Shown: in pieces, positions 1 through 64,000 of the stretch
How positions within the stretch are numbered: position 1 is the first letter of the stretch
How the letters are laid out: every line of letters starts with the position of its first letter
Assembly (NCBI RefSeq): GCF_000224065.1
Contig: NZ_AFWT01000005.1
Span: forward strand, 62,001 to 126,000
DNA length: 64,000 nucleotides
Direction: 5' to 3'
Source: Thiorhodococcus drewsii AZ1
GTDB taxonomy: Bacteria > Pseudomonadota > Gammaproteobacteria > Chromatiales > Chromatiaceae
Translations under genes and position numbers: made by a program
The notes under the pieces: model-generated
What the model was told of the DNA's origin: nothing
What the model saw: the letters and a program-made list of their open reading frames with translations, nothing else
The model's database searches: none

Positions 1-1
1 C

Positions 2-1123
2 TTCGGACCGGACGAGAACACCTCGAACAAGCTCGACGCCATCTACGAGGTCAGCAAAAAGCTCTGGCTCTGCGACTACCGGGAGGAGGACGCCGACGGC
101 GGCGAGCTCTCGCCCGACGGACGGGTCATGGAAATGCTCTCGGAACACACGCTGGAGGGCTGGTACGAGGGCTATGTACTGACCGGGCGCCACGGCTTCT
201 TCGCCACCTATGAGGCCTTCGTCCACGTCATCGACAGCATGTACAACCAGCACGCCAAATGGCTGGCGATCTGCGAAGACATCCCCTGGCGTGCCCGGAT
301 CTCCTCGCTGAACCTGCTGATCACCTCGACCGTTTGGCGTCAGGACCACAACGGTTTCACCCATCAGGACCCCGGCTTCCTCGACGTCGTGGTGAACAAG
401 AATCCGGAGGTGACGCGCATCTATCTGCCACCGGACGTCAACACCCTGCTCTCCACCGTCAACCATTGCCTCAAGAGCCGCGACAACATCAACGTCATCG
501 TCGCCGACAAGCAGAACCATCTCCAATACCTGGACATGGATGCCGCGATCAAACACTGCACCAAGGGCATCGGCATCTGGGATTGGGCGAGCAACGATCA
601 GGGCAGCGAGCCCGATGCCGTGATGGTTGGCTGCGGCGACATCCCGACCAAGGAGGCCCTGGCCGCGACCGCGCTGCTGCGCGAGCATTTCGAGGACATC
701 AAGATCCGCTTCATCAATGTCGTCGATCTCTTCACCCTGCAGCCGGCCGGCGAGCATCCGCATGGACTGAGCGACGCCGATTTCGACAGCCTCTTCACCA
801 AGGACAAGCCGGTCATCTTCAACTTCCACGGCTATCCTTGGCTGATTCACCGTCTCGCCTATCGCCGCACCAACCACGCCCATCTGCACGTGCGCGGCTA
901 CAAGGAGAAGGGCAACATCAACACTCCGCTGGAACTGGCGATCAACAACGAAATCGACCGTTTCAGCCTGGCGATCGACGTCATCAACCGGGTGCCGCGT
1001 CTTCAGGTCGCCGGTGCACACGTAAAGGAGAAGTTGCGCGATATGCAGATAGAATGCCGCAACTACGCCCACGAGCAGGGTATCGACAAGCCCGAGGTGG
1101 ACGAATGGGTCTGGCCCTTCTAA
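2..1123 (+). CDS. xfp: Phosphoketolase, C-terminal part (5' end outside window)
   Basis: The reading frame is open from the second base of the window, so the gene begins upstream; about 373 C-terminal residues are present of a family that is usually near 800. The segment contains the conserved stretches of the C-terminal domain, such as [28 protein letters not shown], the [19 protein letters not shown] block and HPHGLSD. Phosphoketolases are thiamine-diphosphate enzymes of the cytoplasm that split xylulose-5-phosphate (often also fructose-6-phosphate) with phosphate to acetyl-phosphate plus a C3 (or C4) sugar phosphate. The thiamine-binding half is not visible, so activity cannot be judged. 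Glycogen phosphorylase follows on the same strand, suggesting a route from stored glycogen to acetyl-phosphate. Family identity is certain; substrate preference is not. Confidence 0.95.
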
Positions 1124-1139
1124 CCTCCTAAAACGCATC

Positions 1140-1175
1140 GTCGGCCGACCGCCATCGCTTGGCGGATCGGCCGAC
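1140..1175 (+). terminator. Long intergenic hairpin after phosphoketolase
   Basis: GTCGGCCGA (1140-1148) pairs with TCGGCCGAC (1167-1175) and CCGCCA with TGGCGG, leaving one bulged A and a five-base loop: about 15 base pairs. There is no T-tract on either side, so it is not a textbook intrinsic terminator. It may stop or slow polymerase, or protect an mRNA 3' end. It separates the phosphoketolase stop from glgP by about 100 bases. Confidence 0.6.
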
Positions 1176-1223
1176 AGCCTCCCCCGATCCTCGCAACCTC
1201 TCCCCTCTCGACAAGGTGTCACC

Positions 1224-3719
1224 ATGAGCATGGCGCAATCCCCTGAGCCGTTGGACGTGGACCGCGAACGCACCCGTACCGGGATGTCCAAAACCGCATT
1301 GAAACAGGGCTTCCTGGACAATCTCTTCTACATTCAAGGCCGTTTCAGAGAGGTCGCGACCCCGCACGATCTCTACATGGCCGCCGCCTACACCACTCGC
1401 GACCGCATCCTCGAGCGCTGGATCAAATCGGCTCAGCGCTACAAGACCAATCAATCGCGCACCGTCTGCTATCTGTCGGCCGAATTCCTGCCGGGCCCCC
1501 ACCTGGCCAACAACCTGGTCAACCTCGGCATCGTCGAGACTGCGACCGAGGCCGCACATGAACTGGGATTGGACTTCGACGCCATCATCGCGGAAGAGGC
1601 AGAACCAGGACTCGGCAATGGTGGGCTCGGTCGGCTGGCGGCCTGCTTCATGGACTCGCTCTCGACCCTGCAGATCCCGTCCATCGGTTACGGCATTCGC
1701 TACGAATTCGGGATCTTCGATCAGACGATCGAGGACGGCTGGCAGGTGGAAAAAAGCGACAACTGGCTGCGCAACGGCAATCCATGGGAGATCCCTCGAC
1801 CCAAGATCCGTTTCCCCGTCCTCTACGGTGGTTATACCGAGCAGTACCGGGACCACGACGGCCGTTCCCGGACCCGCTGGGTGCCCGCGCAGATTATCGA
1901 TGGGGTTGCCTACGACACGCCCATCCTTGGTTACGGCGTTGGCAACGTCAACCTGCTTCGACTTTGGAAAGCAGAGGCGTCAGAGTCGTTCGATTTCCAG
2001 GCGTTCAATGTCGGCGACTATTACGGCGCCGTCCATGCCAAAATCGAGGCCGAGACCATCTCCAAGGTGCTCTACCCCAACGACGAGCCCGAGGCCGGCA
2101 AGGAACTGCGTCTCAAACAGCAATTCTTCTTCGTGTCCTGCTCCATACAGGACATGATTCGGCTCCAGTTCAACACGGTCGGTCCACTGGACAGCTTCGC
2201 CGAGAAATTTGTCATCCAGCTCAACGACACGCACCCATCGCTCGCCATCGCCGAGCTCATGCGTCTGCTGATGGATGAACACGACATGGACTGGGACCGG
2301 GCCTGGGACATTACCCACCGCGTCTTCTGCTACACCAACCACACCTTGCTTCCCGAGGCGCTGGAAACCTGGTCGGTCAGCCTGTTCGAACGGCTGCTGC
2401 CACGCCATCTGGAGATCGTCTACGAGATTAACCGGCACTTCCTCGACGAGGTCCGAGTGCATTTCCTCGGCGACGAAGATCGGGTGCGGCGCATGTCGCT
2501 GATCGCCGAGGACGGCGAGCGGCGGGTGCGCATGGCCAATCTCGCAGTGGTCGGCAGCCGTGCGGTCAACGGTGTCGCCGCGCTACATTCGGAACTGGTC
2601 AAAACCACCCTGTTCAAGGATTTCCACGACTTCTGGCCGGACCGTTTCCACAACGTCACCAACGGAGTCACACCGCGACGATTCATGGTGGTCGCCAATC
2701 CGCGCCTGTCCCGACTCATCAGCGAAACCTGCGGCAGCGACGACTGGATCCGCGATCTCGACCGGCTGCGCGATCTCGAGGCCCATGCCATGGACAGCGG
2801 GCTCCACGAACGCTGGCACGAGGTCAAGATCGCGGCCAAACGCGATCTTGCGGCCTGGCTGAAACACCGCACCGGCGTCCTGCTCGACCCGGAGGCCATA
2901 TTCGACGTCCAGGCCAAGCGCATTCACGAATACAAGCGCCAGCACCTGAACCTGCTGCACATCATCCGCTGCTATCAGCGCCTCAAGCAGAGCCCCAACC
3001 AAGACATGGTCCCACGCGCCTTCATCTTCGGCGGCAAGGCGGCACCCGGCTATTTCATGGCCAAGCTCATCATCAAACTCATCAACGCGGTAGCAGAGGT
3101 CATCAACAACGATCCGCAGATCAACGGCTTCATCCGCGTCGTCTTCATGCCGGACTTCAACGTCAAGAATGGTCAGCATCTCTATCCGGCGGCCAACCTC
3201 TCCGAACAGATCTCGCTCGCCGGCAAGGAAGCCTCAGGCACGGGCAACATGAAGTTCTCGATGAATGGCGCCCTAACCATCGGCACACTGGACGGTGCCA
3301 ACGTCGAAATCCGAGAAGAGGTCGGCAAGGAAAATTTCTTCCTGTTCGGCATGTCGGCCGAAGAGGTCAGCCAACGCCAACGCGAGGGCTACCACCCCTG
3401 GGAGCATTACGCTAAAGATGCCGAACTCAAATCGGACATCGACCTCATCAACTCGGGGCTGTTCTCGCACGGCGACACACAACTGTTCCGACCGCTGACC
3501 GATCGACTCGTCAACCAGGACCCGTTCATGGTCCTCGCCGACTACCGCGCCTATATCGCCTGCCAGGACCATGTCGCCGAGGCCTATCGCGACCACCGGC
3601 ACTGGACACGGATGTCGATCCTCAATGTCGCCCGGATGGGAAAATTTTCCTCGGATCGCGCCATCCGTGAGTACGCCGAACACATCTGGCGGACCGAACC
3701 GCATCCGATCGACCTCTAA
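1224..3719 (+). CDS. glgP: Glycogen/starch phosphorylase
   Basis: This 831-residue protein has the length and conserved blocks of glycogen phosphorylase (GT35 family), for example EAEPGLGNGGLGRLAACFMDS, FVIQLNDTHPSLAIAELMR and VTNGVTPRRF. The pyridoxal-phosphate motif EASGTGNMKFSMNGA carries the cofactor lysine at about residue 677. The enzyme releases glucose-1-phosphate from glycogen by phosphorolysis in the cytoplasm. I chose the ATG at 1224; a second methionine follows two codons later and the ribosome site is weak, so the exact start is uncertain. Its position behind phosphoketolase suggests coordinated carbon mobilisation, although the hairpin in the gap may separate the transcripts. 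Confidence 0.97.
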   Translation: MSMAQSPEPLDVDRERTRTGMSKTALKQGFLDNLFYIQGRFREVATPHDLYMAAAYTTRDRILERWIKSAQRYKTNQSRTVCYLSAEFLPGPHLANNLVNLGIVETATEAAHELGLDFDAIIAEEAEPGLGNGGLGRLAACFMDSLSTLQIPSIGYGIRYEFGIFDQTIEDGWQVEKSDNWLRNGNPWEIPRPKIRFPVLYGGYTEQYRDHDGRSRTRWVPAQIIDGVAYDTPILGYGVGNVNLLRLWKAEASESFDFQAFNVGDYYGAVHAKIEAETISKVLYPNDEPEAGKELRLKQQFFFVSCSIQDMIRLQFNTVGPLDSFAEKFVIQLNDTHPSLAIAELMRLLMDEHDMDWDRAWDITHRVFCYTNHTLLPEALETWSVSLFERLLPRHLEIVYEINRHFLDEVRVHFLGDEDRVRRMSLIAEDGERRVRMANLAVVGSRAVNGVAALHSELVKTTLFKDFHDFWPDRFHNVTNGVTPRRFMVVANPRLSRLISETCGSDDWIRDLDRLRDLEAHAMDSGLHERWHEVKIAAKRDLAAWLKHRTGVLLDPEAIFDVQAKRIHEYKRQHLNLLHIIRCYQRLKQSPNQDMVPRAFIFGGKAAPGYFMAKLIIKLINAVAEVINNDPQINGFIRVVFMPDFNVKNGQHLYPAANLSEQISLAGKEASGTGNMKFSMNGALTIGTLDGANVEIREEVGKENFFLFGMSAEEVSQRQREGYHPWEHYAKDAELKSDIDLINSGLFSHGDTQLFRPLTDRLVNQDPFMVLADYRAYIACQDHVAEAYRDHRHWTRMSILNVARMGKFSSDRAIREYAEHIWRTEPHPIDL

Positions 3720-3743
3720 GCAGGATCAAAGCGCACACAAAAC

Positions 3744-3763
3744 GCGGAAGCCACCGCTTCCGC
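3744..3763 (+). terminator. Hairpin downstream of glgP
   Basis: GCGGAAGC and GCTTCCGC form a perfect 8-bp stem with a CACC loop 24 bases after the glgP stop codon. No T-tract follows, so it is either a Rho-dependent or stabilising 3' structure rather than a classical terminator. Confidence 0.5.
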
Positions 3764-4150
3764 CTCAAATTGCCCTCGCGCCTACACCCAAATCGAGGCA
3801 GAATCTTACAAATCGTTAATCAAACCGATGAGCAGAAAATCAAGGACATGCTCAGTAGGCATCAGGACAACGCCCTTAAGAACACGGACAACCGTCCGCG
3901 CTGCACGCGCCCACTTCAGCGGGGCACCGGACGTGCAATCCGAGGCATCTCCTCTATTCGGCCATCTGGTATCGCTCCTTTTCCCGTTCAGCACCCGCCT
4001 ATTTTCGGCCGAGCACGACCGTCTGACGCCAACTTCATCGCGTCCATCTCAACACGCGACTCACGCGATTTAGAGCTCAGTGGAAACTCATGAAAAGAGA
4101 TCCCCCCCGGCTCGACGAACTATAAACGCATAGCTAAGGAGGCATTCCCA
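3764..4150. other. Non-coding stretch before the PIN gene
   Basis: Short open frames occur here but none has a ribosome site, codon pattern or family resemblance. In particular I find no antitoxin-like gene ahead of the PIN-domain gene. A strong Shine-Dalgarno sequence (AAGGAGG, about 4136-4142) lies at its right end and serves the next gene. Confidence 0.5.
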
Positions 4151-4585
4151 ATGACCGCGCAAACGAAGGTACTGTTTGACCTCACCGTCCTAGTCGACGC
4201 CCTCATCGGAGAGGCAGCTAAACAACCGGCCTCGATCTCCGCTCTCCAACTCGTCACCAATGGCAAGGTCGACGGTTATCTATGCGCAACCGCGATCGAT
4301 TCGCTCAACGATATCCTGAGCCGCTCGCATGGCTGGTTGAGCGCACGATCCCAGCTTATAGACTTGCGCGGCACGCTGAACATCGCACCAGTCGACGCAG
4401 CCGTCGTGGACGCGGCAATGGCCCTTGAATGGGAATATTTAGACGACGCACTCACTCATGAATGCGCCCGGGTAAACGGGCTCGACCGACTCGTCACACT
4501 GAACCCGATCGACTTCATAAATCCCTCGATTCCAGTGCTCGCGCCAGAGGAGTTCCTGAAGGAAGTGCAGACCACTCGCGTCTGA
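4151..4585 (+). CDS. PIN-domain protein (VapC-like), no adjacent antitoxin
   Basis: The 144-residue protein begins with VLFDLTVLVDAL, matching the first strand and aspartate of PIN domains (usually DTNVLLD; here the Asn is Thr), and ends with GLDRLVTLNPIDFINP, matching the usual G-D-x-IVTRN-x-DF end. The acidic region EWEYLDDALTHECA corresponds to the D/E-FEDAL helix, though the spacing is relaxed. PIN proteins are Mg-dependent RNases, most often toxins of type II modules. Start choice is supported by an AAGGAGG ribosome site. No antitoxin gene is visible on either side, so it may be an orphan, a housekeeping PIN protein, or a decayed module. Family call good; toxicity unproven. Confidence 0.75.
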   Translation: MTAQTKVLFDLTVLVDALIGEAAKQPASISALQLVTNGKVDGYLCATAIDSLNDILSRSHGWLSARSQLIDLRGTLNIAPVDAAVVDAAMALEWEYLDDALTHECARVNGLDRLVTLNPIDFINPSIPVLAPEEFLKEVQTTRV

Positions 4586-4912
4586 CCCCCAGCAATCGCT
4601 GCTACAGAGCCACCTGTTCGCGCCAAGGAACGGTCCCTGCGCCGAGCCGCCCACTCAGGCCGGCGCCTTGACCGCCATCGCGAACCTTGCTCGATCGGCC
4701 CCGAAAACCCGTCCGACAGCGGATCGCATCGGATATCGACGAAGAGGATTCGACTGAATCCGCAGCATCAGAACTCTTGAGTCCATGGACAGGCAGCCCA
4801 ATATCCAGCGATCGATATCGGTCTATCGGCGGATCCAGACGCGAAAACAGAACGCTCCATCAGCGCGCCATCCAGCACATCGAACCAACCGCACATCTCG
4901 CAGGGAGATCCC
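4586..4912. other. Intergenic stretch without recognisable gene
   Basis: About 330 bases between the PIN gene and the small membrane protein. I see no coding frame with a credible ribosome site and no strong hairpin; it presumably holds the promoter of the symporter-kinase operon. Confidence 0.4.
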
Positions 4913-5119
4913 ATGCCTCGCGCTAGCCTGGCTAGACAACGCCTGTTGGTGCTTTTTCTCGCGGGATTGCTGATGCTTTTCTCACCGCTGATCGGCCAGT
5001 TCGAGGCACTCGATCGACTCCTCGGAATTCCCGCTCTGCTCATCTATCTATTCCTGGCCTGGGCGGCCATCATCGGCGTAGCGGCCTGGATCCTGTCGCG
5101 CGATCGGTATCGGCACTGA
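4913..5119 (+). CDS. Small two-helix membrane protein upstream of symporter-kinase
   Basis: A 68-residue protein with two hydrophobic segments, roughly residues 9-27 and 37-61, a basic start (MPRASLARQR) and a basic tail (SRDRYRH). A good ribosome site (AGGGAGATCCC) precedes the ATG. It ends only four bases before the next start codon, so the two are almost certainly co-translated. In many genomes a short membrane protein precedes SLC5-type symporters or symporter-kinases, sometimes as an accessory subunit; this one lacks the conserved pattern I associate with DUF4212, so I leave the family open. Confidence 0.7.
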   Translation: MPRASLARQRLLVLFLAGLLMLFSPLIGQFEALDRLLGIPALLIYLFLAWAAIIGVAAWILSRDRYRH

Positions 5120-5123
5120 GACC

Positions 5124-7880
5124 ATGATCGACGGAGCGCTCATCGTCGGGATCTCCTGTCTCTATCTGTGCCTGCTGTTCGCCATCGCCTTCTGGGCCGA
5201 CCGGCGCGCCGATCACGGGCGCTCGGTCATCGCCCACCCAACCGTCTATGGACTCTCGCTCGCGGTCTACTGCACCGCCTGGACCTTCTACGGCAGCGTC
5301 GGACGCGCCACCGAGAACGGCATCGGATTCCTGCCCATCTATCTGGGACCGACGCTGATGGCGCTGCTCTGGGGATCGGTCCTGCTCAAAATGATCCGGG
5401 TGAGCAAATCCGAGCGCATCACCTCGATCGCGGATTTCATCGCCGCGCGCTACGGTAAGAGCCAGATACTTGGAGGGCTGGTCACCCTGATCGCAGTCGT
5501 CGGGGTCGTTCCCTACATCTCGCTGCAGCTCAAGGCGATCTCCTGGAGCTTCATCATCCTCCATCATTATCCTGAGATCAGGATGCCGGAGCAGACGAGC
5601 CTGCCACTGTGGCATGACAACGCCTTCGTCGCCACCCTGCTGCTCGCCGCCTTCGCCATCCTTTTCGGTACGCGCCAGCTTGACGCAAGCGAGCGTCACG
5701 AGGGCATAGTCGCCGCCATCGCCTTCGAATCGATCGTCAAGCTGGTCGCCTTCCTCGCGGTCGGTCTGTTCGTCACACTCGGCCTGTTGGGACTCGGCCC
5801 CACGGAACTGGGCCAGCTCGCGGCGACACCGCAAACCCAGGAGGCGCTGCGACCATTGCTCGAACCCAGCGTCTCGCCCTTCGAGGACTGGTTCGCCATC
5901 AGTCTGCTGGCCGGACTCGCGGTCATCCTGCTTCCGCGCCAGTTCCAGATGGGCATCGTGGAGATCAGCGACGAGAGCCATCTGAAACGCGCCATCTGGG
6001 CCTTCCCACTCTATCTGCTTCTGATCAACCTCTTCGTCGTCCCGATCGCCATCACCGGACTGATTCTGTTTCCAAACGGAGAGGTCGACGCCGACACCTT
6101 CATGCTCACCCTGCCGATCGCCTTCGACCAGCCTTGGCTCGCGCTGCTGGTCTTCATCGGTGGGCTGTCGGCCGCAACCGGCATGGTGATCGTCGAGAGC
6201 ATCGCCCTCTCCACCATGGTCAGCAACGATCTGGTACTCCCGGCGCTCATGCGCCTCTGGCGCCGCCACCCGCCCCCGGCCAATCTGGGACGACTGCTGC
6301 TCAACGTGCGCCGGGGCGCCATCCTGGTGATCCTGCTGATGGGGTATCTCTATTACCACTTCGCTGGCGAGGCCTATGCGCTGGTCAGCATCGGGCTCAT
6401 CAGCTTCGTCGCCGTCGCCCAGTTCGCCCCTGCGGTGATCGGCGGACTCTATTGGCGCGGCGGCACGCGCGAGGGTGCGCTGGCCGGACTCTCGGCTGGA
6501 TTCCTCGTCTGGATCTACTGTCTGCTGCTGCCTTCATTCGCCCGCTCGGGCTGGCTGCCGCCCGCCTTCATGGAGTCCGGCCCTGGTGGTCTCGACTTTC
6601 TGGCCCCGCAGGCATTGTTCCGGCTGGATGGATGGAACCCGGTCACACACGGATTCTTCTGGAGCCTGACCCTCAACATCGGTGTCTTTCTGCTGGTCTC
6701 ATCGCGACGCAAACCCAATGCCATAGAGACACGCCAGGCGCGTCTCTTCGTGGATGCGCTACACCAGAGCCATCCGACCAGCCCCCGGCTCTGGCGCGGC
6801 AGCGCGGAGCTGCGCGAGCTGACCGCCTTGGTCGAGCGCTTCCTGGGGGTCCGACGCACCCACGAGGCGTTCGAATATCTCGCCAAAGGCCGGGGATACG
6901 ATTCGACCAGCGCACTGCCGGCCGACGCCGAGACCGTCAACTTCGCCGAGATCCTGCTCTCGGGCGCCATCGGCAGCGCCTCGGCACGGGTCATGGTCGC
7001 CTCGGTCACACAGGAGGAGACGCTCGGACTCGAAGAGGTGCTCGACATCCTCGATGAGGCATCCCAGATCCGCGCCTACAGCTATGAGCTGGAACAGAAG
7101 TCGCGCGCCTTGGAGGAGGCCACCGAGGAGTTGCGCGCCGCGAACCAGCGCCTGCAGGAACTCGACCGTCTGAAGGACGACTTCATCTCCTCGGTCACGC
7201 ACGAGCTGCGCACGCCGCTCGCCTCCATTCGCGCCTTTTCGGAAATCCTTTTCGACGATCCGACGATTGAGCTCGACCAGCGCCGACACTTCCTCGGCAT
7301 CCTGGTCAGCGAGACCGAGCGTCTGTCGCGATTGGTCAATCAGGTCCTCGATCTGGCCAAGATCGAGTCCGGTCGAGCCGAATGGCGCAACGAGACGATC
7401 GATCTGCGTGGGGTCATCGAGCAATCCGTCGCCGCAACCAGGCAACTGATCGCCGACCGGGGCAGCCAGTTGGATCTAGACCTTCAGACCCGGCCCGCGC
7501 TCGTGTGGGGCGACCGAGACCGTCTGATCCAGGTCATGGTGAATCTGCTCTCCAATGCCGCCAAGTTCGCGGCGGACGAGGGAGGCCGGATCCATATCCA
7601 TCTCTCGACGCATGACGATCGTTGGCGCGTCTGCGTGAACGACAACGGACCCGGTATCGCAGAGGAGGATCTGGAGCAGGTCTTCGAGAAATTCCACCAG
7701 ACCCAGATCGGCGGATCCAAACCCGCCGGAACCGGGCTCGGACTGCCGATCAGCCGTCAGATCATCGATCATCTGGGCGGTCGGCTCTGGGCGCTAAATC
7801 AGCCCGAAAAAGGTGCTACCCTCTGCTTCGAGCTCCCCGCACATCCCGAGGGGAGAACTGGGATGAAGGGATCCACATGA
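5124..7880 (+). CDS. SLC5 symporter-STAC-histidine kinase (CbrA/CrbS type)
   Basis: The 918-residue protein joins a sodium:solute symporter domain (about residues 1-530, many transmembrane helices; conserved ALYCTAWTFYGSVG-type and RQFQMGIVE segments), a STAC linker (about 560-640, containing LLSGAIGSASARVMVAS), a coiled coil (about 650-680) and a kinase core. The phospho-acceptor is His693 in SSVTHELRTPL; the ATP domain shows the N box (NLLSNAAKF), G1 (DNGPGI), F box (FEKFHQ) and G2 (GTGLGLPIS). No PAS domain is evident between STAC and kinase, unlike many CbrA proteins. Such kinases sense or transport a small metabolite (histidine, acetate or others in known cases); the ligand here is unknown. 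The stop overlaps the next start by four bases (ATGA). Confidence 0.93.
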   Translation: MIDGALIVGISCLYLCLLFAIAFWADRRADHGRSVIAHPTVYGLSLAVYCTAWTFYGSVGRATENGIGFLPIYLGPTLMALLWGSVLLKMIRVSKSERITSIADFIAARYGKSQILGGLVTLIAVVGVVPYISLQLKAISWSFIILHHYPEIRMPEQTSLPLWHDNAFVATLLLAAFAILFGTRQLDASERHEGIVAAIAFESIVKLVAFLAVGLFVTLGLLGLGPTELGQLAATPQTQEALRPLLEPSVSPFEDWFAISLLAGLAVILLPRQFQMGIVEISDESHLKRAIWAFPLYLLLINLFVVPIAITGLILFPNGEVDADTFMLTLPIAFDQPWLALLVFIGGLSAATGMVIVESIALSTMVSNDLVLPALMRLWRRHPPPANLGRLLLNVRRGAILVILLMGYLYYHFAGEAYALVSIGLISFVAVAQFAPAVIGGLYWRGGTREGALAGLSAGFLVWIYCLLLPSFARSGWLPPAFMESGPGGLDFLAPQALFRLDGWNPVTHGFFWSLTLNIGVFLLVSSRRKPNAIETRQARLFVDALHQSHPTSPRLWRGSAELRELTALVERFLGVRRTHEAFEYLAKGRGYDSTSALPADAETVNFAEILLSGAIGSASARVMVASVTQEETLGLEEVLDILDEASQIRAYSYELEQKSRALEEATEELRAANQRLQELDRLKDDFISSVTHELRTPLASIRAFSEILFDDPTIELDQRRHFLGILVSETERLSRLVNQVLDLAKIESGRAEWRNETIDLRGVIEQSVAATRQLIADRGSQLDLDLQTRPALVWGDRDRLIQVMVNLLSNAAKFAADEGGRIHIHLSTHDDRWRVCVNDNGPGIAEEDLEQVFEKFHQTQIGGSKPAGTGLGLPISRQIIDHLGGRLWALNQPEKGATLCFELPAHPEGRTGMKGST

Positions 7881-8251
7881 GCAAACGCATCCTGATCGTC
7901 GACGATGAGCCCAATATCGTCATCTCACTCGAATTCCTGATGATGCGCGAAGGCCACGAGGTCCGTGTCGCGCGCGATGGCGAGGCCGGCCTGAACGCCG
8001 TGCGCACCCACCGCCCCGACCTTGTGGTGCTCGACGTCATGATGCCCAAGCTCGACGGCTTCGCGGTCCTGGAGACCGTTCGATCCGAACCAGAGTTGGC
8101 CCATACCCGCATCCTGATGCTGACCGCCAAGGGCGGCGAGGCCGACCGACAAAAGGGACTGAGCCTGGGCGCCGACGCCTACATGACCAAACCCTTCTCG
8201 ACCCGCGAACTGGTCGAACAGGTCAAAGAGCTGCTCGCCCTCACCGACTGA
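7877..8251 (+). CDS. Single-domain response regulator, partner of the symporter-kinase
   Basis: A 124-residue CheY-like receiver: the acidic pair in ILIVDDEPN, the phospho-acceptor Asp in LVVLDVMMPKLDGF, the Thr in MLTAKG and the Lys in YMTKPFS are all present. There is no output domain. I reject the longer upstream extension because the ATG used here overlaps the kinase stop codon, which is typical translational coupling. The likely role is to receive phosphate from the kinase and pass it on by protein contact; a downstream target is not visible in the window. Confidence 0.93.
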   Translation: MSKRILIVDDEPNIVISLEFLMMREGHEVRVARDGEAGLNAVRTHRPDLVVLDVMMPKLDGFAVLETVRSEPELAHTRILMLTAKGGEADRQKGLSLGADAYMTKPFSTRELVEQVKELLALTD

Positions 8252-8498
8252 GATCCACCCACGACGCGCCTCTTCGACGCCATCAAGCCGCGTGTCCTCA
8301 CTGACCGGCGCTCGCTCGACGCGAGCACGCTCCGTCGCCATCAGACCACCGCAACCCAAACCGCGCGTCCCAAGGATTCAGGCACAATAGCGACCAGAGA
8401 TCGCACCAGTATCGATCCACTCTCGCTGGCTACACCGGATACACAAAGGCCGGAGCCCCGCATCACCACAGATCCACGACTTCAAGAGAGACGATTTC

Positions 8499-9107
8499 AT
8501 GATGAAACAAACCGCAACCCTACTGGCGTTCACGGCCGCGCTCACCCTGTCCACCACCGCATCGGCAGACGAGGTCACCGACCAGATCGATGCCGCGCGC
8601 ACATCCTATGAGGCCGGCGAGCTGCGCTCTGCGGTGGAAACGCTGAACTTCGCGGTGAGCAAGATCCAGGAGCAGATGACGGCGAGCCTGCTCAAGCTGC
8701 TGCCCGAACCGCTCGACGGTTGGAAGGCGGACGCACCTGAGGCCCAATCCGGCGGCATGGCGGCCATGATTACCGGCACCACGCTGAGCCGGCGCTACTT
8801 CCGCGACGATCAGAGCGAGGTCTCGCTCAATCTCATGGCCGACTCGCCCATGATGCCCATGCTCACCATGGCCCTGTCGATGCCGCTCATGATGCAGAGC
8901 AATCAGGACATGAAAACCTACTCGCTGAAAGGTTTTCGCGGCATGATCGAGCACGCCGCCGACAGCGAGGACTACGAGATCACCCTGATGGTCGGCAACC
9001 GGCTCGTCATCCAGGGCCAGGGCTCGCATCTGAAGGACTCCAAACCCATCGAAGACTACCTGAACGCGCTCGATCTGGATGCCATCCAACAGGCGCTCTC
9101 CAACTGA
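8499..9107 (+). CDS. Exported protein of unknown function
   Basis: A 202-residue protein with a clear signal peptide (MMKQTATLLAFTAALTLSTTASA, cleavage likely after ASA). The mature part starts with a helical, TPR-like stretch (IDAARTSYEAGELRSAVETLNFAVSKIQEQM) and continues with a methionine-rich segment (about residues 108-130, including MADSPMMPMLTMALSMPLMMQ) and a beta-rich end with MVGNRLVIQGQG. It is expected in the periplasm. I do not recognise the family. The two adjacent ATG codons make the start uncertain by one residue; a weak AAGAGAGA ribosome site precedes them. A perfect hairpin follows 13 bases after the stop. Confidence 0.8.
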   Translation: MMKQTATLLAFTAALTLSTTASADEVTDQIDAARTSYEAGELRSAVETLNFAVSKIQEQMTASLLKLLPEPLDGWKADAPEAQSGGMAAMITGTTLSRRYFRDDQSEVSLNLMADSPMMPMLTMALSMPLMMQSNQDMKTYSLKGFRGMIEHAADSEDYEITLMVGNRLVIQGQGSHLKDSKPIEDYLNALDLDAIQQALSN

Positions 9108-9120
9108 GCCCAGCCTGACC

Positions 9121-9160
9121 GGTCACGCGCGGGATCCACAACGCGCACCCGCGCGTGACC
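9121..9160 (+). terminator. Perfect 13-bp hairpin after the exported protein gene
   Basis: GGTCACGCGCGGG (9121-9133) pairs fully with CCCGCGCGTGACC (9148-9160) around a 14-base loop. There is no T-tract immediately after it. The location 13 bases past the stop codon suggests a 3' end structure or factor-dependent terminator. Confidence 0.55.
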
Positions 9161-9377
9161 GCCAAAAAACGGGCGTCAATCTCGATGGCCTGTACCAACA
9201 GACTCCATGGAGCGGAACGGACACCCGACCGGCATGGACGACTTCTGACCAGCCCACGATTTCTCCATTCCCGCCCGTACCTTAGGTCGATATCTCACAA
9301 CTTACCCACAGGGTCGCTCACAGCGATTGGGGATATTCGAGTCACCGGAGCAAAGACCCAAGCCCCCGTCAAAATCG

Positions 9378-10235
9378 CTACAATCCGGTCGCAACGGGAC
9401 GCTCGGGCGAGCGGATCCATTCGCTCCAGGACCCGACATAAAGCCGCGACCCGGCGAGCCCGGCAACCTCCATGGCCAACAGATTGTGACAGGCCGTGAC
9501 CCCCGACCCACAGCTATGAACGACGCGATTCGGCGGCACATCGCCGATCGCCGAGAGGAAACGCTGGCGTAGCTCCTCGGGCGGCAGGAAGCGTCCATCC
9601 GAACCCAGGTTGCCGGTGAGCGGCAGGTTGATCGCATCGGGGATATGGCCGCCGACCGAGTCCGTGGTCTCGACCTCACCGCTGAAACGCTCGGGTGCCC
9701 GCGCGTCGATAATCCGTACCGTCTCCGCCGCCAGGGCTGCAACCAAGGCGTCGCTGGTGATCCAGGCGTTATCTTCGGGTGCCGCCGAAAAGACGCCAGC
9801 ATCGGCAGTGGGTGTCTCTGTGCTCAGATCGCCACCCGCCTCGGTCCAGGCGGTCAGTCCGCCGTCGAGCATGGCCACCTGCGAATGACCCAGCCAGCCC
9901 AACAGCCACCACAGACGCCCAGCAAAGGTGCCGCCCAGATCGTCGTAGACCACAACGCGCGTGTCACTGGTCACGCCGCACTGGCCGAGCCAATCGGCCA
10001 GGCGTGCCGGATCCGGCAGCGGATGCCGTCCGGTCTCGGGACCGATCGGCGAGGAAAGATGGGTGTCGAGATTGGCGTAATAGGCACCGGGAATGTGCCC
10101 TTCCCGATAGACCCGTGAACCAAGCTCCGGCTCGGCCAAGGAAAAGCGACAGTCGAATACGCGAAGATTGGGATCCTGGATCTGGTCGATCAGGGTCCGG
10201 GCGTCGATCAAAGGGTAAAAAGGGGTCGGATTCAT
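9378..10235 (-). CDS. sseA: 3-mercaptopyruvate/thiosulfate sulfurtransferase (two rhodanese domains)
   Basis: The 285-residue protein has two rhodanese domains: an N-terminal one with VFDCRFSLAEPELG and GHIPGAYYANLD, and a C-terminal one with the active loop HSCGSGVTACHNLLAM. The CGSGVTA loop is that of mercaptopyruvate sulfurtransferases (SseA), whereas typical thiosulfate rhodaneses have CRxGxT loops, so mercaptopyruvate is the more likely donor. It moves sulfane sulfur to thiols or cyanide in the cytoplasm. I start at the ATG at 10235 because the protein then begins just ahead of the first rhodanese strand; a 16-residue extension is possible. It lies behind the mod genes on the same strand, with an 81-base gap, so co-transcription is possible. 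Confidence 0.9.
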   Translation of the reverse strand: MNPTPFYPLIDARTLIDQIQDPNLRVFDCRFSLAEPELGSRVYREGHIPGAYYANLDTHLSSPIGPETGRHPLPDPARLADWLGQCGVTSDTRVVVYDDLGGTFAGRLWWLLGWLGHSQVAMLDGGLTAWTEAGGDLSTETPTADAGVFSAAPEDNAWITSDALVAALAAETVRIIDARAPERFSGEVETTDSVGGHIPDAINLPLTGNLGSDGRFLPPEELRQRFLSAIGDVPPNRVVHSCGSGVTACHNLLAMEVAGLAGSRLYVGSWSEWIRSPERPVATGL

Positions 10236-10316
10236 ATGAAATCTGGTCACTCGATGTCGGTCAGACCCATAACGGGCGTTCAAATCGAGCTATTAGATCG
10301 AAACCATTCCCCATGA

Positions 10317-10730
10317 TCAACGCGGCATCCTCTCCTCGACCCGAAGGTCGTTTTCGGATTCGCCCTCGGCGCCGAGCGATTCGATGCGGCGATTCACCAG
10401 CCAGCATCCGTCGGTCAGTCGCCAGGCGAAGACCGACTCGGCATAGACAAGCGTCTCGTAGAAGTCCTCGTCGTCGTCCGAGCGCACGTCGATCAATCGA
10501 TAATCGTGGGCGCTATAACAGATCGCGCCGTCCTGGTCGTAGCCGAAGACGCGACGTGCGGGGATCTCGAATTCCCGAAAGACGCGAAAGGACAGAGGCA
10601 CGACGACCCGGTCGCGCCATTCCCGGGGTAACGCGTTCTGCCAGCTTGGGGCGCAATTGTCCGACTTGTCCCGGCGGTGACGACGGGGATGCTTGCCATA
10701 GGCGCACTCGGATGTGAAGACGTCGTTCAT
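10317..10730 (-). CDS. Protein of unknown function at the end of the mod operon
   Basis: A 137-residue soluble protein rich in charged and aromatic residues (for example FGYDQDGAICYSAHDYRLIDVRSDDDEDFYETLVYAESVFAWRLTDG), with no signal peptide or membrane segment. A GAGG ribosome site is present and the start is 15 bases after the modC stop, so it belongs to the mod transcript. The N-terminal 35 residues contain two Cys and several His/Arg (ECAYGKHPRRHRRDKSDNC), which could bind metal, but that is speculation. I do not recognise the family. Confidence 0.75.
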   Translation of the reverse strand: MNDVFTSECAYGKHPRRHRRDKSDNCAPSWQNALPREWRDRVVVPLSFRVFREFEIPARRVFGYDQDGAICYSAHDYRLIDVRSDDDEDFYETLVYAESVFAWRLTDGCWLVNRRIESLGAEGESENDLRVEERMPR

Positions 10731-10745
10731 GGCGATGACCTCGGT

Positions 10746-11810
10746 TCAGGTGAATGCGGACGCAGGAATTGCCGCGCCAAGGGCCGGGGCGGGCAGCGGC
10801 ACAATGCAGTCGTCTGGAACCCGCAGACGCGTCTGGACCCCCAGCGCAGGGGGATGTTGATCCGACGGAAGATGGATACGCAGCGCCGTGCGGTCGGGCA
10901 GACGACAGAGCAGGACCCGATACCCCCCCATGTCGGTGACGCGAGCGATCTCCACGGACAGGCCGGTACCATCGGTCAGACTGGGTCCATGGGGTCGGAT
11001 GGCAATGTGCTCGGGGAACCCGGACGAGCACGATCCGTTCAATCGCAGCCGCCCCCAATCGCCTCGCGCCCAACCGCCCTCGCAGCCAGACACAGGGAGC
11101 CTGTTGTCCCAACCCAAAACCTGGGCCACCTCGACATCGAGAGGATGAGAGAAGACCTCGGAGGTCGGACCGAACTGGCGCAATTCGCCCGCGATCAACA
11201 CCCCGACCCGATCGGCGAGATGGCGAACGTCGTCGAGATCGTGCGTCACCAGGACGGTCGGTAACGCGCGCTCGGCGACCACCTCCTGGAACAGCAGGCG
11301 CAGCGACTGACGCAGCCCCAGATCGACGGCCGAGAAGGGCTCGTCGAGCAGCAGCACCTCCGGACGCGAGGCCAGCGCGCGCGCCAGGGCGACCCGCTGT
11401 TTCTGACCGCCCGAGAGCGCATGAGGCCGGCGCTCGGCGAAGGTTTGCAACTGCAATCGATCGAGCCAGACACGCACCTCCCCTTCCCCATCGCCGTGCG
11501 GCTGTCCATAGGCGACGTTGCGCGCCACGCTCAGATGCGGGAAGAGCGCATAGTCCTGGAACATGAGACCCGCGCGGCGGTGCCTCGGGGGAAGATCGAT
11601 CCGCTGTCCCTGATCGAACCAGACCCGTTCGCCGTGTCGAATGCAGCCGGACATCGGCCGCTCCAGTCCGGCGAGCAGGCGCAGCAGAGTCGTCTTGCCG
11701 CAGCCCGAAGGACCGACCAGGGCCGTGATCCCGGTCTCCGGAACACGGATCCGGGCGGCGAGCCGGAAGGCGGCGCGTCTGAACTCGAGATCGGCGTCCA
11801 GACAGGGCAT
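10746..11810 (-). CDS. modC: Molybdate ABC transporter, ATP-binding protein
   Basis: A 354-residue ABC ATPase: Walker A GPSGCGKTT, Q-loop MFQDYALFPHLS, signature LSGGQKQRVALARAL, Walker B VLLLDEPFSAVD and switch histidine in VTHDLDD. The C-terminal 120 residues form the regulatory extension where ModC proteins usually carry a Mop/TOBE domain; here that region (from about residue 240) lacks a clear SARN motif, so molybdate feedback at this site is uncertain. The start at 11810 overlaps the modB stop by one base (TGATG), indicating translational coupling. It would energise import through ModB at the inner membrane. Confidence 0.93.
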   Translation of the reverse strand: MPCLDADLEFRRAAFRLAARIRVPETGITALVGPSGCGKTTLLRLLAGLERPMSGCIRHGERVWFDQGQRIDLPPRHRRAGLMFQDYALFPHLSVARNVAYGQPHGDGEGEVRVWLDRLQLQTFAERRPHALSGGQKQRVALARALASRPEVLLLDEPFSAVDLGLRQSLRLLFQEVVAERALPTVLVTHDLDDVRHLADRVGVLIAGELRQFGPTSEVFSHPLDVEVAQVLGWDNRLPVSGCEGGWARGDWGRLRLNGSCSSGFPEHIAIRPHGPSLTDGTGLSVEIARVTDMGGYRVLLCRLPDRTALRIHLPSDQHPPALGVQTRLRVPDDCIVPLPAPALGAAIPASAFT

Positions 11811-12475
11811 CACAGCCTCCCCAACCGCCGCAGCAGCAGAAAGAGCCCCAGCGACAGCGCCCCGAGCAAAATCGACAGCCGGGTGGCGCACGCGAAATTG
11901 CCGTCGAGAACCTGGTTGTAGATGGCCAGCGACAGGGTCTCGGTCGAACCCAGAATGTTGCCTCCAAGCATCAGGGTCATTCCCACCTCGCCGAAAGAGC
12001 GCCCGACCCCCAGGGTCAGACCGGCGGCGATGTGCCGCCGGACGACCGGAATCACCACCAGAAAGAGCGTCTCCAGCCGGCCCTTGCCGAGCGTGTAGGA
12101 GACCTCGATCAGCTCGCGCGCGCTGCCCTCGATCGCCGACTGGATAGGCTTGACGACCAGCGGCAGCCCGGCGATGAAAGCAGCCATCACCAGTGCCGGA
12201 AAGGAGAACACCAGATCCCAGTCCAGGTACTGGTGCAATGGGTCGCCGATAACCCCGTGACGCCCGAACAGCATCAGCAGAAAGAAGCCGATGGCGATGG
12301 GCGGAAACACCAGCGGCAGCGAAACCAGGGCATCCAGCAGATTACGGAACGGAATCGGCTGACTGAGCGCATAGCCGAGCGCAATGCCCGCCACCAGGAA
12401 GAGCACCAGCACCACGCCGGCGACCTCCAGACTCAGCAGCAGCGCGGCGGGCGAGCAGTCGAGCCAGGGCGTCAT
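11810..12475 (-). CDS. modB: Molybdate ABC transporter, permease
   Basis: A 221-residue membrane protein with about five to six hydrophobic helices and the ABC coupling motif segment EVSYTLGKGRLETLFLVVIPVVRRHIAAG (EAA loop). The blocks SLPLVFPPIAIGFFLLMLFG and GRSFGEVGMTLMLGGNI are characteristic of ModB. Length is close to the 229 residues of the E. coli protein when the ATG at 12475 is used; upstream in-frame sequence is part of a repeat and is rejected as coding. It transfers molybdate or tungstate across the inner membrane, powered by ModC. Confidence 0.93.
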   Translation of the reverse strand: MTPWLDCSPAALLLSLEVAGVVLVLFLVAGIALGYALSQPIPFRNLLDALVSLPLVFPPIAIGFFLLMLFGRHGVIGDPLHQYLDWDLVFSFPALVMAAFIAGLPLVVKPIQSAIEGSARELIEVSYTLGKGRLETLFLVVIPVVRRHIAAGLTLGVGRSFGEVGMTLMLGGNILGSTETLSLAIYNQVLDGNFACATRLSILLGALSLGLFLLLRRLGRL

Positions 12476-12496
12476 GACGGGATGCTCGGGAAATCG

Positions 12497-12528
12497 AACC
12501 GCAAAGGCGCAAAGAGCACAAAGGGTTT
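12497..12528 (-). repeat. Interspersed repeat copy A (AACCGCAAAGGCGC... type)
   Basis: About 32 bases, AACCGCAAAGGCGCAAAG followed by AGCACAAAGGGTTT. It is the inverted partner of the copy starting at 12598 and resembles a third copy at 16748. When translated these elements give the familiar NRKGAK-like peptide seen in many bacterial genomes, so it is an extragenic dispersed repeat rather than coding sequence. Confidence 0.75.
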
Positions 12529-12597
12529 GACTGAATAACACGGCAGTCCACCAATCGGCCTGCCAGCCACCAACATGTCCTGGTCGAGAGTCATTCG

Positions 12598-12629
12598 AAA
12601 CCCTTTGCGTCCTTCGCGCCTTTGCGGTT
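12598..12629 (+). repeat. Interspersed repeat copy B, inverted relative to copy A
   Basis: AAACCCTTTGCGTCCTTCGC followed by GCCTTTGCGGTT, then an AT-rich tail. Copies A and B face each other across 69 bases inside the modA-modB gap and could form a long mRNA hairpin. Confidence 0.75.
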
Positions 12630-12645
12630 CAAATTTTATTTTTTG

Positions 12646-13353
12646 TCAAAGCCCGTACTTGGTCAGGATGCCCTTAGCCTGGTCCGAGCCGAGGAAGGCC
12701 GCGAACGCCTTAGCCGATTCAGACACGGGCCGGTCCTTGGGGAAGGCCAGCACAATCCGGGGCGGATCGTAGAGATCGACCGGAACCGCCTCGAACCCGG
12801 CGATCCTGTCTTTGATCCCGATCGCATCCGTCATGTTGATGAAACCGGCGTCGATCGTCCCCGCGATCAAGTAGGCCGAGACCTGAGGCACGGTCGCCAG
12901 AATCATGAGCTTGTCCTTCACCTCCGGCATCAGTTCGCTGCGTTCCAGGAACTGGATGGCGGCCTTGCCGTAGACAGCCTTCTTGGGATCCGGCAACGCG
13001 ATGCGTTCGACGGCCGGGTCGGTCAGCTGACGATAATCGCTCAGCGCCTTGTTGCTGTAGGCCAGCACGAGACGCCCGGCGCCCAGTGGGACATAGCGCT
13101 CGAACAGCCCGGTTTTTTCCAGGAATCCCCGCTCGCCGACCACCAGATCGATCCGACCGCTATCGCGGGTCTGAGCCATCACCTGCTGCATGTTGCCGAA
13201 GGCTGCCTCGACCTTGGTCCCGGTCGAGCGGTCGAAGGCGGCGTAGATCTCGACCAGCGGCTTTTTGTATCCCGCCCCGGCGGCGATCAGCAGCGGATCC
13301 GCCGAAACCGACAGCGATAGGAACAAAAGGGCGATGAAGGTAGTGAGTCGCAT
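12646..13353 (-). CDS. modA: ModA-like periplasmic oxyanion-binding protein
   Basis: A 235-residue exported protein (signal peptide MRLTTFIALLFLSLSVSA) of the extracellular solute-binding type 11 fold. The order of blocks matches ModA: LLIAAGAGYKKPLVEIYAAF, TGTKVEAAFGNMQQVM, RIDLVVGERGFLE, and YLIAGTIDAGFINMTD. Compared with classical ModA the first anion loop lacks its usual serine (AAGAGYKKP rather than AASS/AASLK), so this is a divergent member whose ligand, molybdate, tungstate or another oxyanion, must be tested. It sits 15 bases after a TonB-dependent receptor and 170 bases before modB, on the same strand as both. Confidence 0.8.
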   Translation of the reverse strand: MRLTTFIALLFLSLSVSADPLLIAAGAGYKKPLVEIYAAFDRSTGTKVEAAFGNMQQVMAQTRDSGRIDLVVGERGFLEKTGLFERYVPLGAGRLVLAYSNKALSDYRQLTDPAVERIALPDPKKAVYGKAAIQFLERSELMPEVKDKLMILATVPQVSAYLIAGTIDAGFINMTDAIGIKDRIAGFEAVPVDLYDPPRIVLAFPKDRPVSESAKAFAAFLGSDQAKGILTKYGL

Positions 13354-13368
13354 GATGAATCCTCGTGG

Positions 13369-15609
13369 TTAGAAGTTGGCGGACAACGACAAAGCCAAGG
13401 TGCGTGGTGCACCCGGATAGTAGTCGATGCTCTCGGGTCGGGCGTCGTCCTGACCCACGTCGATGGTCGAGATGTAATCGGCGTCGAAGAGATTGACCAC
13501 CGACATCCCGATCTCCAGCGATTGCATGCCGGCGACCTTGCCGAGCCGATAGACCGCGTTGAGATCGACCGTGGCATAGTCGTCGACCGATTCCTGGTTG
13601 AGCGCATCGCCGTAGCGGCGTCCGACATAGCGGGCGATGGGGGTCAGATTCCAGTTCCCGTAGCGAAACTCGGCGCCCAGCTTGGCGAGCCATTCGGGTG
13701 CGTCCGGCACCTGGTTGCCCGAGGTCTCCAGCACCGCCGCGCTGCCGGCGCGAATGTCGTCGTCGAGACGGTTGCGGTTCCAGGACAGACTGCCGATCAG
13801 CGTCCAGTGACGGTCGAGGCCCCAGCTCGCCTCCAGCTCGGCGCCATAGGCCTTCGCGTCCACGCCGCTCTGCAGATAGGAGACGCCGACTGCGGGATCG
13901 TAGGCGGTGACCTGCTTGTCGCTGAGGTCGCTGTAGTAGAGCGTCGGGGTCAGGACCAGGCTGCCGTGACGCCATTCGAGACCCAGCTCGATGGTGTCGG
14001 ACGTCTCCAGGGCCAGATCGTCCCACAGCTGCTGCAGCGGAATGCCCGCCTTCTGGAATGCCTTGCGGTTCTTCATGTAGACGCTGTAGAGCGGACCCAT
14101 CCAGGGATTGCCGACGCTGCGTCCATAGGCGCCCTTGAGGTCCAGCGCCGGGGTCAGCTCGAAACGGGAGCTGAGGGTGGGCAGCCATTCGTCCAGGGTC
14201 ACCGCATCGGTGCTGAGTGCGGCCACGACCGCCGGGTTCATGGACAGCGCACTGTCGTGACTCATGTTCGGCAGACCCGAGCCGTCGTAGCTGGTGATGC
14301 CCGGGATGCGGAAACTCAGATAGCGCAGCCCGATGCCATAGCGCCAGCGTCCACGCTCGCCGGACAGCTGGAGATAGGGGCTCTCGTAGGCACGATCGCC
14401 CATGTCGGCGAGGATGCCCCACTTGGAGAAGACCAGCCCCCCTTGCTTGTCGATCGCATAGACCTTCTGGCTCATGGGTGGAGGCATGGAGGAAAGACGC
14501 TGGGTCCAGTAGCCCAGGGTCAGCGTCTGGTCGGCGAGCTCGGCGACCAGCTCGGCGGTGGCGCCGTACTGCTCCTGGTCGATGTCGATCACCATGACCT
14601 TGTCGGTCTTGCCGACCCGGCGCTCGCCCTCGTTCGACAGCCAGTAGGGACTGAATCGGATCTGGATGTCGTCGGTCAGCGCCCAGCTGAAGCGCGCGAG
14701 CAGGTTGGTCTCATCGAAATGCTGGCTGTTGTAGGCGTAATAGTCGGCATCGGTCGTCGCCACCCCGGTCAGATCGGCGTTGTAGTCCAGATCCGCGTAG
14801 CGATCCAGGTCCCGGCTCTGGGCGTAGGTCAGGGGACGGTATTCATCGCGATGGAAGCGGTTGTGGGCGGCATAGATCTCCAGGGATCCGCGCTCGCCGA
14901 AGGTCTGAGCGAAACCGGCGTTGAAGGTGTCGCGGGACTGGCCGCCCTCCCCGCGCCATTTGTCGCTCTCGGAGGTGGAGCCCGAGACGAAGAGGCTGGA
15001 GCCGCCGTTGAAGGTGCCCGTGTCGATGCGGCCGAAGAGCTTGTGGAAGCCGTCGCCGCCGACCGAGGTGCGCAGACGTGCGCCCGCCTCCTCGGTCGGC
15101 CCCTTGATCGCCAGATCCAGACTGCCCGCCAGGTTGCCCATGCCGAGCCCCACGTCCGCCGGCTGGGCGCCGCGCCAGAGGGTGACGGACTCCAGGTTCT
15201 CCATGTCGAACAGATTGCCCACGCCGCCGCGCCCGGCGCTGACCGAGGATGGGGTGCCGTTCACCGTGACGGCCAGGTTGCTGTAGGTCGAGGCGGCGAT
15301 ACCCCGCACGCGCATGGCGTTCTGGTCGACGCTCAGACCATAGGCGTCCACTCCGGTAAGGTTGACCGAGGGCATGAGATCGAGCGCTCGGTAGGGATTG
15401 GCCTGGGCCGGACCGCCGAAGACGGCCAGGCCATCGGCGTCGACGCGCGAGGCCGAGTAGTCCTGTCCCTCCAGCGGCGCCACCGAGGGGATCGGCGAGG
15501 CCGTGACCTCGATCGGGGTCAGCTCGGTGTCCGGAGCGGCGGACGCCGCCTGGGAGAGCGCCAGCAGCGACCACAGCAGCATGAGCGATGGGGTATCGTG
15601 CCGAATCAT
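13369..15609 (-). CDS. TonB-dependent outer-membrane receptor 1 of the molybdenum island
   Basis: A 746-residue outer-membrane protein with a signal peptide ending in AASA, a TonB-box-like PIEVTASP, a plug domain (VNLTGVDAYGLSVDQNAMRVRGIA, FDMENLESVTLWRGAQPAD) and a long beta-barrel ending in an aromatic residue (LALSLSANF). It is homologous along its length to receptor 2 (for example LTLGYWTQRL here against LKVGYWLNTM there, and YYPGAP close to both C-termini). It lies between the MolA-like binding protein (15 bases upstream) and the ModA-like protein (15 bases downstream), which ties it to oxyanion uptake rather than to iron. The ligand could be molybdate bound by a carrier or a polymeric form; that is inference. 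Confidence 0.9.
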   Translation of the reverse strand: MIRHDTPSLMLLWSLLALSQAASAAPDTELTPIEVTASPIPSVAPLEGQDYSASRVDADGLAVFGGPAQANPYRALDLMPSVNLTGVDAYGLSVDQNAMRVRGIAASTYSNLAVTVNGTPSSVSAGRGGVGNLFDMENLESVTLWRGAQPADVGLGMGNLAGSLDLAIKGPTEEAGARLRTSVGGDGFHKLFGRIDTGTFNGGSSLFVSGSTSESDKWRGEGGQSRDTFNAGFAQTFGERGSLEIYAAHNRFHRDEYRPLTYAQSRDLDRYADLDYNADLTGVATTDADYYAYNSQHFDETNLLARFSWALTDDIQIRFSPYWLSNEGERRVGKTDKVMVIDIDQEQYGATAELVAELADQTLTLGYWTQRLSSMPPPMSQKVYAIDKQGGLVFSKWGILADMGDRAYESPYLQLSGERGRWRYGIGLRYLSFRIPGITSYDGSGLPNMSHDSALSMNPAVVAALSTDAVTLDEWLPTLSSRFELTPALDLKGAYGRSVGNPWMGPLYSVYMKNRKAFQKAGIPLQQLWDDLALETSDTIELGLEWRHGSLVLTPTLYYSDLSDKQVTAYDPAVGVSYLQSGVDAKAYGAELEASWGLDRHWTLIGSLSWNRNRLDDDIRAGSAAVLETSGNQVPDAPEWLAKLGAEFRYGNWNLTPIARYVGRRYGDALNQESVDDYATVDLNAVYRLGKVAGMQSLEIGMSVVNLFDADYISTIDVGQDDARPESIDYYPGAPRTLALSLSANF

Positions 15610-15624
15610 GTCATGACGTCCCCG

Positions 15625-16674
15625 TCAGCCCTTGCCCAGGATCGCCTGGACGTCCACGACCTCGGGCTCCACACCGAGATAGAGGGCATAGAACGCCTTG
15701 ATCTCCTTCTCCGCATCCCAGTCGAAACGCTCTGGATACAGGACGTTGGCGAACCATTCCATCGCCACCGCGCGCATGAAGGACGGCGGACGCCCCATCC
15801 AGTTGAAGGGCTTGGAAGGCACCAGATAGACCTGGCCCTCGCGCACCGCGCGCAGACCGCTCCAGGCCGGATCCGACTCGATGTGCGCGAACGCCTTGGG
15901 ACGGTCGACCAGGATAACGTCCGGATCCAGCTTCTCGACCTGTTCCAGCGACACCGGGTCGCGGCCGCACATGGCCTTGGTCTCGCAGCGCATCACGTTG
16001 TAGCCGCCAGCAAGCTCGATGACCTCGGCATGGAAGGAGTCGTAGCACTCGGTGAGCAGCCCGTCGTTGCCCTCGGCGAAATAGACCCGCTTGCGCTCGA
16101 CCTCGGGGATGGGAGCGACGGCCTCGCCCACGCGCCGCATGCGGGCGCGGATATCCTCCGCCAGTAGCGCCGCCCGCTCCTCCTCGCCGATCGCCTTGCC
16201 GACCAGCTCGAACGCGGCCGGATAGTCGGCGAGATGTTCGAGATGGACGAAGAGCCCGGGCGTATTCAGGTTCTCGAAGGTCTGCTCGACCTGCTCGGCG
16301 TCGATGAAGGGGATGTCCCAGGCGATGCTGAGCTGGGGATCGGTCTTGGCCAGGAGCTCGGGATTGGGCGGCTGGCCCTCTCCGGTATAGCGCCCGACGA
16401 TCGGCAGATCCTTGACCAGTGGGGACACGTAGGGCGCGTCCTCCGGTTGGAAGGGAAAATTGAGCGTGACCAGCTTGCCGGGATCGATGGCATAGACCAG
16501 GGGCACCACGGGCGGGGCGGCGGCGAAGACGCGCTCGACCGCGTCGGGCACCTGGACCTTGCGGCCGGTCATGTCGGTCAGCTCGGCCGCCTGAACGGCG
16601 AACATGGGCAGGGCCAGGGCCGCCGCGATCAGGCTCGGCCGAAACGGAAAGGAGTTATCTTTAGTGTCAGACAT
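15625..16674 (-). CDS. Class III periplasmic binding protein (MolA/BtuF/FecB fold)
   Basis: A 349-residue exported protein (signal peptide SLIAAALALPMFAVQA). ELTDMTGRKVQVPDAVERV followed by PLVYAIDPGKLVTLN is the classic opening of the FecB/BtuF-like family, and LDPDVILVDRP plus GQVYLVP complete the two-lobe pattern. The class includes binding proteins for cobalamin, haem and siderophores and also MolA of Haemophilus influenzae, which binds molybdate and tungstate. Position between two TonB-dependent receptors in a mod operon makes a MolA-like role the best guess. There is no FecCD/BtuC-type permease in the window. I start at the ATG at 16674; an upstream GTG or ATG would add up to 14 residues. 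Confidence 0.85.
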   Translation of the reverse strand: MSDTKDNSFPFRPSLIAAALALPMFAVQAAELTDMTGRKVQVPDAVERVFAAAPPVVPLVYAIDPGKLVTLNFPFQPEDAPYVSPLVKDLPIVGRYTGEGQPPNPELLAKTDPQLSIAWDIPFIDAEQVEQTFENLNTPGLFVHLEHLADYPAAFELVGKAIGEEERAALLAEDIRARMRRVGEAVAPIPEVERKRVYFAEGNDGLLTECYDSFHAEVIELAGGYNVMRCETKAMCGRDPVSLEQVEKLDPDVILVDRPKAFAHIESDPAWSGLRAVREGQVYLVPSKPFNWMGRPPSFMRAVAMEWFANVLYPERFDWDAEKEIKAFYALYLGVEPEVVDVQAILGKG

Positions 16675-16747
16675 AGTGAACGATTCCACGAAACGATAAA
16701 ACGATCGCATTGGCACTGGACGCCTACCCCCGATGCAGGATCGGAAT

Positions 16748-16775
16748 CCTTTGCGCCCTTCGCGCCTTTGCGGTT
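16748..16775 (+). repeat. Interspersed repeat copy C
   Basis: CCTTTGCGCCCTTCGCGCCT followed by TTGCGGTT, in the same orientation as copy B and also followed by an AT-rich tail. It occupies the gap between receptor 2 and the MolA-like gene. Confidence 0.7.
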
Positions 16776-16791
16776 GAAAAAATTTTCGAAC

Positions 16792-19059
16792 TCAGAAATC
16801 TACGGCCACCTTGGCGAGCACCGTGAAGGGGGCGCCTGGGTAGTAGTTGAAGCCCCCGGTGTCCTGGACGTAGCTGGTGTTGACGTAGCCGATGTAGTCG
16901 GTGTCGAAGAGGTTGATGAAGCTCAGGGTGAAGCGGTAGTCCCCCGGGCCGAGCCGTTCCTCGAAGCTCAGGTCCAGATCGACGGTGACATAGTCGTCGA
17001 CCTCCTCGGTACGGGCCGAGTCGGCGTAGTAGTCGCCGGAGTAATGCACCACGGGCGAGACGCCGAAACGCCCGAGCCGCCAGTGCCCGCCGAGACTGGC
17101 ATGCCACTGGGGGGCACCCGGGATCTGTTTGCCTTCGACCTCGAGCTTGGCCCCGCCGGTGGTGACCAGATCCTTGTCGAAGACGGAGCGGTCGTAGGAC
17201 AGGGTTCCGAACAGGTCGAGGTTTCGGGCGGCCTGCCAGGTACCGAGGATCTGCGCGCCATAGGCGTGGCTCTCGGCGATGTTCTGGGTGTAGGCGATCC
17301 CGACCGCCGGATCCCAGAAGGCGACTCCCTGATTCTCGTAGGAGGCGTAATAGAGGGTCGGTTCGAGCGAGCCCCAGGGGAAACGCAGACTCATTCCCAG
17401 GTCGATGGCGTCCGAGATCTCTGGCTCAATGGTGTCCCAGATATCGGCGGCACTGACGCCAGCGGCGGCGAACTTGGCATAGTTCATCTGGAATACCGGC
17501 CAGGCGCCGTAGACGGGGGCGCCATAGTTGCGCCCGATGCTCAGATTGATATCGGTCGCGGGGTCGAGCGCATAGGTCAGCCCCAGATAGGGCAGCAGCT
17601 CGCGGAAGGTCGTGCCGCCCGTGCTGCGATTGCGGTTGATTCGAGTGGCGCGCTTCAGCGCCCGATCGTAGGAGAGATCGCCGATCCCGGTGGTATCGTA
17701 GACGTCGAATCCGGACATGTGCTCGACCAGATAGCGTGCGCCGGCCTGGACCCGCAGATCGCCAAAGTCATGGGTTCCCATGGCATACAGGCTCTGGAAG
17801 CTGTGACGCTCGGTCGGCTCGGCGAGCAGGGCCCATTTGGCGAAGGAAAGTCCGCCCGAGGCGGTCGGGGCGTGGAGCTTCCAGGCCGTGGGCGGACCGG
17901 GCGGCTCCATGGTGTTGAGCCAGTAGCCGACCTTGAGATCCGTGTCCTGGATACGGGTCTCCAGCTCGGCGCTGAGGCCGTACCAATCGTGGTCGATCAG
18001 CCACTCGCGGACCTTGCCGTTGGACATCCCGTTGTAGAAGACGCCCTCCTCGTAGGCATAGAAGGGCTTGATGGTGAGCAGGGTCTCGCCCCGCAACGGC
18101 AGGGTGAATTCGCCGAATAGGGTCCAGTCGGTGAAGTCCTGGGTGTTGTACTTGTAATAATTGACCGCCTCGGCTGGATTGGCGCTCGGCTGACTCTTGT
18201 AGCCATAGTTGCGATAGCGCGAGAGATCCTGGGACTGGGCGTAGCTCAGCGACCGATAGCTGTCGAGGCTCATGTCGTTGTAGGCGAAATAGAGCTTGGC
18301 CTCGGCGCCGTTGTCGAAGCGCTGGACCAAACCGCCCTCGAAATTCTCGCGCCCCTCGGGCGAGTCGCCGGGACCGCGCCATTGATCGCCCGAGGTATAG
18401 GAGGCGGAGCCGAAGAGGCTCATGCCGTTCTCGAGCAGTCCAGAGTCCAGACGCACGAAGCTGCGTGTGAAGTCGTAGGCCCCCAGGCTCTGGGAGAGAT
18501 GGACGCCGGCCTCGGGCTCCGGCCAGCGCAGCCGGTTGTCGAGCACGCCCATGGTGGTGAAGAAGGCGAGACGGTCGGGCGGGATCGGCCCCTGGCTCAG
18601 GGAGACCGACGCGATGTTCTCCATGTCGAACAGCCAGAGATAGCCGGGGCCCGGGTTGATGCCGGTCAGCGGCAGGCCATCGACGCTGCCCATGGCGCCG
18701 TGGCTGGCAATCTTGCCGCGTACCCGAAGACCCTTGTTGCTGAACAGGTTCGAGAATCCATAGGGGTCCATATCGCCGACGCTCACCGAGGGCAGCTCGG
18801 CCAGGGCACGATAGGGATTCACCTGACTCGGGGCGGCGAGACGCTCCAACGTCTCCCCAGAGATCCGATAGCTCGTGGAGGTCGTCTCCTCTTCCCGGCC
18901 GATCGCGGCCTGGCCGGACAGATCCTGCTGGCCATAGACGGTAACGGGCGCCAGCTGGATCTCCGCAGCCGGGGACGGTGCCGACATGGCCAGGGCGCAT
19001 CCCGTCGCGACCAGCGTACGGGGCACATCGAGGTGAAGGGTCGAAAGGGGTGATTTCAT
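16792..19059 (-). CDS. TonB-dependent outer-membrane receptor 2 of the molybdenum island
   Basis: A 755-residue paralogue of receptor 1: signal peptide, TonB-box-like APVTVYG, plug with VNPYRALAELPSVSVGDMDP and LRVRGKIASHGAMGSVDGLP, and a barrel ending KVAVDF. The plug contains LFDMENIASVSLSQGPIPPD, parallel to receptor 1. I start at the ATG at 19059, preceded by GAGGGA at suitable distance; it leaves a normal signal peptide and excludes 16 upstream residues. It begins 80 bases after tonB, so tonB, exbBD and the receptors are probably one transcript controlled by the ModE-like operator ahead of exbB. Confidence 0.9.
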   Translation of the reverse strand: MKSPLSTLHLDVPRTLVATGCALAMSAPSPAAEIQLAPVTVYGQQDLSGQAAIGREEETTSTSYRISGETLERLAAPSQVNPYRALAELPSVSVGDMDPYGFSNLFSNKGLRVRGKIASHGAMGSVDGLPLTGINPGPGYLWLFDMENIASVSLSQGPIPPDRLAFFTTMGVLDNRLRWPEPEAGVHLSQSLGAYDFTRSFVRLDSGLLENGMSLFGSASYTSGDQWRGPGDSPEGRENFEGGLVQRFDNGAEAKLYFAYNDMSLDSYRSLSYAQSQDLSRYRNYGYKSQPSANPAEAVNYYKYNTQDFTDWTLFGEFTLPLRGETLLTIKPFYAYEEGVFYNGMSNGKVREWLIDHDWYGLSAELETRIQDTDLKVGYWLNTMEPPGPPTAWKLHAPTASGGLSFAKWALLAEPTERHSFQSLYAMGTHDFGDLRVQAGARYLVEHMSGFDVYDTTGIGDLSYDRALKRATRINRNRSTGGTTFRELLPYLGLTYALDPATDINLSIGRNYGAPVYGAWPVFQMNYAKFAAAGVSAADIWDTIEPEISDAIDLGMSLRFPWGSLEPTLYYASYENQGVAFWDPAVGIAYTQNIAESHAYGAQILGTWQAARNLDLFGTLSYDRSVFDKDLVTTGGAKLEVEGKQIPGAPQWHASLGGHWRLGRFGVSPVVHYSGDYYADSARTEEVDDYVTVDLDLSFEERLGPGDYRFTLSFINLFDTDYIGYVNTSYVQDTGGFNYYPGAPFTVLAKVAVDF

Positions 19060-19138
19060 ACAGCGAATTCCCTCTGAAACGATGTCTTTCGTGGATCGAT
19101 GGGGCATGGATCAGTCATTCGGCGGCGCCCTGCCCGGC

Positions 19139-19981
19139 CTATTGATTCAGCTTGAAGCGGATGGGGATGCGGACCCAGGCCGAGATCGGCCGCCCGTTCT
19201 GCTGCGCGGGCTTGAAGCGCCAGCGGCGCACCGCACGGAGCGCAGCCCGGTCGAGGCTGGAGACGCCCGAGGACGTAGCGATCCGCACCTCGCCCGGCCG
19301 CCCCTTGGCGTTGACCAGCACCCGCAGATGGACCGTGCCCTCCTGGCGCTGGCGGCGCGCCGAGCCCGGATAGCCGGGCGCGGGGTTGTTCAGATAGGCC
19401 GCCGGCGAACTGGCGCCTCCGGTAGCCCCACCCTTTCCCGAGCGAGATCCGCCGGCATGCGCGGCCTTGCCGGACACCTGACTGCTCGCACCCGATGTGG
19501 CCTGCGTCCGGGAAGACGCCGAACGCGCCTGGGGCTTGGGAACCGGTTTCGGCTTGGCCTGCGGTTTCGGCTTGGGCTTGGGTTTTGGCTTCTTCTTGGG
19601 CTTGGGCGTCGGCTTCGGTTTGGGCGGCGCGACCGCAACCTGCTCCGGGGCGGGTTCCGGGACCGAAAGCGGCGGCGGCACTGGATCGGGCGCCTCCTCA
19701 ACGGGAGGCTCGGGCGGCTCCGGTTCGGGTTCGGGAACCGACGGCGGTTCGGGCGCCACGGACGGGGAAGGCGCCTCTTCCTCCGCGCCGGCCGCAGCGG
19801 AATCGGCCAACGCGGAGGCGGACACCAAACTCACTTCGATCGCATCCATCCCGGGCGGCATGACGGGGTGCGACGGCCAGTTCGACAGACCAACCACGAC
19901 CGCCGCCTCGGTCCCGAGCGCGATCAGCGTGGCCAACCACAGGGGCAGCGTCGGAAGCGGGGGCGCCTCGCTCCGGATCAC
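19139..19981 (-). CDS. tonB: TonB energy-transducing protein
   Basis: A 280-residue protein with an N-terminal membrane anchor (about residues 12-32), a long periplasmic linker rich in Pro-Glu followed by Pro-Lys repeats (PKPKPTPKPKKKPKPKPKPK), and a C-terminal TonB domain (YPGSARRQRQEGTVHLRVLV, SSLDRAALRAVRRWRFKPA). It spans the periplasm and transmits the ExbBD-harvested proton-motive force to outer-membrane receptors. Translation starts at a GTG that overlaps the exbD stop by four bases. Its place inside the molybdenum island suggests a dedicated TonB rather than the general iron one. Confidence 0.95.
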   Translation of the reverse strand: MIRSEAPPLPTLPLWLATLIALGTEAAVVVGLSNWPSHPVMPPGMDAIEVSLVSASALADSAAAGAEEEAPSPSVAPEPPSVPEPEPEPPEPPVEEAPDPVPPPLSVPEPAPEQVAVAPPKPKPTPKPKKKPKPKPKPKPQAKPKPVPKPQARSASSRTQATSGASSQVSGKAAHAGGSRSGKGGATGGASSPAAYLNNPAPGYPGSARRQRQEGTVHLRVLVNAKGRPGEVRIATSSGVSSLDRAALRAVRRWRFKPAQQNGRPISAWVRIPIRFKLNQ

Positions 19982-20370
19982 GCCCCGGGCTCCCGCGTGG
20001 CGATGCCGATCCGGGTGACACCGGCGAGCCGACAGACGTCCATGACGGCGACCAGATCGCCGATAGCGGCGGCCTCGGCACCGGCGATGACGACGCGGGT
20101 CTCGGTGCCGCGCTCGCGCAACACGGCCGTCAGCTCGTCGAGCGTCATGTCTTGCCGGTCAACGCTGATCATGCCCGCGGCGTCCAGACTGACCACGACC
20201 TGCGGCGACTCAAGCCGCTCGGCGCTGGCGCTCGACGGCAAACGGCTGCCGATCCCGGTGGCGGGGATCATGTTGAGCGTGACCATGATGAAAAACACCA
20301 AGAGGAAGAACATGATGTCGATCATGGGCACGATCTCGATCCGTGCCTTGCGCCGCTCCAGATAGCGCAT
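19978..20370 (-). CDS. exbD: ExbD biopolymer transport protein
   Basis: A 130-residue protein with a short basic cytoplasmic start (MRYLERRKARIEIVPMIDIMFFLLVFFI), one transmembrane helix carrying the essential aspartate (MIDIMFF), and a periplasmic domain. This is the ExbD/TolR signature. The open frame continues upstream, but the ATG used here overlaps the exbB stop by one base (TGATG), which fixes the start. ExbD couples proton flow to TonB together with ExbB. Confidence 0.95.
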   Translation of the reverse strand: MRYLERRKARIEIVPMIDIMFFLLVFFIMVTLNMIPATGIGSRLPSSASAERLESPQVVVSLDAAGMISVDRQDMTLDELTAVLRERGTETRVVIAGAEAAAIGDLVAVMDVCRLAGVTRIGIATREPGA

Positions 20371-21014
20371 CAGAGGGCTCCGGACGCAGACGCTCGCGGA
20401 CCGCTTTCGGAGAAGCGGTTGACCAGCATCACCTTGAGCGTTTCGAGCTGATGCACGGCGAGCCGAACGCGCTCGTTGAGCCCGTTGAAGAAGACCAGAC
20501 CGACGACGGCGATCAGCAGCCCGGCGGCGGTCGCCACCAGCGCCTCGGCGACGCCGCCGGTCACGGCATTGGGCGCGGCACCGGGCTCCGAGAGCACCTG
20601 AAACGCATGGAACATGCCGACAATGGTCCCGATCAACCCGAGCAAAGGCGCCAGAGTGACCGTGGTATCCAGCACCCAGAGACGTCGATCGAGCAGCGGC
20701 ACCTGGCGCAGGATCACCTCCTCCAGCCGATTGCCCAGCAGTTCCTGGCTGCTCGGCGGCAAGGCCAGAGTCGTCTCCAACAGCGCTCCATGCAGAGGAC
20801 GCGCCTGGGTCTCTCGGATCCATTCGAGTCCGGAACGATCCTGCGCCGACAGATCGCTCAAGGCCCGAGTCAGGGTCTCGCCGTGACGAGTCAGGTTGCG
20901 CAGCGCCCAGGTGCGCTCGGCGATCACCGCAAGCGCAGCGGTCAAGAGACCCACCATCAGATAGAGCACACCGCCCGAATGGTCGGCCAGTTGCATCAGA
21001 TATGAGAGATTCAT
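20370..21014 (-). CDS. exbB: ExbB biopolymer transport protein
   Basis: A 214-residue MotA/TolQ/ExbB-family membrane protein with helices at about residues 14-32, 118-142 and 160-180. The motif APLLGLIGTIVGMFHAF and VAEALVATAAGLLIAV are diagnostic. It forms the proton channel with ExbD. The ATG has a GGAG ribosome site, and a ModE-type palindrome ends 21 bases upstream of the start, so this gene is probably the first of a molybdate-repressed operon (exbB-exbD-tonB-receptor 2-MolA-like-receptor 1-modA-modB-modC-unknown). Confidence 0.95.
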   Translation of the reverse strand: MNLSYLMQLADHSGGVLYLMVGLLTAALAVIAERTWALRNLTRHGETLTRALSDLSAQDRSGLEWIRETQARPLHGALLETTLALPPSSQELLGNRLEEVILRQVPLLDRRLWVLDTTVTLAPLLGLIGTIVGMFHAFQVLSEPGAAPNAVTGGVAEALVATAAGLLIAVVGLVFFNGLNERVRLAVHQLETLKVMLVNRFSESGPRASASGAL

Positions 21015-21034
21015 CGGGGATCTCCGTTCGTGAA

Positions 21035-21058
21035 CGTTATATCTAATTTCACATAACG
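21035..21058. promoter_or_regulatory. ModE-type operator upstream of exbB
   Basis: The arms CGTTATAT and ACATAACG are separated by eight bases, 24 bases in total. From memory this is the same architecture and nearly the same arms as the E. coli modA operator for ModE. It lies between the molybdopterin-fold gene and the exbB start, where bound ModE would block exbB transcription. Confidence 0.85.
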
Positions 21059-21087
21059 CATGACGCGCTCAGGCACGGGGCTGCGGC

Positions 21088-21678
21088 TCATTTGACGAGC
21101 TGCCGGACCTCGATCGCGTTCAGCCAGCGCACATGACGCGGGCCGGTGCGCTTGTCCGTCGTCGAGATGAGCGCGATTTGCCCCTCTTCGACGCCAAGCG
21201 GCGCGCCATCCTTGCGGAAGTAGACGATAACGTGGTCGCCGACCTCGGAATCGAAGATCTCACCCCAGGAGAAGACCGCGACATAGCCGTCCGTAGCCTT
21301 GGCGATCACCGCCATCTTGCGGAAATCGCGCGGCGTGAGGGCCTTGAGCTTGGCCTGTTCGAGGATGTCGCGCAGCAGGACGCCCCGCAGGTTCTCCTTC
21401 TTGCCGATGTTGACGCCTGTGTCGCAGATCATCTCAACCTCGCCGATCTGCTGCGGCGGGAACCGCTCCAGATCGGTCACCGACAGGGTCAGTGGATTCT
21501 CGACCGCTCCCGTGACGGCAACCGAATCCGAGATATAGGACATCTGCGGATCCATGGCTGGAGAGGCGACCGCCAGACTTGCCGCCAGCAGCCCAAGGAT
21601 CAGAAAGGAGAGACCGGCCCGCGCTCTTGCGAACCGATTGGATGCGTGAAGACAGGTCGTTGGCATGGAAATAGACAT
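21088..21678 (-). CDS. Exported protein with molybdopterin-oxidoreductase (PF00174-like) fold
   Basis: A 196-residue protein with a signal sequence (around FLILGLLAASLAVASPA). The mature part, TGAVENPLTLSVTDLERFP, MICDTGVNIGKKENLRGVLLRDILEQA, ATDGYVAVFSWGEIFDSEVGDHVIVYF and TGPRHVRWLNAIEV, follows the sulfite-oxidase/MsrP Moco-domain pattern in a shortened form; Cys in EMICDTG sits at the place of the Mo-ligand cysteine. The ATG overlaps the stop of receptor 3 by one base (TGATG), so the two are coupled. It may be a small periplasmic molybdoenzyme or a protein that reuses the fold to bind a molybdenum species on its way in. Confidence 0.75.
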   Translation of the reverse strand: MSISMPTTCLHASNRFARARAGLSFLILGLLAASLAVASPAMDPQMSYISDSVAVTGAVENPLTLSVTDLERFPPQQIGEVEMICDTGVNIGKKENLRGVLLRDILEQAKLKALTPRDFRKMAVIAKATDGYVAVFSWGEIFDSEVGDHVIVYFRKDGAPLGVEEGQIALISTTDKRTGPRHVRWLNAIEVRQLVK

Positions 21679-23660
21679 CAGAATTCGTACCTTGCGTTGA
21701 TGAACCACATACGTCCGGGATTCGGGTAACCGTCGGCCAGCTCGTAATCGGCATCGGCCAGATTGTTCAGACGAGCCTCTAGGATCAGGTCCTCGACCGG
21801 ACGGTAGGAAAGCTTGAAGTTGGCGGTGGTGTAGGCGTCCAATTCGACGGTGTCGGACTCCCAGCGTGGTCCTTCGTGCTCGACGAACAGCAGCGCCTCC
21901 CAGCGGTCCGCCGGACGGAAGGCGACGTGCGCGGTGACCTTTCGGTCCGGAACGCCGGTGAGCTTGGTGTCGGGATCGCTACGGTTCTCACGATCGAGCA
22001 GGGTCAGAGTCCCCCCAACCTCCCAACGGGTGCCGATCGGCGCCGACGCACTCAGCTCCCAGCCGGTGACGCGTACCTCGCCGACGTTCTGCATCTGGTA
22101 TTTGTCGTCCTCGACGTTGTCGACCGTTTGGATGAGATCGGTGATGTCGCTCAGAAACAGGGCCGTTTCGAGGTGCAGTTGTCCCCAGGGCGTGCCCTGG
22201 TAGCCGACCTCATAGTTGATCGACTGTTCGGCCTCTAGGTCCGGATTGGGAACGGCCCTGCCAAGACGCAACGAATAGCGGTCCTTCAGGGTCGGGAAAC
22301 GGGTCTTTCCAGCAATCGTGGTATAGAGACGCCCGACCCCATCGAGATCCCAGAACAGCCCAACCTGACCATTGGTGGCCGATTGATCGTCAGGGTCAGG
22401 TACCGGATCGCTCGATTTGTAGACGGTGTCGGCCCGCAGCTCGCTCCAGGCGACGCCGAGCGAGAGGGTCAGATCCTTGGCCAGGCTGATGTTGTCCTCG
22501 AGCCCGACGGTGGTGAGGGTGTCCTCGAAGTGCTCGGTGCGCTTCAGGGTATCGTCGGCCTTGTGCTCGTCCTTCTTGAGCTGGAGGCTCAGACGCAGAT
22601 CCTGACGGTTGAAGCGGGTCGAGCGCAGCTCGATCGAGCCGCCATTGGTGCGATCGTTGTAGACGCTCTTGCCGGCCGATCCAACGCTGCCCTTACCCGA
22701 GGTCTTGAGCCTGGTGTAGGTGTCGTCGGTATAGGACTCGACGGCATTGTCGTACGCGTCGTGATAGAGCCTCAGCTTCACCGATTCGGTGTCGCCAAGC
22801 GCCGTGTTCGAGATGAAGTAGAGACTCTCCTTGTCCCAATAGGGCCACTGCCAGTAGCGAGCATAGCTCGGATCGGTCGAGGGCGGCTGTCCCTTATCGC
22901 CGCTCTGACGGTAGTAGCTCAGGGCGTACTCGTCGGTGTCGTTCGGAGTCAGACCGATCTTGAGGGACAGCTTGTCGTCACGCCGGTAGGAATTCTCGCG
23001 CGCGCCGCCGTTCTCGGTCGCCGTCGGCTTGAAGTCGGAAGACAGCCGAAAGTCGTCGCTCTCGATCCAGGACGCGCCGGCCTGGACATACCAAAGCCCC
23101 TGATTGCTGCCGATGTTGGCGGAGGCAGTACGCGCGTTCCCCTCACCGAATCCAACGCTCGCATCGCCCTCGATCTCTCGGGTCGGCTTGCGCGAGATGA
23201 GGTTGATCGCCCCTCCCAGCGTATTGGGACCATAGGTGACGGAGCTGAAGCCCTTGGCGACCTGAATCGCAGAGAGGTCTGCCGTCGTGAAGCGGTTGAA
23301 ATCCACGTAACCGTCATAGGGGACATAGACCGGGATGCCGTCGATGAAGAGCGGCACCTGGCGCGAATCGAAGCCTCGGACATAGACCGTCTTCTCGTTG
23401 CGCGAGTTGGTCGAAACGGTCACGCCCGGCAGCAGATCGAGCGCATCGCCCACGTTGTCGCGGTTGAACTCTCGCATCTCGTCGAGCGTAATCAGAGAGG
23501 ACGCCTGATCCCCTCCCACCTCGCCGAGCTGCGATGGAGTCGCCGTCACCTGGACCGTTCCCAGATCGTACAAGGGCAAGGCGCTCTCGGCCTGGGTGCC
23601 GATAGCGACGCCCAGTAGCGACAGCCCGATGGTCGAATCGATACCTATGTTTCGTTTCAA
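21678..23660 (-). CDS. TonB-dependent outer-membrane receptor 3 (BtuB-like size)
   Basis: A 660-residue receptor with a signal peptide (MKRNIGIDSTIGLSLLGVAIGTQA), TonB box GTVQVTATP, a plug with ALDLLPGVTVSTNSRNEKTVYVRGFDSRQVPLFIDGIPVYVP, and a 22-strand-type barrel ending FINARYEF. It is not closely similar to receptors 1 and 2 and looks more like the BtuB/CirA group. It has its own ModE-type operator about 330 bases upstream, and is followed directly by the molybdopterin-fold gene. Vitamin B12 or a siderophore are the usual ligands of this group; the operator and neighbours argue for a molybdenum complex instead. Confidence 0.9.
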   Translation of the reverse strand: MKRNIGIDSTIGLSLLGVAIGTQAESALPLYDLGTVQVTATPSQLGEVGGDQASSLITLDEMREFNRDNVGDALDLLPGVTVSTNSRNEKTVYVRGFDSRQVPLFIDGIPVYVPYDGYVDFNRFTTADLSAIQVAKGFSSVTYGPNTLGGAINLISRKPTREIEGDASVGFGEGNARTASANIGSNQGLWYVQAGASWIESDDFRLSSDFKPTATENGGARENSYRRDDKLSLKIGLTPNDTDEYALSYYRQSGDKGQPPSTDPSYARYWQWPYWDKESLYFISNTALGDTESVKLRLYHDAYDNAVESYTDDTYTRLKTSGKGSVGSAGKSVYNDRTNGGSIELRSTRFNRQDLRLSLQLKKDEHKADDTLKRTEHFEDTLTTVGLEDNISLAKDLTLSLGVAWSELRADTVYKSSDPVPDPDDQSATNGQVGLFWDLDGVGRLYTTIAGKTRFPTLKDRYSLRLGRAVPNPDLEAEQSINYEVGYQGTPWGQLHLETALFLSDITDLIQTVDNVEDDKYQMQNVGEVRVTGWELSASAPIGTRWEVGGTLTLLDRENRSDPDTKLTGVPDRKVTAHVAFRPADRWEALLFVEHEGPRWESDTVELDAYTTANFKLSYRPVEDLILEARLNNLADADYELADGYPNPGRMWFINARYEF

Positions 23661-24172
23661 GTTCTGCTCTCACTGTCGAATCAATTGATGAAGGGCACGT
23701 CGAATCGCTCGGCCCAAGCCAATCGAAGACATCCGCCGTTTCGGGTCGCCACGCGCCTTCCAACCAAGCCGAAGACGTCTGTAAAGCGACCGCTATATCC
23801 AAAAAAATACAACGATAAACACAGCGAAAAAATGGGAATTCCACTGCCGCGAAAATCTTTAAGCAGAATCAATGCCAATTTCAAAAAAGCACCAACCCAA
23901 TATCGTAAGTTATTGTTAATAAATAACGTAAATCGAAAAACCGAATCGTATCGAGTCAGGCGCGGGTAAAAATGAGGCAAAACGTACGATTCGTTATGTA
24001 GTTTTATATACAACGACACAAGACCCACATCGCTGGGGCCAGACAGCGCCTGCGGGATGTCGGACGGTCTTAGCTCAGATCTCGGGGGCAGGCACACCGA
24101 TACGCCTCACCATGGAGAGGAGACGCACAAGACGAGCTGCGAGAATTCGGTACTCCGGGGTGACGACACGCC
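23661..24172. other. AT-rich gap between modE and receptor 3
   Basis: About 510 bases with markedly lower GC than the surroundings. It holds a ModE-type operator (23992-24015) and an additional AT-rich inverted repeat near 23909-23927 (GTTATT and AATAAC on the two sides of a seven-base core). A long leader of roughly 300 bases would precede receptor 3. An open frame on the minus strand (23681-24097) has no family resemblance or ribosome site and I do not call it. Confidence 0.6.
23992..24015. promoter_or_regulatory. ModE-type operator upstream of receptor 3
   Basis: CGTTATGT and ATACAACG flank an eight-base centre, again 24 bases in total. The arms show imperfect symmetry compared with the other two sites, which suggests a weaker site. 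Molybdate-bound ModE here would control receptor 3 and the coupled molybdopterin-fold gene. Confidence 0.65.
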
Positions 24173-24967
24173 TTAATGCAGGGTGACGAGAATGATGCTG
24201 GTCGCCTTGAACACGGCGCAGACTGGACTCCCGACCACGAGGCCGAGATGTTCGGCGCTATCCCTGGTGACGACAGCGGTGACGGTGCGTCCACCCGCGA
24301 TCACCAGGGTGACCTCGACGTTGACAGGGCCTTCATAGATACGCTTAACATGACCCCATAGATGATTGCGTGCAGAGGTACGTAGATCCGGATCGACGGA
24401 AAGGATGACGGAAGACGCCTTGATGAACGCCTGCACCTCCATGCCGATCTCAAGCTGGAGGTGACGCACGCTCTCGCGGGTGATGAGCGCGGTCAATTGC
24501 AGCCCCTCGTCCACGCAAAGCCGCACCTGGGCGCTAACCTCGCTGAAATTGAGGCCGCAAACCCGAGCGGCGAACTGGTTGCGCGCGCTGGTCTTCATGC
24601 CCATCCGTCGCAACAGCCGACGGCACTCTTGCAGGTCCGCCTCCTCCGAATCGCCCATCTCGCGCGAGAGACGCTCAAGGGCCCCTTGATATTCCTGCTC
24701 GACCGCCCGGAACATGGCGATGAGTCTGGCGCCATAGGGTGTCAGATGGGTGCCGCCGCCGTGACGCCCACCCACCGAACTCTCGACCAATGGGGACTCG
24801 GCCAGGTTGTTCATGGCATCGATGGCATCCCAGGCCGACTTGTATGACATGGGCACGGCCTTGGCTGCGCGGGAGATGGAACCGTGGCGACCGATGGCCT
24901 CCAACAGACGAATGCGCGTATCGCCCAGAAAATTGCCAAGCTGCGTCTCGACGGACAGCTTGCTCAT
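24173..24967 (-). CDS. modE: Molybdate-responsive transcriptional regulator ModE
   Basis: A 264-residue protein, the normal ModE length. An N-terminal winged-helix domain (RIRLLEAIGRHGSISRAAKAVPMSYKSAWDAIDAMNN) and the GRHGGGTHLTPYG wing are followed by two Mop domains, each with a SARN motif (KTSARNQFAARV and RTSARNHLWGHV). ModE binds molybdate or tungstate through the Mop domains and then represses uptake genes. I start at the ATG at 24967, which gives the standard N-terminus. A ModE-type operator lies 40 bases upstream, so autoregulation is likely. Confidence 0.96.
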   Translation of the reverse strand: MSKLSVETQLGNFLGDTRIRLLEAIGRHGSISRAAKAVPMSYKSAWDAIDAMNNLAESPLVESSVGGRHGGGTHLTPYGARLIAMFRAVEQEYQGALERLSREMGDSEEADLQECRRLLRRMGMKTSARNQFAARVCGLNFSEVSAQVRLCVDEGLQLTALITRESVRHLQLEIGMEVQAFIKASSVILSVDPDLRTSARNHLWGHVKRIYEGPVNVEVTLVIAGGRTVTAVVTRDSAEHLGLVVGSPVCAVFKATSIILVTLH

Positions 24968-25006
24968 CAGACGAACCGATTCTGCGCCGTGTGGGAACAT
25001 ATAATC

Positions 25007-25030
25007 CGTTATACTGTGATAGATATAACG
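25007..25030. promoter_or_regulatory. ModE-type operator between modE and mop
   Basis: CGTTATAC and ATATAACG flank an eight-base centre, 24 bases in total, in the divergent region between modE and the di-Mop gene. It could regulate both directions. Confidence 0.8.
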
Positions 25031-25204
25031 ATGAGTATACAACCTCAAACAAGACGACAAAAGCAGGCCGCAAACCAAAGGGGACTCGTCGTCACCGCTA
25101 TGGTTGTAAGTACAAACCGCAACGCCCTAAATTAGGATTCGCCAGTTGCCAGACAGGGCCTGGCGCGCGAGAAGCAATTTCTACCAGCAAGGTAAGGTAT
25201 CAAG

Positions 25205-25633
25205 ATGAAAATTAGTGCACGCAACATCCTTCGCGGAACAGTCGAAGCGGTCAAGAGCGGTGCGGTCAACAGCGAAGTGGACCTCACCTTGCCTGGCGGT
25301 GAGAAGCTGGTGGCCATGGTCACCAACGAAAGCGCTCAATCGCTGGGGCTGGCTGGGGGAAAAGAGGTCGTTGCGCTCGTCAAGGCATCCTCCGTCCTCG
25401 TCATGACCGACGATTCCGGCATCCGCCTGAGCGCCCGTAACTGCCTGGCGGGCACGGTCAAGAATGTAACCGCCGGCCCGGTGAGCGCCGAAATCACGAT
25501 CGCGCTGGCCGGCGGCGACGAGGTCCACGCGTCCATCACCCACAATGCGGAAACAGAACTGGGTCTCAAGGAAGGCACTGCCGCCATGGCTGTCTTCAAG
25601 GCATCCGCCGTCATTCTCGGCGTCCCTGCCTAA
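25205..25633 (+). CDS. modG: Di-Mop molybdate-binding protein (ModG-like molbindin)
   Basis: A 142-residue protein made of two tandem Mop domains, each with the molybdate-binding motif: KISARNILRGTV and RLSARNCLAGTV. Length and arrangement match ModG of Azotobacter vinelandii, which stores or buffers cytoplasmic molybdate. There is no signal peptide. A modest ribosome site (AAGGTAT) precedes the ATG. It is transcribed away from modE across a shared ModE-type operator. It may hand molybdate to cofactor synthesis or keep ModE from saturating. Confidence 0.92.
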   Translation: MKISARNILRGTVEAVKSGAVNSEVDLTLPGGEKLVAMVTNESAQSLGLAGGKEVVALVKASSVLVMTDDSGIRLSARNCLAGTVKNVTAGPVSAEITIALAGGDEVHASITHNAETELGLKEGTAAMAVFKASAVILGVPA

Positions 25634-25643
25634 GTTTTTTCAC

Positions 25644-25661
25644 GGGCGCCAGACGGCGCCC
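25644..25661. other. Hairpin downstream of the di-Mop gene
   Basis: GGGCGCC and GGCGCCC form a 7-bp stem with an AGAC loop ten bases after the stop codon. The T-run lies before the stem instead of after it, so it is not a canonical terminator for the mop transcript. Confidence 0.45.
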
Positions 25662-25820
25662 GCCGCTCGATCATATCGCCCCATCGATCGCGGGGCGGTA
25701 TCCGTCTCGACATCCCCTGCCCCACAACCGAGAAGCAGGCCCTTCCCTCCCCGCTGATTGGCCTTCCGAGCACGCCGAATTCGGTCCGAACAACACACGG
25801 ACATAAATGCTCGCACACAC

Positions 25821-26090
25821 TCAGGTCAGCGCAAGCGATCCTGTCCGATGACGCCCCGCGATACAGCGCCAGTGCCGTGCGAATCGCCGGTAGGCGCATT
25901 GCTCCTCGGGATCTCGACAGACATCCGGATGCAGATAGAGCGCGTCAATGTGACGCACGACGGACTCGGCCTGTTCGGCCGATGCCTCGCGCACGTAACG
26001 TCGGATGAGATCACCGAGCCGTGATTCCAGGACTGGCCGGTCGAGGCGAACGAGATCGTCGGTTGCAAGCAGGGCAATCAGGGGTTGCAT
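25821..26090 (-). CDS. Small protein of unknown function, possibly Fur-regulated
   Basis: An 89-residue protein starting MQPLIALLATDDLVRLDRPVLESRLGDLIRRYVREASAEQ, with VVRHIDALYLHPDVCRDPEEQCAYRRFARHWRCIAG near the end. Three cysteines and several histidines sit in the C-terminal half. A GGAG ribosome site precedes this ATG; an upstream ATG would add seven residues. A Fur-box-like palindrome lies about 140 bases upstream, and the gene is beside the bacterioferritin genes, which hints at an iron-related role. I do not recognise a named family. Confidence 0.7.
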   Translation of the reverse strand: MQPLIALLATDDLVRLDRPVLESRLGDLIRRYVREASAEQAESVVRHIDALYLHPDVCRDPEEQCAYRRFARHWRCIAGRHRTGSLALT

Positions 26091-26546
26091 TCGGGGTCTC
26101 CGTATCGGCATGGACTCGCGGTTACCTTGTGGGCCGCGCCGAGTAGCTTCCGGGCACGGCTGGCGTTGGTCACACCGCTCGACTGAAGCTGATCCAGCGT
26201 TCGCGAGCTGGTGACAGAATAAAATGATAACAAGAACGGTTCTCATTAAATATAGAAGGGAAATGGCGGACAGGTCAAGGCTGAATGCCGCCAAACGCGC
26301 CAACGCACGCACGCGACGCCCGAGCGGGGCCGCGATCAGCGATTCAACGGTGAACGAAGGTGGAATGGGCTTGGAAATCGCCCTGCATCAAGCGATGCGA
26401 AGGGACACAAGAGCGCTGGAGCCTCCGACGAAGCGGAGGCTAGAAAGCGAGCGATGGGGCAGGCAGGTGCAAGTCGAAAAAGATGTTGGAGCCAGGCAGT
26501 CCGGCCGACCGGACGTCACATGCCCAACCTGAACGATAGGGTAGCG
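26091..26546. other. Gap with Fur-like box and structured sequence
   Basis: The left part is the promoter region of the small gene, with a Fur-like box. The right part (about 26330-26530) contains a perfect 8-bp hairpin (AGCCTCCG/CGGAGGCT, 26420-26441) and a GGTGCAAGTCG segment reminiscent of structured RNA elements, but I cannot assign it. No convincing gene is present. Confidence 0.4.
26229..26247. promoter_or_regulatory. Fur-box-like palindrome
   Basis: A 19-base element whose reverse strand begins AATGAGAA and ends TTCTTGTT around a three-base centre: one arm is consensus, the other has two mismatches. Adjacent ATGATAA sequence extends the similarity. It lies upstream of the minus-strand small gene. 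Confidence 0.5.
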
Positions 26547-26735
26547 TTAATTTTTGCGGCTACGCTCGCGACCCATTTCCTCGGCGTAGCGGTGCAACAG
26601 ATTCCAGCGTTCGCGTCGCCGGCTCATCGGCATGCCGCCGAGGACAGCCCGCAACCAATAAATTAGACGCAAACGCAGCCGCAATCGGAGATTCGGGCCG
26701 ATCGGGCGATCGAGCCTTGAGGACAACTGTGCCAT
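26547..26735 (-). CDS. Small basic protein downstream of bfd
   Basis: A 62-residue, very basic protein (MAQLSSRLDRPIGPNLRLRLRLRLIYWLRAVLGG and a tail rich in Arg/Lys) with one weakly hydrophobic segment (LIYWLRAVLGG). A GGAGAG ribosome site precedes the ATG, and it begins 14 bases after the bfd stop on the same strand, which is the main argument that it is real. I do not recognise it. Confidence 0.5.
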   Translation of the reverse strand: MAQLSSRLDRPIGPNLRLRLRLRLIYWLRAVLGGMPMSRRRERWNLLHRYAEEMGRERSRKN

Positions 26736-26749
26736 GGAATCTCTCTCCG

Positions 26750-26953
26750 TCACGCGGCCGCCGACAGGACGAGGTTGAAGCAATCGGGCTCGGCTACAAC
26801 CTCATTCAGCAGATTCCTTGCGCACTCCTTGCATTTGCCACAGCACGTTGAGACCCCAAGCTCGGAACGCAACTTACCAAGGGTGTCATGTCCCTTTTCG
26901 ACCGCCTCGCGAATCTGGCGGTCCGTGACTGAGTTGCAGATGCAGACGTACAT
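26750..26953 (-). CDS. bfd: Bacterioferritin-associated ferredoxin
   Basis: A 67-residue protein with the Bfd pattern of four cysteines: CIC near the start (MYVCICNSVTDRQIREAV) and CCGKC later (GVSTCCGKCKECARNLL). Bfd carries a [2Fe-2S] cluster and donates electrons to release iron from bacterioferritin. The ATG at 26953 gives the standard length; the longer open frame upstream is antisense to the bfr gene and is rejected. It is divergent from the bacterioferritin genes, with a Fur-like palindrome between them. Confidence 0.95.
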   Translation of the reverse strand: MYVCICNSVTDRQIREAVEKGHDTLGKLRSELGVSTCCGKCKECARNLLNEVVAEPDCFNLVLSAAA

Positions 26954-26995
26954 GTTAAGCGCCACCTGGAATGTTAAGAGCAGGTTGAACAAGAA

Positions 26996-27014
26996 AATAC
27001 GAACGATTCGCATT
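26996..27014. promoter_or_regulatory. Fur-box-like palindrome between bfd and bfr
   Basis: The 19-base sequence AATACGAACGATTCGCATT is an almost perfect inverted repeat (AATGCGAA on one strand against TTCGTATT), with the 8-3-8 geometry of Fur sites. It sits in the divergent promoter region of bfd and bfr. Confidence 0.55.
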
Positions 27015-27118
27015 GAAGTCAAGGGCCGTGATGCGATTCCGATCACAGGATTCAAGTTTCCCCAAATCGCCCGCCTCGCCCTTGTCATCCATTGGCCTCG
27101 ACCGGGAGCACAACACCA

Positions 27119-27583
27119 GTGAAACTCGACCCCACCATCAATCAACAGCTCAACGCGGTGCTCAAGGAGAGCCTGACTCAAATCAACCAGCTGTTCCTGC
27201 ATGCGCGGATGCTCGGCAACTGGGGCTTCCACCAGCTGGAGGAACGGGAATACAAAGCATCCATCCGTGCCATGAAGCACGCCGACGCGCTCATCGCCCG
27301 CATCCTCTTCCTGGAGGGTCTGCCCAATCTTCAGGATCTGGGGAAGCTGATGATCGGCGAACAGGCTCCCGAAATCCTGGAGCACGACCTCACCATGGAG
27401 CGTCGCTACCGCGACGCACTGGTCACGGCGATCACCCATTGCGAACAGCAACGCGACTTCGTCACCCGGCATCACCTGGAAGAGCTGCAAGAAGACTCGG
27501 AGGAGCGCATCGACTGGCTGGAAACTCAGAGTTCACTTATCGCAGCGCTGGGAATCGAGAACTACCTGCAATCGGCCGTTTGA
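27119..27583 (+). CDS. bfr: Bacterioferritin subunit with haem ligand but degenerate ferroxidase site
   Basis: A 154-residue bacterioferritin-like four-helix protein ending in the usual NYLQS. Aligned by eye with E. coli Bfr, the haem-ligand Met52 is kept (RAMKHAD), but the diiron ligands Glu18, Glu51, Glu127 and His130 are replaced (Ser, Ala, Ser, Arg), while Glu94 and His54 remain. It should therefore bind haem without oxidising iron. I use the GTG at 27119, which gives the family N-terminus and has GGGAG upstream; an in-frame TTG would add nine residues. It is 25 bases ahead of a complementary subunit gene. Confidence 0.9.
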   Translation: MKLDPTINQQLNAVLKESLTQINQLFLHARMLGNWGFHQLEEREYKASIRAMKHADALIARILFLEGLPNLQDLGKLMIGEQAPEILEHDLTMERRYRDALVTAITHCEQQRDFVTRHHLEELQEDSEERIDWLETQSSLIAALGIENYLQSAV

Positions 27584-27608
27584 GCCGGAGGACCGGAGGA
27601 GAAGAGAG

Positions 27609-28085
27609 ATGAAAGGCAAACCGACCGTCATCGCACAACTTCAGAAGCTGCTGGCTGGCGAACTGGCCGCCATCGACCAGTATTTCATTCATTCGCGCAT
27701 GTACGAGGACTGGGGCTTTCACGCGCTGTTCGAGCGCATCGACCACGAAACCCAGGAGGAACGCGAGCATGCCGACAAGATCATCAAGCGCATGCTCTTC
27801 TTGGAGGCGACGCCGGACCTTTCGCAGCGCGACGCACTACGGGTCGGAACCGACGTCACCAGCATGCTCAAGAACGACCTGCAACTGGAATACGAGGTCG
27901 TCGATGCGCTTAAGGAGGCCATCGCGATCTGCGAAAAGGAGCAGGATTATCAGACGCGCGAGATGCTTGAGGTACTGCTGCAAGACACAGAAGAGGACCA
28001 TGCCTATTGGCTGGAGCGCCAACTCGGTCTCATCGACCACCTGGGCATGAGCAACTACCTTCAGTCTCAGTTGGGCGCGCCCTGA
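27609..28085 (+). CDS. bfr: Bacterioferritin subunit with intact ferroxidase site
   Basis: A 158-residue bacterioferritin. The diiron ligands correspond to Glu18 (AGELAAIDQYF), Glu51 and His54 (EEREHAD), Glu94, Glu127 and His130 (TEEDHAYWLE), so iron oxidation is expected. The haem ligand Met52 is replaced by Arg. Together with the preceding gene it forms a two-subunit shell in which one chain oxidises iron and the other binds haem for reductive release through Bfd. GGAGGAG precedes the ATG, which is a strong ribosome site. Confidence 0.95.
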   Translation: MKGKPTVIAQLQKLLAGELAAIDQYFIHSRMYEDWGFHALFERIDHETQEEREHADKIIKRMLFLEATPDLSQRDALRVGTDVTSMLKNDLQLEYEVVDALKEAIAICEKEQDYQTREMLEVLLQDTEEDHAYWLERQLGLIDHLGMSNYLQSQLGAP

Positions 28086-28149
28086 ATCTAGCGGACGATT
28101 CAAGACCATTGCGCCGCATTCGGAGGACGCGATAGCGCGCAACAGCGCC

Positions 28150-30408
28150 TCAGATCCCGGCGATCCCTCGGACACCGAGCGGTCGATCATCCCTCAGGAT
28201 CCGCTCGCATTCCGCCACTGGAAGCGGGCGACTGAAGAGAAAGCCCTGGACCTCCTCGCAATCGTTGAGAACCAGATAGCGCAGTTGCAACTCCGTCTCC
28301 ACGCCCTCGGCAACCACAGTCAAACCAAGGGAGTGCGCCAGAACGATGATGGCCTGCGCAATCGCCTCGTGATGCCGGTCGCTACCAAGCTGGGTCACGA
28401 ACGTTCGGTCGATCTTGAGCCGGTCGAGCGGAAAACTCCGCAGATAACCCAGCGAGGAATAGCCGGTCCCGAAGTCGTCGACCGACAAGCTGACACCCAT
28501 GCCACTGAGTTCGTTCAGTACCCGTGTCGCGACCGGAACGTCCTCCATCAGAGCCGTCTCCGTAATCTCCAGTTCGAGCTGATCGGCGGCGACACCGTAG
28601 CGCTCCATCAGCGCCGCGATACGTCTGGCAAAATCGGGCCGACGCAGCTGGCGGGGAGAGACATTCACCGCCATCGTTCCCGGGTTCAGCCCCATGCCGA
28701 TCCAGCGGGCATACTGCGACATGGCCTCCTGCAGAACCCAATCGCCAATCTCCAGGATCAGCCCGCATTTTTCGGCCACCGGAATGAATTCACCTGGGCT
28801 GACGGCCCCCTCTTGGGGACTATCCCAGCGCAACAGCGCCTCCCAGCCGCTGATGCGCCGGGTCAGCAGATCGACACGGGGTTGATAGTGCAGATGCAAT
28901 TCCCGCTCGGCGAGCGCCTGTCGCAACAGATTCTGCAACCGATGCCGCCGCTGGGCCCGCTCCGCGACGGGACCATCGTAGAAGGCGTATGCATTGCCGC
29001 CCGAGGACTTGGCCCACCCGAGCGCCAGATCGGCCTTACGCACCAACTGGCTCACATCCTGACCATCGGAGGGAATGAGCGCGATCCCCAGACTCAGACT
29101 CTGTGAATGCTCCCATTCGTTGATGAGAATGGGCTCGGCGAATGCCCGCAGAATTCGGTCCGCAGACGCGACCACGGCCCCTCGATCGGCACCGAGCAGG
29201 ACCGCAACCAAAACATCGCCGCTGAAACGCACCAGCGGGGTATCGGCCGGCAGAATCTCGATCAGACGCGCACAGACGGTCACCAACAGCAGATCGCCAA
29301 ACTCGTGCCCGAGCGTCTCGTTGACCTGGCGAAAACGATCGAGATCGATCAGGACCAAAGCACCCGGCACGCCCCGGGCCACACCGGATGAGGGATCGTC
29401 CAGAATCAAGGACAGTTGCATGCGATTCGGAAGACCCGTCAGATCGTCCGTGGTCGCCATCATGTGCAGCAGATAATCCTGCTGGCTAAGTTCCAATGTG
29501 TCCCGAACGATCGCGATAACCGCTGCCCGATCGCCCACCCTGGCGCAACCGAAGGCTATCTCGGCGGTCACATCGACGCCATCGAGCCTGCGCAGCGAGA
29601 TCGCCGTCGTGCCCGTGGATTCGAGGTCGACAGACTCCGTCAGGTTGGCGAGCACGTTCAGCAGCACCTCCCGAGAGACCACATCCGGAGCCAGATCCGA
29701 CAAGCGTTCGACAGCCTCAAGCCTATCCGTCGATCCCATCATGGATGCAAACTGACGGTTGGTATAACGAATCCTGGAATCCGTCTCCATGACGACGACC
29801 CCGACCGGAACAACATCAATCAAGTGTTTGAGACCTTCGACCTTGGATACGAAGGAAGAGCCTGTCGCGGCATCTTCTCGACCAAGCAGCCGCAACAGAA
29901 AAAGGAGTCCGGCCAATGCCAGGCTGTCGCCGCCCAACTGAAGATAGGGATCGGCAACACGCTCGGCGACGACGAAGAACAGACCGCAGGCGATCAACAG
30001 GACCAACCCGAACAGCACCAGATCCCGCTCGGTGCGCCGCCCACGCGTGAGGTAGAAGAACGCGAAGACCGCAGCCGCCATGGCCAACAGCAACCAACCG
30101 GAGAGATCGGCGGCCGCGCTTAGGGCCAAGATCGAGGCAAAGAGGATACCAAGCACCATCTGGCGCCGTTGCGGATGTCTGCAGCGCCGAAACCAGAGAC
30201 AAGGAGCCACCACGACCCGCATCGTGGCGACGGCGGCAACCGAGACCATCAGCGCCTGAAGGGCACCGTAGAGCGTCACGCCCAACTCGATGCTCGGATC
30301 GGTGAGCCCAGTGATGGCCAACCAGGTCAAGGCCGGCCAGGCGAGCAGAATTGAGGACACCATCATGGAAATCTGCGGGCTCGCGCCCTGGCTTCGTCCA
30401 GCAAACAT
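28150..30408 (-). CDS. Membrane PAS-GGDEF(degenerate)-EAL protein, probable c-di-GMP phosphodiesterase
   Basis: A 752-residue protein: about five to six membrane helices (residues 15-185), a PAS domain (about 195-310), a GGDEF-like domain from about 320 and an EAL domain from about 500. The cyclase signature is RFSGDVLVAV in place of GGDEF, so synthesis is unlikely. The EAL domain has GWEALLRW, ELEITETALMED, DDFGTGYSSLGYL and KIDRTFV, consistent with an active c-di-GMP hydrolase. It starts 26 bases after cheB on the same strand and is probably the last gene of the chemotaxis transcript. Confidence 0.93.
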   Translation of the reverse strand: MFAGRSQGASPQISMMVSSILLAWPALTWLAITGLTDPSIELGVTLYGALQALMVSVAAVATMRVVVAPCLWFRRCRHPQRRQMVLGILFASILALSAAADLSGWLLLAMAAAVFAFFYLTRGRRTERDLVLFGLVLLIACGLFFVVAERVADPYLQLGGDSLALAGLLFLLRLLGREDAATGSSFVSKVEGLKHLIDVVPVGVVVMETDSRIRYTNRQFASMMGSTDRLEAVERLSDLAPDVVSREVLLNVLANLTESVDLESTGTTAISLRRLDGVDVTAEIAFGCARVGDRAAVIAIVRDTLELSQQDYLLHMMATTDDLTGLPNRMQLSLILDDPSSGVARGVPGALVLIDLDRFRQVNETLGHEFGDLLLVTVCARLIEILPADTPLVRFSGDVLVAVLLGADRGAVVASADRILRAFAEPILINEWEHSQSLSLGIALIPSDGQDVSQLVRKADLALGWAKSSGGNAYAFYDGPVAERAQRRHRLQNLLRQALAERELHLHYQPRVDLLTRRISGWEALLRWDSPQEGAVSPGEFIPVAEKCGLILEIGDWVLQEAMSQYARWIGMGLNPGTMAVNVSPRQLRRPDFARRIAALMERYGVAADQLELEITETALMEDVPVATRVLNELSGMGVSLSVDDFGTGYSSLGYLRSFPLDRLKIDRTFVTQLGSDRHHEAIAQAIIVLAHSLGLTVVAEGVETELQLRYLVLNDCEEVQGFLFSRPLPVAECERILRDDRPLGVRGIAGI

Positions 30409-30434
30409 CCCTCTGTCCCCCTTCTATCCTTCTA

Positions 30435-31514
30435 CTATCGGCGCCCGCTGGCAAAGGCCATGATGGCCCCGGAGAGTTCTTCGAGCGGCAGGCTTCGATC
30501 GACCGCCCCCAACTTGACCGCCTCCTTGGGCATCCCGTAAACGACGCAGCTCGCCTCATCTTGCGCCACCGACATGGCGCCGGCATCGTGCATCTCCTTG
30601 AGACCGCGCGCACCGTCATCGCCCATCCCGGTCATGATGACTCCGAGCGCATTGCGTCCCGCGCTACGCGCGGCAGACCGGAACAGCACATCGACAGACG
30701 GCTTATGCCGGCTCACCGGCGGACCGTCCATGACGTTGACCTGATACTGGGCCCCGTTACGCTTGAGTACCATGTGGCGTCCGCCGGGAGCGATCAGGAC
30801 GCGCCCCTGTATGACCCGATCGCCGTTCTGCGCCTCCCGCACCTCCATCTGGCAGAGCCCGTCGAGCCGCTGAGCGAAGGCCGTGGTGAAGCGCTCCGGC
30901 ATATGTTGAACGATGACCAGACCGGGCGTCGTGCGGGGCAGCGTCGTCAACAGGATCTCCAGCGCCTGGGTGCCTCCGGTCGAGGTGCCGATTGCCACGA
31001 TCTTCTCGGTCGTCTGATGCATCGCCTGATCGGGGGCCGGAAGCACGACATCCGCCGAATACTTGGGGGCCACCGCCGCTGGCGATGGCGATGGCGCGAC
31101 GCGCCGCATGTTGGCCTTCGCCGCCGCACGCACGGCATTGGCGACGTCCTTGGCTGCGCTGGAGAGGAAATCCTTCAGCCCCATCTGAGGCTTGGTGATG
31201 ACATCCATGGCGCCCGCCGCCAACGCCTGAACGGTCGTCTGGGCGCCCTTCTCGGTCAGCGAGGAACAGATGACGACGGGTGTCGGATGCTCCGCCATCA
31301 GCTTCTTCATAAAGGTGATGCCGTCCATGCGGGGCATCTCCACGTCCAGAACGATGACGTCCGGCCAATCGCGCTTCATCTTCTCCAGCGCGAACAGCGG
31401 ATCCGAGGCGGTCGCGATCACCGTGAGATCGGGCTCGGCATTGAGCAGTCCAGACAACACCTGGCGCACAGTGGCCGAGTCGTCGACGATCATGACCTTG
31501 ACGGATGGGCTCAT
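30435..31514 (-). CDS. cheB: Chemotaxis methylesterase/deamidase CheB
   Basis: A 359-residue protein with an N-terminal receiver ([30 protein letters not shown], Lys in VITKPQ) and a C-terminal methylesterase ([12 protein letters not shown] with the serine, VQHMPERFT with the histidine, [12 protein letters not shown] with the aspartate). It removes methyl groups from receptors and is activated by CheA phosphorylation. The start overlaps the cheD stop by four bases (ATGA). Confidence 0.97.
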
Positions 31515-32029
31515 TCCATTTGCTCCTTTTTACAACGACGACACCCCTCATCGCAGACGACGGGCGAATGTTTGAGCCAGGCAAGACCGGTGGAGACATC
31601 GAAAACCAGCTGACGGTGACCGTGGCCGCCCAAATGCTCCGCGACCACCGGATGACCGAAGAGCTTGGCCAGTTCACGGCCGGCCGCGATATTGCGCTCC
31701 TGGACCTGATAGGGCTGAAGTTCGAGCGTTGCATCTCGGCACGTCGACATGATTCCACCGCCGAAGAGCTTGGCCTCGAACTCGCTCGGAGCGCATCCGG
31801 TCGCCGCGATCCGACTCTGCAGCATGGCCATCGCCGAATCGGCGTAACAGCCCTCGCGCTCGGGACGCATGGATGCGGGAGCACGCGGAATCATGAAATG
31901 ACAGAGCCCTCCGATCCGCAGTTTCGGGTGCCAAAGCGTCACGGCGACACAGGAGCCCAAAACGGTTCGCAGGCGCGTTTCTCCGCCACCGAACCAGATT
32001 TCGCAGGGATAGACATAGATCTCTTGCAT
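31511..32029 (-). CDS. cheD: Chemoreceptor glutamine deamidase CheD
   Basis: A 172-residue CheD: the catalytic cysteine is in [12 protein letters not shown] and the histidine in GGLCHFMIP, followed by [11 protein letters not shown] and the substrate-pocket region. It deamidates receptor glutamines and in many species also interacts with CheC; no cheC is present here. I start at [15 protein letters not shown] because it matches the family N-terminus and lies 14 bases after cheR; a longer form would run back into cheR. Confidence 0.95.
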
Positions 32030-32043
32030 GGACGGAAACCCGC

Positions 32044-32850
32044 TCAAACCTTTCGATAGACGGCGGGCGCGATGCCTTCCAGATCGCACGCCAATCCGTT
32101 AAGACTCTCGGAATGACCGATGACGAACCAGCCGCCCGGGCGCAGCCGTGTCATGAGAGACTGGACCACCTGCCGCTTGGTTTCCGGCTGGAAATAGATC
32201 ATGACGTTGCGCAGGAAGATAGCGTCGAAGGTCGGAGTCGACGGCAAGGTAGCAGTCAGATTGACCTGTGCGAAACGGGTCCTGGAGCGCAGTTGCGGAG
32301 CGACGAGGAAACGCCCCTCCTGGCTTCCGACGCCCTTGAGGCAATAACGTCTGAGCCGATCCGGGGACAACTCAGAGGCCCGATCCATCGAATAGAGCCC
32401 TGACGCCGCCTGCTGCAGAACCTTGGTGCTGATGTCGGATCCGAACACCTCCCAAGGCGAGGCCCCCAACGACTCCTCCAGCACCATCGCCAGGGTATAG
32501 ACCTCCTCGCCGCTGGAACAGGCCGCACTCCAGACACGAAAGGGACGCCCCTGCGGATGCTCGGCTAGAAGCCTGTCGCACAGAAGCTCGAAGTGCCTTG
32601 GCTCACGAAAGAAATGGGTCTCGTTGGTGGTCAACAGATCCACTGCGATCTGACGCTCATCGCTTTGGGACGAGATGAGTCGGTAATAGTCCGAAAAGCT
32701 CGTCAGACCATGATGTCGCAGCCGCTTGCTCAGACGACCGGCGACCAGGGTCTTCTTCACGGGGGCCAAGCTAATCCCGGCAACTCCGTGAATGAATTGT
32801 CGGAACTGGGCGAACTCATGGTCGCTCAATCGTGTCTCTTGCACACTCAT
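32044..32850 (-). CDS. cheR: Chemotaxis receptor methyltransferase CheR
   Basis: A 268-residue CheR with the N-terminal helical domain (EFAQFRQFIHGVAGISLAPVKK, LLTTNETHFFREPRHFE) and the S-adenosylmethionine domain (FRVWSAACSSGEEVYTLAM, VFGSDIST, DAIFLRNVMIYF, GHSESLNGL). It methylates receptor glutamates. I start at MSVQETRLSDHEF; twelve upstream residues are possible. It belongs to the receptor-cheR-cheD-cheB order of the cluster. Confidence 0.96.
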   Translation of the reverse strand: MSVQETRLSDHEFAQFRQFIHGVAGISLAPVKKTLVAGRLSKRLRHHGLTSFSDYYRLISSQSDERQIAVDLLTTNETHFFREPRHFELLCDRLLAEHPQGRPFRVWSAACSSGEEVYTLAMVLEESLGASPWEVFGSDISTKVLQQAASGLYSMDRASELSPDRLRRYCLKGVGSQEGRFLVAPQLRSRTRFAQVNLTATLPSTPTFDAIFLRNVMIYFQPETKRQVVQSLMTRLRPGGWFVIGHSESLNGLACDLEGIAPAVYRKV

Positions 32851-32972
32851 CTCGACTCTCGCGCGCCGCGTGCCCAGCCGACCCAACAGGGTCGACGGAC
32901 AGGCAGCTCTGTGGCTACATCATCAGGGGGTGGCTCGTAACCCGAACCCCCAGTCGACTCCCGGGCAGGAGG

Positions 32973-35681
32973 CTAAAAGGCGACGAAATCCGAGTCCGAG
33001 GATGGCGGAAACGTCATGTCCGCCAAGGGCATCACCTTATCGCCCGCCTTGGACACCAACTTCGGCCGCGCATCGGGGGCATGGATCCTATCCACGTCCG
33101 TTGCGGTCTTGAAGAAGTTCATCATCTGCTGGAGCTGCTCGGCCTGACCACTCATCTCCTCGGCCGTCGCCGCCAGCTCCTCGGAGGCCGAGGCATTCTG
33201 CTGCGTGGTTTGGTTGAGCTGACCCATTGCCGAGTTGATCTGACCCACACCGCTCGACTGCTCGCTCGACGCCGCCGCGATCTCCTGCACCAGATCCGAG
33301 GTCTTGGCGATGGCCGGCACAATCTCGTCGAGCAGACGTCCGGCGCGCTCGGCCAGTTCCACGCTGGAACTGGCCACCTCGCCGATCTCCTGAGCCGCCT
33401 CCTGACTGCGTTCGGCCAGCTTGCGCACCTCGGTCGCCACCACTGCGAAGCCCTTGCCGTGTTCCCCGGCGCGTGCCGCCTCGATCGCCGCGTTGAGCGC
33501 CAGCAGGTTGGTCTGATAGGCGATGTCGTCGATGATCCCGATCTTCTGGGCGATCTGTTTCATCGCCGCCACCGTCTCCTTCACCGCCGCGCCGCCCTCG
33601 GTCGCTTCCTTCGCCGCCTTGGCCGCCATGCCGTCGGTCACGGTGGCATTTTCGGTGTTCTGCGCCACCGAGGCCGACATCTGCTCCATCGAGGCCGAGG
33701 TCTCTTCCACACTCGCCGCCTGCTCGGTCGCGCCCTGTGAAAGCGACTGAGCGGTCATGCTCACCTGATCAGACGCGTTCGTCAGCTCATCGGCGCTCAC
33801 GCGCACCTCAAGAATGGTCTGCGCCAGTTTCTCGACCGTGTTGTTGACCGTCTCACGCAGCTCCTCAAGGCGTCCCTGGTAGCGCGTCTCGATCCGTTTG
33901 GAGAGATCGCCCCGTTCCATCAAGGCGAGCACGCGCATCACCTCGTCGACCGGACCGATGACCGCGTCCAGCGTCGCGTTGATCCCCTCGACGATGCGAC
34001 GGAAATCGCCTCTGTGACGCGCCGCGTCGGCGCGCACATCGAGCCGACCCGCCAGCGCGGCCTCGGCGAGGGTATCGGTATCCTCGATCAGCGCCTTGAT
34101 ATTGCCGCGAACCTGTTCGATGGTGTCGTTGATAAAGCGCTTCTTGCCGGGGAAACGCTCCAGCTCGGCATCCATGTCGCCTTCGCCGAACGACTTCACA
34201 CAGGCCATCGCCTTCTTCTTGACCGCGATATGGCCGGCGACCATATCGTTGACCCCCTTGGCCATCACCTGGAAATCGCCCTGGAAACGACCCTCGTCCA
34301 TGCGCACGTCGATATCGCCGAGATCGTGCTCGGACGCCATATGCTTCATCTCGGTGATAAAGCCTTTGATATTGCCCCGCACCTGTTCGATGGTGTCGTT
34401 GATGAAGCGCTTCTTGCCCGGGAAGAGTTCCAGCTCGGCATCCATGCCGCCTTCGCCGAACGATTTCACACAGGCCATCGCCTTCTTCTTGACCGCGATA
34501 TGGCCGCCGACCATGTCGTTGACCCCCTTGGCCATCACCTGGAAATCGCCCTGGAAACGGCCCTCGTCCATGCGCACGTCGATATCGCCGAGATCATGCT
34601 CGGACGCCATATGCTTCATCTCGGTGATAAAGCCTTTGATATTGCCCCGCACCTGTTCGATGGTGTCGTTGATGAAGCGCTTCTTGCCCGGGAAGAGTTC
34701 CAGCTCGGCATCCATGTCGCCTTCGCCGAACGATTTCACACAGGCCATCGCCTTCTTCTTGACCGCGATATGGCCGGCGACCATGTCGTTGACCCCCTTG
34801 GCCATCAAGCGGAAATCGCCCTGGAAACGGCCCTCGTCGATGCGCACGTCGATGTCGCCCTGGTCGTGCTCGGACGCCATGTGATGTATCTCGTCGATAA
34901 GTCGCTGGATGGACTCGGACATCGTCTTCATGGCCGCCATCAGACTGGAGTCATCGCCCGAGCGGAGATCGATCCTCGAACTCAAGTCGCCAACCGCGAT
35001 CCGATTGGCGACCCCGGCAGCGAAATCGGGCTCGCCTCCCAATTGCTTGAGCAAACCACGCGTGATGACGAACCCAAGGAGGGCGACCACAACCAGGGTC
35101 AAACCGAAGACCGTCAGCGACAGGGTGAAGGCGCCATCGCGGATCGTCTCGGACAGCGCTGCGGCCTTCTTCGCCAGATCGACGTTGTAGGCAAAATGCT
35201 CGTCGAGCAAAGCCTCGAACTGTCTGGCGATCGCGCGACTATCCTGTGCCAGATCTTGGACCACCTCGGTGCCATTGACGCTTGAGCGCATCAGCAGTGC
35301 ATCGAGTCCGGCGACGTATTGTTCGTACAGCGCGATCTCCTGGTCGAAAAAGCTCTTGTCTGTCTCATCGGAGACAAGCCTCCGGTAAATCTGCGCGGCC
35401 TTCTCGACCTCCGCCCGATCCTCATCGATCTCGCGCTTGATCGCCTCCTTTGTGGCCGAATCGACAGAAACGAGATGGCGATAGATACCAATCCGCAGAC
35501 TGGAGAAATGAGCGCGCAACTCGTCCAGGGCCACCAGGCTGGGAACCGAATTGACGGTGCTGTAATTGGCAGCCTCATAGACTTTGCCCATCTGCTGGTG
35601 GTTGAGCAAGGCGAGCAGCCCGATGCCGAGCAGCGCCGTGCACACAAGCAAAGTCATCTTTTTGACGACGGTGAGCTTCAT
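32973..35681 (-). CDS. Methyl-accepting chemotaxis protein with three near-identical HAMP-like repeats
   Basis: A 902-residue receptor: transmembrane helices at about residues 10-28 and 190-212 bracket a four-helix-type periplasmic domain (no Cache pattern). The cytoplasmic part has three tandem 90-residue HAMP-like modules (about residues 257-527; each MASEHDxGDIDVR... through ...GNIK), another HAMP-like unit, then the signalling hairpin (EIGEVASSS flanks [20 protein letters not shown]). The C-terminus is DSDFVAF, shared with the other large receptors. The ATG at 35681 has GGGGAT upstream; earlier methionines would put 36 polar residues ahead of the membrane helix. Confidence 0.93.
34101..34910 (-). 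repeat. Three tandem 270-bp repeats inside a chemoreceptor gene
   Basis: The unit of 270 bases (90 codons) occurs three times in register, with boundaries near 34101, 34371 and 34641. The first two junctions are nearly identical at the nucleotide level over long stretches, while the outermost copy, next to the membrane, is more diverged. This points to recent tandem duplication or gene conversion of a HAMP-like module. Confidence 0.9.
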
Positions 35682-35824
35682 TTGGATAGATCCCCTGTAT
35701 ACCGAAATCATCAACCAGGTAGGCAGTGAAGACTTGCCGCGACCAGCAATCCGCATCAGATGCTCGGAAGGGCCATTGGCACACCTCAATCCCTGACAAA
35801 CACGGACGCAGACCCGAAAGCCCC

Positions 35825-36379
35825 TCAGCCCGATGACACCGTCTTGTTGGACGCGGCGGCGACAACCGGCGCCACCAATTCGATGAGACCCTCGGTGCCC
35901 AGGACGCGGGAGATATCGAGCAGAATGACGAAGCGTCCGTCCACCTTGCCCATGCCGCGAATGAAATCGCTCTTGATGCCCGCGCCGAAGGCCGGCGGCG
36001 GCTCGATCTCATCCGGCGTGATCTCCAGCACGGCCGAGACGCTGTCGACCAGAATGCCGACATCCTGAATGCTGCCCTCCTCGCACATTTCGACGATGAC
36101 GATGCAGCTGCGTCGCCCGGCCTCGGCCTGGCGGCGGTGGAAACGGGCCGAGAGGTCCACGACCGGCACGACCGCGCCGCGCAGGTTGATCACCCCCCGG
36201 ATGAAATCCGGCATCATCGGCACGCTGGAGACCGCGCCGTACTGGATGATCTCCTTGATCGCCAGAATGCCGATACCAAACATCTGTTCCGCCACGCTGA
36301 AGGTCAGATACTGGTTAGTGCCTTCGTCGTCCGTATCGGCCGACGCGGACTGAAGCTGATGCGAGTCTTTGACTGTCAT
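35825..36379 (-). CDS. cheW: Chemotaxis adaptor CheW
   Basis: A 184-residue Che[66 protein letters not shown] and [11 protein letters not shown] are the family blocks. It links receptors to CheA. I take the ATG at 36379, placed at good distance from GAGGGTG; the GTG three codons earlier is too close to that site. It lies between two chemoreceptor genes. Confidence 0.96.
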
Positions 36380-36392
36380 GATTGCCACACCC

Positions 36393-38561
36393 TCAAAAAC
36401 TGACGAATTCGGAGTCCGCCGACGGACCGGCCGGCAGTCGCTTGACGCTGGGCTTGGAGACGCCCTTCAGCTTGGACGTCGCCTCGGCTGAGGGCGTCGC
36501 CGACGACTGCGAAGCCGAATCGCCGGTTTTGAAGAAATTCATCATCCGTTGGAGTTGCTCGGCCTGACCGCTCATCTCCTCGGACGTCGCCGCCAGCTCC
36601 TCGGAGGCCGAGGCGTTCTGCTGCGTCGCCTGACTGAGTTGCGAGACCGCACCATTGATCTGGCCCACGCCGCTCGACTGCTCGCTCGACGCCGCCGAGA
36701 TCTCCTGAACCAGATCCGAGGTCTTAGTGATGGCCGGAACGATCTCGTCGAGCAGGCGTCCAGCGCGCTCAGCCAGTTCCACGCTGGAACCGGCCACCTC
36801 GCCGATCTCCTGAGCCGCCTCCTGACTGCGTTCGGCCAGCTTACGCACCTCCGCCGCCACCACGGCAAAGCCCTTGCCGTGTTCGCCGGCGCGCGCCGCC
36901 TCGATCGCTGCGTTGAGCGCCAATAGATTGGTCTGGTAGGCGATGTCGTCAATGATCCCGATCTTCTGGGCGATCTGTTTCATCGCCGCCACCGTCTCCT
37001 TCACTGCCGCGCCGCCCTCGGTCGCTTCCTTCGAGGCCTTGGCCGCCATACCGTCGGTCATGGTGGCGTTCTCGGTGTTCTGCGCCACCGAGGCCGACAT
37101 CTGCTCCAAGGCGGCCGAGGTCTCCTCGACGCTCGCCGCCTGCTCGGTCGCGCCCTGCGAGAGCGACTGCGCCGTCATGCTCACCTGCTCGGACGCCGAG
37201 GCCAGATCGTCGGCGGTGACACGCACGTCGCGCATCGTCTTCGCCAATTTGGCCACCGTGTTGTTCAAGGTCGCGCGCAGCTCTTCCAGGCGGCCCTTGT
37301 AGGGCGTCTCGATCGTCTCCGACAGCTGTCCCGCCTCCATCAGTGCGAGGATGCGCATCACCTCGTTCACCGGCCCGATCACCGCATCCAGGGTCGCGTT
37401 GATCCCTGCGACGATGCGCCGGAAGTCGCCTCGGTGATGGCTCGCGTCGGCACGGACATCCAAACGCCCTTCCACCGCCGACTCGCTCAATAGGGTGACA
37501 TCGGCGATGAGCGCCTTGAAGTTCCCGCGCACCTGCTCGATGGTCTCGTTGATGAAGACCCTCTTGCCCGCAAACGGCTCCAGCTCCGCATCCATGTTGC
37601 CTTCGCCGAACTCGGTGACACAGGCGATGGCCTTCTTATTCACCGCGATATGGCCGAAAACCATGTCGTTGACGCCTGCTGCCATGGCCTGGAAGTCGCC
37701 CTTGAAGAGGGTTTCGTCGATCTTGACGTCGATGTCCCCCTTATCGTGCTCGCCGGACATTCGATTCATCTCGGCGATCAGGGTCTGCAGCGTGGCCTGC
37801 ATAGCCCCGACCGAGCGCATCAGCTGTCCGACCTCATCGCGCGAACGCGACTGGAGTTCGACCGACAGATCGCCGGCGGCGATCTGATCCACCGTGGTAA
37901 CTGCCCTGCCGAGCGGACGAACGATGCTGCGCGTGAGCGCCACTCCCACCAGAATCGCAATCAGCAGCATGGCCGACCCGAGCGAAACAGACAGAGTCGT
38001 GGCATTTTTGATGATCTGCACAGTGCGACGCCCAGATTCATCCACCTCTCGCCCAGCCAGATCGATCAGGGTATGGACGGCAGCGACATAGGCACGGTGC
38101 AGCGGCAACGTCTCCTGAATCATGAGGTTTCGCGCCTCCTCCATCCTCGACTCCAACGCCAGCGCGATCGCATTCTTGCGACTCCCCACATAGGCCTTGC
38201 GCGCCTTGAGAATGTCGGCCAGCAACACCTGGCCTTCCGGCGTCGTCAGGCTCTGCTCCAGCTGCCCGTAGAGCCCCGTGAGCGCCTTGGATGTCTCGCT
38301 CATCTCCGCAACCGTCTTTTTCATCCGCTGCGTATCGCTCATGAACATCAGGGATAAGGCCGTCTTGGCGTTGTCACTGATGTTAACGATGATCTGGTTG
38401 GCTACGTCCGCATTCGGCCATGCCTCGTCGACCACCTCGTGCGAGACGTTCTGGATGCTGCGTAACTGAAAGACGTTCATGGCGAGCGTCCCAAGCATCA
38501 GCGCAATGACAAGACCGAAACCCAAGGCCAGACGTGCGCCGATTTTGATGTTCGACAACAT
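36393..38561 (-). CDS. Methyl-accepting chemotaxis protein with four-helix sensor
   Basis: A 722-residue receptor beginning [24 protein letters not shown], typical of 4HB-type receptors (first helix about residues 10-28, second about 195-215). A periplasmic four-helix bundle contains [25 protein letters not shown] and HAMP-like units follow ([23 protein letters not shown] and one 90-residue unit akin to those in the neighbouring receptor). The signalling hairpin and the C-terminal end DSEFVSF are conserved. CGGAGAAC before the ATG fixes the start; the longer frame upstream is untranslated leader. The stop is 13 bases before cheW. Confidence 0.95.
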
Positions 38562-38712
38562 GTCGTTCTCCGTTGAAAAAGGTATCACCCTGCGATACCA
38601 AAGGAATCGCTGCCGCTGGGGCTCGCTCCCGCTTCCCCCCCAACCGATCCATGCCGATCGATGGGTCACTTCATATCCGGAAATGACCCTCTGCGTGTCA
38701 ATCGCGCTTGAA

Positions 38713-41337
38713 TCAGAAACTGACGAAATCGGAGTCCAGCACCGGGCTGGCCGACAGCCGCTGGCCCTTGGGGGCGGAAAGGGTCTGAGGCTCGCGCGCG
38801 CTCCTTTGAGTCGAGACAGCCGGTCGAGCCGACTCGCCACCGGTCTTGAAGAAACTCATCATCTGTTGCAGCTGCTCGGCCTGACCGCTCATCTCCTCAG
38901 CCGTCGCCGCCAGTTCCTCGGAGGCTGAGGCGCTCTGCTGCGTGGTCTGGTTGAGCTGATCCATCGCCGAGTTGATCTGGCCCACGCCGCTCGACTGCTC
39001 GCTCGATGCCGCCGAGATCTCCTGCACCAGATCCGAGGTCTTGGCGATGGCCGGCACGATCTCGTCGAGCAAGCGCCCCGCCTTCTCGGCCAGATCCACG
39101 CTCGAGCTGGCCACCTCGCCGATCTCCTGCGCCGCCTCCTGACTACGCTCGGCCAGCTTGCGCACCTCCGCCGCCACCACCGCGAAACCCTTGCCATGCT
39201 CGCCGGCGCGCGCTGCCTCGATCGCCGCGTTGAGCGCCAGCAGGTTGGTCTGGTAGGCGATGTCGTCGATGATTCCGATCTTCTGCGCGATCTGTTTCAT
39301 CGCCGCCACCGTCTCGCGCACCGCAATACCGCCCTCGCCCGCATCCTTGGCCGCCTTGGCCGCCATACCGTCGGTGACGGTCGCGTTCTCGGTGTTCTGC
39401 GCCACTGAGGCCGACATCTGCTCGATCGAGGCCGAGGTCTGTTCCACGCTCGCCGCCTGCTCGGTCGCGCCCTGCGAGAGCGACTGCGCGGTCATGCTCA
39501 CCTGCTCGGCGGCCGAGGTCAGGTCGTCGGCGGTGCTGCGCACGTCGCGCATGGTCTGGGCCAGCTTCTCGACCGTGTTGTTGACGGTGCCGCGCAGCTC
39601 CTCCAGACGACCCTTGTAGGGAGTCTGGATGGTCTCCGAGAGCTCGCCGTTCTCAATCAGGGCGAGGATGCGCATCACCTCGTTCACCGGACCGATCACC
39701 GCGTCCAGGGTCGCGTTGATGCCCTCGACGATACGGCGGAAATCGCCGCGATGGTGCGAGGCATCGGCGCGCTCATCGAGCCGGCCTTCCAGGGCCGCTT
39801 CCGAGAGGTTGCGGGTGTCCGCGATCACGGACTTGATCGCCTCGATACTGGTATTGACGGCGCTGGAGATGGCGTCGAAGGTCACCTTGACCTCCTGGGT
39901 GTCGGCATCGGCCGCATCGGTCAGGATCTGGAAGTCGACATCGCCCTCGGCAAGCTTCGTCAGCCCCGCGACCAGCTTGTGCGTCTCTGTCTTCTGATAG
40001 TCGGAGACCTTTCTCGCCACCCGCTCGTTGTGCTTGATCTGGGTCTGATCGACGATGAACTCGAAGGCACCGACCACGGTGCCTTCACGGTCGACCAAGG
40101 GGAAACTGGAATAGGCGATATCCATGTCGCTGCCGCCGGGATGGGCGTCGGTCTCGCTCGATGCGGTCCGTCCGTTACTCATGGCGCAGGCACTGGCGCA
40201 TTTGGCCGACTGACAGTCACCGGTCTTGAACTGGTCGTAGCATTTGGTGCCCTTCAACTGGGCGGCAGAGGCCTTGCCTCCCATCTTGGCACCAAGCTCG
40301 TTGATGTACTGGATGTTGAAATCCGGGTCCAAGATCATGGCCGGTGCCGGCATCAGGTCGAGGAAACCGACCAGACGATCCAAGGTGGTATTGATGCCCT
40401 CCACGATCTGGCGGTATTCGCCCGCATGCTGACTGGCATCGGCACGCTCGGACAGACGACCGAGCTCGGTCTCCCTGATCAAACGGCGCGTATCGGCCGA
40501 CATTGCACGCAGACTGTCCTGAACCTTGCCGACCGCACGCAGAAGCTGTCCGGTTTCGTCACGACTGGTCGACTCGATGTGCATGCTGAGATCGCCTGCG
40601 GCGAGCTGGTCGGCGGCCTCGACCGCGCGCCCGATGGGCCGCGCGATGGAGCGTGCGATGACCAGGGCGAAGGCGAGGAGCAGCAGGGTGGCGACGCCCG
40701 CGATCGAGCAGAGCACCAATGCCACGTCCCAGAATCTCTCGTTCACATCGTCGATATAGGTACCCGTCCCGACCACCCAGCCCCAAGGGGCATACAGGTG
40801 CGCGGTGGACAGCTTGGCGGCGGGTTCGGAATGCCCCGGCTTGGGCCAGAGGTAATCCAGAAACACCCACTCGCCGGATTTGGCGATATCGACCAGCTCT
40901 CGCAGAACAGCCACGCCATTGCTGTCCTTCACCTCGGAGACATCGGAGCCCTCCAGCTCCGGCTTGACCGGCTGAACCAGCATCCGATAGTTCGTATCCA
41001 GCACGAAAAGATAGTTGTCTCCCTCATAACGCATGGCCGAGAAGGTTTGCTTGGCGGCGGCTCGGGCGGCCTCGGGCGTCAGGCTGCCGTTCTGGACCTG
41101 ACGCTCGTAATACTCGAGCGAACTGACACCCAGCTCGACCAGATTCTGTAGCTTGTCCTCCTTTTCATGGAGGATGGACGACCGCAGGATGTCCAGAGAG
41201 ACCCCCGTCAGAACGATGAGCACGACCAAGGCGCTAGCGATCAACAGATAGAGCCGCGTTCCAATGCGCATATCGAAACGCCTTGCCCTGGCATGGAGCT
41301 GGGGAGAACTGGAATTGCTGGTCGAACGGTGTTCCAT
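38713..41337 (-). CDS. Methyl-accepting chemotaxis protein with Cache domain and cysteine-rich PAS
   Basis: An 874-residue receptor: first membrane helix about residues 26-48, a single Cache domain ([38 protein letters not shown]), second helix about 206-229, HAMP, then a PAS domain (about 325-450) containing Cys366, Cys375, Cys380 and Cys384 in [24 protein letters not shown]-like units and the signalling hairpin follow; the C-terminus is DSDFVSF. Such Cache domains often bind organic acids. The cysteine cluster suggests a metal or redox site in the cytoplasmic PAS. The start could also be the ATG at 41271, which removes 22 residues ahead of the first helix. Confidence 0.93.
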
Positions 41338-41364
41338 GGTGTCACCTGGCCTTACTGATGGAGA

Positions 41365-43593
41365 TCACACGAGATCGGTCTGATTGCTGGCTGCAGTCTC
41401 TGCATGGGCGCCGGCATCACGCTGGACGGCGATGCGGATGAGCTCCTGGACGTCCAGGATCATCGCCACCTCGCCGCCGCCGAGAATGGTGGAGCCGCCG
41501 AACAACCCCCGCAGATGGTCGAGCAGCCGCCCCAGGGGCTTGATCACGGTCTGGAACTCGCCCAGCAGATGGTCCACGACCAGCCCCACGCGCTGTCCGG
41601 CGTATTGAATGACGACGATGTTCTGACGACGGGGCGGACTGCCCTCGATACCGAAGAGATCGCGCAGACGCAGGAAGGGCAGCACCTGTCCGCGCAGATT
41701 GATGTAGTCCTGGCACCGAGTTTCGGCCGGGTCGCATTTCATGCACTCGACCACGCAGTCGAGCGGAATGATGTAGGCCCCCTCGCCCACCCCGACCAGG
41801 AAGCCGTCGATGATGGCGAGCGTCAGCGGCAGGCGGATGGTCACGCGCGTGCCCTGCCCGGGATTGCTGTCGAGACTGATGATGCCGCGCAGCGCATCGA
41901 TGTTGCGCCGAACCACGTCCATGCCGACCCCGCGCCCGGACAGGTTGGTCACCTGCTCGGCGGTGGAAAAGCCGGGCTCGAAGATCAGGTTGTCGATCTC
42001 ATGGTCGTTGAGCGACTGTCCGGGCTGGACCAGCCCGCGCTCCTGCGCCTTGGCCAGGATGCGGGCGCGATCGAGACCGCCGCCATCGTCGGCGATCTCG
42101 ATGACGATGCTGCCGGATTCGTGATAGGCGTTGAGCCTCAGAGTCCCCTTGGCCGGCTTGCCCGCCTTGATACGGCGCTCGGTCGATTCGAGCCCATGGT
42201 CCATGGCGTTGCGCACCAGATGCATGAGCGGATCGCCGATCTTCTCCACGACGGATTTGTCGAGCTCGGTCTCGGCCCCGGTGATGACCAGGTCGATGTC
42301 CTTGCCCAGTTCCTGGGAGACGTCGCGCACCACGCGGCGAAAGCGGTTGAAGGTCTCGCCGATCTCGACCATGCGCAGCCGCAAGGCGCTGTCGCGGATC
42401 GACTCGACGAGACCACCGATGGTGGTGTTGGCCTCGACCAGTGTGCGGTTGCGGCTACGCCGCGCCAGGGTCTCAGCCGCCGAGCCGGCAATGACCAGTT
42501 CGCCGACCAGATTGATGAGTTCGTCGAGCTTGGCGGCATCGACGCGGATCACCCGCGCCTCGCGGGTCTTGGCATCGCGCGTGCGGCGCTGCTTATCCAG
42601 GGCCGCGTCCACCAGTTCCTGCTGGACGACCTCGCGCTCGACCAGGATCTCGCCGAGCGGCTGAATCGGCTGGTCATCGGACATCTCCTCGGACGCCCCC
42701 GCGCCGCCGGCCTGGATACGCAACCCCTCTTCGAGTTCGCGCTCGGTGAGGGTCCCGCAGGCAACCAGGATCTCGCCCAGACGCACCGTGTCCTCTGGAA
42801 GGTCCTGGATCAGATCGAGATAGGCGCCGAGCTGGCTATTGGGGGGCAGAATTCTCAGGGTGCAGTCGGACTGGACGAACTCGAATGCGTCCTCAATGTC
42901 CCCTTTCGTCAGATCGCCGGCGAGACGCATCTCGAAGCCCAGATAGCAGGCCTCGGCATCCATCTCTTCGCCCGAGGGCATCGCGTCGGCGATCACCTCG
43001 ACATGGACCAGATCGCCGAGCGTGCCCAGATAGCGCACGAAGGAGAGCGGGTCGAAACCGTTGCGCAGCAGCTCTTGATCGAAGCGCACCGAGACGTGCC
43101 AGGTGACGTTTTCAACCCCGGTGGCATCGGTCGTCGGTGCGGGCGTATGGGATCCGGATGGAGCAGAGGGCGACTCGGTGGCGTCACCGTCCTCGGACGG
43201 ATGGCCCAGATAGACTTCAAGACTGGCGACCAGCCCCATGCCCGTCGTCAGCATGTCCTCGCTCGTCGATTCCTCGCCCGCATCCACGGCGTCCATCATG
43301 CTGGAGATATGGTCCCGGCAGCCGAGCAAGAGCGCGATCAGCGTGTCGTCCACCGCGATCTCGCCGTCCCGGACCCGGTCCATCAGGCTCTCGGCGACAT
43401 GGGTGAAACCGACGATGTGGTCGAGCCCGAAGAGACCCGCCGCACCCTTGATGGTATGCATGGCGCGAAACACGGCGTTGATGGCGTCCGCGTCGCTGGG
43501 GGTCGTCTCCAGGGTCAGGAGCGCATCTTCCATCGCCGCCAGCAGTTCCCGACTCTCTTCGATGAAGGTTTGCTGGGCGTTGTCCAGGTTCAT
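41365..43593 (-). CDS. cheA: Chemotaxis histidine kinase CheA with MshEN-like insert
   Basis: A 742-residue CheA: Hpt domain with His46 in RAMHTIKGAAGLFG, a P2-like domain (about 150-250), dimerisation helices, ATP domain (HLVRNAMDHGLES, ADDGGGLDR, GRGVGMDVVRRNI) and a C-terminal CheW-like domain (IPLDCVVECM, LRGQVLPFLRLRDLF). Between P2 and the dimerisation region are two 24-residue stretches, residues 271-294 (RLGEILVACGTLTEREL...) and 312-335 (PLGEILVEREVVQQEL...), resembling the repeat motif of MshEN c-di-GMP-binding domains. A GAGGAG ribosome site fixes the start, ten bases after the STAS gene. Confidence 0.96.
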   Translation of the reverse strand: MNLDNAQQTFIEESRELLAAMEDALLTLETTPSDADAINAVFRAMHTIKGAAGLFGLDHIVGFTHVAESLMDRVRDGEIAVDDTLIALLLGCRDHISSMMDAVDAGEESTSEDMLTTGMGLVASLEVYLGHPSEDGDATESPSAPSGSHTPAPTTDATGVENVTWHVSVRFDQELLRNGFDPLSFVRYLGTLGDLVHVEVIADAMPSGEEMDAEACYLGFEMRLAGDLTKGDIEDAFEFVQSDCTLRILPPNSQLGAYLDLIQDLPEDTVRLGEILVACGTLTERELEEGLRIQAGGAGASEEMSDDQPIQPLGEILVEREVVQQELVDAALDKQRRTRDAKTREARVIRVDAAKLDELINLVGELVIAGSAAETLARRSRNRTLVEANTTIGGLVESIRDSALRLRMVEIGETFNRFRRVVRDVSQELGKDIDLVITGAETELDKSVVEKIGDPLMHLVRNAMDHGLESTERRIKAGKPAKGTLRLNAYHESGSIVIEIADDGGGLDRARILAKAQERGLVQPGQSLNDHEIDNLIFEPGFSTAEQVTNLSGRGVGMDVVRRNIDALRGIISLDSNPGQGTRVTIRLPLTLAIIDGFLVGVGEGAYIIPLDCVVECMKCDPAETRCQDYINLRGQVLPFLRLRDLFGIEGSPPRRQNIVVIQYAGQRVGLVVDHLLGEFQTVIKPLGRLLDHLRGLFGGSTILGGGEVAMILDVQELIRIAVQRDAGAHAETAASNQTDLV

Positions 43594-43603
43594 GTCTCGC
43601 TCC

Positions 43604-43915
43604 TCAGGGGTTGCATTCCAGAGCGCCGGAAACATCGAATCGGGTCGTCAGGTTGCAGAGCTGCAAGACGTCCAGCACCGAAGCGCTCGGATCGAGCAGA
43701 CGCAGCGACGTACCCATGCTCTCCGCCTCCCGCTGCGCCAGGATCAGCAGCTGCAAGCCGGCAGTATCGACTTCGGTCACACCGGACAGATCGAGCGCGG
43801 GGGCCTCCTTGGCCCGGCTGAGGAATTCGAGGATGCGCAGCTTGTTCTCGGCGGCACCATAGATGTTGAGCTCGCCTTCGAGCGCCAACGCGGGATGGCT
43901 TTCGGTCTCGCTCAT
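43604..43915 (-). CDS. STAS-domain protein (anti-anti-sigma type) between cheY and cheA
   Basis: A 103-residue STAS protein: LALEGELNIYGAAENKLRIL, ALDLSGVTEVDTAGLQLLILAQREAE and SLRLLDPSASVLDVLQLCNL match the SpoIIAA/MlaB fold. The serine that is phosphorylated in anti-anti-sigma factors aligns with Asp-Thr in EVDTAGLQL, where Thr could serve. Such proteins occur in some chemotaxis clusters, but their role there is not settled. The start at MSETESHPAL is 14 bases after cheY's stop. Confidence 0.9.
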   Translation of the reverse strand: MSETESHPALALEGELNIYGAAENKLRILEFLSRAKEAPALDLSGVTEVDTAGLQLLILAQREAESMGTSLRLLDPSASVLDVLQLCNLTTRFDVSGALECNP

Positions 43916-43929
43916 GACGGACTCCCGCC

Positions 43930-44298
43930 TTACGGCAGCACCAGTTTGGACACGGCCCCGAGCATCTGCTGAGGCTGGAACGGCTTGACGATCCAAGCCT
44001 TGGCTCCGGCCTCCTGGCCGCGCTGCTTCTTGTCTGTGGCCGACTCGGTGGTCAACATGATGACGGGCGTGAATTTATACGAAGGGTGGGCCTTGACCTG
44101 TTTGACGAAGGTGATGCCGTCCATGTTGGGCATGTTGACGTCGCTGATAATGAGATGAATCTTGCGTCCATCGAGTTTGGTGAGTGCGTCTTTACCATCG
44201 CAGGCATCCACCACGTCGTAGCCTGCACCCTTCAAGGCGATCGTAACGACCTGACGCACGCTCGCCGAATCGTCCACGATCATGATCGTTTTACTCAT
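43930..44298 (-). CDS. cheY: Chemotaxis response regulator CheY
   Basis: A 122-residue single receiver: IMIVDDSASVRQ, phospho-Asp in IISDVNMPNMDGI, Thr in LTTESATDKK and Lys in IVKPFQPQQ. The pattern and location ahead of cheA mark it as the motor-directed CheY of the cluster. TTGGAG before the ATG supports this start. Confidence 0.95.
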   Translation of the reverse strand: MSKTIMIVDDSASVRQVVTIALKGAGYDVVDACDGKDALTKLDGRKIHLIISDVNMPNMDGITFVKQVKAHPSYKFTPVIMLTTESATDKKQRGQEAGAKAWIVKPFQPQQMLGAVSKLVLP

Positions 44299-44393
44299 AC
44301 CCAACTCCAATTCAGATAGGCCGTCCGACGACGACCGGTTCGTAAAAATGTTTGCGGTAACGCGCTTCGACTCCAGGCTCTTCGCGAGCCCCG

Positions 44394-45596
44394 TCAGAAG
44401 AAGGTGATCTCAGCGCTTGCGTTCGAGGCGCTATTGTCGGCACCGTGATGATTGTCCATCTGCTCGGCCGTGGTGTATGTGCGGCACAACTCATCCAACC
44501 AGTCGGCGGCATCGATTGAGAGACCTCGCTCGCCACGCGCGCGCTGTTCCTGCACCTCGTCCAAGCGCAACCCAAGACGCGCCATGTCACCGGTGGCCTG
44601 CCCGAGGATCTGGGTCACGCGGTCCTGGAACTGCAGCCCGACCAGCACCTCGGCGATCTCGTTCTGAATCGCCGCGCCCACTTCGCGAAGCAGCGCGGCC
44701 GAGCCGGCGAGTCCGTCCGCGCCCTGCTCGAATTTATCGACCACGCCGTTGATGGCCTGCTCGGCGCCCTGCACCAGCTGTGCGTCCTGTTCGGCGTAGC
44801 GCGCGGCGGTATTCTGGGCGAGCAGAATCGCCTGATTGATCGACTTGACCCGGTCGGCGATCTGTTTGCCCGTGTTGCCCGAAATGGACGAGAGGTTGCG
44901 CACCTCATCGGCAACGATGGCGAAGCCGCGCCCGGCCTCTCCCGCGCGAGCGGCCTCAATGGCGGCGTTGAGCGCCAACAGATTGGTCTGATCGGCGATC
45001 TTGGCCACGGCACTGGCCATGTCGCGAAGCTCGGAGGTAAAGGTCGCCAGCTCCTGGATACGTCCAAGCATCTCGTCCTTCGCCTGTAGAGCGGTGCGCA
45101 GATTCGCCACCACCTCGGCAAGCTCCCGACGGCTCTCGGCGAGCGTCTCGACCAGGCTACCCTCGCCGTCCCCGGCCAGACCGCCGGCGGTCTGGCCCGA
45201 CAGCGTCATGCTCGACTCCAGACGGTCATAGATGCCGGAGAAGCGTTGGGTCAGCCCAGTGATCGCCTCCTCGGTTTGATCGCGGGCCGTTTCCACCTGT
45301 CGACGCCAGATGGGTAGAACCTCGGAACAGAGCTGATCGAGCCCCTCGATGCAAGGCGGAGACGGCGGAATCTCGGCCAGGGTCGCGGCCTTGGTGCGCT
45401 CGCGCATACGCTCGAGTTCACCGCGCGCCAGGATGGCGGTGACCACGCCTCCGGCAACGCCCAGGGCGATCACGAGCACGACCGTCATCCACTGACCGCT
45501 CGCGTGGGTGAGCACAGCACCACCGCCGACCAATCCAATGACGGGGGGGATGGATATCTGCCATAGACTGCGCGGGATTCGTTCAAAACTCGGCAT
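44394..45596 (-). CDS. Short membrane-anchored methyl-accepting protein without periplasmic sensor
   Basis: A 400-residue protein: two closely spaced membrane helices near the N-terminus (about residues 15-33 and 37-56) leave almost no periplasmic part, then a cytoplasmic signalling domain with the hairpin tip [36 protein letters not shown]. The sequence around the tip differs from the three large receptors and the C-terminus is AEITFF. It may sense from the membrane or cytoplasm or act as a scaffold. GAGGTGG upstream of the ATG supports the start, which lies 14 bases inside the preceding receiver gene. Confidence 0.92.
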
Positions 45597-45984
45597 CGTT
45601 CGTTCCACCTCGACCAGTGTGTTGTTCCGCCCAATAGGCACGGTCCTCGATCAGACTCAGCAACTGCGGATAGTCCATGGATTTGTCGAAATACCAATCG
45701 GCGCCCAGGTCCAGGCTGACCCGACGCAGTTCGGACAGATTGCTGAAGATGGCGACCTTGGTGCCAAGCCCCCTGAGGCGCACGTCCTGGAGCAGATCCA
45801 GTCCGCTGCCATCGGGCAGGGAGATGTCGAGCACCAAGAGATCCGGCCCGACCCCGGCCAGATATCGGCGCGCCTCGGACAGGTTGCGGCTATAGGCCAA
45901 AAACGACACCGCTGAGAGGTCCTTCAGCATGTCGAACAGGCGACGCCATACGACAAGGCTGTCATCGACGATCAAAACACGCAT
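45583..45984 (-). CDS. Receiver-domain protein heading the chemotaxis cluster
   Basis: A 133-residue receiver: [14 protein letters not shown], phospho-Asp in [17 protein letters not shown], a Ser in place of Thr (IFSNLSE) and the Lys in YFDKSMDY. There is no output domain; the tail ([15 protein letters not shown]) is polar. It begins at the ATG at 45984; upstream residues belong to the promoter region. It is the first gene of the minus-strand chemotaxis run and overlaps the next gene by 14 bases. A role as phosphate sink or second output is possible. Confidence 0.88.
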
Positions 45985-46272
45985 GGGCAACTCGGCTGGA
46001 TTTCCATGGCGATCAGAATAGCCAGAAGACATCCAGCGAAATATCAGGCATGACTGGGGTTGGGGGCGGCCTTGACCGAATCCAGTGTCAGGTTTTCCTG
46101 ACAGCGCACGAGAGAACCGGACGACCGACGATCGGACGGGGTCCACGGATCATCCACCGTGATATGCTTGAAAACACTATGCTTCAAGACATTGGCGAGA
46201 GATGCGATGCGCCAATATGGCGTCAACGCATCCAGACGTTAGGAACGAATGCGGGCAAAGGAGAAGCTGACG

Positions 46273-47121
46273 ATGTCCATCCAGAATCTGCGCCGGGTAG
46301 TCCTGTCCTGCTTACTGGTCTGCGCCTGTTGGTCGCCCCAGGCCGTATGCGATCCGAACGCCCTTCTGATCGGCGGAACCGGTGATGCGCTCGGGATCCT
46401 GCAACAACTGCTGGAGGCATACCGCGCCGATCAGCCCAAAACCGCGCTGAAACTGCTGGAAGGAAGTCTGGGCACCGGAGGTGGAATCCGCGCCCTAGCC
46501 GAGGGCCGTTTATCCATCGCGCTCGCGGCACGCGATCTGAACGAACGGGAACGCGGCCTCGGTCTGACCACCCATCCGTTCGCCAGAACGCCGCTCGTCC
46601 TGGTCGCCCAGCCGGAAGTCGGACACGAAAATCTGACCACCAAAACACTGATTGCACTCTATCTAGGGCGGCGTACCACCTGGTCCGACGGCAGCCGTTG
46701 CCGCCCCGTGATGCGCCCCGCCAACGATTCCGATACCCTGCTGCTCGCCAGCCTCGACCCCCAACTCGCCGGTGCGATCCAGGTCGCACTGGGGCGCACG
46801 GATCTGCTGGTAACCCTCACCTCGCAGGAAAACCTAGACAGCATCGCCCAGATCCAGGGGGCATTCGGCTACGCGCCGCTGGCCCAAGTGGTCAGCGAAA
46901 AACGGAATCTGCGAATACTCGAACTCAACGGACAAGCACCGACCCCCGAAACGTTCACCGACATCCACTATCCGCTCTGGATCGAATTTTCGCTCGTGGC
47001 CCGAGCGGACCCGGAACCCGAGGTACTGCGGTTCCTGGCGTTCGTCTTCTCGGCGGAGGGACGCGCCATCATTGAAGTTAATGGCGGCCTGCCCATTTCA
47101 ACACAGCATTTTACAGACTGA
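46273..47121 (+). CDS. PstS-like periplasmic substrate-binding protein
   Basis: A 282-residue exported protein (signal peptide around VVLSCLLVCACWSPQAVC). The mature part opens ALLIGGTGDALGILQQLLEAYRA and contains GTGGGIRALAEGRLSIALAARDL and GAFGYAPLAQV, the pattern of PstS-type binding proteins (PBP-like domain 2). No ABC permease or ATPase is adjacent; instead a diguanylate cyclase starts five bases downstream. It is likely a sensor protein that feeds the cyclase. AAAGGAGAAG before the ATG at 46273 fixes the start. Confidence 0.87.
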   Translation: MSIQNLRRVVLSCLLVCACWSPQAVCDPNALLIGGTGDALGILQQLLEAYRADQPKTALKLLEGSLGTGGGIRALAEGRLSIALAARDLNERERGLGLTTHPFARTPLVLVAQPEVGHENLTTKTLIALYLGRRTTWSDGSRCRPVMRPANDSDTLLLASLDPQLAGAIQVALGRTDLLVTLTSQENLDSIAQIQGAFGYAPLAQVVSEKRNLRILELNGQAPTPETFTDIHYPLWIEFSLVARADPEPEVLRFLAFVFSAEGRAIIEVNGGLPISTQHFTD

Positions 47122-47126
47122 CGCCA

Positions 47127-48158
47127 TTGGCCAGAGGACAGCGCATCATCGCCAACCTGCTGCGCTGGGGCATCGTTGCCGTGGCCCTGGCGCTCACCTT
47201 CCTGGTCCCGACCGTCCATTTCACTCTGGAACGCAATTTCATCGCGGGAATCCTGGCGACCGTCTCCGAGTTCGACGCCCAGCAGATCATGGAAAAGGTG
47301 ATCGCCCGAAACCCCGACCTCTGGCGCTATGAGGAAGCGCGGCTGGTCGGGCTCCTGCGCCAGAAGGCGCTCGGTATACCGGTGCGTCAGGCGGTCTATG
47401 ACCCAGATGGCGCCCTGGTGATCGCCATCGGTCAATATCCGACGCCACCCAGTCTGAGCACCCGAATTCCGCTCAGGGATGCCGGCATCGTCGTCGGCGC
47501 TCTGGAGACCAGCACCTCCCTGGCGCCAGCACTGCGCACCAGCTTCATCATCGCCTCTCTTGTCGCGGTTACCGGCACGCTGCTCATCGTCCTATTCGAA
47601 CTCATCCCGCTGCGCAGACTCCGCAAAGCCGAATCGGCGGTCCAGTACATGGCCGAGCACGACCCTCTGACCGGGCTACTCAATCGCTACGTCGCCGAGT
47701 CCAGATTCGATCAGGAAATGAAACGCGCCGATCGTTATGGGTTTCAGCTAGCACTGATCCTGTTCGACATCGACCACTTCAAGCATATCAACGACACCTT
47801 CGGGCATACCAAAGGGGACGAAGTCCTACGTCGATTGACCAAAGTGGCGAAGGAACACATCCGGAGCACGGATGCACTGGTGCGCTGGGGCGGAGAGGAA
47901 TTCCTCATCATTGCGCCCTATACGGACCCGGCAATGGCCCGCAATCAGGCCGAAAAACTGCGACGTCTGATCGAGCGGAAGGACTTCGGGCTCGGAGAGC
48001 GGGTGACCATCAGCCTGGGGCTCTGTGCCTGCGAGCCGGGAAGCTCGCTGCAAAGCAATATCGAGCGGGCGGACGCAGCCCTGTATCGCGCCAAATGCGC
48101 GGGCCGCAACCGCACCGAGGAAGCCGATACGGCAACCGGGCGACAGAAAGCAATTTAG
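47127..48158 (+). CDS. Membrane diguanylate cyclase
   Basis: A 343-residue protein: membrane helices at about residues 10-30 and 137-160 bracket a periplasmic domain, followed by a GGDEF domain (HDPLTGLLNRYVAESRFD, ILFDIDHFKHINDTFGHTKGDEVLRR, RWGGEEFLII). The active-site signature is GGEEF and the product-inhibition motif RSTD (RxxD) precedes it at the normal distance, so it should make c-di-GMP and be feedback-inhibited. Start is a TTG: no ATG or GTG lies between the in-frame stop at 47079 and this codon, and it begins five bases after the binding-protein gene. Confidence 0.92.
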   Translation: MARGQRIIANLLRWGIVAVALALTFLVPTVHFTLERNFIAGILATVSEFDAQQIMEKVIARNPDLWRYEEARLVGLLRQKALGIPVRQAVYDPDGALVIAIGQYPTPPSLSTRIPLRDAGIVVGALETSTSLAPALRTSFIIASLVAVTGTLLIVLFELIPLRRLRKAESAVQYMAEHDPLTGLLNRYVAESRFDQEMKRADRYGFQLALILFDIDHFKHINDTFGHTKGDEVLRRLTKVAKEHIRSTDALVRWGGEEFLIIAPYTDPAMARNQAEKLRRLIERKDFGLGERVTISLGLCACEPGSSLQSNIERADAALYRAKCAGRNRTEEADTATGRQKAI

Positions 48159-48787
48159 GAAACCAGTCCGCGCTCGATCGCATAGCGCACCAGTTCGGCC
48201 GCGCTCTTCAGATCCAATTTCTGCATAATGCGCATCTTATGGGTACTGATGGTCTTGGGCGAAAGATGCAATTCCCCAGCGATCTCGCTGAGCCGCTCGC
48301 CCTTGACCAAATGGAGCAGAATCTCGTATTCGCGGTCGGACAGGGATTCGTGCGGCGGTGCCTCGCCCCCGACACCGGTCTCGAAGACCATGCGTTGAGC
48401 CAGATCGGGAGACACGAAATGATCCCCACGCGCCACCTTGCGCACGGCGGACAGGAGAACGTTGGGGTCGCAATCCTTGGTGACATAGCCGTTGGCGCCC
48501 GCCTTGAGCGCCCGCGCCGCCACCTGGGTCTCTCCATGCATGCTCAGGACCAGCACGGGGAGACCTGGATGCTCCTCGCGCAACCGTTTCAACAGCGCAA
48601 CGCCGCTCGGTCCGGGCATGCTCATATCTGTCAGCAACAGATCGAACCCACCGTCGCGCAGCATCTCGATCAACTCCCAACCATCCTTTGCCTCGGCTGC
48701 GACCTCGAACTGACCGGCCAACGCCAAAACCTGTCGAATCCCTTGGCGCACCACGGCGTGGTCGTCGGCGATCAGAATGCGGATCAT
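48155..48787 (-). CDS. NarL/FixJ-family response regulator
   Basis: A 210-residue regulator with a receiver (ILIADDHAVVRQG, phospho-Asp in LLLTDMSMPGPSG, Lys in YVTKD) and a LuxR-type HTH (LSDREYEILLHLVKGERLSEIAGELHLSPKTISTHKMRIMQKL). It is co-transcribed with the kinase gene, whose stop overlaps its start by four bases (ATGA). Its 3' end overlaps the converging cyclase gene by a few bases. Target genes are unknown; the neighbouring pair is the first place to look. Confidence 0.96.
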   Translation of the reverse strand: MIRILIADDHAVVRQGIRQVLALAGQFEVAAEAKDGWELIEMLRDGGFDLLLTDMSMPGPSGVALLKRLREEHPGLPVLVLSMHGETQVAARALKAGANGYVTKDCDPNVLLSAVRKVARGDHFVSPDLAQRMVFETGVGGEAPPHESLSDREYEILLHLVKGERLSEIAGELHLSPKTISTHKMRIMQKLDLKSAAELVRYAIERGLVS

Positions 48788-51672
48788 GCGTCTCCTCGCG
48801 GCTTGATGGGCATGTTGATGGTGAGCCGCGTCCCTTCGCCAATCTGACTGTCGATCCGCGCACTGCCACCGTAGATAAGGACGCGCTCGCGAATTCCCAT
48901 GAGCCCGAAGGTCTTCTTGGCTCTGACCCGCGCGGGGTCGAACCCTTGGCCGTCGTCATACACCTCCATGCACAGCACCTCGCCTGAAACCGAGACCCGA
49001 ATATCCACCCGTTTGGCTCGGGCATGACGAATGACGTTGGTGAGACACTCCTGCAGAATGCGGAACAGGGTGGTCGCCTGATCGTCGTCGAGATCCAACT
49101 CCTCCGCATCGGTGACCTCCAGATAACAGTCGACGCCCATGCGCTCCCGATAGTCGGCCGCTAGCCACTCCGCCGCAGAAACGAGCCCTAGATCCAGCGC
49201 AACCGGCCGCAGCCGAGCGATGACCCGGCGGGTCTCGGCGATGAGATGGTCGATCAGCTCCTTCATGCTGGCGAGCCGTTTCACCGCCTCGCCATTCTGC
49301 TCCGTGAGGAGCATTCCCATCAGATTGGTCTCCATACGCAAGGCCGTCAGATACTGTCCAAGATCGTCATGGATCTCGCGGGCCATGTAGGCACGCTCGT
49401 CCTCGCGCGCCTTTTCGCGATGCGCCGTCAGTTCGCGCAGCTTGGCGCGCGAACGAATCAGCTCCTGTTCCTGGCGCTTTCGGTGCGTGACGTCGCAAAT
49501 GGAACACTGGATCACGGGCTTACCCAGCAGATCGAAGCGGGTCGTGCGCACCGTCGCCGGAAACACCTCGCCATCCAGACGCCGATAGTGCCAGTCGAAG
49601 ACACAGGAGCCGAACCGTAGCGCCATGTTCATCAACTCGATCGCCCTGACCGTGGAGGGCAATCCCCCCTCCTGCTCGGGCGGAGAATAGTCCCAAAAAG
49701 AACGCGACACCAAATGAGACTCGTCCGCTGCCAGGAACATAGCCACTGCGGCCGGATTGGCACGCACGATTCCCCAGTCGCTCGGCTCCAGAACCAGGAT
49801 TGCATCCGAGGAACGTTCGAACAGCAAGCGATAGCGCTCCTCGCTCTCGCGCAGTGCCTCCTCGCCCTCGACGCGATCCGTCACATCCATGAAAAAGCCA
49901 TGCCAAAGAAAACTGCCGTCCGACTCCTGTTTCGGGGTCGCCCACCCCTCGATCCAGCGCCACCCCCGGGCCGGATGCCGATAACGGAAGACCTCACAGA
50001 ACTGCCTCGAACCCTGTTGCGGATCCCGCAACACCTTTTCGAGACGCGCGATGTCCTCGGGATGGATCCTCGCCGTCAAGGTTGCCCAATCCCTCGCCAG
50101 GTCTTGACGCGAAAGCCCATAGAGATCATCGACCATGGGCGTGCTGAACGGGATGCAGCCGCCGCCGTCTGGGCGGATCAGCAGGGAATGGAGGGCGCCG
50201 GGCACGCTCTCGACGATGGAAGCCAAGGTGTCACGCAGCGCGGAGCGCTCTTGCAGACCCGCCTCTATGCGCATGTGGCTGGCGAAATCCCTGGCAATCC
50301 CGAAGATCCCGATGATGCGCCCCGCGTTGTCATGCAGTGGACCACGGGTCATCAGCATGACCCGCTGACCCAGCGCGGTCTCGATTAACTCCTCCTGGGT
50401 GAAGACTCCGTTCTCCGCCAGGATCTGATGATCCATCTTCTCCACCTGAACGACCATCGAGGGTGGATAGAGCGTGCGATACCCCTGCCCCCGCAGCTCC
50501 TCGGGCGTCTTGCCCAGAAATTCGCAAAAAACGCGGTTGAACAGCAGATAGCGTCCTTCGAGATCCCGGGCGAAGATGGCCTCCTCCGAAGATTCGGCAA
50601 TGGCGCTCAGCAGATCGAGCGCCAGCAACCTCTCGGATTGGGCCTCGCGCTCGCGCCGCCTCGCGATCAGCATCTCTCGCTGAAGGATGCAACCAGCCAG
50701 GACGACGAGGACCATCAGAGTCAAAAGACCGACGATCAGCGGCCAGGGAATATGCCGAAAGGCATTTGCATCGAAGCCTGCACGATCGACCTTGGTCATG
50801 AGGAGCCAATCGGTACCCGGAATCGGCGAGGCCACACCCACGACCGAAACACCGACGCCATCCAATCCGTCGAGCAGTTCACCCTGCCGGGCCGGATCCG
50901 CGAAGGCCCGGACACAGAGACGCTCGCGATTCGCGAGTGGGATCCGCTGGATTGCGGCCATCCCCGAACGCCGCCCCACCGCGCCGAGCACCACGACCGA
51001 GTCACCGTCGCGCCGCAGCAACTGGATCTCGACAGGAAGCTCGGGCAAGGCCCAGCGCATCAGATAGGCAGCCATCTGCTCGGATGCATTCATCCGCATG
51101 ACGATGAGCGTCCGATCCGTGGGATCCGAGACGGGTACGATGAAATCCAGAAGCGCGCCGCCTCCGTCCTGGGAATAGGGGCCGTAGTGAACCAACTTGG
51201 CGCTCTCCAACGCCTGTCGGGCCGAGAGACGCAATTTGGGACCAAGCCGTGGCGAATGGCCGGTAGCGGACCAGGCACGCTCCGACTTCAGATCCCAGAG
51301 GATCACGTCGCTGAAGCCGGTGCGTTGGCCATATTCGAACAACTGGCTCAACAGGAGGTCGCGAGCGGCCGAATCCCCAGTCTGGCGCCAGCGGCGGTAG
51401 ACCTCGGAGAAGATGGAGGTGGAACGGATGAGATCCGCCTGGACATCGCGCTCACCGAGCCAGGCGACGAACTGGCGATCCCGCGCGGCGGCGACTGCAT
51501 GCACGGCGGATCGGCTGATCCGATCGCCAGCCTGAATCGAATAAAAGGCGGTGATGATCAAAACCACCAAGACGACGCATGCGCCGATCATTGTGACCCA
51601 CGCCGCCCATCGATCCCGCCTCAGGGGATGGATGTTCGCCTCTGGATCTCGCGCCGATACCGCGTCCGTCAT
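48784..51672 (-). CDS. NarX-like membrane histidine kinase with several PAS domains
   Basis: A 962-residue kinase: membrane helices at about residues 24-44 and 330-350 enclose a large periplasmic sensor (dCache-like, with FSDVILWDLKSERAWS). Three PAS domains follow (openings near EEAIFARDLEGRYLLFNRVF, VPGALHSLLIRPDGG and SSDAILVLEPSDWGIVRANPA). The core is of the HisKA_3 type: His in YMAREIHDDLGQYLTALRMET, and ATP domain RILQECLTNVIRHARAK with YDDGQGFDP. The ATG at 51672 has CGGAG upstream; a start seven codons earlier is possible. It phosphorylates the NarL-like regulator encoded next. Confidence 0.95.
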   Translation of the reverse strand: MTDAVSARDPEANIHPLRRDRWAAWVTMIGACVVLVVLIITAFYSIQAGDRISRSAVHAVAAARDRQFVAWLGERDVQADLIRSTSIFSEVYRRWRQTGDSAARDLLLSQLFEYGQRTGFSDVILWDLKSERAWSATGHSPRLGPKLRLSARQALESAKLVHYGPYSQDGGGALLDFIVPVSDPTDRTLIVMRMNASEQMAAYLMRWALPELPVEIQLLRRDGDSVVVLGAVGRRSGMAAIQRIPLANRERLCVRAFADPARQGELLDGLDGVGVSVVGVASPIPGTDWLLMTKVDRAGFDANAFRHIPWPLIVGLLTLMVLVVLAGCILQREMLIARRREREAQSERLLALDLLSAIAESSEEAIFARDLEGRYLLFNRVFCEFLGKTPEELRGQGYRTLYPPSMVVQVEKMDHQILAENGVFTQEELIETALGQRVMLMTRGPLHDNAGRIIGIFGIARDFASHMRIEAGLQERSALRDTLASIVESVPGALHSLLIRPDGGGCIPFSTPMVDDLYGLSRQDLARDWATLTARIHPEDIARLEKVLRDPQQGSRQFCEVFRYRHPARGWRWIEGWATPKQESDGSFLWHGFFMDVTDRVEGEEALRESEERYRLLFERSSDAILVLEPSDWGIVRANPAAVAMFLAADESHLVSRSFWDYSPPEQEGGLPSTVRAIELMNMALRFGSCVFDWHYRRLDGEVFPATVRTTRFDLLGKPVIQCSICDVTHRKRQEQELIRSRAKLRELTAHREKAREDERAYMAREIHDDLGQYLTALRMETNLMGMLLTEQNGEAVKRLASMKELIDHLIAETRRVIARLRPVALDLGLVSAAEWLAADYRERMGVDCYLEVTDAEELDLDDDQATTLFRILQECLTNVIRHARAKRVDIRVSVSGEVLCMEVYDDGQGFDPARVRAKKTFGLMGIRERVLIYGGSARIDSQIGEGTRLTINMPIKPRGDA

Positions 51673-51830
51673 GCCGGATACTCCGTCCGCCACTCTCGAT
51701 CAGGCGATACGATCAAGCATCGCCGTTCTCGACGGCCAGGCACAGGCACCGTCGACAACCCCAGGATGGGGCGATCCTAATCGCCGAACCCCATGCGGTG
51801 CCATGGAACCCACGTGGAGCGGCCAAGCCT

Positions 51831-52838
51831 CTAATGGGGCAGCCCAGCCTCCCCGAGCAGGCCGAGACTCTCCAAAACCCCGTTGCCGATTCGCACCCCC
51901 AGACGATTCGCAACCGAATCCAGCAGGTCGCGTTTCTTCGTGTAGTCCACGAGCTTCTCGGCACCGATGAGTTCGCGTGCAACATAGCTCGAGCTACCCA
52001 ATCCGTCGGCCAAACCGAGATCGACGGCCTCCTCGCCACTCCAGAAGAGCCCGCTGAAGAGTTCGTCTCCCCCCTTCAACCGGTCTCCGCGCCCCTGTTT
52101 GACCGCCGCGATGAACTGCCGATGCAGCCGATCCAACACACGCTGAATGAACTGACGCTGCGACTCGGGCAAGGGCGAGAAGGGATCGAGAATGCCCTTG
52201 TTGGCACCGGCCGTCAGTAGCCGACGCTCGATGCCGAATTCCTCCATCAGACCCTGAAACCCGAAGCTGTCGATCCGCACACCAATGGACCCCACCAGGC
52301 TGGCCTTGTCGACATAGATGGCATCGGCGCCGACCGCGACGTAATAGCCGCCGGAGGCGCAAAGATCCACCGCAACGGCATAGACCGGCATGTCACGGTC
52401 GTGCTCCTTCTTGTATTTCTCCTTCAGACGAGCGACCTCGTCGTTGATGTATCCCGCCTGGACCGGGCTGCCGCCCGGGCTGTTGATGCGCAGTACGATG
52501 CCCTTGACATGGTCCGCTTCGAAGGCGGTCCGCAGCGCCGAGATGATGCGATCGGCACTGGCGTCCGAATCGGCCGAGATGACGCCCTTGACCTCGATCA
52601 GGGCCGTATGCACCTCGGTGGACGAGAGGCCATCCAGGACGTCATTGGAGAAGGTCGCCACCATGAGCCCGATCAGATAAAAGAGAATCAGCAGTTTGAA
52701 GGCCAAGCCCCAACGGCGACGTGCCCGCTGGTCGTGCAGATACTCGACTGCCATACGGTTGATGAGGGCGTGCTCCCAATCCGGCTGATCCGGCGACGGC
52801 ATGGGTTCTCGATCTTTGCGCCAAAACCTCCAGCTCAT
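51831..52838 (-). CDS. sppA: Signal peptide peptidase SohB/SppA-like serine protease
   Basis: A 335-residue, membrane-anchored (helix about residues 46-64) S49-family peptidase. The catalytic serine is in VDLCASGGYYVAVGADAI and the general-base lysine in AGANKGILDPFSP, after ALIEVKGVIS and IVLRINSPGGSPVQAG. It degrades cleaved signal peptides or membrane proteins on the periplasmic side. The ATG overlaps the HAD gene stop (ATGA). The order rluC-HAD-sppA is conserved in gammaproteobacteria such as Pseudomonas. Confidence 0.94.
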   Translation of the reverse strand: MSWRFWRKDREPMPSPDQPDWEHALINRMAVEYLHDQRARRRWGLAFKLLILFYLIGLMVATFSNDVLDGLSSTEVHTALIEVKGVISADSDASADRIISALRTAFEADHVKGIVLRINSPGGSPVQAGYINDEVARLKEKYKKEHDRDMPVYAVAVDLCASGGYYVAVGADAIYVDKASLVGSIGVRIDSFGFQGLMEEFGIERRLLTAGANKGILDPFSPLPESQRQFIQRVLDRLHRQFIAAVKQGRGDRLKGGDELFSGLFWSGEEAVDLGLADGLGSSSYVARELIGAEKLVDYTKKRDLLDSVANRLGVRIGNGVLESLGLLGEAGLPH

Positions 52839-53542
52839 CCGGTGACACCTCCAGCAGTCGTGTCCCTGAGGACGTTTTCGGAACGATTCGCGCCAACTCG
52901 CTCCAACCAAGGGCGAAGCTCGGTCAACGCGTTCAGGCACCCCAGTGGCGCGTGGGACATGAGACGCTCGCGCGCGTGGACCCCGTACGACACCGCCAGC
53001 GCACCGACACGGGCATTGCCCGCCATCTGCATGTCGTACTCGGTATCGCCGATCATGAGCGTCTCCCTCGGACTGGCGCCGAGCTCGTCCATGAGCTCGA
53101 ACAACATCTGGGGATTGGGTTTGGAGAAGGTCTCATCCGCGCAGCGCGTGGCGTGAAAGTAGCCTTCGAGCCCGGTCTCGTGAATGGACCTGTCGAGCCC
53201 GGCGCGACTCTTTCCCGTCGCAACCGCGAGCCGGTAACCGGCCGAAACGATCCAGTCCAGGGTCTCGCGTACACCAGGAAAGAGGACCGAGGGGGTCGGG
53301 TCTCCGCCCAGGAAATGCCGCCGATAATGCAGGACGAGCTCGGCGCGCACCTCGGCACTCACCCCCGGATGCAGCCTGGTCATCGCCTCATCCAGGCCCA
53401 GCCCAATGATGTCGCGCGCCGCCTCACGGGTCGGAACGGGTAGATCCAACTCGCTGAAGGCCTTCTGAAGGCAGGCGACGATGCGCGCCTCGGAATCCAT
53501 CAGGGTCCCATCCCAGTCGAAAACGATCAGCTCGAAAGCCAT
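52835..53542 (-). CDS. HAD-superfamily phosphatase (Gph-like)
   Basis: A 235-residue HAD hydrolase: motif I IVFDWDGTLMDSE with the nucleophile Asp, motif II VATGKSRAG, motif III Lys in SKPNPQML, and motif IV IGDTEYDMQMA. A cap domain lies between motifs I and II. It resembles phosphoglycolate phosphatases, but substrate is uncertain. The ATG at 53542 is used; a GTG five codons earlier overlaps the rluC stop (GTGA) and could be the true start. Confidence 0.93.
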   Translation of the reverse strand: MAFELIVFDWDGTLMDSEARIVACLQKAFSELDLPVPTREAARDIIGLGLDEAMTRLHPGVSAEVRAELVLHYRRHFLGGDPTPSVLFPGVRETLDWIVSAGYRLAVATGKSRAGLDRSIHETGLEGYFHATRCADETFSKPNPQMLFELMDELGASPRETLMIGDTEYDMQMAGNARVGALAVSYGVHARERLMSHAPLGCLNALTELRPWLERVGANRSENVLRDTTAGGVTG

Positions 53543-53553
53543 TCGATCAAAAC

Positions 53554-54600
53554 TCACTCAGTATTCTCCAATACAGCTAGGAATTGCTCCAATTCGTTCG
53601 GCAAAGGTGCCTCCACGCTCAGGGGTTTGGACATGCCCGCAGTCTGGAAGCGCAGCGAAGCGGCATGCAGAAAGAGCCGCGTCAGCCCCAACCGCTTGAG
53701 TTCGCGATTCATCGCCTCGTCACCGTATTTGGGATCGCCCGCCAGCGGCGTTCCCAGATGCGCCGCATGCACCCGGATCTGATGGGTACGTCCAGTCACC
53801 AACTCGGCCTCGACCAGGGTGAACACGCGGCCCTTCGAGGTCAATCGCCGCAGACGTCGAAAGATGGTGCGCGCCGGTTTGCCCTCGGCCTGGTCCACCC
53901 TGACCACTCGCTCCCCACCTTGAAGGACGTTTTTCTTGAGCGGCGCGTCCACCACCAGCTTCTCGCGCGCCAGGTCGCCGACGAAGAGCGCCCGATAGCG
54001 CTTGGTCATGCCATTCTCGCGAATCAACTGATGCAGTTCGCGCAATGCACTGCGGCGCTTGCTGATCACCAGGCAACCGGAGGTCTCGCGATCGAGCCTG
54101 TGAACCAATTCGAGCTCGCGCCCGGGGCGCGCCTGGCGCAGCGATTCGATGAGACCGTAGCTCAGACCGCTGCCGCCGTGCACCGCGAGACCGCTGGGCT
54201 TGTCGATCACGAGCAAACGCTCGTCCTCGAACAGCACGCCGCGTTCGATCCGTTCCATCTGGGACCGTGGCGCCTGACCCGGATGCTCCGGTGTCGCCGT
54301 TCTCAGTGGTGGGATCCGCACCAGATCGCCCGCCCGCAGACGATGACTGGCCTTGACGCGCCCCTTATTGACCCGCACTTCACCACGGCGGAGCACGCGA
54401 TAGAGATGACTGCGGGGAACACCCTTGATGAAGCGCAAGAGAAAATTATCGATTCGCTGACCGTCGGACTCGATGTCCACCTCAACGAGTTGCGCCGAAA
54501 CGGCATGCCCCCCATCTTCCGAGGGCGAGGAACGCAATGTCGAACCATCGACTGATACGATCTTGGACTGCGAAGTGGAGTGTGAACGTGGGGATTTCAA
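53554..54600 (-). CDS. rluC: Ribosomal large subunit pseudouridine synthase C
   Basis: A 348-residue RluA-family enzyme: S4 domain (GQRIDNFLLRFIKGVPRSHLYRVLRRGEVRVN) followed by the synthase domain with catalytic Asp in LVHRLDRETSGCLVI, and GRTHQIRVHAAHLGTPLAGDPKYG. It modifies three uridines of 23S rRNA in E. coli. The first 35 residues (MKSPRSHSTSQSK...) are an extension compared with E. coli RluC; an internal start is possible. Divergent orientation to rne is conserved across gammaproteobacteria. Confidence 0.95.
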   Translation of the reverse strand: MKSPRSHSTSQSKIVSVDGSTLRSSPSEDGGHAVSAQLVEVDIESDGQRIDNFLLRFIKGVPRSHLYRVLRRGEVRVNKGRVKASHRLRAGDLVRIPPLRTATPEHPGQAPRSQMERIERGVLFEDERLLVIDKPSGLAVHGGSGLSYGLIESLRQARPGRELELVHRLDRETSGCLVISKRRSALRELHQLIRENGMTKRYRALFVGDLAREKLVVDAPLKKNVLQGGERVVRVDQAEGKPARTIFRRLRRLTSKGRVFTLVEAELVTGRTHQIRVHAAHLGTPLAGDPKYGDEAMNRELKRLGLTRLFLHAASLRFQTAGMSKPLSVEAPLPNELEQFLAVLENTE

Positions 54601-55180
54601 CGGGGTCTGAACCTGCCCTATGGGCTCAATTGCTGCTATTGGAGTTCGCTGATACCATTAGCCACTTGCGCTGGCCAGTGGAATCGAGATCTTTTCCCGG
54701 AGCGGCGAGTGCATCCTAGAGAATCGCGTCGGACAGCCCACTCATCAGGTGCCGAGGCGATCCTCGGGCCATCTACCGGCATCCGACACCTGACTATGCC
54801 GCCCGCAGGGCCGCGAGGTGCGTCCAGCGAACTCGCGACGTCGAGTGGCGCAGATTCTACACCCAGCGCATTCCCCACGGCGTGCCCCCAGGCAATCCAG
54901 CGCAGCCGGCGCCATCTCAGCCGCTCCGTATCGAGCCCGTCGCCATCAGGTCACGGCTCACCAAACGCGGGTGCCCATCGGGACCCGTAAACGATAGTTC
55001 ATGTGCGCGTGCCCGTTGCAGCCGTCCAATCTTATTGTGGCGCACGGACAGTGCCGACGCCGTTGGCTCCGGGAATACCGAGCCGGATGGCGACGCGCCA
55101 AACCTCCCGCAGGTCCAGACAGGATCCCTGGCGAGGCGCAACCACGGGTCACGCGCCGTGGTGTGTGAGTAAGGAACAAC
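54601..55180. other. Divergent rluC-rne intergenic region / rne leader
   Basis: About 580 bases between the divergent genes. I see no coding frame with a ribosome site. In E. coli the long rne leader folds into hairpins used for RNase E autoregulation; a similar role is plausible here but I find no sequence match that proves it. A ribosome site AAGGA precedes rne. Confidence 0.5.
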
Positions 55181-58123
55181 ATGAAAAGAATGCTGATCAA
55201 CGCGACTCAGCCGGAAGAGTTGCGCGTCGCGACCGTCGACGGCCAGTTACTGTACAACCTCGACATCGAGTCACCTGGCCGAGAACAAAAAAAGGCCAAC
55301 ATCTACAAAGGCATCATCACCCGCGTCGAGCCGAGCCTGGAGGCGGCTTTCGTCGACTACGGAGCGGAACGTCACGGTTTCCTCCCGCTGAAGGAGATCG
55401 CTCGAGCCTATTTCGAGCCCGATAGCGTCAAACCCGGATCCCGCACCAACATCAAGGAAGCGGTGCGCGAGGGACGCGAGGTCGTCATCCAGATCGACAA
55501 GGAGGAGCGCGGCAACAAGGGTGCCGCACTGACCACCTTCATCTCGCTCGCCGGTCGCTATCTGGTCCTGATGCCGAACAACCCGCGCGCCGGCGGCGTT
55601 TCGCGTCGAATCGAGGGCCAGGACCGCAGCGAACTGCGCGATGCCATGAGCCAGCTCGCCATTCCCGAGGACATGGGGCTTATCGTGCGCACCGCAGGCG
55701 TCGGCAAGAATGTCGAGGAACTGCAATGGGACCTCGACTATCTGCTCCAGCTCTGGAAGGCGATCGTCGCCTCCAGCGAAAGCCGCAAGGCCCCCTTCCT
55801 CATCTACCAGGAAAGCGACGTCATCATCCGCTCGATCCGCGATTATCTGCGCGTGGACATCGGCGAGATCGTGATCGACGACCGCGCGGTTTACGAGCGT
55901 GCCGAGAATTTCATCAAACAGGTGATGCCGCAGAACCTCAAGAAGCTGCGTCTCTACCAGGATGAGGTTCCGCTCTTCACCCGCTACCAGATCGAGACCC
56001 AGATCGAATCGGCGTTCCAGCGCGAAGTGCGCCTCCCCTCGGGCGGCTCCGTCGTCATCGACCACACCGAGGCCCTGACCTCGATCGACATCAACTCGGC
56101 GCGCGCGACCAAGGGCGCGGACATCGAGGAGACCGCATTCAACACCAACCTGGAGGCCGCCGACGAGATCGCCCGCCAGCTGCGTCTGCGCGACCTGGGT
56201 GGCCTCTTCGTGATCGATTTCATCGACATGACCCCGCCCAAGCATCAGCGCGAGGTCGAAAACCGGCTACGCGAGGCGCTCAAGCAGGACCGCGCCCGGG
56301 TCCAGGTCGCCCGCATCTCGCGCTTCGGGTTGCTGGAGATGTCGCGCCAGCGTCTGCGTCCCTCGCTCGGTGAGTCGAGCCAGCAGGTCTGCCCGCGCTG
56401 CAAGGGCCGAGGCGCTATCCGAGGCGTCGAATCCTTGGCCCTGTCCATCCTGCGCATCCTCGAAGAGGAGGCGATGAAGGACAACACCCAGCGCATCATG
56501 GCCCAACTGCCGGTCAGCGTCGCGACCTTCCTGCTCAACGAAAAGCGCAGGGCGATCCTCGAAATGGAGCAGCGCCAGCGCGTCGAGATCCTGCTACTGC
56601 CAAACGAGAACATCCAGACGCCCGACTACCAGATCGAGCGCGTCCGCACTCAGGATGCCGACAAACAGGCCGAGGAGCAGCCTCAGCACAGCTACGAATT
56701 GACCTCCGAACCCGACTCCGCTCCGACGCCCCATTACGCAAAATTGGGTCAACCGGTGCGCATCGAGGAGCCGGCCGTCAAACAGGTCACACCGAGCGCA
56801 CCCGCCCCACAGCGCGCGCCCGTCCAACCCCCGCATCCCATGCCGGCTCAGCCGCGACAGGACTCCGAGCGCTCGGAGCCTGAGAGCCTGCTGAAACGCA
56901 TCTGGACCGGACTGTTCGTCTCGCGCCTCAACGACTCGGATTCCCCGACGGGTCCCTCGAGCTCCAACTTCCCCAGCAGCAGCCGACTCGACCGCCCCTA
57001 TGGCGGTTACGAGAGCGACCGAACCAACAGCCGCGAGTCCCAACCCGCACAGACCGACTCCAACCCGGAAGCGCCCTCGAAGAGCGAGCGAGCCGAATCG
57101 AGCCGCCCGCAGCATCCGCGTGAAGAGCGCCGTCGCGAAGAGCGTCAGCGCAATCCCCAGACGCGCTCCGAGAGCAAGGCATCCGACACCTCGCGCCGTT
57201 CACCCGACAGCCGCGGACGCAACAACGAGCCAGTCGAGTCGTCCGAAAGCGAGGGCGAGGATCAGGCACGGGGCACGCGTTCGCGTCGCGGATCACGCGG
57301 CCGAGGCCGGCGCAGCAATCCCAACGGCGATGTGCGCAACACGGCGGGCAAGCTCTCCGAAGGCGATAGCCGTCAAGCCTCTGCCGAGGCTGCCGATGAC
57401 CACATACCCGCCCAATCCCAGGACTCGGGCACCGAGTCGCGCCCGCCCCGTAAACGGGCAGCGGCGGAGGATTCGAGCTGGAATCAGGAGGCGAAGACTC
57501 CCTCGGGACGCGATTCGACCGACAGCCTCGACAGCGAGGAGACTACGGAGAACGACCCTACGCCCGGCAACGAAACGAACGCCGAGGCCCGCCCGGGCGG
57601 CGAACGCCCGCGTTCGTCGCGCCGCCGCCGGGGCGGTCGCAATCGTCGCCGCACACCCGCTTCGGGCGCGAACACATCGTCGGACTCCAATCAGGAAGGT
57701 CAACAAGAAGACTCGCCGAACGCCGAGCCGACTCAGACCGAACCCAAGCCAGCGGCTCGACCGGACTCGAAACAGGAGGCCCCCGAGCAGCCCAAGACCG
57801 ACGCTGCCGAGGCAGCGCCCCAGACACCGCCCTCCCAGGAACGGAAAGAGGCACCGGTCGAACCGCCCCGCGACCAGACGGAGCCGCAGGGCATGCTGCC
57901 CGCTCCTCCGCCGGCCGCCGCGTCACCTCTGATGGTGACAGAGCCGGTCCCGCAGAAGCCCCGTTCGGTCCAGCCCGAGCCTGAGCCTAACGCGCCAAAA
58001 GTAGCCCAGCTCGAACCGAAGGCGCCCAAACCGGAGCCCAAGCCAATCGTCCAAGAGGCATCGCCCACTCCCGACCCGGCCCCAGCGCCACGCGAGGAAG
58101 GCCAGGCGACGGATACGCACTGA
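55181..58123 (+). CDS. rne: Ribonuclease E
   Basis: A 980-residue endoribonuclease. The catalytic half (residues 1-510) has the S1 domain ([37 protein letters not shown]), the metal-binding aspartates ([13 protein letters not shown] and LFVIDFIDM) and the zinc-link CPRCKGRG. The second half is a long disordered scaffold: Gln/Pro/Ser-rich, with Arg-rich segments ([32 protein letters not shown]) typical of RNA-binding sites, and a Pro-Glu-Lys-rich end. It initiates mRNA decay and rRNA/tRNA processing at the inner membrane. A good AAGGA site and divergent rluC confirm start and identity. Confidence 0.97.
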
Positions 58124-58169
58124 GGCCAGCCTTTTTGGGACACTCGGTCACTCGAACCCCATGACCCTC

Positions 58170-58194
58170 AGGCCCGACCGCCAAGGTCGGGCCT
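58170..58194 (+). terminator. Strong hairpin after rne
   Basis: AGGCCCGACC and GGTCGGGCCT form a perfect 10-bp stem around GCCAA, 47 bases past the rne stop. A T-tract is missing, so termination efficiency is uncertain, but location and stability fit a transcript end. Confidence 0.6.
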
Positions 58195-58218
58195 ACCCCA
58201 GGGTCGAGAACTATCGCC

Positions 58219-59466
58219 ATGATGCTGCAGTCATTTCTCGTCAGCACGGCCCGCTTTACCCGTCTCGTCTTTCGCACCTTCATTCCCAAAGCGGGCGATC
58301 CACGCCCCAGCACGCGGCGACTGTTGGTGATGGCGGGATTCATCCCATTGTTCGCCCTGGTACAGGGGATCCATTGGCTCGGATTCCTGCTCGACGAGAT
58401 CCTCTTTCCGGGCTACCGCAAAACCCCCGTGCGTGAACCGCTGTTCGTGCTCGGGGTCCCACGTAGCGGAACCACCCACCTGCACCGGGTGTTGGCAGAG
58501 GACGCGCGCTACACCACCTTTTCCACCTGGGAGTGCCTCTTCGCCCTCTCGGTCACGGCGCGACGCTTCTGGCTCGGTGTCGGCTGGCTGGACGCCCAAG
58601 TCGGCGGGTTCGGCAAGCGCCTACTCGATTGGCTGGAGAAACATCTCTTCGGCGGGCTGGAAGAGGTCCACAGCATGCGTCTGAGCGATCCCGAAGAGGA
58701 TTACTTCGTCTTCATGCCGGTGCTGGCCTGCTTCATTCTCATCCTGCCCTTCCCCGCTTCGGATCTGCTGTGGCGAATGGGCGCCTTCGACCGCGACATG
58801 CCGCCACGCGAGCGCGAGCGACTGATCGGCTTCTACCGAAGCTGCCTCAAGAGACACCTCTACGTGCATGGCACGGAGCGCACCTTCCTGTCCAAGAACG
58901 CGGCCTTCGCCCCCCTCGCCGGGGCGCTCGCCGAGCATTTCGAGGATGCACGCTTCATCGTCTGTCTGCGTGAACCCGAACGCACCCTGCCCTCCCAGCT
59001 CAGCTCCATCGCCTCCGGCGCAACCCTCTTCGGGACGCACTCGGTCGCACCCTGGCTGAACGATCGGCTGACAGAGCAGCTCGGCTTCTATTACCGAAAT
59101 CTCGAACGGGTATTCGCTCCGATGCCCGAAAGTCGCTGCGTTTGGGTTAACATGCAGAGCCTCAAGGGCGAGTTGCCCAGCACGATCGAACGCATCTACG
59201 CGTGCATGGGGTTCGAGATGACCACCGCTTACCGGACCAGTCTGCAACGTCAGGCGGCGCAGGCGAAACGGTATCGCAGCACCCATTCCTACAGCCTGGA
59301 GGCATTCGGGCTTTCGCCGGCGCGGATCGCCGATGAACTCGGCCCGCTCTACGCCTCGCTGGCCGCGCGCGCCGTTTCCACCCGACGTGACGACACGCCA
59401 GACATCGACTCACAGCCGCACACGGGCACCCAGTCGCTCGCCGAAGAACCGGCGCCGACATGCTGA
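58219..59466 (+). CDS. Sulfotransferase family protein
   Basis: A 415-residue protein. The 5'-phosphosulfate-binding loop of PAPS-dependent sulfotransferases is seen in LFVLGVPRSGTTHLHRVLAE (about residues 75-94), and the 3'-phosphate-binding region corresponds to ARFIVCLREPERTLPSQLSSI. A hydrophobic segment near the start (about residues 36-55) may anchor it to the membrane. The substrate could be a surface glycan or lipid. The stop overlaps the next start by seven bases, so it forms an operon with the glycosyltransferase and the deacetylase-like gene. Confidence 0.88.
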   Translation: MMLQSFLVSTARFTRLVFRTFIPKAGDPRPSTRRLLVMAGFIPLFALVQGIHWLGFLLDEILFPGYRKTPVREPLFVLGVPRSGTTHLHRVLAEDARYTTFSTWECLFALSVTARRFWLGVGWLDAQVGGFGKRLLDWLEKHLFGGLEEVHSMRLSDPEEDYFVFMPVLACFILILPFPASDLLWRMGAFDRDMPPRERERLIGFYRSCLKRHLYVHGTERTFLSKNAAFAPLAGALAEHFEDARFIVCLREPERTLPSQLSSIASGATLFGTHSVAPWLNDRLTEQLGFYYRNLERVFAPMPESRCVWVNMQSLKGELPSTIERIYACMGFEMTTAYRTSLQRQAAQAKRYRSTHSYSLEAFGLSPARIADELGPLYASLAARAVSTRRDDTPDIDSQPHTGTQSLAEEPAPTC

Positions 59467-60623
59467 GATCATCACAGGCGGAGTGCCAACTCGCCGCCGA
59501 GGATACGGCGGCCGCGCGGAATCTCCGGGTCGCCATCATCTCGGACGCGGCGCCGGAGCGAAACGGTGTCGGCGCCTATTACCGCGATCTGGCCGACCAT
59601 CTAAGGGCCAGGGGGGCGCATGTGGCGCTCGTCGCGCCACGCTACCGCGCCGGTCGCTGGCACGGGGGGCTGAGACTCCCGCTTCCCGGTGACCCGACAC
59701 AGCGCATCCTGATCCCCTCCTGGTCCCTGGTCGAAAAACGCCTGAAGCGATTGCGCCCCAACGTCATCGTAGTGCCCACGCCTGGACCCTACGGATTGCT
59801 CGGCATGCATCTCGCTGGGCGTCTCGGCGTCCATCTGGTGGTCGGTTTCCATACCCACTTCGAGGCGCTCACCAATCTCTTTCAGGACTGGGGGGTGCGG
59901 GCGCACATCGCCAACGCCTATCTGCGCGGCTGCCATCGCCTGCTGTTCAGCAGGAGCCAGGTGGTGCTCGCCAACTCGATCGAGATGGTCGAAGTCGCCC
60001 GCTCGATCGGCGCCAAGCGCGTCTCGCTGATGGCCACGCCCATCCCGAAACGCTTCCTCGATCGCGCGCCCTCGCCCACCCGCCCCCAAATCGAGCGGAT
60101 TCTCTTCGCCGGACGCCTCGCGCCCGAAAAGAATCTGGATGCCGTGGTCGAGGCGGCCCGGCGCCTGCCGGATCTCGAATTCGTCATCGCGGGGGACGGC
60201 CCCTTGCGCGAATGGCTCGAACAAGAGGCGGGCGAGCTGCCCAATCTGACCCTCGTCGGCTGGGTGAAGCGCACCCAGATCCTGCGCCTGATCGACAGCG
60301 TCGACGCGCTGGTGCTGCCCTCGCGGGTGGAATCCTTCGGCACCATCGCGCTAGAGGCCATGGCCCGCGCTCGCCCCGTACTCGTCTCCGGGGCCTGCGG
60401 TATCCTCAGTTGGGATATCCTCTCGGGCGGCATTTTTACCATTCGCGAAGACGAACATCTGGCCGACGCGCTCCTGCGACTTCGCCAACTGGATGCCGCC
60501 AGCCTCCAGAACACGACCGAGATGGCGCGCGAGGCGGCCGGTATTATCAACCAACGCAATCTGCAGCATTGGCTGGCATTGCTTGCGGGCGACCATGCAA
60601 GTACCGTCGATGGACAACAGTGA
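59460..60623 (+). CDS. GT4-family glycosyltransferase
   Basis: A 387-residue GT-B glycosyltransferase. The N-terminal half has LRVAIISDAAPERNGVGAYYRDLADHLRARG and GFHTHFEAL; the C-terminal half has RILFAGRLAPEKNLDAVVEAARRLPDLEFVIAGDGP and the EX7E motif in ESFGTIALEAM. It transfers a sugar from a nucleotide donor, most like glycosyltransferases acting on lipids or surface polysaccharides. The start codon lies inside the end of the sulfotransferase gene. Confidence 0.92.
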   Translation: MLRSSQAECQLAAEDTAAARNLRVAIISDAAPERNGVGAYYRDLADHLRARGAHVALVAPRYRAGRWHGGLRLPLPGDPTQRILIPSWSLVEKRLKRLRPNVIVVPTPGPYGLLGMHLAGRLGVHLVVGFHTHFEALTNLFQDWGVRAHIANAYLRGCHRLLFSRSQVVLANSIEMVEVARSIGAKRVSLMATPIPKRFLDRAPSPTRPQIERILFAGRLAPEKNLDAVVEAARRLPDLEFVIAGDGPLREWLEQEAGELPNLTLVGWVKRTQILRLIDSVDALVLPSRVESFGTIALEAMARARPVLVSGACGILSWDILSGGIFTIREDEHLADALLRLRQLDAASLQNTTEMAREAAGIINQRNLQHWLALLAGDHASTVDGQQ

Positions 60624-61410
60624 CAGCATTCGCGCGTTGGTCTCGGTGCACGACGTCATGCCCGAGACCCTCGAACAGATCCAAGCCCTTCTGGAACGAC
60701 TGACCGCCGCTGACATCAGTGCCGTGACCCTGCTCGTGGTGCCGGGCGCCGACTGGACCCCTGCCGCGATCGATACGCTCCACGACTTCGAGCGGCGGGG
60801 CTACGAACTGGCCGGTCACGGCTGGAGACACCGGATCAGCCGCATCGGCGGCCTCCGTCACCGTCTCCATGCCACCTTCATCTCACGCCAAGTCGCCGAA
60901 CATCTGGCGCTGGACGCGCTCGGCATCGTCGCACTCATGAAGCGCTGCCACGCCTGGTTCCTGGAACAGGGACTGCGCCCACCATCGCTCTACGTTCCCC
61001 CCGCCTGGGCCATGGGGCGGATCGAGCGCAACGCGCTGGCCGACCTGCCCTTCCTGCAATACGAACTCTTCTCGGGCATACTCTCGGCCCAGACCGGACG
61101 CCTGCACCCCATGCCGCTGCTCGGCTACGAGGCCGACACGGCCGGGCGAACGCCCGTCCTGCGCCTCTGGAACCGGATCAATCGGCATCGCGCCAGTACG
61201 GTCGGCTGGATCCGTATCGGCATCCACCCGCACGACCTGGACCTCAGGCTGGCCGAGGATCTGAAAGCGGACCTGCACCGCTTCTCGATCCACGCAGAAT
61301 ACGGCGCGGTGGACGCAGCGGCCGATCAGAGATGCCGGCTGGTGACGTCCGCGAGAAGCCCCTCGGCGGCCGACTCAAGCATGTCGAATACGCGCTCGAA
61401 CCCGCGCTGA
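60595..61410 (+). CDS. DUF2334 polysaccharide-deacetylase-like protein
   Basis: A 271-residue protein with the DUF2334 pattern: SVHDVMPETLEQIQALLERL, LLVVPGADWTPAAIDTLHDFERRGYELAGHGWRHR, YVPPAWAMGRIER and IGIHPHDLDLRLAEDL. The Asp of HDV, the histidines of GHGWRH and the HPHD segment correspond to the metal and catalytic residues of NodB-like deacetylases. It probably removes an acyl group from a surface glycan made with its operon partners. Two close ATG codons (60595 and 60610) compete as start. Its last 85 bases overlap the converging phosphatase gene. Confidence 0.88.
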   Translation: MQVPSMDNSDSIRALVSVHDVMPETLEQIQALLERLTAADISAVTLLVVPGADWTPAAIDTLHDFERRGYELAGHGWRHRISRIGGLRHRLHATFISRQVAEHLALDALGIVALMKRCHAWFLEQGLRPPSLYVPPAWAMGRIERNALADLPFLQYELFSGILSAQTGRLHPMPLLGYEADTAGRTPVLRLWNRINRHRASTVGWIRIGIHPHDLDLRLAEDLKADLHRFSIHAEYGAVDAAADQRCRLVTSARSPSAADSSMSNTRSNPR

Positions 61411-61814
61411 CCGCCGTAGTAGGGATCCGGCACCTCACGCACTGGAAGATCGGGCGCAAAGTCGAGGAAGAGCTTGAGCTTCCACTCCAGCCCATCGGGA
61501 CAGAGCTCGGACAGACTCTCGTAGTTATCCTGATCCATCGCCAAGACATAGTCGAAGCGATGGAAGTCCTCTCGGAGTGCGCGCCGCGCGCGCAGATCGC
61601 CGATGTCGATCCCGCGCTCGCGAGCCGTCTCTCGCGCCCGCCGATCCGGCGGCTCGCCCAGATGATAGGCATGCGTCCCAGCCGAATCGATCTCGACGAG
61701 ATGCGACAGACCGGCATCCATCACCAGTTTCCTGAATACGCCATGGGCGGTCGGCGAACGGCAGATATTGCCCATGCAAACGAAGAGAATCTTGACCTTA
61801 GGTGCGTCACTCAT
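61326..61814 (-). CDS. Low-molecular-weight protein tyrosine phosphatase
   Basis: A 162-residue phosphatase with the signature P-loop FVCMGNICRSPTAHGVF (CX5R) and the general-acid loop VPDPYYGGQRGF. Such enzymes dephosphorylate tyrosines on envelope-polysaccharide kinases or other proteins. I start at MSDAPKVKIL (GGGAGCAG ribosome site); the earlier ATG would add six residues. It is on the minus strand like kdsB and lpxK, and in Pseudomonas a homologue follows kdsB. Its 3' end overlaps the DUF2334 gene by 85 bases. Confidence 0.95.
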   Translation of the reverse strand: MSDAPKVKILFVCMGNICRSPTAHGVFRKLVMDAGLSHLVEIDSAGTHAYHLGEPPDRRARETARERGIDIGDLRARRALREDFHRFDYVLAMDQDNYESLSELCPDGLEWKLKLFLDFAPDLPVREVPDPYYGGQRGFERVFDMLESAAEGLLADVTSRHL

Positions 61815-62062
61815 GGTCGGATCTGCTCCCAAAATTGGCGACTGTTAGGGCTCTCACCTCGAGCGTGGCATCAAGCCAGCGAATCGGTTGCACGAAAGAG
61901 GCAGACATAGATAGGTCATCCGCGATCTAGTGCGCACCATTATCGTGCAAATACGTCATCTCGGACCCTTTATCGCGCGAAGAAGAGACGGATCGCCGCC
62001 AAGCATACCGGCGAATCACAATAAACTCTTGATAAACCATTGAACGAAACAACAGAAAAATA

Positions 62063-62077
62063 TGGCACGACTAGTGC
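62063..62077 (+). promoter_or_regulatory. Sigma-54-type -24/-12 promoter
   Basis: TGGCACGACTAGTGC matches the sigma-54 consensus TGGCACGNNNNTTGC in all but one position, with the invariant GG and GC at the right spacing. A transcript would start near 62089. No enhancer-binding site was searched for in detail. Confidence 0.6.
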
Positions 62078-62088
62078 TAAAACAGCAG

Positions 62089-62169
62089 TGAGACATTTCT
62101 CAAACGTTCTGTTCCGTTCTCTGACCTCCTCAGTGGTGATTCGCCCCGCGTCTACGCGGGGTTTTTTTT
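62089..62169 (+). ncRNA. Predicted small RNA with CCUCC anti-Shine-Dalgarno loop
   Basis: From the expected sigma-54 start to the terminator the RNA is about 80 nt. It contains CTGACCTCCTCAG (62121-62133), where CTGA and TCAG form a stem presenting a CCUCC loop, then a stable terminator hairpin with an eight-T tract. No coding frame with a ribosome site fits. CCUCC loops are used by known sRNAs to pair with Shine-Dalgarno sequences. Start and existence are inferred; the terminator is certain as sequence. Confidence 0.6.
62144..62169 (+). terminator. Intrinsic terminator on the plus strand
   Basis: CCCCGCG and CGCGGGG form a 7-bp GC stem with a TCTA loop, followed directly by eight Ts. Only the plus strand has the T-tract, so it does not serve the minus-strand kdsB transcript. 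Confidence 0.9.
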
Positions 62170-62201
62170 GCTCGACGCCCAGCCTCGTCGAGCGGCCCGC
62201 C

Positions 62202-62969
62202 TTACATCTTGGCCAGATAGGCCGCGACGCGCGCGAGATCGTCCGATGTGTCAACGCCCGGCCCCGGCTCCTCGACCGCAAGACCGACATGGATACGTTC
62301 TCCATGCCAGAGCACCCGTAGCTGTTCGAGCGACTCGGCCAGTTCGAGCGGAGAGGGATCGAGATGGATGTAGCGCTTGAGGAAGGCGGCGCGATAGGCG
62401 TAGAGCCCGATGTGGCGCAGAAAACCGACCGAGGACGGCAGGGCCGCATGCTTGCCGAGGAACTCGTCCCGATGCCAGGGAATCGGGGCGCGCGAAAAAT
62501 AGAGGGCAAAGCCGGCGACATTGGTCACGACCTTCACCAGGTGCGGATCGAAGAGCTCGGCACCATCCCGGATCGGATACGCCAAGGTGGCCATGCCTGT
62601 CTTGTCGAGCGACGCCAGATTATGGGCAACCTGGTCGAGCAAGGCGACCGGCATGCAGGGCTCATCGCCTTGCAGATTCACCACGATCGTGTCATCGGAC
62701 CATTCGCAACGGGTGATGACCTCGGCCACGCGATCCGTTCCGGACCGATGCGCCACCTCGGTCAACACCACCCGCACACCCAAGGGCACACACACGTCCG
62801 CGATCCGTTGATCGTCGGTCGCGACCACGATCTCGTCGGCCGCGCTGTCCAGCGCGCGCTCGACCACGTGCTGGATCATCGGCTTGCCCTTGATGTCGAC
62901 GAGCGGCTTTCCCGGAAGGCGGGTGGACCCGTAGCGCGCGGGGATGACAACCTTGAAACCATTAGCCAT
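62202..62969 (-). CDS. kdsB: 3-deoxy-manno-octulosonate cytidylyltransferase
   Basis: A 255-residue KdsB: VVIPARYGSTRLPGKPLVDIKGKPMIQHV (nucleotide-binding start), VVATDDQRIADV, HRSGTDRVAEV, VVNLQGDEPCMP and HIGLYAYRAAFLKRY. It activates Kdo as CMP-Kdo for lipid A-Kdo assembly. Its start overlaps the lpxK end by eight bases. The strand and order fit a lipopolysaccharide operon entering from the right edge. Confidence 0.97.
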   Translation of the reverse strand: MANGFKVVIPARYGSTRLPGKPLVDIKGKPMIQHVVERALDSAADEIVVATDDQRIADVCVPLGVRVVLTEVAHRSGTDRVAEVITRCEWSDDTIVVNLQGDEPCMPVALLDQVAHNLASLDKTGMATLAYPIRDGAELFDPHLVKVVTNVAGFALYFSRAPIPWHRDEFLGKHAALPSSVGFLRHIGLYAYRAAFLKRYIHLDPSPLELAESLEQLRVLWHGERIHVGLAVEEPGPGVDTSDDLARVAAYLAKM

Positions 62970-63987
62970 TGGTCAGTCCTGCCAGTTTGGATAAGAGATC
63001 ATCGAGAAGTGACTCGTCCAGCTCCGCCTCCACCGGCAGATACCAGTGATGCTCGCAGGCAAAGGGCGCGCACTTGACGGCGTCCTTCTCGGTCATGATG
63101 ACGGGAAGATCGGGCCAGCGGCGGATATCCTCCGCCGAATAGGCATGGTGATCCGGATAGGGACGTGCCTCGAGATCGAGCCCGGCCTGACGCAACGCGG
63201 CGAAGAAGGGTTCCGGATTGCCGATCCCGGCGACGGCACACAGCCGCTCACCGCGAAAGGACTCCAGCGCCCGGGTACGCGTGGAATCGACGAGATTCAC
63301 GAGCACGCCGGACACCAGGCGCATCGCCGGCATAGGGGATTTGAGGCCCGCCTTATAGAGCACCAGATCCGCGCTCGCCAGACGGCCCGGCAACTCCCGC
63401 AAGGGTCCGGCGGGCAGACAGCGGCCGTTGCCGAAGCCACGATCGCCATCGATCAGCACCACCTCCAGATCGCGCCGCAGCCGATAATGTTGCAGACCAT
63501 CGTCGCTGACGAGGATATCGCAACCACCCAGTTCGATCGCCAGACGCCCGGCCTGGACCCGATCCGGACCGGCCACCACCATGCAATGCACATGCCGGGC
63601 CAGCAAGACCGGCTCGTCGCCCACCAGACTAGGGTCCGAATCCGCCGTCACCGGCAGTGGCCACTGAGCCGAACGCCCGCCGTAGCCGCGCGTGATGACC
63701 CCCGGCGTCCAACCGTGCGCCTTGAGATAGTCGACCAATCGCGCCACCAGCGGCGTCTTTCCGGTGCCGCCGACACTGATGTTGCCGACGACGATCACGG
63801 GAATCGGCAGCCGTGTCGAACTCAGCCACCCCTTGCGGTATCCGAACCGGCGCAACCCGACGACGCCACAATAGAGCCAGGACAACGGCAAGAGCACGGC
63901 CGACAGCGGATGCCGGCCGTACCAGACAGCGGCCGGATCCAGGACTCTCGGACCTACACCAGGGGTGCCGTTTCCTGCAGCGTTCAT
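62962..63987 (-). CDS. lpxK: Tetraacyldisaccharide 4'-kinase
   Basis: A 341-residue LpxK with an N-terminal membrane-associated helix (LSAVLLPLSWLYCGVVGLR), the P-loop VVGNISVGGTGKTPLVARL, DILVSDDGLQHYRLRRDLEVVLID and VIMTEKDAVKCAPFA. It phosphorylates the 4'-position of the lipid A precursor at the cytoplasmic face of the inner membrane. The start codon is 13 bases from the window edge; the preceding gene is outside. Confidence 0.97.
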   Translation of the reverse strand: MNAAGNGTPGVGPRVLDPAAVWYGRHPLSAVLLPLSWLYCGVVGLRRFGYRKGWLSSTRLPIPVIVVGNISVGGTGKTPLVARLVDYLKAHGWTPGVITRGYGGRSAQWPLPVTADSDPSLVGDEPVLLARHVHCMVVAGPDRVQAGRLAIELGGCDILVSDDGLQHYRLRRDLEVVLIDGDRGFGNGRCLPAGPLRELPGRLASADLVLYKAGLKSPMPAMRLVSGVLVNLVDSTRTRALESFRGERLCAVAGIGNPEPFFAALRQAGLDLEARPYPDHHAYSAEDIRRWPDLPVIMTEKDAVKCAPFACEHHWYLPVEAELDESLLDDLLSKLAGLTNG

Positions 63988-64000
63988 CAGGCTATCGCTC

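Follow-up and report, generated by a model that had tools for sequence, protein, structure and literature searches.

TonB-ExbBD is usually regarded as part of iron homeostasis. In Escherichia coli, the ModE operator precedes modABC. Like the genome studied here, Rhodobacter capsulatus and Azotobacter vinelandii have two ModE-type regulators, and their ModE/MopA Mo-box regulons include sites at modABC (PMC6925177, PMC9542535). ModE or Mo-box sites have also been reported at the anfA or vnfA promoters of alternative-nitrogenase activators in Rhodobacter and Azotobacter (PMC6925177, PMC9542535), and our genome has one at a NifA-type activator. The targets named in the accessible parts of these papers are mopA-modABC, morAB, modEABC, vnfA1 and anfA, with no TonB-ExbBD among them (PMC6925177, PMC9542535). 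One published mod cluster, like ours, brings together a TonB receptor, an ABC transporter, modG, modE/G and modABC. Unlike our cluster, it has one receptor, and the accessible part of its description names no tonB/exbBD and mentions no operator. No description of ModE control of TonB-ExbBD was found in the accessible parts of the literature searched, which included PMC545781, PMC4465626 and PMC11734730 and in which the term ModE also matches "mode"; an earlier mention in the 2003 ModE-site survey or the 2008 TonB-substrate review is possible.

Here, we analyzed a 64,000-nucleotide stretch of DNA from Thiorhodococcus drewsii AZ1 (the window), in which a putative ModE-type operator at 21035–21058, assigned to the minus strand, precedes exbBD-tonB instead of modABC. 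Written in plus-strand letters it is CGTTATAT-N8-ACATAACG, and this exact sequence was confirmed in place. The first-pass annotation had called the arms nearly identical to those of the E. coli modA operator, which understates the likeness, because CGTTATAT and ACATAACG are fully identical (16/16, no mismatches) to the arms of the operator taken from E. coli K-12 (NC_000913.3; L002:2547–2570), and both sites have an 8-base centre. The distance to the start codon is also nearly the same, with 20 nt between the operator and the exbB ATG at 21014 on the minus strand compared with 19 nt before the modA ATG in E. coli. Relative to its gene, the exbB operator is flipped compared with that of modA. 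Its arms match the symmetrical form CGnTATAT-N8-ATATAnCG at 15 of 16 positions, so that the symmetry is imperfect. As a ModE-class site the operator is ordinary; what is unusual is its target.

We then compared the operator with chance expectation. One hundred dinucleotide-shuffled versions of the window contained no exact match to the pattern, and allowing up to three mismatches gave 8 strand-wise matches in the window itself against 0.07 expected. The window holds four ModE-like sites, at 21035, 23791, 23992 and 25007, one more than the three mentioned in the first-pass annotation. When scored with a matrix built from other loci, the site at exbB ranked first with 32.8 bits and the other three reached 27.3 to 30.8 bits, whereas the next-best position in the window reached 8.1 bits and the best scores in 40 window shuffles averaged 6.2 bits, with a maximum of 21.5.

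Across the whole genome (5,524,189 bases), the exact pattern matched once, and with up to three mismatches there were 23 strand-wise matches at 15 places, compared with 5 for a reversed-pattern control. All five places with at most two mismatches lie at molybdenum-related genes: the exbB site, 23992 (between TonB receptor 1, TBDR1, and modE), 25007 (between modE and mop), C141:21780 (between a second modE and modABC) and C126:126792. The last of these (C126:126792–126815; L051:9993–10016) is located 127 nt before a gene for a NifA-type activator, which scored 487.5 bits against the NifA model, below the cut-off of 528.85. AnfG/VnfG is encoded in the same genome, on C116, and we infer that this activator is AnfA or VnfA. 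A chance origin of the exbB operator was rejected on the basis of the shuffles and the genome-wide scan. Ten further places carry three mismatches, seven of them at L007–L013, and neighbourhoods were examined for the remaining three: 23791 and C141:20866 are at molybdenum genes, and C136:167807 is not, with no recognised molybdenum gene among the ORFs of at least 120 aa near the site. This C136 site (167807–167830; L053:9808–9831) has perfect inverted arms of a different, 10-base type, CATTATGTAG and CTACATAATG, around 4 bases, and is possibly a site for another regulator.

The operator sits within one cluster comprising modE and mop, three TonB receptors, exbB-exbD-tonB, a MolA-class binding protein and modABC. 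On the minus strand the order is modE, TBDR1, suoX, operator, exbB, exbD, tonB, receptor 2, binding protein, receptor 3, modA, modB and modC; mop and modE are divergent. The gene modE (24173–24967, its start being our own reading) encodes a molybdate-responsive regulator with Mop domains (TIGR00637, 103.5 bits, above the 98.5 cut-off), 3.1 kb from the operator. Together with a paralogue on C141, it supplies the genome with cognate ModE proteins having both HTH and molybdate-binding domains. The window ModE is 36% identical overall to E. coli ModE and matches PDB 1o7l at E 6.1e-36, and the N-terminal DNA-binding region of E. coli ModE is conserved in both the window ModE and the C141 paralogue. 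On the plus strand, mop (25205–25633) encodes two molybdopterin-binding (Mop) domains (TIGR00638, 158.7 bits), and the fourth ModE-like site (25007–25030; 2 mismatches, 27.3 bits) lies between the two divergent genes. The second (23791–23814; 3 mismatches, 28.9 bits) and third (23992–24015; 1 mismatch on the minus strand, 30.8 bits) precede TBDR1 and are 201 bp apart, a spacing similar to that seen in relatives. TBDR1 occupies 21678–23660 (PF00593, E 1.7e-37; PF07715, E 2.6e-21) and is followed by a gene at 21088–21708 that we call suoX, encoding a small oxidoreductase molybdopterin-binding-domain protein (PF00174, E 1.1e-8).

Downstream of the operator, all on the minus strand, are exbB (20370–21014; MotA/TolQ/ExbB proton channel, PF01618, E 9.6e-27), exbD (19978–20388; PF02472, E 2.1e-28) and tonB (19139–19981; PF03544 TonB_C, E 1.6e-26). 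The ExbB and ExbD subtype models all scored below their NCBIfam cut-offs, the TolQ/TolR models scoring best; the ExbB, ExbD and TonB C-terminal domains adjoin TonB-dependent receptors, as in an energy-coupling system. There follow receptor 2 (16792–19107; PF00593, E 2e-25), the periplasmic binding protein (15625–16716; PF01497, related to the MolA/BtuF class), receptor 3 (13369–15609; PF00593, E 1.8e-32) and genes of the modA type (12646–13353; molybdate-binding protein, TIGR01256, 92 bits, above the 62.5 cut-off), modB type (11810–12541; permease, TIGR02141, 162.4 bits, below 182.6) and modC type (10746–11891; ATPase, TIGR02142, 210.5 bits, below 285.05). The genome contains nine MotA/TolQ/ExbB-family genes, and the segments of 4 to 5 kb surrounding the other eight showed no ModE-like site above 11/16. 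Since only this one of the nine carries such a site in the stretches examined, the exbBD-tonB of the cluster looks like a dedicated copy. The first-pass annotation was right that exbBD-tonB is an unusual target for ModE, but the anomaly is smaller than it had seemed, because these genes sit within a molybdenum uptake cluster and are apparently dedicated to it.

To assess conservation, we collected ExbB orthologues at E ≤ 1e-35 from 16 of 210 genomes of the order (17 loci, our own included). A site of at least 13/16 lies within 350 nt upstream of exbB at seven of these loci: our own, Imhoffiella purpurea (G020, same genus), G104, Allochromatium warmingii (G105), Thiocystis violacea (G180), G008 and Thiospirillum jenense (G194). 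The short distance to exbB recurs in two of these relatives, I. purpurea (20 nt) and G104 (21 nt). Compared with the window, I. purpurea is identical at 14/16 positions in the arms, 5/8 in the centre, 11/27 in the 5' flank and 9/20 in the 3' flank, and G104 at 14/16, 2/8, 14/27 and 16/20, respectively. Because conservation of the G104 3' flank is similar to that of the arms, a clean footprint comes from I. purpurea only. In T. violacea (16 and 14 of 16) and T. jenense (13 and 12 of 16), two sites about 200 bp apart stand directly before exbB. G006 has two sites of 12/16 before exbB and one of 13/16 at the junction of the binding-protein and receptor genes, and in G009 a transposase-like ORF (L038:8206–9360, identified by eye) separates a ModE-like site from exbB. 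At a further six loci (G106 C4, G120, G005, G151, G119 and G070; receptor 1 of G120 matched only in part), exbB has no site of its own, and sites are found instead before the TBDR1-suoX genes directly upstream. Fifteen of the 17 loci adjoin receptor or binding-protein genes of the cluster, and each of these contains a ModE-like site at some position, although in several the segment analyzed, or the contig itself, stops short of any mod gene. The remaining two (G106 C7 and G010) have no ModE-like site anywhere in their stretches (L037 and L043), and their surroundings yielded no receptor, binding-protein, modA or modB gene; L037 has one weak modC-like ATPase match.

Next, we looked beyond the order. 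At E ≤ 1e-45, the binding protein was found in only 3 of 369 genomes, our own included, so it was dropped as a class-wide marker and a scan of named genomes was used instead. Scanning with the binding-protein alignment yielded the best 80 of 156 relatives' loci, of which 40 had at least one site of at least 13/16 and the remaining 40 had none. Sites of at least 13/16 numbered 84, against 1 in one dinucleotide shuffle per locus; the corresponding counts among these best 80 were 59 against 0 at 14/16 or better and 136 against 23 at 12/16 or better. When eight repeats of the ExbB-orthologue genomes were removed from the best 80, 32 of the resulting 72 loci had a site of at least 13/16 (63 sites). 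An exbB match was present in 19 of these 72 loci, 7 of the 19 having a site and 2 having it upstream of exbB. These two (L083 and L088) are deltaproteobacterial MAGs, in which a pair of sites spaced by 26 bp is followed by a DUF364/DUF4213 gene and then by exbB, exbD, tonB, FmdE and a receptor. In L088, the first part of the called DUF364/DUF4213 ORF contains the ModE-like sites. The receptor call rests on a Plug domain in L083 and was made by eye in L088. Because sites precede exbBD-tonB in these two MAGs, the arrangement is not confined to the window's family, and outside it few loci show it.

The identity of the arms, the distance to the start codon, the nearby modE, the genome-wide matches and the two relatives all support the original proposal of a ModE-type operator at exbB. 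Direct repression is nevertheless one of several ways to read it. The site may bind ModE without governing a separate exbB promoter, with transcription reading through from TBDR1-suoX, the paired sites there doing the regulating and the exbB site acting as a roadblock or persisting as a relic. Indeed, suoX lies directly before the gap to exbB, on the same strand and only 73 nt away, and we found neither a terminator nor a consensus sigma-70 promoter in 20900–21300, so that a separate exbB transcript is something we infer; no sigma-70 promoter was found in 23600–25300 either. The six loci with sites before TBDR1 but none at exbB, and the conserved 3' flank in G104, point the same way. We consider read-through rather unlikely, however, as the arms are kept 20–21 nt from exbB in two relatives while the I. 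purpurea flanks have diverged, E. coli modA has a similar distance, and T. violacea and T. jenense place their site pairs directly before exbB. That the palindrome serves another regulator and resembles a ModE site by coincidence appears very improbable: its assignment to ModE comes from sequence, but the five best places in the genome are at modE, mop, modABC, the exbB cluster or the NifA-type activator, and its score lies far above the shuffle maximum.

A further alternative concerns the substrate and may overlap with the other readings, namely that iron or siderophores are what the TonB system handles, ModE control being incidental, for example if siderophores also carry molybdate. Siderophore/heme receptor models match each of the three receptors, below cut-off in every case, and the binding protein belongs to the iron-complex class. 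In A. vinelandii, moreover, three TonB siderophore-receptor genes are reported, in the accessible part of the paper, to depend on the alternative-nitrogenase activator VnfA1 (PMC9542535). On the other hand, modE, mop and modABC share the cluster with exbBD-tonB. A profile of the binding-protein family matched HI_1472 (3psa) at E 6.1e-21, a distant relative of the same broad periplasmic binding class; the best solved relative, 4pag (E 8.3e-100), is named only "Periplasmic binding protein". We take HI_1472 to be MolA, a molybdate/tungstate binding protein. A simple Fur-box scan of exbB and the other eight MotA/TolQ/ExbB genes gave best scores of 12 to 13 of 19, nothing above chance, and it is too weak to exclude Fur because 40 shuffles of one 5-kb locus reached 11 to 14. 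Overall, we regard the iron or siderophore reading as unlikely, and the cluster content and operators point to molybdenum or tungsten as the probable substrate.

Our best reading of the sequence is that holo-ModE would repress a TonB system dedicated to taking up molybdenum or tungsten. Because the site adjoins the start codon and E. coli offers a precedent, repression by molybdate-loaded ModE is the simplest model, and we think it likely that the site is a functional operator at which this form represses a promoter directly before exbB. Holo-ModE at 21035–21058 would then keep exbB-exbD-tonB off, and the same-strand genes after tonB (receptors, binding protein and modABC) would probably be repressed as well. 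When molybdenum (or tungsten) is scarce, ModE would release the operator, allowing the outer-membrane receptors and the dedicated TonB-ExbB-ExbD engine to be made. This engine would draw into the periplasm either an oxyanion or a metal complex, which the MolA-like and ModA proteins would pass to the ABC importer; the ligand of the receptors may be the bare oxyanion or a chelate. In such bacteria, a dedicated engine for molybdenum uptake would thus probably be under the control of molybdenum and not of iron. We lean, by a modest degree, toward the broader proposal that a ModE-controlled, dedicated TonB-ExbB-ExbD engine imports molybdate, tungstate or a metal chelate across the outer membrane, and that purple sulfur bacteria share it with at least two deltaproteobacterial MAGs, where its partners differ (DUF364/DUF4213, FmdE), often with lineage-typical operator pairs (about 200, 65 or 26 bp). 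If true, this would imply energy-driven uptake of molybdenum at the outer membrane. Molybdate is scarce in sulfidic water, where such uptake could matter for nitrogen fixers.

Several additional features were observed in these loci. The small Oxidored_molyb-domain protein (21088–21708 in the window) adjoins receptor 1 in 9 of the 17 ExbB-orthologue loci. Pairs of ModE-like sites 183–204 bp apart precede TonB receptor 1 or exbB in 10 of the 17 (window 23791–24015, L035, L036, L040, L044, L045, L046, L047, L049 and L050), with a weaker site between the two in L045; this spacing suggests looping or paired promoters. The DUF364/DUF4213 "heavy-metal chelation" and FmdE proteins encoded behind ModE-like sites at L083:1478–7921 and L088:3944–9251 are candidates for new molybdenum or tungsten handling genes. 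Pairs spaced by exactly 26 bp were found at six loci (L070, L078, L083, L088, L102 and L115) from deltaproteobacterial or unassigned proteobacterial MAGs, L088 and L102 belonging to one MAG, and pairs spaced by 62–66 bp were found in L068, L120, L121, L123 (two pairs) and L134.
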